From contig NZ_CAJWCF010000042.1 in assembly GCF_913020055.1 (NCBI RefSeq), positions 1-37,941 of the forward strand: a stretch of 37,941 bases of DNA, written 5' to 3'. The DNA is from an uncultured Paraglaciecola sp. (lineage in GTDB: Bacteria > Pseudomonadota > Gammaproteobacteria > Enterobacterales > Alteromonadaceae). Both the position numbers and the translations under genes were made by a program. Under the pieces are notes generated by a model, which saw only the letters and a list, made by a program, of their open reading frames with translations, made no database searches and was not told the origin of the DNA. This document shows, one piece after another, positions 1-37,941 of the stretch; position 1 is the stretch's first letter; every line of letters begins with the position of its first letter.

Positions 1-87
1 AATCAGATGTTTTTTGGTCGAAAGATCTGATCTTGGAACAGGCATTTAGTTCCATTGCTTAAACAGGATTGAGGTTAGTTAGTAGAC

Positions 88-954
88 CTATTTATCTAAA
101 GCTTTTAAATATTTAATACTTTCAGGAACTTGGGTTATTACTCTAGATGATTCATCTTCGAGAAAAAAATAACGGATCCCTTGTTTTTTGGCTTCAGCCA
201 CCACTGAGGCTATACCCACATCACCGGTACCTAGAATAACATTGGTTTCAACGTCTGCTGCACCATTGGTAGAATTCTTCGTGCCTATTTTTCGGTCTTT
301 TAGGTGTAGAGACAAAAACCGGCCCGGGTACTTCTGTAATAACTGAGTGGGATCCATACCACCTTGTTTCATCCAATATACATCCATCTGAAATGCTGCG
401 TGTTCGACATTTTCAAGCATATAATCGAGTAAAGTACCATTTCCATGTGGTAGAAATTCATATCCATGTGCATGATATTGCAAGGTGATGCCATTTTCCT
501 TTAACAGCTTGCCGGCTTTATTCATGACCTCAATCGCCCCTTTAGCATCTTCTAGGCTAAAACCTTTTGCACCATCGTGCGGGATCCAATAGAAAGTCGC
601 AAAACGGCTGCCAAAGTACCTTGCTTTGTAAACAACTGCGATAGGGTTGTCTCTGAGCTCTTCGAATGAGGCATCCACACTCACAATTTGTAGGTCATTT
701 TTTAATAATTGGTTTCTATACTCTTCAACCGGATGCCCATATAACGCTCCTCCACCTTCAACTATTTTTATCCCCCATTGATTGATTTGATTAAAGGCGC
801 TGGGTAAATCTTGCTCCATTTGGTTTCTGACGCTGTAAAGTTGGATACCTATTTCATGGGCGAAGGAGACAGAGCTTGCACTTAGCGCAATAGGCATCAT
901 TAGCGCTATACGTAACCAGCGTAACATTGATGTTTTTTTAATCGATGTAACCAT
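88..954 (-). CDS. Secreted sugar-phosphate isomerase/epimerase-like TIM-barrel protein
   Basis: A 288-residue protein of the xylose-isomerase-like TIM-barrel (AP_endonuc_2) superfamily. Seen: an N-terminal hydrophobic signal (about residues 10-32, likely cleaved after SVSFA), then an opening strand IGIQLYSVR, a YHAHGYEF strand, an MDVYW motif and an LHLKD strand, which sit where metal and substrate residues lie in family members. The substrate cannot be told from the sequence; keto-sugar or sugar-acid isomerisation or epimerisation is the family's usual chemistry. The signal places it in the periplasm, which is unusual for cytoplasmic sugar isomerases but common in marine bacterial homologues. 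An internal ATG at codon 10 could be the true start and would leave a tighter signal peptide. It is divergent from the AraC-type regulator at 1122, and that regulator or the nearby TonB receptor may share its function. That link is inference. Confidence 0.8.
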   Translation of the reverse strand: MVTSIKKTSMLRWLRIALMMPIALSASSVSFAHEIGIQLYSVRNQMEQDLPSAFNQINQWGIKIVEGGGALYGHPVEEYRNQLLKNDLQIVSVDASFEELRDNPIAVVYKARYFGSRFATFYWIPHDGAKGFSLEDAKGAIEVMNKAGKLLKENGITLQYHAHGYEFLPHGNGTLLDYMLENVEHAAFQMDVYWMKQGGMDPTQLLQKYPGRFLSLHLKDRKIGTKNSTNGAADVETNVILGTGDVGIASVVAEAKKQGIRYFFLEDESSRVITQVPESIKYLKALDK

Positions 955-1003
955 ACCTAATACCTACCTTTTGTGCTGCCGGATTGTGATTTTCGGCGAA
1001 TGA

Positions 1004-1026
1004 TTAATTTGCTAACAATAAATTAA
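1004..1026. promoter_or_regulatory. Dyad in divergent isomerase/AraC promoter region
   Basis: TTAATTT, nine bases, then AAATTAA: a perfect 7-bp inverted repeat in the 167-bp gap between the secreted isomerase gene and the divergent AraC-type regulator. Position and symmetry suit an operator controlling one or both genes. AT-rich dyads of this length also arise by chance, so the call is tentative. Confidence 0.25.
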
Positions 1027-1121
1027 CATGAATAGTGCCAGTTTTACGGTGAACTCGAGTAGAACAAATCCCCTCTTGTATGCAATAATTTCGGCGTCGT
1101 CCATTTTTGAGCAGTAAAATC

Positions 1122-1865
1122 ATGTCTGAAAATAAAAGCCTTCATCATTTTCCATTTCTGCAAGACGTGATAGGAATTGAGCAAATCCTTAGCATGTTTG
1201 ATTTGTTAACAGATGTTATTTTTTGGATTAAAGATACCGATAGTCAGGTGGTCTATGCTAATAAAAAATTTGTTGAGCACATTGGAATGCATTCACTTAA
1301 CCAAGTATTAGGTAAGACTGACTTAGCATTTTTCCCCCCGCATATCGCCAAACAATTCATCACGGATGATCAAAGTGTTATGAATGGGACGGTGATCACC
1401 GATCGATTAGAATTGAATATCTTAAAGTTTGGCGAGTTTGCTTGGTTTTCTACTTCGAAAAGACCTTTATTTGATAGCCAAAATAACATCATCGGTTCTT
1501 ATGGTTTTACACGATTGTTATCTAAGGCATCTCAAGTGTTGTCGAGTATTGATGCTATCAAGGCACCAGTAGAATATGTGCGTGAAAATTTTCATCGTGA
1601 TTTGAAAATTGAAGAATTAGCAAAGTTGGCATTTATATCAGTCAGTGCCCTTGAAAGGCGCTTTAAAAAGTATCTGTCTAAAACGCCTAAACAATTTATT
1701 AATGAAGTGCGTTTAGAAAATGCCCGTAGAATGTTAATCGAAACGGGTTTACCGATTGCTGATGTGGCATATCGATGTGGCTTTTCTGAACACAGTTATT
1801 TCAGCCGTCAATTTCGTTTGATGTTTGGAACTTTACCTTCTCAACTACGAGAAAATATGCAATAA
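1122..1865 (+). CDS. PAS-domain AraC-family transcriptional regulator
   Basis: A cytoplasmic regulator of about 247 residues. The N-terminal half (about 15-130) is a PAS fold: the string DVIFWIKDTDSQVVYANKKF, then GKTDLAFFP, and a closing FGEFAWFSTSKRPLFD strand. The C-terminal 100 residues are a double helix-turn-helix AraC domain, with LKIEELAKLAFISVSALERRFK as first helix-turn-helix and IADVAYRCGFSEHSYFSRQF as the second, both close to consensus. AraC proteins with a PAS sensor instead of a sugar-binding cupin usually respond to a small ligand or aromatic compound; the ligand here is unknown. A TTG at 1107 would extend the protein by five residues, but the ATG at 1122 is preferred as the normal codon; neither has a strong ribosome binding site. 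It lies between the divergent isomerase gene and the downstream TonB receptor, so it probably controls one or both. Confidence 0.85.
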   Translation: MSENKSLHHFPFLQDVIGIEQILSMFDLLTDVIFWIKDTDSQVVYANKKFVEHIGMHSLNQVLGKTDLAFFPPHIAKQFITDDQSVMNGTVITDRLELNILKFGEFAWFSTSKRPLFDSQNNIIGSYGFTRLLSKASQVLSSIDAIKAPVEYVRENFHRDLKIEELAKLAFISVSALERRFKKYLSKTPKQFINEVRLENARRMLIETGLPIADVAYRCGFSEHSYFSRQFRLMFGTLPSQLRENMQ

Positions 1866-1994
1866 AACAAGCCGATAATCTTTACTGGGATTTGAATTTA
1901 GTAGATAACTTTAAGATCGATTTGATTTATTTTGTGTATTTGAATACGCAATGATTTATCCTCACACTTTTTACCGTATTAAACAATTGTCTTT

Positions 1995-2006
1995 GGAGGA
2001 TTTTTG
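1995..2006 (+). promoter_or_regulatory. Ribosome binding site that fixes a TTG start
   Basis: GGAGGA at 1995-2000 is a strong Shine-Dalgarno sequence three to four bases before the TTG at 2004. The signal peptide begins directly after this codon and no ATG lies nearby, so the receptor gene starts with TTG. Confidence 0.7.
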
Positions 2007-4031
2007 AACCACAACATTCGTTTTTTGGCTTTAATATTATTGTGCATATCGGCCTTTGGTCAAACTCAAGAACAAGCCATAGAAAAAATCACAGTCACTG
2101 CGACTCGGTCTAATAATAATGTCATGGATGTTAGTAGTAATATTAGCTGGCTTGACGACGAAAGTTTAAGACTGATTGAGCAGCAGCATATTAATCAAGT
2201 GTTAGTGCGCATTCCGGGTGGCTGGATCAGTCGAGGTAATGGCCAAGAGCACCTAACGGCAATTCGATCACCGGTGCTCACTGGAGCCGGTGGTTGTGGT
2301 GCATTTTTCATTGCTCAAGATGGCGTTTCATTACGTGCACCGGGTTTTTGTAATGTAAATCAATTGTTTGATGCCAATACAGAACAAGCATCATCCCTTG
2401 AGGTATTGCGCGGTCCAGCAAGTACCATGTATGGCTCTAATGCGGAGCATGGCGTAATAAATATATTGACCCCTAATCCTTTTGACGTAGAGCGCTCAAG
2501 TCTGTCTTTGAGCATGGGACCTCATGATTATTCCCGTGGCATGTTTAGTTTAAGTACGGCTAGTGAACAGCATGGTTTTTTGTTGTATGGCAATCTTACA
2601 AAAGATGGTGGGTATCTAGATGACAGTGGTTTTGAGCAGCAAAAGGTAAACTTAATACATCAATATCAAAACAAGAAGTGGCAAATTAAAAATGTAGTAG
2701 CGGTCACTAATTTAAATCAAGAAACAGCAGGTTTTATCAGTGGGTTTGAAGTCTATAAAGACGCTGAGCTAAAAAGGCAGAATCCTAATCCTGAGGCGTT
2801 TCGAAATAGTCAGTCCGCACGTGCATATAGCCAGATTAACTATGTTGAAAACGACACAACGAGCCTAACTATTACACCTTATGTGAGGTGGACAGATATG
2901 CAGTTTTTACAGCACTTTCTTCCTTGGCAACCTATCGAGGAAAATAGCCAAGCGAGTGTTGGTTTGCAAGTACAATTCCAAAAGGATTATGGTGATTTGA
3001 CCTGGCTAAGTGGTGTGGACGCCGATTATACTCAAGGGCAATTGACAGAGACCCAAGCGAATGACTTTTCACCTTCTTTACCCTCTGGAGTACATTACGA
3101 TTATAAAGTGAGTGCAAGTGTGTATGCACCTTTTGCTAAACTTCAGTGGACAGCGACAGCACAATTAGAACTCAGTGCTGGTGTACGTTATGAACACACT
3201 AAATATGACTATGATAATCGTTTGAGTACAGGCAGCGCATGTGCACAAGGTGTCGAAAACTGCCGATTTACTCGACCTGAAGATCAAGTAGTAGATTATG
3301 ACAACTGGTCGTATCAACTAAATGCCAATTACGCTTTAACCGCTAACAAACGATTCTACGCTCAATATTCTACAGGTTATCGTTCGCCCCAAGCGACAGA
3401 GTTATTTAGACTTCAAGCGGGTCAAATTCTAGCTGAACTTGATGCAGAAAATGTTCATTCCTTTGAGCTGGGATATAGAGGACAGTCACAAGCGTTTTTT
3501 TATGATGTCACTTTATTTTCTATGCAAAAAGACAACTTTATATTTCAAGATACAAACAGGCAAAATATCAGTAATGGCGAAACGTCTCATCGGGGAGTTG
3601 AGGTGGCGGTGAGTTATCAGTGGCAATCATTCTATGCATCTGCCAATGGTACTTTTGCCAAACATCAATACGATTCAAATTTAACGTTAAGTCGCTCAAA
3701 TATTCAAGGTAATGAGATAGATACAGCACCAGAACATATGGGAAGTATGCAATTGGGGTGGCGAGGAGATTCTGCTGAATTTATTGAGCTCGAATGGGTA
3801 CACCAAGGTAATTATTATTTAAATCCAGAGAATAGCGCAGAATACAGTGGTCACAATTTACTTAATATTCGCACTGGCTGGGCAATAAATGAAAAACTGG
3901 ATATCAGTGCGAGGATCAGTAACCTTACTGATGAGGATTATGCGGAAAGAGCAGATTTTGGTTTTGGTAGTTACCGTTATTTCGTAGGCGAACCTAGGGC
4001 GCTGTATGTAACAGTTCGATACCGCTATTAA
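2004..4031 (+). CDS. TonB-dependent outer membrane receptor
   Basis: A 675-residue outer-membrane, TonB-energised uptake channel. Seen in order: signal peptide (hydrophobic FLALILLCISAFG), a TonB-box-like stretch EKITVTATR at about 27-35, a plug domain ending in SSLEVLRGPASTMYGSN and GVINILTP, then a long beta-barrel with alternating aromatic strands, a typical NLTDEDYAERA box near the end, and a terminal aromatic residue (Tyr). The plug contains a two-cysteine segment around GGCGAFFIAQDG and PGFCNV, suggesting a disulphide in the plug loop. The cargo cannot be assigned. The adjacent PAS-AraC regulator and secreted isomerase-like protein make a carbohydrate or related carbon source plausible, but iron chelates are not excluded. 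The gap of 138 bases after the regulator gene could hold its own promoter. It is convergent with the c-di-GMP gene ending at 4077. Confidence 0.9.
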   Translation: MNHNIRFLALILLCISAFGQTQEQAIEKITVTATRSNNNVMDVSSNISWLDDESLRLIEQQHINQVLVRIPGGWISRGNGQEHLTAIRSPVLTGAGGCGAFFIAQDGVSLRAPGFCNVNQLFDANTEQASSLEVLRGPASTMYGSNAEHGVINILTPNPFDVERSSLSLSMGPHDYSRGMFSLSTASEQHGFLLYGNLTKDGGYLDDSGFEQQKVNLIHQYQNKKWQIKNVVAVTNLNQETAGFISGFEVYKDAELKRQNPNPEAFRNSQSARAYSQINYVENDTTSLTITPYVRWTDMQFLQHFLPWQPIEENSQASVGLQVQFQKDYGDLTWLSGVDADYTQGQLTETQANDFSPSLPSGVHYDYKVSASVYAPFAKLQWTATAQLELSAGVRYEHTKYDYDNRLSTGSACAQGVENCRFTRPEDQVVDYDNWSYQLNANYALTANKRFYAQYSTGYRSPQATELFRLQAGQILAELDAENVHSFELGYRGQSQAFFYDVTLFSMQKDNFIFQDTNRQNISNGETSHRGVEVAVSYQWQSFYASANGTFAKHQYDSNLTLSRSNIQGNEIDTAPEHMGSMQLGWRGDSAEFIELEWVHQGNYYLNPENSAEYSGHNLLNIRTGWAINEKLDISARISNLTDEDYAERADFGFGSYRYFVGEPRALYVTVRYRY

Positions 4032-4047
4032 CGATTCGCTTCTAATT

Positions 4048-4077
4048 ACCTGAACTCGGGTTTTGTTGTGTTCAGGT
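4048..4077. terminator. Hairpin between convergent genes, possible bidirectional terminator
   Basis: ACCTGAAC at 4048-4055 pairs with GTTCAGGT at 4070-4077 in the 45-bp gap between the receptor gene and the convergent REC-GGDEF-EAL gene. The right arm touches the latter's stop codon. There is no strong T-run on either side, so intrinsic termination is only weakly supported. Confidence 0.35.
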
Positions 4078-5870
4078 TATATGTTTTCTAAATTTTTAAG
4101 TGGCTCAGGTTCATGAAATAGGCTGCCTTGGGCGAACTCGATACCTAGTTCAATTAAACTCTTGGCGATGCTTTCTTTCTCAATATGTTTTGCAATCATT
4201 GTACTGTTTGACACATCGGCCACCTTTTTTAGCATTTCGCACAATAATGCATTGAATGGACTGTCAGCATAATGACGAATAAAAGCCCCATCTATTTTCA
4301 AGTAATCGACGTTCAATTCTTTTAGGTACTGCAACATTGAAGTTTGCCCCCCAAAATCATCAATACAAGTTCTACAGCCTAAAGATTTGAGACGAGATAA
4401 GAAAGCGCGAGTTCTATCAATTGAAATCAACGCATCAGGCTCTGAAATTTCAAAACATAATAAATTTGGCGTTATGGATTTCTCTTCTAATAAATTTTCT
4501 AATGTGATCAAAAACATTGGGTTGGAGATCGTTTCTGATGTGAGATTGATCGACACATGGCTAAATTGGCCTTGTAATTGAGGATTGTCCTGCAGCCAAT
4601 TTAATGTTTCATTTATGACCCAAAGGTCAATTTTACTCTTTATTTTGTTCTGCCCAGAAAACTCAAAAAACTCACTAGGTAAAATCCATCTATCTGACCG
4701 TTCACCTTTCAACCTTAACAACACTTCGATTGAGGGGGGGCTTTTAGCTGAAAGCTGTAAAGATTTAACCTGTTGATAAAAAAGTGAAAAACCTTTCGAC
4801 TCTAAGGCTGATTCAATGCGGCTAGCTAAATCTTTATTCGCTTCTTCAGCGCCTTTTTGCACCGCGTGGTCCTGATAATTGACGATAGAACCCACACCCT
4901 TTTCTTTCGCAATAACCGATGCGTGTATTGCCTTAGATGTTATTTTTCTGGCACTTGATTCACTACTATCAACAATACAAAAACCGACACAAACCCCTGC
5001 TTTGAGAATCTGATCTTTCCACATGACCGGGAAAGCGCTAATGCAATCAACAAGACCTCTTGCGATTGAATTGGCAGATGCTGTGCTGGCTTGTTTTAAA
5101 TAAACTGCAAATTGGTCTCCACCAAGTCTACCTATGATTGCGGCATCACCAAGCTGTGATTGCAATAACTTACTGGTATTAATAAGAAAGTGATCTCCCG
5201 CATCCCAGCCAAAACGCTGATTGATTATTTCAAATTTAAATAAATCTAAAAATAATAATGCACCTTCCTGCTTAGTATCGTTTCTTTGGTCTAGCAAGTA
5301 TTGCAAGTCGTTTTCAAATGAAACACCGCTTGGTAGTTGAGTCAAAAAATCAGTCCCCACCTCGTGTTTGAAACGATTCTCTAGTAACTTTCTTTCGTTG
5401 ATGACCTGGTTAAGTTTTTTATTTGAATCAGTCAGGTCTCGGGTTCGGGCTTGTACTTTGTCTTCTAGATTATTGTTTGCCTGCTGTACTTGTTTAACCA
5501 ATTGGCGCATTTTTAGGTGAAACTGGGTACGCACAATGAGTTCTTTTTGATTAAAGGGTTTTAATACGTAATCAGCCCCCCCCAGTTCAAAACCTTCTTC
5601 AAATTGTTCCACGTTACCAGTTAAAAAGACGATAGGAATGTGAAAAAAGTTGGCTGTTGCTTTGAGTTTTCTACAAGTCTCAAAGCCACTCCACCCTCCG
5701 GGCATATTGATATCTAAAATGATTAAATCAGGTTGAAAACTGGAAGCCAGTTGATAAGCTTCTTCACCACAATTGGCAGTAGCGATTTCATAACCAATTC
5801 TTGTCAATACAAGCTCCACAATACGAATTATTGCAGGGTCGTCATCTACTACGAGGATTTTTTCTTGCAT
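4077..5870 (-). CDS. Response regulator with GGDEF-like (GGDQF) and EAL domains
   Basis: A 597-residue soluble c-di-GMP signalling protein. Residues 1-120 are a canonical receiver: acidic pocket D9-D11, phospho-acceptor D53 in LILDINMP, and K104 in DYVLKPF. A coiled-coil linker spans about 120-165. The GGDEF domain (about 170-335) has GGDQF at 250-254 and no RxxD inhibitory site just before it, so it is probably not an active cyclase and may bind GTP or act as a spacer. The EAL domain (about 350-590) reads EVL at 382-384 in place of EAL but keeps the expected catalytic set N442, E474, D504-D505, K525, E564 and Q581. Loop 6 is DDFGGQTS rather than DDFGTGYS, which may change dimer-linked activation. 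Best reading: a phosphorylation-controlled c-di-GMP phosphodiesterase. No partner histidine kinase is encoded nearby. Confidence 0.9.
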   Translation of the reverse strand: MQEKILVVDDDPAIIRIVELVLTRIGYEIATANCGEEAYQLASSFQPDLIILDINMPGGWSGFETCRKLKATANFFHIPIVFLTGNVEQFEEGFELGGADYVLKPFNQKELIVRTQFHLKMRQLVKQVQQANNNLEDKVQARTRDLTDSNKKLNQVINERKLLENRFKHEVGTDFLTQLPSGVSFENDLQYLLDQRNDTKQEGALLFLDLFKFEIINQRFGWDAGDHFLINTSKLLQSQLGDAAIIGRLGGDQFAVYLKQASTASANSIARGLVDCISAFPVMWKDQILKAGVCVGFCIVDSSESSARKITSKAIHASVIAKEKGVGSIVNYQDHAVQKGAEEANKDLASRIESALESKGFSLFYQQVKSLQLSAKSPPSIEVLLRLKGERSDRWILPSEFFEFSGQNKIKSKIDLWVINETLNWLQDNPQLQGQFSHVSINLTSETISNPMFLITLENLLEEKSITPNLLCFEISEPDALISIDRTRAFLSRLKSLGCRTCIDDFGGQTSMLQYLKELNVDYLKIDGAFIRHYADSPFNALLCEMLKKVADVSNSTMIAKHIEKESIAKSLIELGIEFAQGSLFHEPEPLKNLENI

Positions 5871-6065
5871 CTGCCTTTACCTTATCCTTAAGAAAACCTT
5901 CATCTCGATATTGTGAAACTTTGCAACTATCATTCAATTGCTGTTTACAAGAAGCACTGTATATTCGTCCATTTTCATTTAAATGGCTAACATTATTAAT
6001 TAAGTCAGCCCATCTATTATTCTAGACGTTGTTATACCCGATGAACCTGTTTAATTTTAAGGTAA

Positions 6066-6093
6066 TAAAAAGCCCTGACAAATCAGGGCTTTT
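6066..6093 (-). terminator. Terminator of the ssb transcript
   Basis: AGCCCTGA, a four-base loop, then TCAGGGCT, flanked by A-runs and T-runs on both sides. On the minus strand the hairpin is followed by a run of Ts 35 bases after the ssb stop codon, so it is a good intrinsic terminator for ssb. Its symmetry would let it work in both directions. Confidence 0.85.
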
Positions 6094-6127
6094 CGTTTAT
6101 TAATTAACTGCTAACTGTTTACGCAAT

Positions 6128-6724
6128 CTAGAACGGAATATCGTCATCAAAGTCAAAGTCAGGTTCAGCCATAGGTGCAGGTTGACCTTGCGCAGGTGCT
6201 TGGTTGAAACCTTGATTAGCTTGTTGAGGATTGCCTTGGGCAGGTGGCTTTTGGTATTGCTGCCCCTGTTGAGGTGCTTGTTGGTAGCCTTGGTTCGGTT
6301 GTTGTTGTTGTTGTTGTTGCGGAACTGCGGCAGGACGTTGCTGTCCTTGGAAGCCTCCTTCAGATTGACTACCACCTTTACTACCTAGCATTTGCATAAC
6401 GCCATTGAATGGATCTAAAACAATTTCAGTTGTGTACTGGTCTTGGCCTTCTTTATTCTGCCATTTACGAGTTTGAAGTTTACCTTCAATATAAACTTGG
6501 CTGCCTTTACGCAAATATTCGCCAGCTATTTCAGCTAATTTTCCAAACATAGATACGCGATGCCATTCAGTTTTTTCTTGCATCTGGCCGCTTTGGTCTT
6601 TCCAGCTTTCTGAGGTGGCTAAGGTTAAATTGGCAACCGCTTTACCATTAGGGGTATATCTTACTTCAGGATCTTTGCCTAAGTTACCCACCAAAATCAC
6701 TTTATTTACACCTTTACTTGCCAT
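6128..6724 (-). CDS. ssb: Single-stranded DNA-binding protein
   Basis: A 198-residue SSB that coats single-stranded DNA during replication, recombination and repair and recruits partner enzymes. The N-terminal OB fold (about 1-110) starts [23 protein letters not shown] and contains [20 protein letters not shown] and [15 protein letters not shown], all near consensus. A long flexible Gln/Pro/Gly-rich linker (about 120-185), including a run of seven glutamines, leads to the acidic tip [10 protein letters not shown], the conserved partner-binding end. An excellent Shine-Dalgarno AGGAGG lies just upstream of the ATG. It begins 12 bases after the YajR-like transporter gene on the same strand, so the two may be cotranscribed, though ssb probably has extra promoter input. 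No LexA-type box (CTG-N10-CAG) was seen nearby. Confidence 0.97.
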
Positions 6725-6736
6725 GTTTCCTCCTAA

Positions 6737-8074
6737 TTAATCTTTTAAATTCAGCATGATTCGAGCTTGCTGAATATCGAAATGTTGATCTGCCTTTATG
6801 TACATAACTTGTTCATTTGGAACAACGGTTACATCTACTACACCTTTAAATGCTGAAAGTTGCTGTAAAGTCAGATCTGTTGTTTGTTCATTTGTCTTAA
6901 GTGTATACCTTTTTAGCTTCTCAGTCCCGCTCAAACCTCTAATCAACCCAAGCCAAACACAACATAAAATACTGGCTAGAATAAACACCCATTGAATGCC
7001 TAAAAGCTGACCGATACTGCCAGATAACACACCACCTATAAAGGCACCAAAAAATTGGAAGCTGGCGTAAACGCCCATGGCCGAGCCTTTTTTACCGGCT
7101 GGTGCAATACTTGAAACCATAGCGGGAAAATTGGCTTCAAGATAGTTAAAGCAGGTAAAAAACAAGCTAACTAATATTAGCAAATAAATAATCGAGTTTT
7201 GCCCGAATGTCATTAACAAGAAGACTACTGCTAAGCCTGCAACGCTGAACTTCATAACACCTAGTTTTCGCTTTGCTGCTAAAGCCATAAGGCCGACAAG
7301 CCCCACGACTGAAGAGATCAGTACCACTGAATAAGCTTGCCAATGTGTAGCGAGTGGCCAACTTAAATCGACTAAAAACACCGGAATTTGCACAAAAAGT
7401 AGAGTGATTAGCATATGTAGTAGTAAAACACTGATGTTTAGGCGTAGTAGTTGAGGATGTAAAAACAGCTTTTTAACATCCGTAACTATTGGCAATGTGT
7501 CGCCTTTAGGTGCGATGTTTTTTGCATTAGGTACAACAAACAGCACTAATAGAATACACAAACAAGCCAAAACCCCAGTCATCAGGAAAATACCACTTAG
7601 GCCAAATTTACCGGCAATAATAGGTCCTAAAAGTAGCGCAAGGTAAAAAGAAAAACCAATGGAAATGCCTATAATGGCCATAACTTTAGGCCGCTGATCC
7701 TCGCGACTTAAATCACCGGCTAAGGCCATGATCGCCCCAGCAATTGCGCCTGCTCCTTGTAGGAAACGGCCGATAACTACCCAAGTCAAGGTGTCTGCTG
7801 TGGCAGCAACAATACTGCCAATGGCAAAAATCACTAAACCGCCAGCAATAACTGGCTTGCGACCAATTTTATCTGATAACACCCCCATGGGTATCTGTAG
7901 CAATGCTTGAGTCAGGCCGTAGCCACCTATCGCCAAGCCAACCAGAAAAGCTGAATAATCAGGATACGTTTTGGCGCTTATGGCTATGACAGGCATCACC
8001 ATAAATAATCCAAGCATGCGTAAAACGTATACAAAGGCTAAAGAGAAGGCACTGCGTAGTTCGGTAGAATTCAA
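6737..8074 (-). CDS. yajR: YajR-like major facilitator superfamily transporter
   Basis: A 445-residue inner-membrane MFS protein with about 12 hydrophobic segments. Signature loop 2-3 motif GVLSDKIGRKPVIAGG is present, as is the YajR-type FVYVLRMLGLFMVMPV start and LGRFLQGAGAIAGAIMAL-like segment. After the last membrane helix there is a soluble tail of about 55 residues resembling the C-terminal ferredoxin-like domain of E. coli YajR (FKGVVDVTVVPNEQVMYIKAD). The transported substrate is not known even in E. coli. The start is TTG at 8074: an in-frame TAA lies two codons upstream and the next ATG is inside the first membrane helix. It sits directly upstream of ssb and divergent from uvrA, in the space where many gammaproteobacteria have ssb and uvrA as immediate neighbours. 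Confidence 0.88.
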   Translation of the reverse strand: MNSTELRSAFSLAFVYVLRMLGLFMVMPVIAISAKTYPDYSAFLVGLAIGGYGLTQALLQIPMGVLSDKIGRKPVIAGGLVIFAIGSIVAATADTLTWVVIGRFLQGAGAIAGAIMALAGDLSREDQRPKVMAIIGISIGFSFYLALLLGPIIAGKFGLSGIFLMTGVLACLCILLVLFVVPNAKNIAPKGDTLPIVTDVKKLFLHPQLLRLNISVLLLHMLITLLFVQIPVFLVDLSWPLATHWQAYSVVLISSVVGLVGLMALAAKRKLGVMKFSVAGLAVVFLLMTFGQNSIIYLLILVSLFFTCFNYLEANFPAMVSSIAPAGKKGSAMGVYASFQFFGAFIGGVLSGSIGQLLGIQWVFILASILCCVWLGLIRGLSGTEKLKRYTLKTNEQTTDLTLQQLSAFKGVVDVTVVPNEQVMYIKADQHFDIQQARIMLNLKD

Positions 8075-8262
8075 GGTTTAATCTGTTATCGAAAAATGAA
8101 AGTTTGCATTGAAAAACGTTCGACAAGTCTAGCATAGATTCCTTTTTGGCAAACAATTTTTGATTGGCGTTACCCAATGTATCAAAAGATAATCAGTGTT
8201 GTCGTAGAGCTGGTTTCAAGAGTGTGTAATACTTCTTCTTTTGCATTCGATAAAAGTCAAAA

Positions 8263-11091
8263 ATGGATAGAATTGAAGTACGCGGTGCCCGCACCCACAA
8301 TCTCAAGAACATCAATCTAGATATACCCAGAGACAAATTAACTGTGATCACAGGTTTGTCTGGTTCAGGTAAATCTTCTTTGGCTTTCGATACCTTGTAT
8401 GCTGAAGGACAAAGACGTTACGTCGAGTCTTTGTCGGCCTATGCCAGACAATTTTTATCTATGATGGAAAAGCCTGATGTAGATCATATTGAAGGTTTAT
8501 CACCCGCTATTTCCATCGAGCAAAAATCTACTTCGCACAATCCACGTTCTACAGTGGGTACCATTACAGAGATTTACGATTATTTACGTTTACTATATGC
8601 ACGTGTTGGTGAGCCTAGATGCCCTGAACATCATGTGCCCTTAGATGCTCAAACCATCAGTCAAATGGTTGATAGAGTGTTGGCTATGCCAGCGGACACC
8701 AAATTAATGTTGTTAGGACCAGTGGTTCAAGATCGCAAAGGTGAACATCTTAAAACATTAGAAAATCTAGCCGCTCAAGGTTTTATTCGTGCTCGAATCG
8801 ATGGCAATGTGTGTGATTTATCTGATCCTCCAGAACTCGACTTACATAAAAAGCACACTATTGAAGTGGTGGTCGACCGTTTTAAAGTGCGTGAAGATTT
8901 AAAACTACGCCTGGCTGAGTCTTTTGAAACTGCGTTAAATTTATCTGGTGGCACTGCAAAAGTGGCTTATATGGACGAGCCAGAAAAACAAGAATTAGTA
9001 TTTTCTTCGAATTTTGCGTGCCCACATTGTGGTTACAGCATGGCAGAGTTAGAGCCTCGATTGTTTTCTTTTAATAATCCTGCTGGAGCCTGTCAAAGTT
9101 GTGATGGACTGGGCACTAGGCAATTTTTTGACCCACACCGGATTATCGCTAACGATGAAATTAGCTTGTCTGGTGGTGCTATTCGAGGCTGGGATAAACG
9201 TAGTTACTATTATTTTCAAATGTTGCAAGCCGTCGCCGATCACTACAAATTTAACTTAACTGTGCCATTCGCAGAGCTCGATGAAAAAGCCAGGGATATT
9301 GTGTTGTATGGCAGTAAAGGCACATCGTTAAAGTTTAAGTATATTAATGACCGTGGCGACATTATGGAGCGTAAACATCCCTTTGAAGGGATTATTCCGA
9401 ATATGGAACGGCGCTACAAAGAAACGGAGTCTAACGCCGTACGTGATGAGCTTTCCAAATATTTGAGCCAACAGCATTGCTCAACGTGTTCTGGGAGTCG
9501 TCTTAGATTGGAGGCCAGAAACGTATTTGTTGGGGAAACACCACTCAATATTATTACTGATATGTCGATTGCCGATGCATTGGAATTTTTCGCTAATCTG
9601 ACTCTAACTGGCAAACGTTTAAAAATTGCAGAAAAAATATTTAAAGAAATCAATGATAGATTGACCTTTTTAGTCAATGTAGGTCTGAATTACCTATCAC
9701 TTTCTCGTAGCGCAGATACCTTGTCAGGAGGCGAAGCACAGCGGATCAGATTAGCCAGTCAAATAGGTGCAGGTTTAGTGGGCGTTATGTACGTGCTCGA
9801 CGAACCTTCTATTGGTTTGCATCAGCGAGATAACGCAAGATTACTTGAGACGCTTGTTCACTTGCGTGACTTAGGTAACACAGTAATCGTGGTTGAACAT
9901 GACGAGGATGCTATCCGTGCAGCTGATTTTGTATTGGATATTGGTCCAGGTGCGGGTGTTCATGGTGGTGAAATTGTTGCTCAAGGTTCTATCGAAGATA
10001 TAAAAAATAGTGAGCGTTCGCTAACAGGTAAATACTTGTCAGGTAGAGAAAGAATAGAAATTCCAGCTAAGCGAACGGAAATTGATCAAGACAAGTGGGT
10101 AGTGCTAACTGGTGCTACTGGTAACAACTTGCAAGATGTTACGTTTAGAGCACCACTTGGGTTAATGACTTGCGTAACGGGTGTGTCTGGATCAGGTAAA
10201 TCTACCTTAATCAACGATACCTTCTATCGTATTGCCCACAGAGAATTAAACGGAGCCACCACAGGTGAGCCTGCACCCTATAAAACCATTACTGGTATGC
10301 AGTTTATGGACAAGGTGGTGGATATTGACCAAAGCCCTATAGGCCGTACTCCACGCTCAAACCCTGCGACTTATGCTGGTATTTTTACCCCGGTGCGTGA
10401 ATTATTTGCTGGTACCCAAGAATCCAGATCTCGTGGTTATAAACCAGGAAGGTTTAGCTTTAATGTGAAAGGTGGACGTTGTGAAGCATGCCAAGGCGAT
10501 GGTGTAATTAAAGTAGAAATGCACTTTTTACCGGATGTGTATGTGCCTTGTGATGTGTGTAAAGGTAAGCGCTATAATCGCGAAACATTAGAAATTCAGT
10601 ATAAAGGACTGAATATTCATCAAGTATTAGATATGACGGTAGAAGAGGCTCGTCCCTTCTTCGATGTTATTCCAGCTATTGCTCGCAAGTTACAAACATT
10701 GATGGACGTAGGTTTGTCCTATGTACGTTTGGGTCAAGCTGCTACTACGTTATCAGGCGGTGAAGCACAACGCGTTAAATTAGCTAAAGAATTGTCCAAG
10801 CGTGATACGGGCCAGACCCTGTATATATTGGATGAACCCACTACAGGTTTACATTTTCACGACATCAAGCAGTTATTGGAAGTGCTACATAGATTACGTG
10901 ACCATGGCAATACAGTAGTAGTGATTGAACATAACCTAGATGTGATTAAAACTGCAGACTGGGTAATTGATCTTGGCCCTGAAGGCGGCTCGGGAGGGGG
11001 GCAGATAGTTGCTCAAGGTAGGCCTGAAGATATTTGTCATGTAGAAGAATCGCATACCGCACGTTTTCTTAGATCACTATTGCATAAGTAG
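8263..11091 (+). CDS. uvrA: UvrABC excinuclease subunit A
   Basis: A 942-residue DNA damage recognition ATPase of nucleotide excision repair; it forms dimers, loads UvrB on lesions and acts in the cytoplasm. Two ABC modules are visible: Walker [15 protein letters not shown] (about 31) and [11 protein letters not shown] in the second half, ABC signatures LSGGEAQR in both halves, and Walker [11 protein letters not shown] and [10 protein letters not shown]. Zinc-finger cysteines occur at CPHCGYSM with CQSCDGLG, and CEACQGDG with [10 protein letters not shown]. Length matches the usual 940 or so. The start [17 protein letters not shown] is the family consensus, although no clear Shine-Dalgarno precedes it. 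No SOS box was seen in the 188-bp upstream gap shared with the divergent transporter gene, so damage induction is not supported by the sequence. A small thioesterase gene follows after 12 bases. Confidence 0.98.
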
Positions 11092-11103
11092 GGGCTTAAT
11101 CGC

Positions 11104-11502
11104 ATGTTTAGTGAAGAGTTTAATGTACGTTTTTACGAAACCGATGCTTTAGCTCATGTGAGTAATACAGTGTTAGTAGGTTGGTTTGAAAGTGGCCGAG
11201 AGCCAATTTTTAAATTATTTAATCCTGAGTTGGATTTGCAAAACTGGCCACTTATTTTGGCCAGTTACAAAGTGGATTTTTTAGAGCAGATTTATTATGG
11301 ACAAAAAGTTCAGGTTAAAACCTATATTAGTCGAATAGGTACTAGTTCTTTTGATGTTTATCAGGAGTTATGGCAGAAGCAAAAGAAGTGTGCGACAGGC
11401 ACCACAACGTTAGTTCATTTTGATTTTAAAACTAAACAAGCTGTAGCGATAAACGATAAAATAAAAACGGTCCTTTTAGCTCACAGTATCCCTGAGTCAT
11501 AA
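11104..11502 (+). CDS. Acyl-CoA thioesterase, 4HBT hotdog family (YbgC/FadM-like)
   Basis: A 132-residue single hotdog domain. The active-site region RFYETDALAHVSNTVLVGWFESGREP matches the YbgC/FadM-type pattern, with the Asp of ETDALAHVSN as likely catalytic residue. The family hydrolyses acyl-CoA thioesters in the cytoplasm; chain length preference cannot be read from sequence. The ATG at 11104 follows uvrA by 12 bases, so it is likely cotranscribed with uvrA, with no obvious functional link. It converges on the chemoreceptor gene with 24 bases between. Confidence 0.85.
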   Translation: MFSEEFNVRFYETDALAHVSNTVLVGWFESGREPIFKLFNPELDLQNWPLILASYKVDFLEQIYYGQKVQVKTYISRIGTSSFDVYQELWQKQKKCATGTTTLVHFDFKTKQAVAINDKIKTVLLAHSIPES

Positions 11503-11526
11503 CGTTTTTTATACCAAAATATAAGC

Positions 11527-13149
11527 TTATACTTTAAATTGTTTCGCTATACCTTCCAAATGTTGAGCCAATCGGGCCAGCTCGGAACCTACCGATGCTA
11601 ACTTTTTCGAACTAGAGGCAGTTTCTTCGGTACGGCTATGGATTTCGTCAACATTGTTACTAATGGTTCTGGCCACATTTTGTTGCTCACCAGTAGAGCG
11701 AGCAATTTGATCGTTCATGCTAGTAATACGGCTAATTGTTTCAGTAATAACTGATAAACTAGCCCCAGCTTTATTGGCTGTTTCAACACTGGTTGTTGCT
11801 TGTTCAGTGCCTTTAGCCATCACACTTACTGCAGAACGAGCAGCATTTTGTAGTTGTTCAATGGTTTTCTGAATTTGCTCTGTGGATTGTTGTGTTCTTG
11901 AGGCTAAGGTGCGCACTTCATCGGCCACTACAGCAAACCCCCGGCCTTGTTCGCCGGCTCTTGCTGCTTCAATTGCTGCGTTAAGCGCAAGTAGATTAGT
12001 TTGTTCTGCAATGCCTTTTATGACATCAAGTACCACACCGACTTGATTTGAATCAGCCTCAAGTTTCCTAATCACTTCAGCCGTGTCTTCAACATTGGCA
12101 GCCAGCTCCTGAATGCGATGCACTGTATCGTTGACGACTGTCTGCCCATCATCTGCAGCACTTGAGGCATCACCTGCAGCATTTGCTGCTTCAGCGGCAC
12201 TCTCAGCAACGGCAATAACGCTGTTGCTCATCTCGTCTACTGCTGTTTTTGCTTGATCAGCTGAACGTTGCTGAACATCAATCGTTTTATTCGTGTCATC
12301 AGTTAGTTGATTTAAGTTTTGTGCTAATTGCGACAACGGTATGGAAGAATTAACAATGTCCTTAACAACGCCTTGTAACTTCTCCATAAACTGATTAAAC
12401 CAGTGTACCAAATCGCCAATTTCGTCTTGATTATTCGACGTAATTCTTACGGTTAAATCCCCGTCTTCTTGAGCAATATCTTTTAGAGAGTTAACCACCT
12501 GGACAATGCTAACTTTGATGCCATTAACAATAGGAACGGCGGTGGCAAATAATAAGACAATAGTTAACAAAGCCATTATCCCACCTATGACTACTGTAGA
12601 TTGGCCGCTATCACTGGCTTCTTGTATATCTGTTTGGAAAGCCTTAGTACGCACTTCTTTAAAGGTTGTTAAGTTTTCAAAGGCGTTGTCATAGTTTTTG
12701 TTCATGGTGGCTGATAATTCACCTAGTTTTGAATAGTCTGCGGTACCGTCGATCATCGATTTAGACACGTCAAATGCTAAGTCGTAGTAATCGTTAAAGG
12801 ATTTTAAGATGCTATTAATTTCACCACTTAAATTGGGATTTATAGACTTAATATTTTGCAATAATGTTTGCGTTTCTTTGGCGTGATTTTGAGCATTCTC
12901 TAAGGATTCTTCATCGCCTGTAGTGACTGCGCTACTTAGCGTCTCCTTGACCTTTTCCATTTTGACCAATGCATTTTTGGTTACATCTAACGCGGGATAT
13001 TGTACTTCTATGACGTTTTCTAACAAATCGACATTTTTCAAAGCGGTGGAAGTGGTAATACCTAAATATATCAAAAACCCAACTGTTCCTATTATTGGAA
13101 TAAGAAACAACTTTTGCGCAATAGACATTTTTGTCAAAAAACTCATCAA
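11527..13149 (-). CDS. Methyl-accepting chemotaxis protein
   Basis: A 540-residue chemoreceptor. Membrane helices at about 13-31 and 184-207 enclose a helical periplasmic sensor domain of about 150 residues. A HAMP domain (about 208-262) follows, then the long antiparallel coiled-coil signalling domain, whose tip has the strongly conserved [32 protein letters not shown] region split around position 380-415, where it contacts CheA and CheW. There is no C-terminal pentapeptide for CheR tethering. The sensor domain looks like a four-helix bundle with no recognised ligand motif, so the attractant is unknown. It is a single gene with no chemotaxis operon around it; a CheX phosphatase gene lies 15 kb away at 28473. 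Confidence 0.95.
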
Positions 13150-13281
13150 ATCACCTTTTATATTGTGTCTGCGACTCTAGTGCATCCGTAACGTATAATA
13201 TTCCCTTTCGAAAATCAGTATAGACAAGTTATCGTTCAAGAAAATAAATTCTTATCACTGATTGTCTAGGATACGACTTTT

Positions 13282-13755
13282 TTAACCGTCATATGGGCTG
13301 ACACTCATGCCTAGTAGGGAATATCCGACGGTCGCTAAATCACCTTCCCACCCTTTAGTAGTTAAAGTGCCGGTAACCCAAACTGCATCGTATAGGTTAT
13401 CTATCGGCACAGATTCAGAAAACTTCACGTAAACGATTTGATTGGCTGGCGGAGGCGGCACATGAATACAGGCTCCAAAATAAGGTACTAATAAAAACTC
13501 ACTGGTTGTCTCGTTATTACCTTCTAGAGGAACAACAAAGCCTGGTATTTTTACCAATTTACCATCTAGACTCTCAACTACAGGTGCATCTAGCCCCATT
13601 TGTTGCATACTGCCATCGTGGTCAAATGGTGCATCGGGGGCTTGATAGTTTGGTGGCACCATGTCTTCCCAGAAGAGCTCCAAAGGTTCATCAGCGAATA
13701 CTAGTTGGCTGAATATTATTGATATCAAACATGCTTTTTTTAAAAAATATATCAT
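13282..13755 (-). CDS. DUF3299 family exported protein
   Basis: A 157-residue protein with a clear signal peptide (hydrophobic FLKKACLISIIFSQLVFA, likely cleaved before DEPLELFW), so periplasmic. The core KIPGFVVPLEG...FLLVPYFGACIHVPPPPANQIVYV is the hallmark of DUF3299, whose biochemical function is not established. The conserved Cys-Ile-His followed by a proline run resembles a metal or heme-binding spot, but that is speculation. In other proteobacteria such genes often neighbour ABC-type export genes; here the neighbours are the chemoreceptor, which is downstream on the same strand after 132 bases, and a divergent diguanylate cyclase, so context does not help. Confidence 0.85.
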   Translation of the reverse strand: MIYFLKKACLISIIFSQLVFADEPLELFWEDMVPPNYQAPDAPFDHDGSMQQMGLDAPVVESLDGKLVKIPGFVVPLEGNNETTSEFLLVPYFGACIHVPPPPANQIVYVKFSESVPIDNLYDAVWVTGTLTTKGWEGDLATVGYSLLGMSVSPYDG

Positions 13756-13882
13756 AAGTATTTATTTGTTTGCCCAAACTAAAAATGCTTTTAATCCCTT
13801 CATTATCCTCATTCAGATAAATTGGAATAGTTGTGGCCAAACATAATGAAAAGCCAATCTCGATATAAAATAACATACAAAG

Positions 13883-13912
13883 CAGGAATTACTATTTATA
13901 GTAATTTGCCTG
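13883..13912. promoter_or_regulatory. Extended dyad, possible operator or hairpin
   Basis: AATTACTAT, two bases, then ATAGTAATT is a perfect 9-bp inverted repeat; CAGG on the left and CCTG on the right extend it to 13 pairs with a two-base bulge on the right side. It lies in the divergent gap 128 bases upstream of the DUF3299 gene and about 390 upstream of the cyclase. It could be an operator; no T-run follows, so it is not a terminator. Confidence 0.4.
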
Positions 13913-14253
13913 TTAGTAAAAACGACAACTGTAATTGATGCAATATCAGTGACCTACAATAAATGGTCAACTATATATACACTTGCTACAATACGACTTT
14001 CGCCTACTAACATAATCTACCCTACCCTTAAATCCGTAGACATTTTTGTTTGGAAGTAGAATTAAGGTACAATATTTTATACCAATCTCAATGAAAAAGT
14101 TTTTCACTAGAATAGTTATATTCAACATAGCGTGACAATGGACTCACTTTAATTTTTGATTACAAAGCTGTAAAATGTTGATTAATAAAGAAATAGTTAT
14201 CTCTATGTATAAGGAAGTTATAGTTTACTTCACGTGCAATTATCACCTATTTT

Positions 14254-14282
14254 TTGACTGTGCCTAAGTTAACCAGTATAAC
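14254..14282 (+). promoter_or_regulatory. Sigma-70-type promoter of the membrane diguanylate cyclase gene
   Basis: TTGACT (-35) and TATAAC (-10) each match consensus at five of six positions and are 17 bases apart. Transcription would begin near 14289. This leaves only about ten bases before the TTG at 14300, too few for a ribosome binding site, and so favours the ATG at 14402 as the start of the gene. Confidence 0.65.
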
Positions 14283-14401
14283 CTTGCTTATAATTTCGTT
14301 TGGGTAATTTGGCTAATACTCAAAATTTACTAAAGAACCCTAACGCCAGTTTTTTGCTGAAAACTAAAGGTCTTGTTAGCGAGAGTGTCAAATATCCATT
14401 G

Positions 14402-15892
14402 ATGAAAGAAATAACCCCCACAAACCCCCTAGAAAGTTTCCAAACCATAGATGCAGCTATAAACGATAACAAAACCATTCCATTTTCTTTATTTACTATG
14501 TTCAGGCAGCGTGGAAATGCCCGAAAAGCTGTTGTGATTTGGTTAATATTTTGTGCCTTAGTTATCCCTTCAAGTGTGATAACTCGTCTTTTTGAGTGGA
14601 CTGGCATTGAGTTGACAGTAGGAAGTGTACAGTTTTACGTTACCGTATACATTCCTATGCTTTTTTGTGTACCAATGGTGTTTTGGTATGATTATTTATG
14701 GGCTGCGATTCCTGCTTATTTTTCTACTTTTTTGGTTGGCTATATTGGCGGAATGCCTCTAGAGTGGTTGCTGGTTTTTTCTCTGGCAAACCCATTGAGC
14801 TTAGCCCTTTATGTTTTATCCTATAAGGTCATTCAACTTAGGCCTGGCATGAATGATTTAGTATCAATTGTGAGTTTTGTGACTATCTCTCTTGTGGCAT
14901 CACTAGCGGGCTCAGTGGGTGCTTTTATTTGGGCTTATGCCAACAAAGTAGGGTTAAACCCCGCATACTTAGTCTGGCAAGGTTGGTGGGTAGGTGGGTG
15001 GCTGCAGGCTGTTCTGATAGTTCTGCCAATTTTACATATGACAGGTCCTTATGTAGAGCGTTGCATTGCTTCAATAAAACCTACTGATAAAAATCCAAAG
15101 TTTGGCGACTATAAAGCAATAACCATCGCCACTATTTCCTTCGTGGCTGTGTTAGTGGGTTATGTGAGTGTTGCGCGGTTTATCAGTATCAAACAATTCG
15201 ACATCATTCAAATTTCATTGGTAGATGATGGCACATTATTAAAAATTCAAAATGCCATTGATGGCATGTCGTATCCGCTCTATATATTGTTAACGGTAAT
15301 TATTGCCTTGATATTTTTGACGTATAAGACTGTTATTTTTTGGCATCAAACGCTTATCAAAGCGAATCAGCAGCTGTTAGATAAAAACCGAGAGTTGGAA
15401 GAATTAGCAGCAACAGACTCATTAACAAAATTATTTAATCGCCGTCGAACTCTAGAATTTGCCACAGCTGAATTTGAACGCTCATTAAGAAACCAGCAAC
15501 ACTTGAGTATATTAATGGTGGATATAGATAAATTTAAGCGTATTAACGATGAGTCTGGTCATCTTGTAGGCGACATAGTCATTAGAGATGTCGCAAAAAG
15601 GTTAACTGAATCAGTGCGGCCCTATGACGTCGCCGGCCATTATGGAGGTGAAGAGTTTATTGTTATCTTACCTGCTACAGACTTAGACAATGCAATTCAA
15701 ATTGCCAAGCGTATCTTGTCAAAGATTGTGCAAACACCGATTCACAGTGAAAAAGGTAATGTAGCAGTAACTGTGAGTATAGGTGCTTCATCATTAATGG
15801 AGTCAGATATAGATTTGAACGTCACTATCGAGCGTGCCGACCAAGCATTGTTAGCTGCAAAAAATGCCGGACGAAACTGTCTTAAATGGTAA
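14402..15892 (+). CDS. Membrane-anchored diguanylate cyclase
   Basis: A protein of about 496 residues that makes c-di-GMP from two GTP at the inner membrane. The N-terminal two thirds carry about eight hydrophobic helices and resemble a MASE1-type integral membrane sensor; the ligand is unknown. A short linker, LIKANQQLLDKNRELEELAA, leads to the GGDEF domain: TDSLTKLFNRRRTLE, DIDKFKRINDESGH, and active-site GGEEF at about 415-419. The inhibitory site RPYD lies five residues before GGEEF, so product feedback is expected. The frame is open from a TTG at 14300, adding 34 unremarkable residues, but the promoter position argues for this ATG; no start has a good ribosome binding site. It appears to be a single-gene unit followed by a gap of 180 bases before ppa on the other strand. 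Confidence 0.88.
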   Translation: MKEITPTNPLESFQTIDAAINDNKTIPFSLFTMFRQRGNARKAVVIWLIFCALVIPSSVITRLFEWTGIELTVGSVQFYVTVYIPMLFCVPMVFWYDYLWAAIPAYFSTFLVGYIGGMPLEWLLVFSLANPLSLALYVLSYKVIQLRPGMNDLVSIVSFVTISLVASLAGSVGAFIWAYANKVGLNPAYLVWQGWWVGGWLQAVLIVLPILHMTGPYVERCIASIKPTDKNPKFGDYKAITIATISFVAVLVGYVSVARFISIKQFDIIQISLVDDGTLLKIQNAIDGMSYPLYILLTVIIALIFLTYKTVIFWHQTLIKANQQLLDKNRELEELAATDSLTKLFNRRRTLEFATAEFERSLRNQQHLSILMVDIDKFKRINDESGHLVGDIVIRDVAKRLTESVRPYDVAGHYGGEEFIVILPATDLDNAIQIAKRILSKIVQTPIHSEKGNVAVTVSIGASSLMESDIDLNVTIERADQALLAAKNAGRNCLKW

Positions 15893-16018
15893 TAGTCGTC
15901 TTTTTTAAGTTAATTCAACCAGTAAAGTTGTTCAATAGCAAAGAACGTAAAGCACAGTGAACTTGGCACAAACAAAATCAGAATCAAATTGGCCGCCATG
16001 GATTTGATCTAACGCCAA

Positions 16019-16042
16019 TAAAAAAGCCGGTTAAAACCGGCT
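16019..16042 (-). terminator. Terminator of ppa
   Basis: AGCCGGTT, two bases, AACCGGCT (16025-16042), followed on the minus strand by a six-base T-run. It lies 31 bases after the ppa stop codon. Confidence 0.85.
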
Positions 16043-16072
16043 AATACATAATTGAATTGATATTCAAGAGTA

Positions 16073-16621
16073 TTAAAAAGCTGGCTTTTCTTCCGCTTCT
16101 TCGTACAACTTAACACTGTTGACGAGTTCCGCTTTAGCCGACGCTGCGTCTTCCCAGCCTTCAATTTTTACCCATTTGTTAGGCTCTAAATCTTTGTAAT
16201 GCTCAAAGAAATGCTGAATTTGATGTTTAGTCAGTTCAGGTATTTGGTCGATATCAGTAATACCACGATAAATTGTTGATAACTTATCAGCAGGTACCGC
16301 AAGAATTTTTGCATCTATACCAGACTCATCAGTCATTTTTAACACACCGATAGGACGACAACGAATTACAGATCCTGCTAAAAGAGGGAAAGGCGTAATG
16401 ACCAATACATCAGCTGGGTCGCCATCTTCAGACAAAGTGTGTGGGACATAACCATAGTTAGTCGGATAATGCATACACGTTGCCATAAAACGGTCAACAA
16501 AAATGGCACCTGACTCTTTGTCCACTTCATATTTAACTGGATCAGAGTGAGCAGGAATTTCGATTATTACATTAATTTCTTCTGGCAAATTTTTACCAGC
16601 GGGTACGGCATTGAGGCTCAT
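16073..16621 (-). CDS. ppa: Soluble inorganic pyrophosphatase (family I)
   Basis: A 182-residue cytoplasmic enzyme that hydrolyses pyrophosphate to phosphate with Mg2+, pulling biosynthetic reactions forward. Consensus features: [18 protein letters not shown] at the N-terminus, the [11 protein letters not shown] strand, and the metal-binding signature DGDPADVLV near residue 66-74, plus DIDQIP and [10 protein letters not shown] near the end. Length agrees with the 175-180 residues of proteobacterial family I enzymes. It is divergent from the membrane pyrophosphatase gene hppA, with the MITE-like element between them. Having both a soluble and a membrane pyrophosphatase side by side suggests a choice between wasting and conserving the energy of pyrophosphate. 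A promoter with a perfect -10 lies just upstream. Confidence 0.97.
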
Positions 16622-16657
16622 AGTATTACCTAAAGTTGATGAATTTTATTGCGCAAG

Positions 16658-16686
16658 ATTATAGTGCTTAGAGACGCAAGATGAAA
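16658..16686 (-). promoter_or_regulatory. Probable ppa promoter
   Basis: On the minus strand a perfect TATAAT (-10, 16658-16663) lies 17 bases from a poor TTTCAT (-35), about 37 bases upstream of the ppa start codon. Confidence 0.45.
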
Positions 16687-16764
16687 CTCACCTGAGTGAT
16701 TAAAACGCAGACAAGGCACAAATATTGATTAAAACTTGAACTATTGACAAATATCTCGTTATAG

Positions 16765-16793
16765 TTGCACTGTAAATGTAAAGAAATTGTAAA
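16765..16793 (+). promoter_or_regulatory. Possible original hppA promoter, now upstream of the inserted element
   Basis: TTGCAC (-35) and TGTAAA (-10) are 17 bases apart. If used, the transcript would run through the whole MITE-like element before reaching the hppA start codon, so the element would form most of the mRNA leader. Confidence 0.4.
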
Positions 16794-16879
16794 CAAAACA
16801 ATAAAATAGCCATGTACTCATGAAAGTTGTAAGCAATGGGAGATTGGCGTAATTGAATTGCAAGGTGAACCTATTATTA

Positions 16880-17142
16880 GGGGCTGTTGATCTTTCATAC
16901 GTCCTCGAGACTGAGGTCATTTATTTGGATACCGAGGCATTTGCCTTGAAGTTTAGTCATTCTAAACGAAAGGTAAGCAACGAAGGTAGGCGAATAAATG
17001 GCCCAGCCCGAAGGGTTTTCCTCAAAACGCACTTACTCGGCGTTGAAAGCTGTTTATTTGGATAACCAAACTTCACAGATTTCGCCTTGATTAAGCACAT
17101 TTTGAGGAAAATCTCGGTGACATATGAAAGATCGACAGCCCC
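16880..17142. mobile_element. MITE-like element with terminal inverted repeats, inserted at the 5' end of hppA
   Basis: A 263-bp non-coding element. The ends, counted with the flanking TA (16878-16903 and 17119-17144), are inverted repeats matching at 24 of 26 positions; the likeness continues with mismatches to about 35 bp. Each end begins GGGGCTGT. TA flanks both ends, consistent with a TA target duplication, as in IS630-type and some IS5-group elements; the parent family was not identified. Inside are a perfect 12-bp inverted repeat (TTTTCCTCAAAA at 17016-17027 and TTTTGAGGAAAA at 17100-17111), a GTTTAG/CTAAAC hairpin, a CCC-gaa-GGG hairpin and an AACGC/GCGTT hairpin. There is no transposase frame. 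The first 73 bases recur at 37869-37941 with one difference, which shows that it is a dispersed repeat. Confidence 0.85.
17104..17126 (+). promoter_or_regulatory. Element-borne ribosome binding site and start codon of hppA
   Basis: GAGGA at 17104-17108 is the best Shine-Dalgarno match before the ATG at 17124, with a somewhat long 15-base spacing. Both lie in the right arm of the MITE-like element: GAGG is inside the internal inverted repeat arm 17100-17111, and the ATG is inside the terminal inverted repeat. Either can therefore be base-paired in the transcript. Confidence 0.5.
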
Positions 17143-19196
17143 TAGTGTTTACTACCAAAGGTTTGCTTTGTGTCATTGTTATATTAACTCTGGGAACCTA
17201 CATGACTGAACTATTTTACTTGCCGCCTATCTTGGGATTTGCTGGCTTAATCTGCGCTTTTGTTATTTACCTTATAATTAAAAAATCCTCTGTTTCTGAT
17301 CCCGCTATTATGAAAATTGGCGACGCTATACATACAGGTGCCATGGTGTTTATGCATCGTGAGTACAAAATGTTGTTCTTGTTTGCCTTGGTAGTCGGAA
17401 TTGCGTTGTATTTTTCTCTGGGTCAGTACACCACTGTGGCTTTCGTTGCTGGTGCACTATGTTCAGCTTTTGCTGGTTATATGGGAATGTTTACCGCGAC
17501 TAAAGCGAATGTCCGTACTACACAAGCTGCTCATGACGAGGGGCCAGCCGCTGCATTGACCATTGCCTTTATGGGTGGTTCAGTAATGGGTTTGTGTGTG
17601 GCATCAATGGGGCTTGTAGGTCTAGGTTCATTATATTGGTTTTTCGGTGGTGATCCAGAAACTGCCCATGTGATCCATGGTTTTGGTATGGGCGCGTCGA
17701 TCGTTGCATTATTTTCGCGGGTAGGCGGTGGGATCTTTACTAAAAGTGCCGATGTTGGTGCTGATTTAGTGGGCAAGATTGAAGCGGGTATTCCAGAAGA
17801 CGATCCGCGTAACCCTGGTGTTATTGCTGATAATGTGGGCGATAATGTAGGTGATGTTGCGGGTATGGGCTCGGACATTTTTGAATCTTATTGTGGTTCA
17901 ATGATTGCCACTATTGCCATTGCATCTACCATGACAGTGGGAGTGTTGGGTAGTCGAGAGTCATTAATGTTTCTGCCTCTGGCGTTGGCTTCAATGGGCT
18001 TGTTATGTTCTGTTGCAGGCATAGTGCTGGTTAAACTAATGTCAGCCAGCAAACCAGAAGTGGCCTTGCGTGCAGGCACTATGTCAGCAGCTGTTATTTT
18101 TATAGCTGCGGCTTATTTTGTGGTTGCCAAATTGGGGGTGGATGATCATGTGTGGTGGGCAGTAGTGGCAGGAGCCGTGGGCGGTATTGTTATAGGCTTA
18201 GTGACTGAATATTATACCGCATCTACGCCAGTACGTAGAATTGCAGAGTCAGGCGAAACGGGTCCTGCGACTGTTATGATTACAGGGTTGGCAGTAGGTA
18301 TGCAATCGGTGGTTGTGCCTGTACTCACAATTTGTGCGATTATTTTTGCATCTACTCAGTTATCTGGGTTGTACGGTGTAGGGATTGCGGCAGTAGGTAT
18401 GTTGGCTACTGTCGGCATTACTATGGCAATCGATGCGTATGGTCCTGTTGCCGATAATGCGGGTGGTATAGCTGAAATGGCCGGATTGGGAGAAGAAACT
18501 CGTGCCATTACGGATTCGCTAGATGAGTTAGGCAATACCACTGCAGCCATAGGAAAAGGGTTTGCAATAGGCGCAGCTGCGCTGGCTGCTCTCGCTATTA
18601 TTGCTGCGTTTATAGAAACGTTAGTGGCTAAGTATCCTGATTTCACCTTGAACTTGGGCAATCCAATGGTATTGATTGGGTTATTTATTGGTGGTTTGCT
18701 GCCATTTTTAATTGCTTCAATCACCATGACTGCCGTAGGTGATGCCGCGTTTGAAATGATCAAAGAGATTCGTCGTCAGTTCCGAGAAATTGAAGGACTA
18801 ATGGAAGGCACAGCTGAGCCAGATAATGCTCGTTGTGTTGATATCGCCACTCAGGCGGCACTGAAAAAAATGATTTTGCCCGGTGTCATTGCTGTAGGTG
18901 TGCCACCTTTAATAGGTTTTGGTTTAGGTGCTTATGCGCTAGGCGGTATGTTAGGCGGTGCCTTATTAGGTTGTGTTTTACTCGCTCTGATGATGGCTAA
19001 CGCTGGTGGTGCTTGGGATAATGCTAAAAAGTATGTAGAAAAAGGCAACTTAGGTGGGAAGGGCTCTGATACCCATGCAGCAGTCGTAGTGGGGGATACA
19101 GTAGGTGACCCATTTAAAGATACTTCTGGTCCTTCTATGAATATCTTGATCAATGTTATGGCAATTGTGAGTTTGGTTATCGCGCCTCTATTGTAG
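17124..19196 (+). CDS. hppA: Membrane-bound ion-translocating pyrophosphatase
   Basis: A 690-residue inner-membrane pump with about 16 hydrophobic helices that couples pyrophosphate hydrolysis to H+ or Na+ export. The substrate site is clear: [22 protein letters not shown] at 210-231 and DNVGDNVGD at 236-244, plus the late motif [14 protein letters not shown]. At [10 protein letters not shown] (470-479) the residue after TT is Ala474, where K+-independent enzymes have Lys, so this is predicted to be K+-dependent; H+ versus Na+ transport is not settled. Codons 1-6 and the first base of codon 7 (MKDRQP) come from the inserted MITE-like element, and native sequence resumes at GTG 17145. Removing the element plus one TA joins this frame to TTG 16853, giving an ancestral start MNCKVNLLLVFTTK with GGGAGA nine bases upstream. 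A good terminator follows. It is divergent from ppa and convergent with fbp. Confidence 0.95.
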
Positions 19197-19206
19197 GTGC
19201 ATGATA

Positions 19207-19233
19207 TAAAAAAGCCTCATTTGAGGCTTTTTT
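19207..19233 (+). terminator. Terminator of hppA, probably bidirectional
   Basis: AAGCCTCA, two bases, TGAGGCTT with an A-run before and a six-base T-run after. It lies between the convergent hppA and fbp genes and could serve both. Confidence 0.9.
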
Positions 19234-19260
19234 ATTTCTAGTTAAGCAATAAAGATCACT

Positions 19261-20229
19261 CTATTTATTGTAACTTAAACAAGCTTCAACTTCTTCTTTT
19301 GAACCAATTAACACTGGCACACGCTGGTGAATTTCGGTAGGCATCACTTCCATAATTCGTCCAGTGCCTGTTTCGGCTAAACCGCCAGCCTGCTCTACAA
19401 GGAACGCCATGGGATTGGCTTCATATAATAAGCGTAACTTACCTGCTTTGCCCGTATCACGTTTATCATAAGGGTACATAAAAATACCACCACGACATAA
19501 CACTCTGTGAATATCACCTACCATTGCTGCAACCCAGCGCATATTGTAGTCTTTTTCTCGAGGACCTTCTGTGCCAGCTAACAAGTCATTTATATAGGCT
19601 TGTATTGGTGCTTCCCAATGACGCTGGTTTGAAGCGTTAATTGAGAACTCACTAGTGCTTTCTGGTACCTGAATATTCGGCGTAGTTAACAAGAACCCGC
19701 CATGAGTTTTATCCAAAGTATAAAGATGTGTACCACGCCCAGTAGTTAAAGCCAGCATTGCCGAAGGACCGTACAATACATAACCAGCGGCTACTATTTG
19801 TGTCCCAGGTTGTAGGAAAGCAGATGGGTCATCAGGATCCATCCATTGGGGGGCGTGAGTAATTGAAAAGATGGTACCAATAAGGCTGTTAATGTCAGTA
19901 TTAGATGAGCCATCCAGAGGATCAAAGCTAACCAGGTAATTACCATTTGGATTACATGGCACTACCTCATCTTCTTCTTCCGAGGAAATGGCTTTAACGT
20001 AACCTGACTCACTAAGAATATCTTTTAGAATTTGGTTAGAAATAACATCTAACTTCTTTTGTGTTTCGCCTTGTACATTTTCACTTAAAGTTGAACCCAA
20101 AACACCAGCCAATGCACCTTGACTGACCCTAAAAGAAATTTCCTTACAACCCGCTAATAGTGTTCTTAGTAGCAGGATTAGCTCCATAGGCGCGCCATCT
20201 TCTTGCAGCTGTGAGTTAAGTCTTTTCAT
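19261..20229 (-). CDS. fbp: Fructose-1,6-bisphosphatase class I
   Basis: A 322-residue cytoplasmic enzyme of gluconeogenesis that removes the 1-phosphate of fructose 1,6-bisphosphate. Diagnostic segments: [20 protein letters not shown] near the start, [20 protein letters not shown] and the metal-site signature [21 protein letters not shown] at about 115-135, and [37 protein letters not shown] near the C-terminus, which binds substrate. Length is typical (E. coli 332). It ends facing hppA and is divergent from mpl. E. coli also has ppa, fbp and mpl close together, so the neighbourhood of ppa, fbp and mpl is an old gammaproteobacterial arrangement, with hppA placed inside it here. Confidence 0.97.
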
Positions 20230-20413
20230 TATGTGTAAATACCTTGTAGTTGTAGGGCCTTGAATTTGAATGTGTGCAGCGTGATTTTTATTATTATAAA
20301 TACTGCTCAGATAATTATACCTTCAAAAAACTAGAAACTCAGTAACCTAAACGTATTCTTTATAACCAATACCCGTGCAGGCCAGTGACATTGTCATAGC
20401 AACGACGTATTTT

Positions 20414-20442
20414 TTTACATTGTTGAGTGGGTAAGGGATATT
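20414..20442 (+). promoter_or_regulatory. Possible mpl promoter
   Basis: TTTACA (-35, five of six) and GATATT (-10, four of six) are 17 bases apart, 45 bases before the mpl start codon. Confidence 0.4.
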
Positions 20443-20486
20443 TGTTCTGGTAGTCTATCTGCCTTAGAAATTTTAAATGGCAATCT

Positions 20487-21839
20487 ATGCATCTACATAT
20501 TTTAGGGATCTGCGGCACTTTTATGGGGGGCATTGCAGCAATCGCAAAAGAGCTTGGGCATAAAGTCACCGGTTCTGATAGTAACGTATATCCTCCTATG
20601 AGCACCCAATTAGAGTCCTTAGGTATTGAGCTTTTTGAAGGATACGATGTAAAACAATTCAAAAATGAACCCGATATAGTTGTGATAGGCAATGCCCTGT
20701 CCCGTGGTAATGAAGCAGTAGAATATGTATTGGACAGAAATCTGCCATACACTAGCGGTCCGCAATGGTTACTCGAAAATGTACTTAAAGATCGTTGGGT
20801 TTTAGCGGTATCTGGCACCCACGGTAAAACTAGCACTTCTAGTATGTTGGCTTGGATATTAGAGTATGCGGGTCTCAAACCTGGCTTTTTGATTGGTGGT
20901 CTCCCACAAAATTTTGATGTGTCTGCTCGATTGGGTGAAAGCCCATTTTTTGTCATTGAGGCGGATGAGTACGATAGTGCTTTCTTTGATAAACGCTCTA
21001 AGTTTGTTCATTATCGCCCTCGCACTTTGGTGATGAATAATCTTGAATTCGATCACGCTGATATTTTTTCTGACTTAAGTGACATTCAAAGACAATTTAA
21101 CCATTTGTTACGAATGGTCCCTAATAACGGTTTAGTGTTATTGCCTAAGTTAGATAACAACCTGCGAAAAGTATTAGACATGGGGTGTTGGACTCCAGTG
21201 CAGTATACAGGCGGCGATTGGCAGGTACAAAATAGTAACCCCGAAGGCAGTGAATTCGAAGTTTTATTCAAAGGGGAAATCCAAGGCACAGTGCATTGGG
21301 ACTTAATGGGTGAACATAACGTTAACAATGCATTGATGGCGATAGCAGCAGCAAAAAATAGTGGTGTTAAGAGTGACTTAGCGGTTGAAGCGTTAGGGCA
21401 GTTTGTAAATGTAAAACGTCGTATGGAAGTGAAAGCAATAGTAAATGGCATTACCCTATATGACGATTTTGCACATCATCCTACTGCGATTGCCTTCACT
21501 ATTGATGGTCTGAGGGCCAAAGTGGGTGAGGGGCGAATTTTAGCAGTATTAGAGCCTCGTTCTAACACCATGAAAATGGGGATTCACAAGGATACACTCG
21601 CTTCGTCTTGGGTTAACGCCAATCAGGTATTTATTTTTGAACCCACAAATTTATCCTGGTCGATGGATGACCTACTGGCTAAGAGCGACGTAACAGCCAT
21701 CTTATATAAAGATATGGAACTATTAGTCAAATCAATCGTTTCCTACGCTAAACCGGGAGATCACATACTGGTTATGAGTAATGGTAGTTTTGGTGGTATC
21801 CATGATTTGTTGACAGAAAAACTGCAAAAATTTAAGTAA
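20487..21839 (+). CDS. mpl: UDP-N-acetylmuramate:L-alanyl-gamma-D-glutamyl-meso-diaminopimelate ligase
   Basis: A 450-residue Mur-ligase family enzyme that recycles peptidoglycan tripeptide by joining it to UDP-MurNAc with ATP. Seen: start MHLHILGICGTFMGGIAAIAKE, the Mpl-type GSDSNVYPPMSTQLE, the ATP-binding P-loop SGTHGKTSTSSM (about 108-118), the EADEYDSAFFDKRSKFVHY core and a C-terminal domain with DDFAHHPTA and PRSNTMKMG. Length and order match E. coli Mpl (457). It is divergent from fbp and leads a same-strand run: the P1-type nuclease starts 16 bases after its stop codon. Confidence 0.97.
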   Translation: MHLHILGICGTFMGGIAAIAKELGHKVTGSDSNVYPPMSTQLESLGIELFEGYDVKQFKNEPDIVVIGNALSRGNEAVEYVLDRNLPYTSGPQWLLENVLKDRWVLAVSGTHGKTSTSSMLAWILEYAGLKPGFLIGGLPQNFDVSARLGESPFFVIEADEYDSAFFDKRSKFVHYRPRTLVMNNLEFDHADIFSDLSDIQRQFNHLLRMVPNNGLVLLPKLDNNLRKVLDMGCWTPVQYTGGDWQVQNSNPEGSEFEVLFKGEIQGTVHWDLMGEHNVNNALMAIAAAKNSGVKSDLAVEALGQFVNVKRRMEVKAIVNGITLYDDFAHHPTAIAFTIDGLRAKVGEGRILAVLEPRSNTMKMGIHKDTLASSWVNANQVFIFEPTNLSWSMDDLLAKSDVTAILYKDMELLVKSIVSYAKPGDHILVMSNGSFGGIHDLLTEKLQKFK

Positions 21840-21855
21840 CTGAAGAGCATTTAAC

Positions 21856-22644
21856 ATGAAATTAAAAAAACTAATAAAAAAACTAATAATAAGTGCAGTT
21901 GCTGCAACAATGAGTTTTCAAGCGTTAAGTTGGGGGCAAGTTGGGCATCGGGTGACTGGGGCGCTTGCAGAACAATATCTAACACCAAAAGCACAACTTG
22001 CCATCAATCAATTGTTAATCAATCAAGATTTAGCCGAAATTTCGACTTATGCGGATGAAATGCGTTCGCATCCAAGTGAGTTTTGGAAAAAAACGGCTAA
22101 CCCTTGGCATTATGTAAATGTATTTGATGGAAAGACCTATTCAGACGTCGCTCCTCCACTTGAAGGTAATGCGGTGACTGCTTTGGAAATGTTTACCAAA
22201 CAATTAAAAAGTAAACAATCAAGTTTAGAGGAAAAGCAACTCGCGCTTAAATTCATCGTGCATATCATTGGTGATTTACATCAGCCCTTTCATGCTGGAA
22301 ATGGCACAGATAGAGGTGGCAACGATGTAAAGCTTAAATTCTTTTGGGAAGACTCAAATTTACACCGAGTCTGGGATTCTGGCTTAATTGACAGGCAACA
22401 ATTGTCTTATACAGAATGGACTCGCATCTTAAGCCGCAAAATTTCGGAGCAACAGGCTGAAGAATGGATGGAAGTTGATCCCAAAGTATGGATAGCTGAA
22501 AGTGCTAAGGTAAGGGCTACGCTATACCCTAATAGTGATAAATTGTCATGGGATTATCAATATCAAAACCTGCCTATTGTTAAGCGGTCTTTACAAATGG
22601 GTGGCGTAAGAATTGCTGCTTATCTTAATGCTATTTTTGAATAG
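21856..22644 (+). CDS. Secreted S1/P1-type zinc nuclease
   Basis: A 262-residue nuclease that cuts single-stranded nucleic acids and removes 3'-phosphates from nucleotides, using three zinc ions. A lysine-rich signal peptide (1-25) would be cleaved to leave WGQVGH, so Trp26 and His31 equal the zinc-binding Trp1 and His6 of nuclease P1. The rest of the zinc set is also visible: Asp in STYADEMR, His in NPWHYVN, His/Asp/His in HIIGDLHQPFHAG, and His/Asp in NLHRVWDSGLID. The full ligand set suggests an active enzyme, exported to the periplasm or medium. It starts 16 bases after mpl and 17 bases before the PhoD-like gene, so an operon is likely; a role in nucleic-acid phosphate scavenging is inferred. 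Confidence 0.93.
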   Translation: MKLKKLIKKLIISAVAATMSFQALSWGQVGHRVTGALAEQYLTPKAQLAINQLLINQDLAEISTYADEMRSHPSEFWKKTANPWHYVNVFDGKTYSDVAPPLEGNAVTALEMFTKQLKSKQSSLEEKQLALKFIVHIIGDLHQPFHAGNGTDRGGNDVKLKFFWEDSNLHRVWDSGLIDRQQLSYTEWTRILSRKISEQQAEEWMEVDPKVWIAESAKVRATLYPNSDKLSWDYQYQNLPIVKRSLQMGGVRIAAYLNAIFE

Positions 22645-22661
22645 TCACGTGCTTAAAAACA

Positions 22662-24563
22662 TTGCTTAAAAGTATGCAGTTACCAACAATACTCGCTGGA
22701 CCTATCGTTCGGCGAGCAAATGCCAAACAAGTTTGTTTTTGGTTAATAACCAACCAAGCTTATAATTTTTCGGCTAAGTTATTTGGTCAGCAAGAGCCAA
22801 TGATTTGGTTCGATGCTGAACTAGATGATCAGCAACTGTGCCAAGTTCAAGTGGGCACACAGGCTTTTGTCAATTTACTCACTCTCGAACCTAATTCTGA
22901 TATTCCATGTGGTAGTCGGGTGAGTTATGACATCTCTTTACATGACAAAGACGGTGGCAAAAATCTTTTAAGTGAGTTGCTACCCACGTTGCTTTATCCA
23001 GGTCAGTCTTTCCCCAGCTTTGTGATCCGCAGGCAAATTGGACAAATGTTACACGGGTCTTGTCGTAAACCTCATCATGATAGTGGTGATGGTTTGGTCA
23101 TAGTGGATCAACAAATTGAGTTGGGATTGACTGGTCAAAGTAAGTCGCCTGACTTATTAATGATGTCGGGAGATCAAGTCTATACTGATGATGTGGCGGG
23201 CCCTACACTTGTAGCAATTAAACAAACTATTGAAAAATTAGGCTTGTTTCATGAAGATCTTCAAGGAGCAACAATTAGTAGTAGCAAAGACTTGTTTGAA
23301 CATCCACATTGCTTTTATCAACGCCCTGAATTACTCCCAGATGATCCGACTACCGCTAACACTTATAGCCAATTTTTTGCTGCTAAAAGAAAACCCATTT
23401 TTACCTCGGTTAATGCCAGTAATCATTTAATCTCGTTCGCTGAAGTGATGGCGATGTATATTCTTACTTGGTCACCAGAAATGTGGCAAAGGGTAAATAT
23501 AAGTGATGAGGCTATTCCTGATCGCTTTAAGACAAAATTTGCCGAAGAACAGGTCATTGTAGAGAATTTTGTGGCTGGTTTAGTGAAGGTGAGAAGGGCA
23601 TTGGCCCATGTGCGTGTGTATATGATTTTTGATGATCATGACGTTACCGACGACTGGAATTTGACCCGTGGTTGGGAAGAAGCTGTATACGGTAACTTGT
23701 TTGCTAAACGCATAGTCGGTAATGCTTTGCTAGGATATTGGTTGTGTCAGGGGTGGGGGAATGACCCCACAAAGCTACAACCTTTGTTTAAGTCGTGTAG
23801 TGAATTTTTCACTAAAAATGGCATTCAGCAACACGACTTACTGGTGCAACAAATACTTGATTGGGAACATTGGCACTATTGTTTAGAGACGTTACCTAAG
23901 CTGGTGGTATTGGATACGCGTACCCAAAGGTGGCGTTCAGAGTCCAGTTTAAGCAAACCATCTGGCTTAATGGACTGGGAAGCGTTATGCGAATTACAAC
24001 AAGAGTTAATCGGACAAGAAGCTGTGATCATGGTTTCCGCCGCACCCATATTTGGCGTAAAACTGATTGAAACTATACAGCGTGTTTTTACCTTTTTTGG
24101 AAAAGCACTAACGGTTGATGCAGAAAACTGGATGGCCCATAAAGGCACGGCCAGTGTGATGCTAAATATTTTTCGTAACCGTAAAACTCCGCCCAACTTT
24201 GTGATCTTGTCTGGCGATGTACATTATTCTTTTGTATATGACATTACCTTAAGGTTTCGGCATAACAGTCCAAATATCACTCAGATCACTAGCAGCGGTA
24301 TTAAAAATGAATTCCCTGATAAATTACTTAAGTGGTTCGATAGACTTAACCGCATTTTATACAGCAAATATTCGCCACTAAACTGGTTCACCCAAAGGCG
24401 AAATATGCTGGTTCGACACCGTAGACCGAATGATCACAAGTTAACAACATTATTAAATGGAGCTGGTATAGGTTTACTTAAAATTGATCAAGCCTGTAAT
24501 AAAGTTGAGGCACAGCAACTGTGTGCTTCAGGTGAAGTCGTGATCTTTACTAAGAATGATTAG
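22662..24563 (+). CDS. PhoD-like metallophosphatase
   Basis: A 633-residue protein of the alkaline phosphatase D (PhoD-like) metallophosphoesterase group. Metal-site motifs: GSCRKPHHDSGDG, MMSGDQVYTDD, YMIFDDHDVTDDW, and near the C-terminus ILSGDVHYSFVYD. The first 110 residues form a beta-rich N-terminal domain like that of other long PhoD-like proteins. Unlike classical PhoD no Tat or Sec signal peptide is evident, so it may be cytoplasmic or exported in an unseen way. The family hydrolyses phosphodiesters or monoesters; the substrate here is unknown. The frame opens at a TTG (22662); an ATG four codons later (22674) may be the real start. It probably shares a transcript with the nuclease upstream and possibly the Tat-exported TIM-barrel gene downstream. 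Confidence 0.82.
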   Translation: MLKSMQLPTILAGPIVRRANAKQVCFWLITNQAYNFSAKLFGQQEPMIWFDAELDDQQLCQVQVGTQAFVNLLTLEPNSDIPCGSRVSYDISLHDKDGGKNLLSELLPTLLYPGQSFPSFVIRRQIGQMLHGSCRKPHHDSGDGLVIVDQQIELGLTGQSKSPDLLMMSGDQVYTDDVAGPTLVAIKQTIEKLGLFHEDLQGATISSSKDLFEHPHCFYQRPELLPDDPTTANTYSQFFAAKRKPIFTSVNASNHLISFAEVMAMYILTWSPEMWQRVNISDEAIPDRFKTKFAEEQVIVENFVAGLVKVRRALAHVRVYMIFDDHDVTDDWNLTRGWEEAVYGNLFAKRIVGNALLGYWLCQGWGNDPTKLQPLFKSCSEFFTKNGIQQHDLLVQQILDWEHWHYCLETLPKLVVLDTRTQRWRSESSLSKPSGLMDWEALCELQQELIGQEAVIMVSAAPIFGVKLIETIQRVFTFFGKALTVDAENWMAHKGTASVMLNIFRNRKTPPNFVILSGDVHYSFVYDITLRFRHNSPNITQITSSGIKNEFPDKLLKWFDRLNRILYSKYSPLNWFTQRRNMLVRHRRPNDHKLTTLLNGAGIGLLKIDQACNKVEAQQLCASGEVVIFTKND

Positions 24564-24610
24564 GCTAGTTTTTTTATTGTTGATAGTTATCCAAAATAGA
24601 AGGGCAGATT

Positions 24611-25597
24611 ATGGATCGTAGAGTTTTTGTAAAAACTGTGTCGTCGCTGGCGGCTATTTCAGTTATGCCACAGTTGTTTGCCGAGGCCTCTAAAAGTAAG
24701 AAATCATTTGATATCGCTCTTAGCCAGTGGTCTTTTCATCGAGCTATCTTTGGAACTGGCCGTGATAATTATGAATGGTTTATTAAAACGCTGCACTCTC
24801 AGCCCGATGCTGTTTTAAAGGGCGATATGGATCCTCGTGACATAGTTGTTATCGCTAAAAAACTAGGCGTGGGTATGGTGGATTTAGCGAATACTCTTTG
24901 GTTTGGACACGCACAAGATAAACCTTGGCTCAGGCAATTTAAAACAATGGCCAATGATCAGGGGGTTGGTTTTACCTGTTTAATGTGTGATGAGTTAGGT
25001 TATTTGGGCAGTTCTTCAAAAGAAACACGGGCCAGCGCCATAGAAAAACACAAACCTTGGATAGACGCCGCGAATGAATTGGGTTGTTTACAACTTAGAG
25101 TCAATGCATACGGAGATGGGACTTATCTTGAACAGCTAGAACAAAACGCTGAAAGTCTGTTTGAGCTAGCTGAATATACGCAACAATTTAACTTGGAATT
25201 ATTGGTTGAAAATCATGGACACCCTTCCAGCAACGGTGCTTGGTTGGCGATGTTAATGGAAAAAGTAAATCACGCTAATTTAGGAGTATATGCGGATTTG
25301 GATAACTTTTTTATGGGCGGTTGGAATCACTCGCCACAAAGACGTTATGACACTATTCAAGGCTTAGAAGATCTTGCACCTTACACACGAGGTGTCAGTG
25401 CAAAAACCTATAGCTTTAAAGCCAATGGTCAAGAGGTGACGATTGATTATGTCCGTTGTATGAAAATACTCACCGAAGCGGGTTTTTCGGGTTATGCATG
25501 TGCAGAGTATGAAGGTGAAGGGTTAAACGAAATGGCCGGCAGTATAGCGGCCATTGCATTATTGAAGAAAACTAGAGATAAACTTTCAACGTCTTAG
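24611..25597 (+). CDS. Tat-exported TIM-barrel (xylose-isomerase-like) protein
   Basis: A 328-residue protein of the sugar-phosphate isomerase/epimerase superfamily. The N-terminus MDRRVFVKTVSSLAAISVMPQ has the twin-arginine pattern RRxFxK followed by a hydrophobic stretch, so it is probably folded and metal-loaded before export. The mature part shows IALSQWSFHRAIFG, a LLVENHGHPSSNGAW strand, GVYADLDNFF and a CAEYEGEG closing segment, in the places of metal ligands of the fold. Substrate unknown. It is a second such protein in the window besides the one at 88-954, but the two are not close copies: signal type and motifs differ. It follows the PhoD-like gene by 47 bases and converges on hemE. 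Confidence 0.82.
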   Translation: MDRRVFVKTVSSLAAISVMPQLFAEASKSKKSFDIALSQWSFHRAIFGTGRDNYEWFIKTLHSQPDAVLKGDMDPRDIVVIAKKLGVGMVDLANTLWFGHAQDKPWLRQFKTMANDQGVGFTCLMCDELGYLGSSSKETRASAIEKHKPWIDAANELGCLQLRVNAYGDGTYLEQLEQNAESLFELAEYTQQFNLELLVENHGHPSSNGAWLAMLMEKVNHANLGVYADLDNFFMGGWNHSPQRRYDTIQGLEDLAPYTRGVSAKTYSFKANGQEVTIDYVRCMKILTEAGFSGYACAEYEGEGLNEMAGSIAAIALLKKTRDKLSTS

Positions 25598-25620
25598 AGT
25601 CAATATTTACCTTGGCATGT

Positions 25621-26697
25621 TTACTGGTGGAAAGGTTTACTTAATTTGTGAACAGCATCAATAAATATCTTGGCATTTTCAGGTGGTACGTCTAAATGAA
25701 TACCATGTCCAAGGTTAAATACATGGCCGTTGCCCTTACCAAATCCGTCCAGAATTAATTGCACTTCTTGCTCAATTCGTGCGGCAGGCGCATATAACAT
25801 AGATGGGTCCATATTGCCTTGCAGCGCCACTTTGTCGCCAATACGTGCTTTTGCATCCGCCATATCTACTGTCCAGTCCAAGCCCACAGCATCACAACCA
25901 GTTGCTGCGATAGATTCCAACCACAAACCAGCATTTTTGGTGAACAAGGTGACTGGCACTTTTCGTCCATCATTTTCACGTGTAAGGCCATCGACAATTT
26001 TGTGCATATATTGTAACGAAAACTCTTGATAGTCGCGTCCTGACAACACTCCACCCCAAGTATCAAATACCATTATAGACTGGGCGCCAGCGGCAATTTG
26101 CGCGTTAAGATACAAAATAACCGAATCGGCTAACTTGTCGAGTAATAGATGTAAGGCTTGTGGATCGCTAAAGGCCATTTTTTTGATTTTGGTAAACGCC
26201 TTACTTGATCCGCCTTCAATCATATAAGTAGCTAACGTCCAAGGACTGCCAGAAAAGCCGATTAAAGGCACGCTGCCATTTAAATTTTTGCGTATGGTGC
26301 GCACGGCATTCATGACATAACCGGTTTCTACTTCAGGATCCTGAACGGGTAATTTTTGAATATCAGCCATACACGTCAATGGGCGTTCAAATTTTGGACC
26401 TTCACCTTCCTCAAAATATAAACCTAATCCCATAGCATCTGGGATAGTCAAAATATCAGAAAACAAAATGGCAGCGTCAAGATCGAATCTACGCAGTGGC
26501 TGAAGTGTCACTTCGCAGGCTAATTCGGCGTTTTTGCACAGCGACATAAAGTCACCTGCTTCTGCTCTGGTTGCTTTGTATTCAGGTAAGTAGCGACCTG
26601 CTTGGCGCATCATCCATACTGGTGTAATGTCAACTGGCTGGCGTAACAATGCTCGTAAATATCGGTCGTTTTGTAATGGCTGCATTGATGTCCTCAA
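25621..26697 (-). CDS. hemE: Uroporphyrinogen decarboxylase
   Basis: A 358-residue cytosolic enzyme that removes four carboxyl groups from uroporphyrinogen III to give coproporphyrinogen III in heme synthesis. Signature segments: [24 protein letters not shown] near the N-terminus, which holds the substrate-binding Arg, [17 protein letters not shown] with the catalytic Asp, [24 protein letters not shown], and [15 protein letters not shown] at the end. Length is normal (E. coli 354). It converges on the Tat TIM-barrel gene. Upstream is a 261-bp gap with the small RNA candidate running the other way and then nudC, a pairing also near hemE in E. coli. Confidence 0.98.
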
Positions 26698-26814
26698 ACT
26701 GGAATTGATTACCCCAAAATTAGACTGAAGGGCTTAAAAGGGCTGTATTGTAGCGATTTTATCCGCTGAAAAAAGGATAAATTGGAGTATATTTAGTAAA
26801 ATATGCGCTATATT

Positions 26815-26942
26815 CAGCAAAAACTTGCACCATAAGAGTTTTCTCTGTTATAACACTGGTGCGAAAGCAACCAAAAAACAAGAAACTCGTTGACGAGACC
26901 AAGACGCTAAAATATTCAAACCCCACTTATGTGGGGTTTTTT
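26815..26942 (+). ncRNA. Candidate small RNA with three hairpins and a terminator
   Basis: An orphan transcript on the plus strand between two minus-strand genes. Hairpin 1: GCACCA (26827-26832) with TGGTGC (26857-26862), containing an inner ATAAGAG-TTTT-CTC...TTAT stem-loop. An A-rich single-stranded stretch follows. Hairpin 2: CTCG-TTGA-CGAG (26886-26897). Hairpin 3 is a strong intrinsic terminator (26921-26942). A -10-like TATATT at 26809-26814, in a CGCTATATT setting reminiscent of sigma-S promoters, would put the 5' end near 26820; no good -35 was found. There is no short reading frame with a ribosome binding site. The architecture suits an Hfq-type regulatory RNA of roughly 120 nt. I do not recognise a known family. 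Confidence 0.55.
26918..26942 (+). terminator. Strong intrinsic terminator
   Basis: CCCCAC-TTAT-GTGGGG with AAA before and TTTTTT after. The T-run is on the plus strand, so it ends plus-strand transcripts, meaning the candidate small RNA. On the minus strand only three Ts follow directly, so it is a weaker terminator for nudC. Confidence 0.9.
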
Positions 26943-26958
26943 ATGCGCTAAATTTACC

Positions 26959-27801
26959 TTAGGAATGTTGAGGGATCGTAATGTTTTTCTGCTGTTTTAT
27001 TTCTTCAAGGGTATGTTGTATGAGTTGACCAGCAATGGATAACTTGGGCGGAATATTAGGTAATTCCTCTGGGTTAAACCAATATGCTTCGAGGATTTCT
27101 TTACCGTCTACCTTAATTTCGCCAGAGTCAAAGTCGGCTAAAAATCCGACCATTAGTGAGTGAGGAAAAGGCCAAGGTTGGCTTGAAAAATAGCGCAAGT
27201 TTTTTACTTGTATGCCTACTTCTTCAAAGACCTCTCTGTGCACTGCTTGTTCTAATGTTTCACCGCTTTCTACAAAACCAGCCAAAGTTGAAAACATCTG
27301 TCTAGATCGCTGGGGTTTACCTTGCGCCAGTAAAATTTTGTCGTTGTGACGAATAGACACTATAATACAAGGCGAAACTCTGGGGTAACAGCGATGTTGA
27401 CAACGTGAACACTGCATCGCCATTTCCCAATCTATTTGTTGGGTCGCGCTGCCACACTGACCACAAAACCTATGGGTACGCATAAATAGTGCAATCTGCC
27501 ATGCTCGAGAGGCGATACCGAAAAAGCTAGTGTGATTCTGCATTAATAAAGCGCGCATGCTGATAAGTGCTAGTTGTTCATGTTCAATATGTTCTTTGTC
27601 CATATCGATTAAAAAACAGGGTAAGTCTCCATGACTGCCTATTCTAACTATTTGTTCTTGGTAGGCATGGGCAAAACTGAGTGTTGACCATGTGGCTATC
27701 ATTAATCCTGAATTTTCAACAGGTTGGACAATTTTTTCACCACTGAAAATTAACCAAATAGCTTTTGTTTCAGCTGTTACCGATATATTTTGTTCAATCA
27801 T
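26959..27801 (-). CDS. nudC: NAD(+) diphosphatase / NADH pyrophosphatase (NudC)
   Basis: A 280-residue Nudix hydrolase that splits NADH and can remove NAD caps from RNA 5' ends. Features in order: a poorly conserved N-terminal domain, a zinc ribbon with CGQCG and CSRCQHRCYP, the Nudix box GFVESGETLEQAVHREVFEEVGI, and the NudC-specific SQPWPFPHSLMVGF directly after it. All catalytic glutamates are present. A frame from a TTG at 27819 adds six residues; I prefer the ATG at 27801, though neither has a convincing ribosome binding site, and the TTG has an AGG at a better distance. It is divergent from zur, whose operator-like site lies in the shared gap, so Zur effects on nudC are possible but not indicated. 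Confidence 0.93.
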   Translation of the reverse strand: MIEQNISVTAETKAIWLIFSGEKIVQPVENSGLMIATWSTLSFAHAYQEQIVRIGSHGDLPCFLIDMDKEHIEHEQLALISMRALLMQNHTSFFGIASRAWQIALFMRTHRFCGQCGSATQQIDWEMAMQCSRCQHRCYPRVSPCIIVSIRHNDKILLAQGKPQRSRQMFSTLAGFVESGETLEQAVHREVFEEVGIQVKNLRYFSSQPWPFPHSLMVGFLADFDSGEIKVDGKEILEAYWFNPEELPNIPPKLSIAGQLIQHTLEEIKQQKNITIPQHS

Positions 27802-27958
27802 ATAGTTACCAAAAACCAAATATTTTTGCCTAAGTTAACACAGTAAATTACAGCACCGAAGTATACTTTAAAAAAGTATTGCGTCACTGATGCCTACTAA
27901 AGTAGTAGCGCCTTACTGACAATAACTAGTGTAAAATGCGCAACCTACAAAAATTAGT

Positions 27959-27971
27959 GTTATTATATAAC
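27959..27971. promoter_or_regulatory. Zur-box-like operator upstream of zur
   Basis: GTTATTATATAAC differs at one position from the perfect palindrome GTTATAATATAAC, the core of the gammaproteobacterial Zur box. It ends 22 bases before the zur start codon, so it is well placed for autoregulation by zinc. The outer parts of the consensus are not conserved. Confidence 0.55.
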
Positions 27972-27993
27972 GGTTTGTTTTGAAGGAATAAAT

Positions 27994-28443
27994 GTGACTG
28001 ATACTGGCCAAAATCCCATAACAGATCAGGTGTATAAAGCTAGGCAGTTTTGTGAAGACAAAGGGGCCAGATTTACTCTATTAAGAGAAAAGGTTTATGC
28101 ACTATTACTTGAACAACAAGGCGCTGTAGGTGCTTACGAGTTGTTGGATACTCTTAAACTGACTGAGTCAAACGCAAAACCTGCCACGGTTTACCGAACC
28201 TTAGACTTTCTTTTAGAGTTTGGACTAATACATAAAATAGAATCTACCAACGCCTTTGTTGCCTGTCACCATTTTGATTGCAATCACCCAGTTCAGTTTT
28301 TGATTTGCGATACGTGCGGTGATGTAAAAGAAATCCAGTCCGTAGGATTAAAAGATACATTAGATAAACAAGCTCAGTCTGTTGGTTTTAGAGTGGTAAA
28401 TCAAACCATTGAAGCCCATGGTACTTGCGCTGCTTGCCAATAA
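27994..28443 (+). CDS. zur: Zinc uptake regulator, Fur family
   Basis: A 149-residue dimeric repressor that, with zinc bound, silences zinc uptake genes. The N-terminal winged helix includes GARFTLLREKVYALLLEQ and KPATVYRTLDFLLEFGLIHKIESTNAFVAC, which matches E. coli Zur (KPPTVYRALDFLLEQG and VHKVESTN) rather than Fur. Structural zinc cysteines occur as CDTC and CAAC, and regulatory-site histidines lie in the CHHFDCNHP and EAHG segments. The start is GTG at 27994, with GAAGGA seven bases upstream. It leads a tight plus-strand run with cheX 29 bases later and yjbQ 15 bases after that. A Zur-box-like palindrome just upstream suggests self-control. Confidence 0.93.
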   Translation: MTDTGQNPITDQVYKARQFCEDKGARFTLLREKVYALLLEQQGAVGAYELLDTLKLTESNAKPATVYRTLDFLLEFGLIHKIESTNAFVACHHFDCNHPVQFLICDTCGDVKEIQSVGLKDTLDKQAQSVGFRVVNQTIEAHGTCAACQ

Positions 28444-28472
28444 CCCCATTTTTATAAGGAAAAATTAGTCTA

Positions 28473-28937
28473 ATGAACGCAGAGTTTATTAATCCTTTTA
28501 TCGCTGCTTTACTCAATGTTTTGCAAACCATGGCACAAACTGAGTTAGTACCGGGTAAACCTAAGAAAAAAGGCGATGATCAAGCTGGGGGCGATATTTC
28601 TGGCTTAATAGGTATGGTCGGAGAGAATATTCAGGGCTCCATGTCTATTTCCTTTGAAGAGGGTCTCGTGTTGGAAATCATGCACAAAATGTTGGGTGAA
28701 AAACCTGAAAGTATAGATTCTGATGTGCAAGACATGGTGGGTGAAATCACCAACATGATATGTGGAGGGGCTAAAAACGAACTCGATCAGAAAGGTTACG
28801 ATTTTGGAATGGCTACCCCAATAGTGGTTTCTGGAAAAAATCATACAATTAATCATCAAGTAGATGGAAAAAAGATGGTGATGCCATTTTCTCATGCTTC
28901 AGGAAATCTTTATTTAGAAATGTGTTTCAACAAGTGA
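28473..28937 (+). CDS. cheX: CheX-family CheY-phosphate phosphatase
   Basis: A 154-residue protein of the CheC/CheX/FliY-type phosphatases. The conserved catalytic ExxxN-like motif appears in EITNMICGGAKNEL (Glu and Asn three apart), with the family-typical GSMSISFEEGLVLEIMHKML before and an acidic helix. These proteins dephosphorylate CheY-P or receiver domains of other response regulators. The window has one chemoreceptor and two response regulators with GGDEF domains, but none next to it. Its placement between zur and yjbQ, with short gaps and the same strand, suggests cotranscription with the zinc regulator, an unexpected partner. Function as a CheY phosphatase is inferred from family. 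Confidence 0.85.
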   Translation: MNAEFINPFIAALLNVLQTMAQTELVPGKPKKKGDDQAGGDISGLIGMVGENIQGSMSISFEEGLVLEIMHKMLGEKPESIDSDVQDMVGEITNMICGGAKNELDQKGYDFGMATPIVVSGKNHTINHQVDGKKMVMPFSHASGNLYLEMCFNK

Positions 28938-28952
28938 TAACAGTTTAGAAAC

Positions 28953-29372
28953 ATGTGGATCCAACAATCTATTGTATTATCCCCTAAGAGCAGGGGATAT
29001 CATCTCATCACTGACGAAGTGATCAATCAACTTGAAAGCTTAAGGCAAATCGAAGCAGGTCTACTGCATTTGTTTATTCAACATACTAGCGCCAGTTTAA
29101 CCATTAATGAAAACGCCGACCCCACTGTACGGCTAGATTTAGAAACGCATATCAACAAAATGGTACCAGAGAATATGGCTTATTATTTGCACGATTATGA
29201 AGGTGCGGATGATATGCCAGCGCATATTAAAGCGAGTTTACTTGGTAACAACCTTACCATTCCCATCATAGGTGGCAGTTTAGGTCTAGGGACTTGGCAA
29301 GGAATAATATTGGGTGAACATCGAGTAAGGGCTGGGAATCGTCACTTAATTGCGACGCTTTGCGGAAAATGA
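28953..29372 (+). CDS. yjbQ: YjbQ family protein (UPF0047)
   Basis: A 139-residue single-domain protein matching E. coli Yjb[31 protein letters not shown] and [12 protein letters not shown] are the hallmark segments. The conserved His and Glu cluster is thought to bind a metal; weak thiamin phosphate synthase activity has been reported for the family, but its physiological role is not known. It starts 15 bases after cheX and closes the zur-cheX-yjbQ run. E. coli yjbQ also lies near zur-related genes in some genomes, but I cannot check this. Confidence 0.93.
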
Positions 29373-29478
29373 GTATCTAATTGCAATAAAGTTGTTGCTT
29401 TAAAGGTATGCATATATATATGATCGCGTAAATTATATGCTGTACAAATTTGAAATGAACAAGAAGGGACGAATTGAG

Positions 29479-30666
29479 ATGAAAAAATTATTGGTTTTCA
29501 GTGCATTAGCTGCAGCTTTAAGTGCAAGTACAATAGCTCAGGCAGACGAAAATGAAAAGTGGGTTGCTGGCTTTATTGAAGATTACTCAACAGATCATGC
29601 TGAATCTGGCTTACCAGATTTTTTAGAGAATGGTGTTGGACTTGGTGCTGAATTTGGCATTAAATTTACCCCAGAGTGGGCTGTTAGATTTGAGGCATCT
29701 CATTTAGAGATTGACGCAATGCCATCAGACGCAACTGGTAGTCGTGTCGGTGTTGATGTGTTGTACTTTTTACCAGACGACTTGTTATATGCTTTTGGTG
29801 GTTTGAAAAACACTGAGATTGTTACTGGTGATGCGATGGTTAACATCGGGTTAGGTAAACATTGGAATTTAGACGACGATATAAAAATTATTACTGAAGT
29901 CGCTGCTTACCAACCTTTAGCAAGTGGCAATAGTAATACTCATATTGGCTTTAAACTTGGCTTAGCCTACGCATTTGGTGGATCAAGTGCACCTGTAATG
30001 CCTAAAAATAAAGACAGTGACAATGATGGCGTTTTTGACAATGTTGATAAATGTGCAAACACTCCAATTGGCACACGAGTAGATAGTGTTGGTTGTTCGT
30101 TGGATGCTGATGCTGATGGTGTTCTAAATACTATTGATATGTGCCCAGATACACCTGCAGGAACGAAAGTTGGTGCTAAAGGATGTAGTTTGGTTTTAGA
30201 TACTGATCAAGACGGTATACTAGACGAACAAGATCAATGTGCAGACACACCTATGAGCGACAAAGTCGACGCAAATGGTTGTAGCGTATTTGTTGAGGAA
30301 GAAGTATCAACAAATATAAATGTATTGTTTGGTAATAATAGTTCGGTTATTAGTAATGATACCAACGCTCAATTCCAAGCATTCGCAGACTTTATGAATC
30401 GCTTCCCTGATACTGTTGCTGTTATTGAAGGACATGCTTCTGCACCAGGTGCTGCTGACTACAATATGATGTTGTCTCAAAAACGTGCGAATTCTGTTAG
30501 AACTCTTTTGATTAACGATTACGGCATTAGTGCATCACGTTTAACTGCTAAAGGATTTGGTGAAACTCAGTTGATAGATACGTCTAATACAGCTGCGGCA
30601 AATAAAATTAATCGCCGAATTACTGCAAAAGTAACAGCAAGTAATAAAGTGAAAGTGCAAAGATAA
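29479..30666 (+). CDS. OmpA family outer membrane protein with thrombospondin type-3-like calcium repeats
   Basis: A 395-residue outer membrane and peptidoglycan-anchoring protein. The signal peptide MKKLLVFSALAAALSASTIAQA precedes an eight-strand-type beta-barrel (about 25-175). Then come three calcium-binding Asp-rich repeats (DSDNDGVFDNVDKC, DADADGVLNTIDMC and DTDQDGILDEQDQC), each with a following GC, suggesting disulphide-linked loops. The C-terminal OmpA domain (about 280-395) includes VAVIEGHASAPGAADYNMMLSQKRANSV and the closing NRRI, which binds peptidoglycan. The frame opens further upstream at 29437, but AAGAAGGGA just before the ATG at 29479 and the signal peptide fix the start. 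A strong terminator follows, so it is probably a single-gene unit. Confidence 0.93.
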   Translation: MKKLLVFSALAAALSASTIAQADENEKWVAGFIEDYSTDHAESGLPDFLENGVGLGAEFGIKFTPEWAVRFEASHLEIDAMPSDATGSRVGVDVLYFLPDDLLYAFGGLKNTEIVTGDAMVNIGLGKHWNLDDDIKIITEVAAYQPLASGNSNTHIGFKLGLAYAFGGSSAPVMPKNKDSDNDGVFDNVDKCANTPIGTRVDSVGCSLDADADGVLNTIDMCPDTPAGTKVGAKGCSLVLDTDQDGILDEQDQCADTPMSDKVDANGCSVFVEEEVSTNINVLFGNNSSVISNDTNAQFQAFADFMNRFPDTVAVIEGHASAPGAADYNMMLSQKRANSVRTLLINDYGISASRLTAKGFGETQLIDTSNTAAANKINRRITAKVTASNKVKVQR

Positions 30667-30685
30667 TATTTATCGAGTACAAAAA

Positions 30686-30713
30686 AGAGATGCAATTGCA
30701 TCTCTTTTTTTTT
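30686..30713 (+). terminator. Terminator of the OmpA-family gene
   Basis: AGAGATGCAA joined to TTGCATCTCT is a perfect 20-bp palindrome followed by a nine-base T-run and preceded by an A-run. It lies 20 bases after the stop codon and between convergent genes, so it could also end dnaB transcripts. Confidence 0.93.
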
Positions 30714-30739
30714 GTTTAAAATTGAATGCTAGTCTTAGT

Positions 30740-32137
30740 TTAGTATTCGTCTTGTATAGCAGGACCAGAATAATTATCGAAGCGTGAAAACTGGCCTTGG
30801 AACGTTAATCGCGATGTACCTATTGGGCCGTTACGCTGCTTACCAATGATAATTTCAGCTACACCTTGATCAGCACTTTGTTCGTTATAAACTTCATCTC
30901 TATAAATAAACATAATCAAATCGGCATCTTGCTCAATTGAACCTGATTCACGCAAATCTGAGTTGATAGGGCGTTTATCGCTACGTTGCTCAAGACTACG
31001 GTTTAACTGCGATAAGGCCACTACAGGTACTTCTAATTCCTTTGCCAAGGATTTTAGCGAGCGTGATATTTCGGCAATTTCTAGGGTTCGATTATCGCTT
31101 AATCCTGGTACTTGCATTAATTGTAAATAATCGATCATGATTAGGCTTATTCCACCTTTTTCACGGGCTAATTTACGTGCTCGGGTACGCACGTCCATGG
31201 GCGTCAAACCAGAAGAATCATCAATGAACAAATTGTCCTTATCTTTCAACATGGCCATAGTATTAGACATTCTTGCCCAATCTTCATCGTCTAGTTGCGC
31301 AGTACGGATCTTAGTTTGGTCGACTCGACTAAGGGATGCCAACATCCTCATCATGATCTGTTCAGAGGGCATTTCTAAGCTGAATACTAATACTGGCAAG
31401 TCTTCGAGCAGCATCGCATTTTCGCATAAGTTCATGGCAAAGGTTGTTTTACCCATTGATGGTCTAGCAGCAACAATGATTAAATCTGAAGGTTGTAAAC
31501 CACTGGTTTTTTTATCTAGGTCGGTGTAACCGGTAGACACACCGGTGACCTCTTTATTACTTTTAACCAGCACTTCAAGACGATCTATGGTTTTGGTTAA
31601 AACAGCCTCGACATTTTTCGGGCCTTCGTCTTTGCCTGTGCGTTTCTCGGCAATTTCAAAGACCTTACTTTCGGCCATATCCAGGATTTCGCCACTATTT
31701 CGGCCTTCTGGGTTGTACCCAGTATCCGCAATTTCATGGGCAACCCCTATTAACTCGCGGGTAATTGCACGTTCTTTAATTATTTGTGCGTAAGCAGAAA
31801 CGTTGGCTGAACTTGGTGTATTTTTGGCAAGCTCTCCTAAATAAGCAAAACCACCGGCAGACTCTAGTTCATCCATTTCTTCTAAGTCTTCAGAAACGGT
31901 AATTAAATCTATAGGATGACTTTTAGTTAGAAGGCGGACAATAGCGCGGTAAATGATCTGATGTGAACGATTGTAAAAGTCTTCTTCTACCACAATTTCA
32001 GCCACTTTATCCCATGCATCAGGCGCAATTAGCATACTGCCCAATACCGATTGCTCAGCTTCAATAGAGTGAGGCGGGATCTTAAGTTTTTCGACTTTAG
32101 CGTCTGCGTTTTTTTGTGGAACAGCTTTAACAGGCAT
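30740..32137 (-). CDS. dnaB: Replicative DNA helicase
   Basis: A 465-residue hexameric helicase that unwinds DNA ahead of the replisome. The N-terminal collar domain starts at PPHSIEAEQSVLGSMLIAPDAWDKVAEIV; the linker is followed by the RecA-type motor with Walker A RPSMGKTTFAMNL, H1a GYTDLDKKTSGLQPSDLII, Walker B LIMIDYLQLM and the downstream SQLNRSLEQRSDKRPINSDLRESGSIEQDAD motif. Length is normal and no intein is present. The neighbours differ from the usual rpsF-rpsR-rplI block; recQ lies upstream on the same strand with 87 bases between, and the two might share a transcript. Confidence 0.98.
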   Translation of the reverse strand: MPVKAVPQKNADAKVEKLKIPPHSIEAEQSVLGSMLIAPDAWDKVAEIVVEEDFYNRSHQIIYRAIVRLLTKSHPIDLITVSEDLEEMDELESAGGFAYLGELAKNTPSSANVSAYAQIIKERAITRELIGVAHEIADTGYNPEGRNSGEILDMAESKVFEIAEKRTGKDEGPKNVEAVLTKTIDRLEVLVKSNKEVTGVSTGYTDLDKKTSGLQPSDLIIVAARPSMGKTTFAMNLCENAMLLEDLPVLVFSLEMPSEQIMMRMLASLSRVDQTKIRTAQLDDEDWARMSNTMAMLKDKDNLFIDDSSGLTPMDVRTRARKLAREKGGISLIMIDYLQLMQVPGLSDNRTLEIAEISRSLKSLAKELEVPVVALSQLNRSLEQRSDKRPINSDLRESGSIEQDADLIMFIYRDEVYNEQSADQGVAEIIIGKQRNGPIGTSRLTFQGQFSRFDNYSGPAIQDEY

Positions 32138-32224
32138 TGATTTTATCAGCTCAAATACGGCCGATTAGTATGCGCTAAATCCCACTTAAAAGTAAACCTT
32201 GTGAGGCCTTAGATTTTATACCAT

Positions 32225-34042
32225 TTACTTATTAAGGTGCTTAGAAATGGCCGAAATAAATCGTTCGCCATAACGTTCGAGTTTAGTTTGGCCAACACCG
32301 TGGATGTCTAAGAAGTCGATTTCCGACTCTGGAAATTTATTCGCCATGTCAGCTAATGTTGCATCACTGAATACAACAAAAGGCGGTACATCATCTTGTT
32401 CAGCAATTACTTTGCGTAAATGTTTGAGTTTGGCAAACATTGCGCGATCATAATCTTGCACGCTTAACTGTGCCTTTTTGCCTAAATCAAGGCTCAGTCT
32501 AGGCACCGCAAGTTGCAGCTTTTGTGTTTGTTGCAATATTGGCCTTGATTCTTCTGTTAGTTTTAATACTGCATTTTGGGTGATATCTACCCTAAGAAAT
32601 CCTCGGTGGATCAGTTGATTAATAATGTTATGCCAATAAGCATCGGACTTGTCCCTGCCTATGGCAAAGGTCGTCAATTTATCATGCCCATTCTCTAGGA
32701 TACGTTTTAATTGTTTACCTTTGAGTACATCAATCAAATATTGACTGGCAACAAATTGTTTTAGTCGGTACACACAAGACAACACTTTTTGAGCGTCAAC
32801 CGTGCCATCAAATGCCTTTGGCGGATCTAGGCATATATCGCAATTGCCACAGTGACCTGCAGAATACTCAGCAAAATAATTAAGTAATATTTGTCGACGA
32901 CAGGTTTGTGCTTCACCAAATGCTTCCATAGCTGCGAATTTTTGCAGTTCTACTGCATTTCTTTGTAGATTTTCACCAGTCGAAATCCATTGACGAATAC
33001 GAGCAGCATCTTTTTCATCAAATAATAACAATGCTTCTGCGGACATCCCGTCTCTCCCAGCCCGGCCTATTTCTTGATAATAGGATTCAATACTACGCGG
33101 CAGATCAAAATGCACTACAAAACGCACATTGGATTTGTCTATGCCCATGCCAAATGCCACTGTTGCCACTATGACGTCAATTTTATCCTGGATGAACTCA
33201 CGCTGAATTTTGTCGCGAATTTCACCTTCAAGACCAGCGTGGTAGCCAGCACAATTGACTCCGTGTTTGGCTAACGCAATGCTAAGGTCGTCTACTTTTC
33301 TGCGACTATTACAATAAATAATACCGCTACCGTCTTGTTGCTTAACAAACGCAATTGTTTGGTCTGTGGCCTTGTATTTGGTGACTTGGTTGTAACGAAT
33401 ATTAGGGCGGTCAAAACTGCCTTTGAAGATAAAGGGTTGCTGTAGATTTAGCTGTTGGGTTATATCTGCCCGGGTGGCTAAGTCAGCAGTGGCAGTTAAT
33501 CCCATAATTGGGATAGCAGGGAATATGGTCTTTAGTTGCCCAAGAAGTCTGTAGTCCTTTCTAAAGTCATGACCCCAATGAGATACACAATGAGCTTCGT
33601 CAACTGCAATAAGGCTCACCACAAGCCCCTGCAAGCGATGGATGAACTCCAATTGCATAAGTCGTTCAGGCGCAACATAGATAAGTTTATATTTTTCATC
33701 TTGCATGCCTTTGTACACGTTAAACATATCTTGTGGTGACAAGCTTGAGTTTATGTACGCAGCGTTAACGCCATATGTGAGAAGAGCATCTACCTGATCT
33801 TTCATCAATGATATTAGGGGCGAAACAACAATTGTTAGACCCGGTAGCAGCATCGCCGGAATTTGATAACATAAAGACTTGCCGCCACCCGTAGGCATAA
33901 GTACTAACACATCTTTTTGTTGCATCACTTGAGAGATGACTTGTGCTTGCCCATCGCGAAAATGGTCATAACCAAATGTGTGTTTTAATACTTGTTGTGC
34001 TTGGGTAATGACAAGTGAAGACTGTGCGTGCTGATCTGACAA
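32225..34042 (-). CDS. recQ: ATP-dependent DNA helicase RecQ
   Basis: A 605-residue 3'-5' helicase that handles recombination intermediates and stalled forks. Motifs in order: motif I LMPTGGGKSLCYQIPAM, motif II VDEAHCVSHWGHDFRKDY, motif V VATVAFGMGIDKSNVR, motif VI YYQEIGRAGRDG, a zinc domain with CRRQILLNYF then CGNCDIC, a winged helix, and a C-terminal HRDC domain (about 530-605, with LDIHGVGQTKLERYGERF). Length matches E. coli RecQ (609). It is divergent from yigI with a gap of 123 bases. In E. coli rarD, yigI, pldA and recQ are neighbours, so this end of the window keeps that order apart from pldA, which is missing. Confidence 0.98.
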   Translation of the reverse strand: MSDQHAQSSLVITQAQQVLKHTFGYDHFRDGQAQVISQVMQQKDVLVLMPTGGGKSLCYQIPAMLLPGLTIVVSPLISLMKDQVDALLTYGVNAAYINSSLSPQDMFNVYKGMQDEKYKLIYVAPERLMQLEFIHRLQGLVVSLIAVDEAHCVSHWGHDFRKDYRLLGQLKTIFPAIPIMGLTATADLATRADITQQLNLQQPFIFKGSFDRPNIRYNQVTKYKATDQTIAFVKQQDGSGIIYCNSRRKVDDLSIALAKHGVNCAGYHAGLEGEIRDKIQREFIQDKIDVIVATVAFGMGIDKSNVRFVVHFDLPRSIESYYQEIGRAGRDGMSAEALLLFDEKDAARIRQWISTGENLQRNAVELQKFAAMEAFGEAQTCRRQILLNYFAEYSAGHCGNCDICLDPPKAFDGTVDAQKVLSCVYRLKQFVASQYLIDVLKGKQLKRILENGHDKLTTFAIGRDKSDAYWHNIINQLIHRGFLRVDITQNAVLKLTEESRPILQQTQKLQLAVPRLSLDLGKKAQLSVQDYDRAMFAKLKHLRKVIAEQDDVPPFVVFSDATLADMANKFPESEIDFLDIHGVGQTKLERYGERFISAISKHLNK

Positions 34043-34165
34043 CTGGAGCTCAAAAGGAATAAGTAAACCATAAGTTTACGTGTTTTTATCGTGAGGTTCA
34101 CTTGCTAACAAAGAAAAAACTGGTCAAATTGCATATCTCAAAAAATATATGCACTGAGTAGGTAA

Positions 34166-34621
34166 ATGACATCACAAGAATTACGCGCATTTGTTATCGA
34201 TTTTTTTAACAATAAAATGCCATTTAATCAGTTACTCGGCTTTACAGTAAGCCACTTACATTCAGAACATGTTGAAATAACACTTGTTTGGGACGATAAG
34301 TTAATGGGAAATCCTGTACATAAAATACTGCATGGTGGTGTAACAGCAGCGATACTCGATACTGTCGGCAGTTTGGCGGCATTAATATATGGTATTAACG
34401 GCCTGACGGATGAAAACGCAGTAAAAGCATTTTACCAACAACTCCCAGATGGAGGGACTTTAGATATGCGTGTCGATTATTTGCGGCCCGGAAAGGGCGA
34501 TGAATTTGTTGCAACAGCGCAAGTGATTAGACGAGGAAATAAAATAGCAGTATGCAGAATGGATTTGCACAATCACAATCAATTGCATATAGCGACAGGA
34601 ACAGGAACGTATGTTATCTAA
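34166..34621 (+). CDS. yigI: Acyl-CoA thioesterase YigI
   Basis: A 151-residue hotdog thioesterase. The central helix segment KILHGGVTAAILDTVGSLAALI is the PaaI/YigI-type catalytic and CoA-binding region, followed by LDMRVDYLRPGKGDEFVATAQVIRRGNKIAVCRMDL. It probably hydrolyses medium- or long-chain acyl-CoAs in the cytoplasm. The YigI name rests on both these motifs and conserved position beside recQ and near rarD. It is plus strand, divergent from recQ, and followed by a gap with a 28-bp dyad before a diguanylate cyclase gene. Confidence 0.87.
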   Translation: MTSQELRAFVIDFFNNKMPFNQLLGFTVSHLHSEHVEITLVWDDKLMGNPVHKILHGGVTAAILDTVGSLAALIYGINGLTDENAVKAFYQQLPDGGTLDMRVDYLRPGKGDEFVATAQVIRRGNKIAVCRMDLHNHNQLHIATGTGTYVI

Positions 34622-34661
34622 TCACTATATAAAAAATTTAATATACACTTTTGCTCGCAAT

Positions 34662-34689
34662 ATCATTAATAAAGTGCTTTATTAATGAT
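34662..34689. promoter_or_regulatory. Near-perfect 28-bp palindrome upstream of a diguanylate cyclase gene
   Basis: ATCATTAATAAAG, two bases, CTTTATTAATGAT: 13 perfect pairs. It starts 40 bases after yigI and ends 94 bases before the REC-GGDEF gene. No T-run follows, so an operator fits better than a terminator. Further symmetric stretches lie just after it, with AAACTATAGTTT at 34703-34714 enclosed by TGTAC and GTACA at 34698-34702 and 34722-34726. Confidence 0.45.
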
Positions 34690-34783
34690 TAACATTTGTA
34701 CGAAACTATAGTTTTATTTTAGTACATTTCTCGTGCTGAACTTTAATTTTTGAGCAGCTAATTGCCGTATTTTCAGGGACGTT

Positions 34784-35707
34784 ATGGAAGCTTTTCATCA
34801 CCACCTTACATTACTTATTATTGATGATAACGTCGTCAGCATATCCACACTCACCTCGCTTTTTGCTAAGAAATTTAATATTGAAATAGCCCAAGATGGC
34901 AAAACTGCTTTGCAAAGTATCATGCTTAAAGATATTGATTTAGTGTTGAGTGTAATTAATACACCGATTATCTCAGGGCAGGAATTGTGCACTTTTGCTA
35001 AAAACAACCAACTTACTGCACACATTCCGATCATGCTTTTGGCCGATAAGCCAAGTCTTGACGAAGAGGAAGAGTGTCTAGCCATGGGAGCTGTGGACTA
35101 TATAGACAAAAAAAATCGAACAGGAATTTTGGTTTCTCGAGTGACTAACTTGATGACCATGGTTGCCCAACAGAAAAGGCTTGCTCAAGTTTCATGTACC
35201 GATGGTTTGACCGGGTTAGCCAATAGAATGCAGTTGGATACAATGCTAAACAAAGAATGGTATGCAGCAGTTAGGGGAAATCAATCTGTTGCAGCTTTGA
35301 TTATCGACATAGATCATTTTAAGTTATTTAACGATGAGTTCGGCCATTTGGAAGGTGACAAATGTTTAAAAATTATTGCTTCCATAATCGCTTCTAGTAA
35401 GAGAAGAGAACGGGATTTTGCTGCGAGATACGGCGGGGAAGAATTTGTACTTTTGTTGCCTTACACTGATTTGAAAGGAGCTAAGCAGGTTGCACAGGAA
35501 TTAATCCAAAATGTACAAAATCGCAAGATTAAATCTGCTAGGCAAGCTTCCCACCCTTTTGTGACCATAAGTTTGGGTATTTCTGCTTTCAGCCCAACTC
35601 ATGCTAAAAATCCGGTTGCGAATCCAATTGACTTGATTGACAAGGCTGATATCAATTTGTTCAAAGCTAAGCAAGCAGGTCTTAATCAGTATGCCGCGTT
35701 TGTGTAG
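34784..35707 (+). CDS. Diguanylate cyclase with a degenerate receiver domain
   Basis: A 307-residue soluble protein with an N-terminal receiver-like domain (about 8-125) and a C-terminal GGDEF domain (about 140-305). The cyclase is intact: SCTDGLTGLANRMQLD, DIDHFKLFNDEFGHLEGD and GGEEF at 217-221, with the inhibitory site RERD five residues before it. The receiver keeps the first acidic pair D14-D15 and the late lysine (DYIDKK), but the phospho-acceptor site reads LVLSVINTP with Val57 in place of Asp, and the proline after the lysine is lost. It is therefore predicted to be unable to accept phosphate and may act through dimerisation or partner binding. No kinase lies nearby. It converges on chrA with ten bases between. 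Confidence 0.92.
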   Translation: MEAFHHHLTLLIIDDNVVSISTLTSLFAKKFNIEIAQDGKTALQSIMLKDIDLVLSVINTPIISGQELCTFAKNNQLTAHIPIMLLADKPSLDEEEECLAMGAVDYIDKKNRTGILVSRVTNLMTMVAQQKRLAQVSCTDGLTGLANRMQLDTMLNKEWYAAVRGNQSVAALIIDIDHFKLFNDEFGHLEGDKCLKIIASIIASSKRRERDFAARYGGEEFVLLLPYTDLKGAKQVAQELIQNVQNRKIKSARQASHPFVTISLGISAFSPTHAKNPVANPIDLIDKADINLFKAKQAGLNQYAAFV

Positions 35708-35717
35708 AGATATAAAT

Positions 35718-36875
35718 TTAATAGTTTGTTAAGAAACCAACTAATATAAAAGTGCCAACCAGTAAAAGTATTGGCGGTTTAAATAGTCTTAGGCATATAA
35801 ATCCGATGACCACTAACCCCAAATCGATGTAGTTGTGAACCGCACTAGTGAACACTGGGTCATAGAGAGCCAAAATCAACAAACCAACCACAGAGGCATT
35901 GATGCCAGCTGACGCGCCAATAAATTTCGGATGTTGGGCCAGTGACTTCCAGCTATGATTAACGGTCAAAAGTAATAAAAAACCCGGCAAAAAAATAGCC
36001 AATGTAGCCAAGATAGCTCCCAATAGTGGTGCACTTTCTAACCACTGTGCCCCCATAAAAGATGCCATAGTAAACATAGGGCCGGGCACTCCTTGTGCTG
36101 CAGCATAACCAAATAGAAACTGTTGTTCTGTGAGAGCTTCGCCAATACTAGTTTGCAATAGCGGCAATACGACATGCCCACCGCCAAATATTAAGCTACC
36201 GTTTTTATAAAATGTAGCGAACAGACCAACATAAGAATCATACTGACTTACCCCTAAGCTGATTAAAAATAAACTGATAAATAGCAACATTGGCGACCAG
36301 GATATTCTTCTTAGCGATTGCTTAAGGAGACCTTGCTTGGCTGGCGTTTTACTGTTGATTATGCCTATGAGAGACGCTATTAAAAACACTAACATTTGTG
36401 TATAAAAAGATTGATAAATTACTAATAATGACATACCTAAAAGCATGATTAAAACAGTCAAGCGACTCTTACAAAAACTATTAAACATAGTGATTACTGC
36501 ATCTAGCACAATAACAACAGCTAATAATTTCAGACCGCTACTTACCGAAAGTAACCAACTAGCAGGATCGTCTAAATTTACAAATATGGCCAACCAGTAC
36601 ATCAATACAAATGAAGGTAAAGTGAAACCAATAAAAGCAGCGACTCCTCCAGCCAGCCCAGCTTTTTGCAAGCCAATAGCAAATCCAATTTGGCTTGAAC
36701 CTGGACCAGGTAAGATTTGGCTTAAGGAAATTAATTTGGCATAAGCATCATTAGATAGCCATGCTAGCTTTTGTACAAAAGTGTGTTGAAAATAGCCGAT
36801 ATGTGCCGCAGGACCTCCAAAACTAATGCAACCTAGTAGCAGGAATCGCCAAAACACTTCCCAGCATAGCTTCAT
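35718..36875 (-). CDS. chrA: Chromate transporter, long CHR type
   Basis: A 385-residue inner-membrane protein of the CHR superfamily with two homologous halves of about six helices each. Half one has FGGPAAHIGYFQ and LSQILPGPGSSQIGFAIG; half two has FGGGHVVLPLL and YAAAQGVPGPMFTMASFMGA, both CHR signatures. Such proteins export chromate or sulphate-like anions driven by the membrane potential. The two-domain length suits a self-contained ChrA rather than a short paired CHR. No chrB regulator is adjacent. It lies between the REC-GGDEF gene and rarD, breaking the old yigI-rarD neighbourhood, so it may have arrived by transfer; base composition does not differ visibly. Confidence 0.92.
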   Translation of the reverse strand: MKLCWEVFWRFLLLGCISFGGPAAHIGYFQHTFVQKLAWLSNDAYAKLISLSQILPGPGSSQIGFAIGLQKAGLAGGVAAFIGFTLPSFVLMYWLAIFVNLDDPASWLLSVSSGLKLLAVVIVLDAVITMFNSFCKSRLTVLIMLLGMSLLVIYQSFYTQMLVFLIASLIGIINSKTPAKQGLLKQSLRRISWSPMLLFISLFLISLGVSQYDSYVGLFATFYKNGSLIFGGGHVVLPLLQTSIGEALTEQQFLFGYAAAQGVPGPMFTMASFMGAQWLESAPLLGAILATLAIFLPGFLLLLTVNHSWKSLAQHPKFIGASAGINASVVGLLILALYDPVFTSAVHNYIDLGLVVIGFICLRLFKPPILLLVGTFILVGFLTNY

Positions 36876-36908
36876 TTATTCAGCCCCTTTATCATTTGCA
36901 TTTGCACT

Positions 36909-36938
36909 TTGCTTCCCCCACACTCCGCGCAATATTAT
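36909..36938 (+). promoter_or_regulatory. Probable rarD promoter
   Basis: TTGCTT (-35) and TATTAT (-10) separated by 18 bases, ending 25 bases before the rarD start codon, in the divergent gap shared with chrA. Confidence 0.5.
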
Positions 36939-36963
36939 CTAATAGTTATCCTAGGTCAAACCG

Positions 36964-37869
36964 TTGAACGAAAAATCTCTTAAATCGGGTGTTCTTTTTG
37001 CGTTAGCCGCATATTCAATGTGGGGCGTTGCGCCCATGTATTTTAAGTTATTAACTAGCGTGCCTGCTTTAGAAATTGTCATGCACCGGATCGTTTGGTC
37101 CGTGCTTGTGTTGTGTGTGTTGATATTTGTCCGAAAAAAGTTTAGCCAAGTAAGAGCAGCAATTAGAGACCCAAAAATTCTTAAGACGTTACTGATAAGT
37201 GGTTTATTGTTAGCCGTTAATTGGCTTTTGTTTATTTGGGCGGTAAATAACAACCACTTACTTGATGCCAGTTTAGGTTATTTCATCAACCCACTATTTA
37301 ATGTTTTGTTAGCACGTTTGTTCTTGCAAGAACGTCTAACTAGGTTGCAGTTGCTTGCTGTTTTTGTGGCTTTAATGGGAGTGTCTATACTTATTTTTTC
37401 ATACGGCAAGGTCCCTTGGATAGCCCTGACTTTGGCCATTACCTTCAGTATTTATGGGTTGTTGCGTAAAAAAGTGGCGGTCGAATCTATGCCTGGATTA
37501 TTAATTGAAAGCAGTATGATGTTGCCTTTTGCTCTATTGTATTGGCTAATTGCAGATACTTCGAGCGGCAACATGATAGCCAATACTGTGGATCTGAATG
37601 TTATTTTGTTGCTTGCTGGCGTGGTGACTACCGCCCCATTGTTATGTTTTACTGCCGCTGCCAGACGTATTCGTTACACCACTTTAGGTTTTTTCCAATA
37701 TATTGGTCCAAGTATTATGTTTCTACTAGCAGTCATGCTTTATCTGGAGCCTCTTGATAATGCGAGAGTGATAACTTTTGTATTCGTTTGGTCTGCTTTG
37801 CTGATTTATGTTTATGATTCCTATAGGACTTATCGGAAGACTAAGGTTATTTTAATCAAGAACGATTAG
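36964..37869 (+). CDS. rarD: EamA-type transporter RarD
   Basis: A 301-residue inner-membrane protein with about ten helices, a drug/metabolite transporter homologue; the E. coli protein's substrate is not known. The start TTG at 36964 gives MNEKSLKSGVLFALAAYSMWGVAPMYFK, which lines up with the E. coli N-terminus, so it is preferred over the internal ATG. Inner motifs include NWLLFIWAVNNNHLLDASLGYFINPL, typical of RarD. The stop codon TAG at 37867-37869 uses TA of the target site and G, the first base of the second MITE-like element. The protein is about the usual length (E. coli 296), so the insertion falls at the very end of the gene and may have changed only the last few residues. Confidence 0.93.
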   Translation: MNEKSLKSGVLFALAAYSMWGVAPMYFKLLTSVPALEIVMHRIVWSVLVLCVLIFVRKKFSQVRAAIRDPKILKTLLISGLLLAVNWLLFIWAVNNNHLLDASLGYFINPLFNVLLARLFLQERLTRLQLLAVFVALMGVSILIFSYGKVPWIALTLAITFSIYGLLRKKVAVESMPGLLIESSMMLPFALLYWLIADTSSGNMIANTVDLNVILLLAGVVTTAPLLCFTAAARRIRYTTLGFFQYIGPSIMFLLAVMLYLEPLDNARVITFVFVWSALLIYVYDSYRTYRKTKVILIKND

Positions 37870-37941
37870 GGGCTGTTGATCTTTCATACGTCCTCGAGAC
37901 TGAGGTCATTTATTTGGATACCGAGGCGTTTGCCTTGAAGT
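37869..37941 (+). mobile_element. Left end of a second copy of the MITE-like element (cut by the window end)
   Basis: These 73 bases match 16880-16952 with a single difference (A at 16939, G at 37928) and are preceded by TTA as in the first copy. The element directly abuts rarD. The rest lies outside the window. Confidence 0.9.

Follow-up and report, generated by a model that had tools for sequence, protein, structure and literature searches.

An IS5-type MITE in the probable leader of hppA, and its terminal inverted repeats as probable donors of translation starts within the genus

Comparison of hppA and its upstream region with relatives demonstrated that the gene keeps its native start codon downstream of the MITE that precedes it in the window (the whole stretch of 37,941 nucleotides that was analysed). 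The hppA case is an ordinary leader insertion in which the start annotation was misled. Elsewhere, the terminal inverted repeats (TIRs) of the same MITE family look like a portable module for starting translation, and this two-part reading, an intact start at hppA and donated starts at other genes, is very probably correct. Orthologue alignments lend good support to the view that this IS5-type family is able to donate translation starts. The initial annotation had proposed a gene split in its first codons and given a replacement start in the correct frame; that mechanism does not hold at hppA, but orthologue comparison supports it at serC, xerC, an alpha/beta hydrolase gene and dctP. The features concerned are listed in Table 1.

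Table 1. Features of the window around hppA and at the contig end
Feature	Position	Strand	Basis or remark
hppA promoter, probable, native, TTGAAC-18-TATAGT, upstream of the MITE	16736..16765	+	Consensus scan and conservation in congeners
Left TIR including TA	16878..16910	+	Outward (minus strand) sequence ATGAAAGATCAACAGCCCCTA
MITE, 263 bp, IS5-type family, TA at both flanks	16880..17142	.	TIRs; copies in own genome and congeners
Right TIR including TA	17112..17144	-	Outward (plus strand) sequence GGTGACATATGAAAGATCGACAGCCCCTA
TIR-borne ATG in the hppA frame, not taken to be where hppA starts	17124..17126	+	P(unpaired) 0.001 in predicted leader
Native leader between MITE and hppA start, not coding-like	17145..17201	+	Codon-position differences, last 51 nt
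Shine-Dalgarno-like GGGA, native, 6 nt upstream of ATG 17202	17192..17195	+	Present in 10 rows of the leader alignment
hppA, membrane pyrophosphatase, from the conserved start	17202..19196	+	Orthologue alignment, NCBIfam NF001961, Pfam PF03030
Second MITE copy, left end, at contig end	37867..37941	+	

The MITE family and its likely parent

The element described upstream of hppA in the initial annotation is real. It is short and bounded by TIRs, as MITEs are; the two arms measure 33 nt each and are 88% complementary. In its own genome (G000, 4.6 Mb in 185 contigs), 23 matches to 16880-17142 were obtained, at least five of them inverted matches within copies already counted, and seven near-full copies with 90-100% identity were recognised, the window copy included. 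Among the 60 genomes searched, the element was matched in its own genome and in 8 of the 59 others, all belonging to one genus, and is hence multi-copy and dispersed. TA is present on both sides of the window copy and of 8 of 20 copies, the other 12 being altered on one or both sides, which is consistent with a target-site duplication. No match was found in Rfam for 16500-17400 at E up to 1, nor in the plasmid collection for 16800-17400.

Six contig ends of G000 (C11, C42, C66, C67, C124 and C134) sit within copies of the family; the assembly seems to break there, so that the copy number may be underestimated. In the second copy of the window, the TAG formed by the TA and the first G of the element is the stop codon of a 301-aa ORF (36964-37869). 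The loci L156, L018, L180, L168 and L218 carry minimal forms, about 50-58 bp long, that scarcely extend beyond the two TIRs.

The congener G021 contains an 852-bp TIR pair flanked by TA, the outer TIR of which is that of the window MITE (with a single mismatch in 16 at one of its ends). It encodes a 249-aa transposase of the IS5 family (NF033580, 280 bits against a cut-off of 110; PF13340 and PF01609 also matched), and this DDE transposase of IS5 type places the element in that family. The window MITE has no transposase gene and shares its TIRs with this autonomous element, as is expected of a MITE, and on these sequence features the 852-bp element is likely the parent type. Among the matches listed for it is a Marinomonas algicola plasmid, which agrees at 82% along the entire length of the element.

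The start of hppA

The ORF finder starts hppA at the ATG 17124, giving a frame of 690 aa, and the initial annotation was correct in placing this codon within the right TIR and in the hppA frame. It was also right that deletion of 16880-17144, which reconstructs the empty site, leaves an open frame from the TTG at 16853. The 57 nt following the right TIR are open in the hppA frame anyway, and chance alone would put an outward TIR ATG in frame in roughly one insertion out of three.

The start was compared in the 16 relatives with a match, namely nine congeners and seven more distant genomes. An ATG aligned exactly to 17202 in 14 of them, including all nine congeners and five of the seven distant ones (G029, G034, G025, G038 and G041). 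The exceptions are G047, whose ATG is displaced downstream by one codon, and G048, which at 48% identity is not alignable at the start. In-frame ATG codons upstream of the conserved start are absent from 14 of the 16; G012 has one at -102, from which its frame is open, and G041 has one at -12. Position 2 of NF001961 aligns to residue 28 of the long hppA ORF, and so position 1 of the family corresponds to residue 27, the ATG at 17202. A scan of genome contigs for HppA yielded at least 589 stretches, and since among the best 80 none exceeded 77% identity and no near relative was found, these stretches were not used for the start comparison. Within the genus hppA is patchy, occurring in 10 of 22 genomes.

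The idea that the MITE supplies the start of hppA is contradicted by this alignment, in which the conserved ATG 17202 stands intact downstream of the element and has not been displaced, and in which the frame of the supposed old start is not continuous. The latter start, TTG 16853, could be anchored in seven of the nine congeners (the anchor motif is absent from G011 and G018). The homologous site is found 83, 83, 83, 85, 85, 98 or 163 nt upstream of the conserved start and is in frame in none of the seven, on which ground TTG 16853 was rejected as the old start; the frame running from this site stops after 10-30 codons, and the codon found there is ATG in five of the seven. The region 17145-17201, previously taken for native hppA coding sequence, does not behave like codons either. 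In the 51 nt preceding 17202, codon positions 1/2/3 carry 20/36/30 differences from six congeners, compared with 292/54/1862 in the gene, the counts leaving out G012 (indel) and the more distant G011 and G018. By these counts the stretch is under no codon constraint.

A promoter consensus scan of the upstream region gave three sites on both strands, against a shuffle mean of 1.7. The site at 16736-16765 is conserved in the alignment of congeners, and the scan found no promoter-like site within the MITE on the plus strand. If transcription begins at 16736-16765, the MITE is part of the leader RNA. The leader also contains an AT-rich block at 16788-16812 (TGTAAACAAAACAATAAAATAGCCA) that is strongly conserved among congeners, and the divergent ORF upstream of hppA (16073-16621) was read, by eye only, as a putative soluble inorganic pyrophosphatase.

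The predicted folding energy of the MITE alone is -121.7 kcal/mol, and in the full leader the ATG 17124 is predicted to be practically never unpaired (Table 1). The native ribosome site has a predicted mean accessibility of 0.66 both with and without the MITE, and the ATG 17202 codon is mostly paired in the prediction (about 0.1 unpaired), again with and without it. The presumed event is the insertion of an IS5-type MITE into a TA of the hppA 5' leader, downstream of the promoter-like site and upstream of ATG 17202. The hppA transcript would run through the element, the paired TIRs would form a hairpin hiding the TIR ATG, and the native ribosome site would be left as accessible as before the insertion.

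Two other readings of hppA have to be considered. According to the initial annotation, the MITE interrupted the gene behind codon 9 and today provides it with a ribosome binding site, a start codon and its initial codons. The in-frame position of ATG 17124, its better anti-SD energy (-10.2 kcal/mol, with an interrupted match, versus -4.2 at 17202) and the four sister copies that look so at other genes speak for this reading, which is nevertheless highly improbable; a start at 17124 was rejected because 17202 is intact and conserved, the old start is off frame in all seven anchored congeners, the upstream stretch is not coding-like and the TIR ATG is predicted to be fully paired. The N-terminus beginning MKDRQP is most likely a mechanical extension of the ORF. 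Alternatively, most HppA could come from 17202, the MITE having added a minor, N-extended form that starts at 17124. The frame is open and an SD-like sequence is present, and when just 100 nt of leader are folded the TIR ATG is 0.64 unpaired in the prediction, so a transcript starting inside the MITE could, according to this model, expose it; extra translation from 17124 is possible if transcription starts within the MITE or if the hairpin is processed. Such a dual start is quite unlikely, given that the codon is predicted to be hidden in the full leader, that the plus strand of the MITE has no promoter-like site by consensus scan, and that the extra residues would place a hydrophobic stretch ahead of the first membrane helix and could disturb membrane insertion. 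The leader insertion with an intact start at 17202 is retained as the preferred reading for hppA.

Outward start codons of the TIRs and the genes they adjoin

In many copies the outward TIR reads GAGG or GGTGA, three to four nucleotides and then ATG AAA GAT CAA CAG CCC CTA; variants of it occur, it is free of stops and its frame exits on a codon boundary. Lacking a stop and ending on a codon boundary, a TIR that lands in frame among the initial codons of a gene would displace the native start and create a new N-terminus, MKDQQPL or similar. All 28 ends of 14 near-full copies carry the outward ATG, compared with none of the 20 ends examined in a related family, a contrast that is partly by construction since the patterns used to locate the ends include the ATG bases. 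An SD-like motif (GAGG, AGGA, GGAG or GGTGA, within 16 nt upstream of the ATG) is present at just 16 of the 28 ends. The related family, found in G003, G004 and G014 (loci among L224-L250), has the TIR GGGGCTGTTGATCTTTGGTG and copies of about 75-370 bp without an outward ATG.

A search with the TIR pattern allowing up to three mismatches gave 114 matches in 22 genomes, the reversed control pattern giving 9. A hand-picked set of 52 loci, not every match, provided 72 TIR-like ends (up to four mismatches, at least 240 nt of flank), some weak ones among them possibly being due to chance. At least 80 open codons lie beyond 9 of these ends in the ATG frame and beyond 1 and 4 in the other two frames; for the 38 ends of a control family the corresponding numbers are 1, 0 and 1. 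The nine ends adjoin hppA, xerC and larE in G000, a histidine-phosphatase gene in both G000 and G019 (one event), the alpha/beta hydrolase gene and dctP in G017, serC in G014, and a 268-aa ORF in G012 (L041) for which a family search found no family. The XerC of G000 scores about 0.6 bits under the cut-off of the XerC model. The statistics of frame are modest and were picked once the data had been seen: 8 of 13 independent events lie in the ATG frame (P 0.035), and Fisher tests gave 0.027 or 0.045 on a table that assumes, by eye, that five off-frame neighbours keep native starts.

Orthologues were searched in the 22 genomes of the genus, and matches, own copy included, were obtained in 21 for serC and 16 for xerC (both at E up to 1e-60), 18 for the hydrolase, 16 for dctP, 10 for the histidine phosphatase and 7 for larE. 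In each of the 20 relatives, serC has a native ATG or GTG close to the junction. The serC of G014 reads MKDKQPL/DIFNFCAGP (a slash marks the junction), with GCAGGAGAATAT ahead of the ATG, and its empty site has an N-terminus of the relatives' kind. The DNA upstream is a diverged full-length MITE copy: compared with 13 copies it matches at 78% over 72 nt (E 2e-11), and its right end is still recognisable. Being strongly diverged, it is probably old, and the serC frame is still open. An own start of xerC is present in all 15 relatives; G000 reads MKEQQPL/YSWLEKY and its empty site MLKPSI/YSWLEKY, resembling the relatives. The hydrolase gene begins with ATG or GTG in 16 of 17 relatives and with TTG in one, and in G017 it reads MIDQQPL/LNKATNPIA; at the empty site the left TA reads AA, and the site was read by eye using the right TA, not recovered by script. 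For the TRAP gene dctP, with ATG in all 15 relatives, G017 reads MKNQQPL/LKRLILL, and the empty site has an ATG two codons ahead of LKR. Identity to the best relative is 90% for xerC, 84% for the hydrolase, 94% for dctP and 77% for serC. Near the relatives' starts of these four genes, no match to the TIR better than 8 mismatches in 20 was found.

In each of the four genes the MITE lies within the first codons, the native start is displaced (for the hydrolase as judged from the empty site read by eye) and the TIR ATG is the sole plausible in-frame start. As the genes are intact and have no other plausible start, we infer from these alignments that serC, xerC, the hydrolase gene and dctP use the TIR ATG.

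The histidine-phosphatase gene retains its native ATG, which abuts the MITE, and the sequence preceding it is that of the MITE. The insertion is common to G000 and G019, whose identity is 98% in the last 60 nt of the MITE, 94% in the next 70 nt and 75% in the gene; further upstream the flank is 92-81% identical, and selection on the MITE end is not proven since the 100 nt before the MITE are also 92% identical. The inserted copy (L012 and L057, about 130 nt before the ATG of this gene) is internally deleted, its TAG seeming by eye to be the stop of the upstream gene, and in G015 (L271) a short remnant of the left MITE end was observed upstream of the gene. In several relatives without the insertion, stop and start overlap (TGATG, by eye). 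At larE of G000 (L211) there is a solo TIR-like 20-mer without a MITE body, seven loci in six other genomes having their own starts; it is possibly a MITE remnant and is not counted among the four replaced starts.

In predictions with a 350-nt leader, the TIR ATG of the intact copies (hppA, xerC, hydrolase and dctP) is 0.001 unpaired and that of the 268-aa ORF 0.006, and the remodelled copies reach 0.53 at serC, 0.46 and 0.17 at the histidine-phosphatase gene and 0.80 at larE. An intact TIR pair is thus predicted to hide the ATG, and xerC, the hydrolase gene and dctP may be poorly expressed or decaying. In the older-looking copies, at serC and the histidine-phosphatase gene, the hairpin is predicted to open where the partner TIR has diverged or been deleted, and the predicted accessibilities fit donated starts that improve as the partner TIR decays.

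It could be argued that the fusions are a coincidence: an outward TIR ATG is bound to match the frame of one neighbour or another, and the genes fused to it are on their way to decay. The modest frame excess (P 0.035) and the predicted tight hairpins at three of the four replaced starts would suit this explanation, but four insertions among the initial codons of well conserved genes that are otherwise open would not, and neither would the open serC of G014 behind a diverged, probably old MITE with AGGAG before its ATG. The histidine-phosphatase insertion, present in both G000 and G019 with 98% identity in its last 60 nt against 75% in the gene, points the same way, selection not being proven there, and mere coincidence is considered unlikely. 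A more far-reaching reading, advanced only tentatively, is that the TIR may be considered as a mobile translation-initiation module that ends the translation of the preceding gene and restarts that of the next, and by which starts within the genus would have been rewritten repeatedly. The outward SD-ATG, the stop-free exit frame and the TAG on the entry side would let the TIR land on gene starts; such starts would be kept weak by the paired TIRs at first and be freed later, once the partner TIR is gone (as at serC and the histidine-phosphatase gene, and perhaps at larE).

Relation to known systems and significance

Mobile elements are usually credited with the donation of promoters. The window family resembles other IS5-family MITEs in sharing its outer TIR with a transposase-encoding element, in its TA flanks and in its many copies, but differs from them by the outward TIR ATG with an in-frame exit and by the displacement of native starts at four genes.

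For MITEAba12 of Acinetobacter, the authors foresaw fusions via start codons at the element ends (PMC6382973); there the possibility was derived from the consensus, whereas in the window family orthologues show displaced native starts in conserved genes. In pneumococcal BOX elements, an ORF leaving the element takes its start codon from boxC at three tested loci and RT-PCR supports the transcript, but the BOX-encoded ORFs are reported to resemble only hypothetical proteins, and the fused products of the window family are conserved enzymes (PMC3049150). ERIC/RU and the Rickettsia palindromic elements are, according to extracts from the literature, also small palindromes fused in frame, some of them N-terminally; in these, element ORFs are fused to or inserted in genes, unlike the replacement of a start by a TIR (PMC2759123, PMC2229807, PMC10969869). 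Correia/NEMIS elements likewise have TIRs and TA flanks, and stem-loop transcripts, proposed cutting by RNase III and ORF fusions are described for them in excerpts of one report; they differ in size (about 107/155 bp) and in occurring in Neisseria, the comparison with the window MITE being one of descriptions (PMC2229807). The main text of a MITE review has neither 'start codon' nor 'ribosome' (PMC10969869), and in the open-licence literature searched no report was found in which a conserved gene takes its start from a MITE TIR in place of its own.

The hppA gene shows how an ORF finder can put a false start within a mobile element. The window MITE family appears to carry a translation start in its terminal repeats, and the orthologues show that conserved genes, serC among them, have had their native starts displaced.
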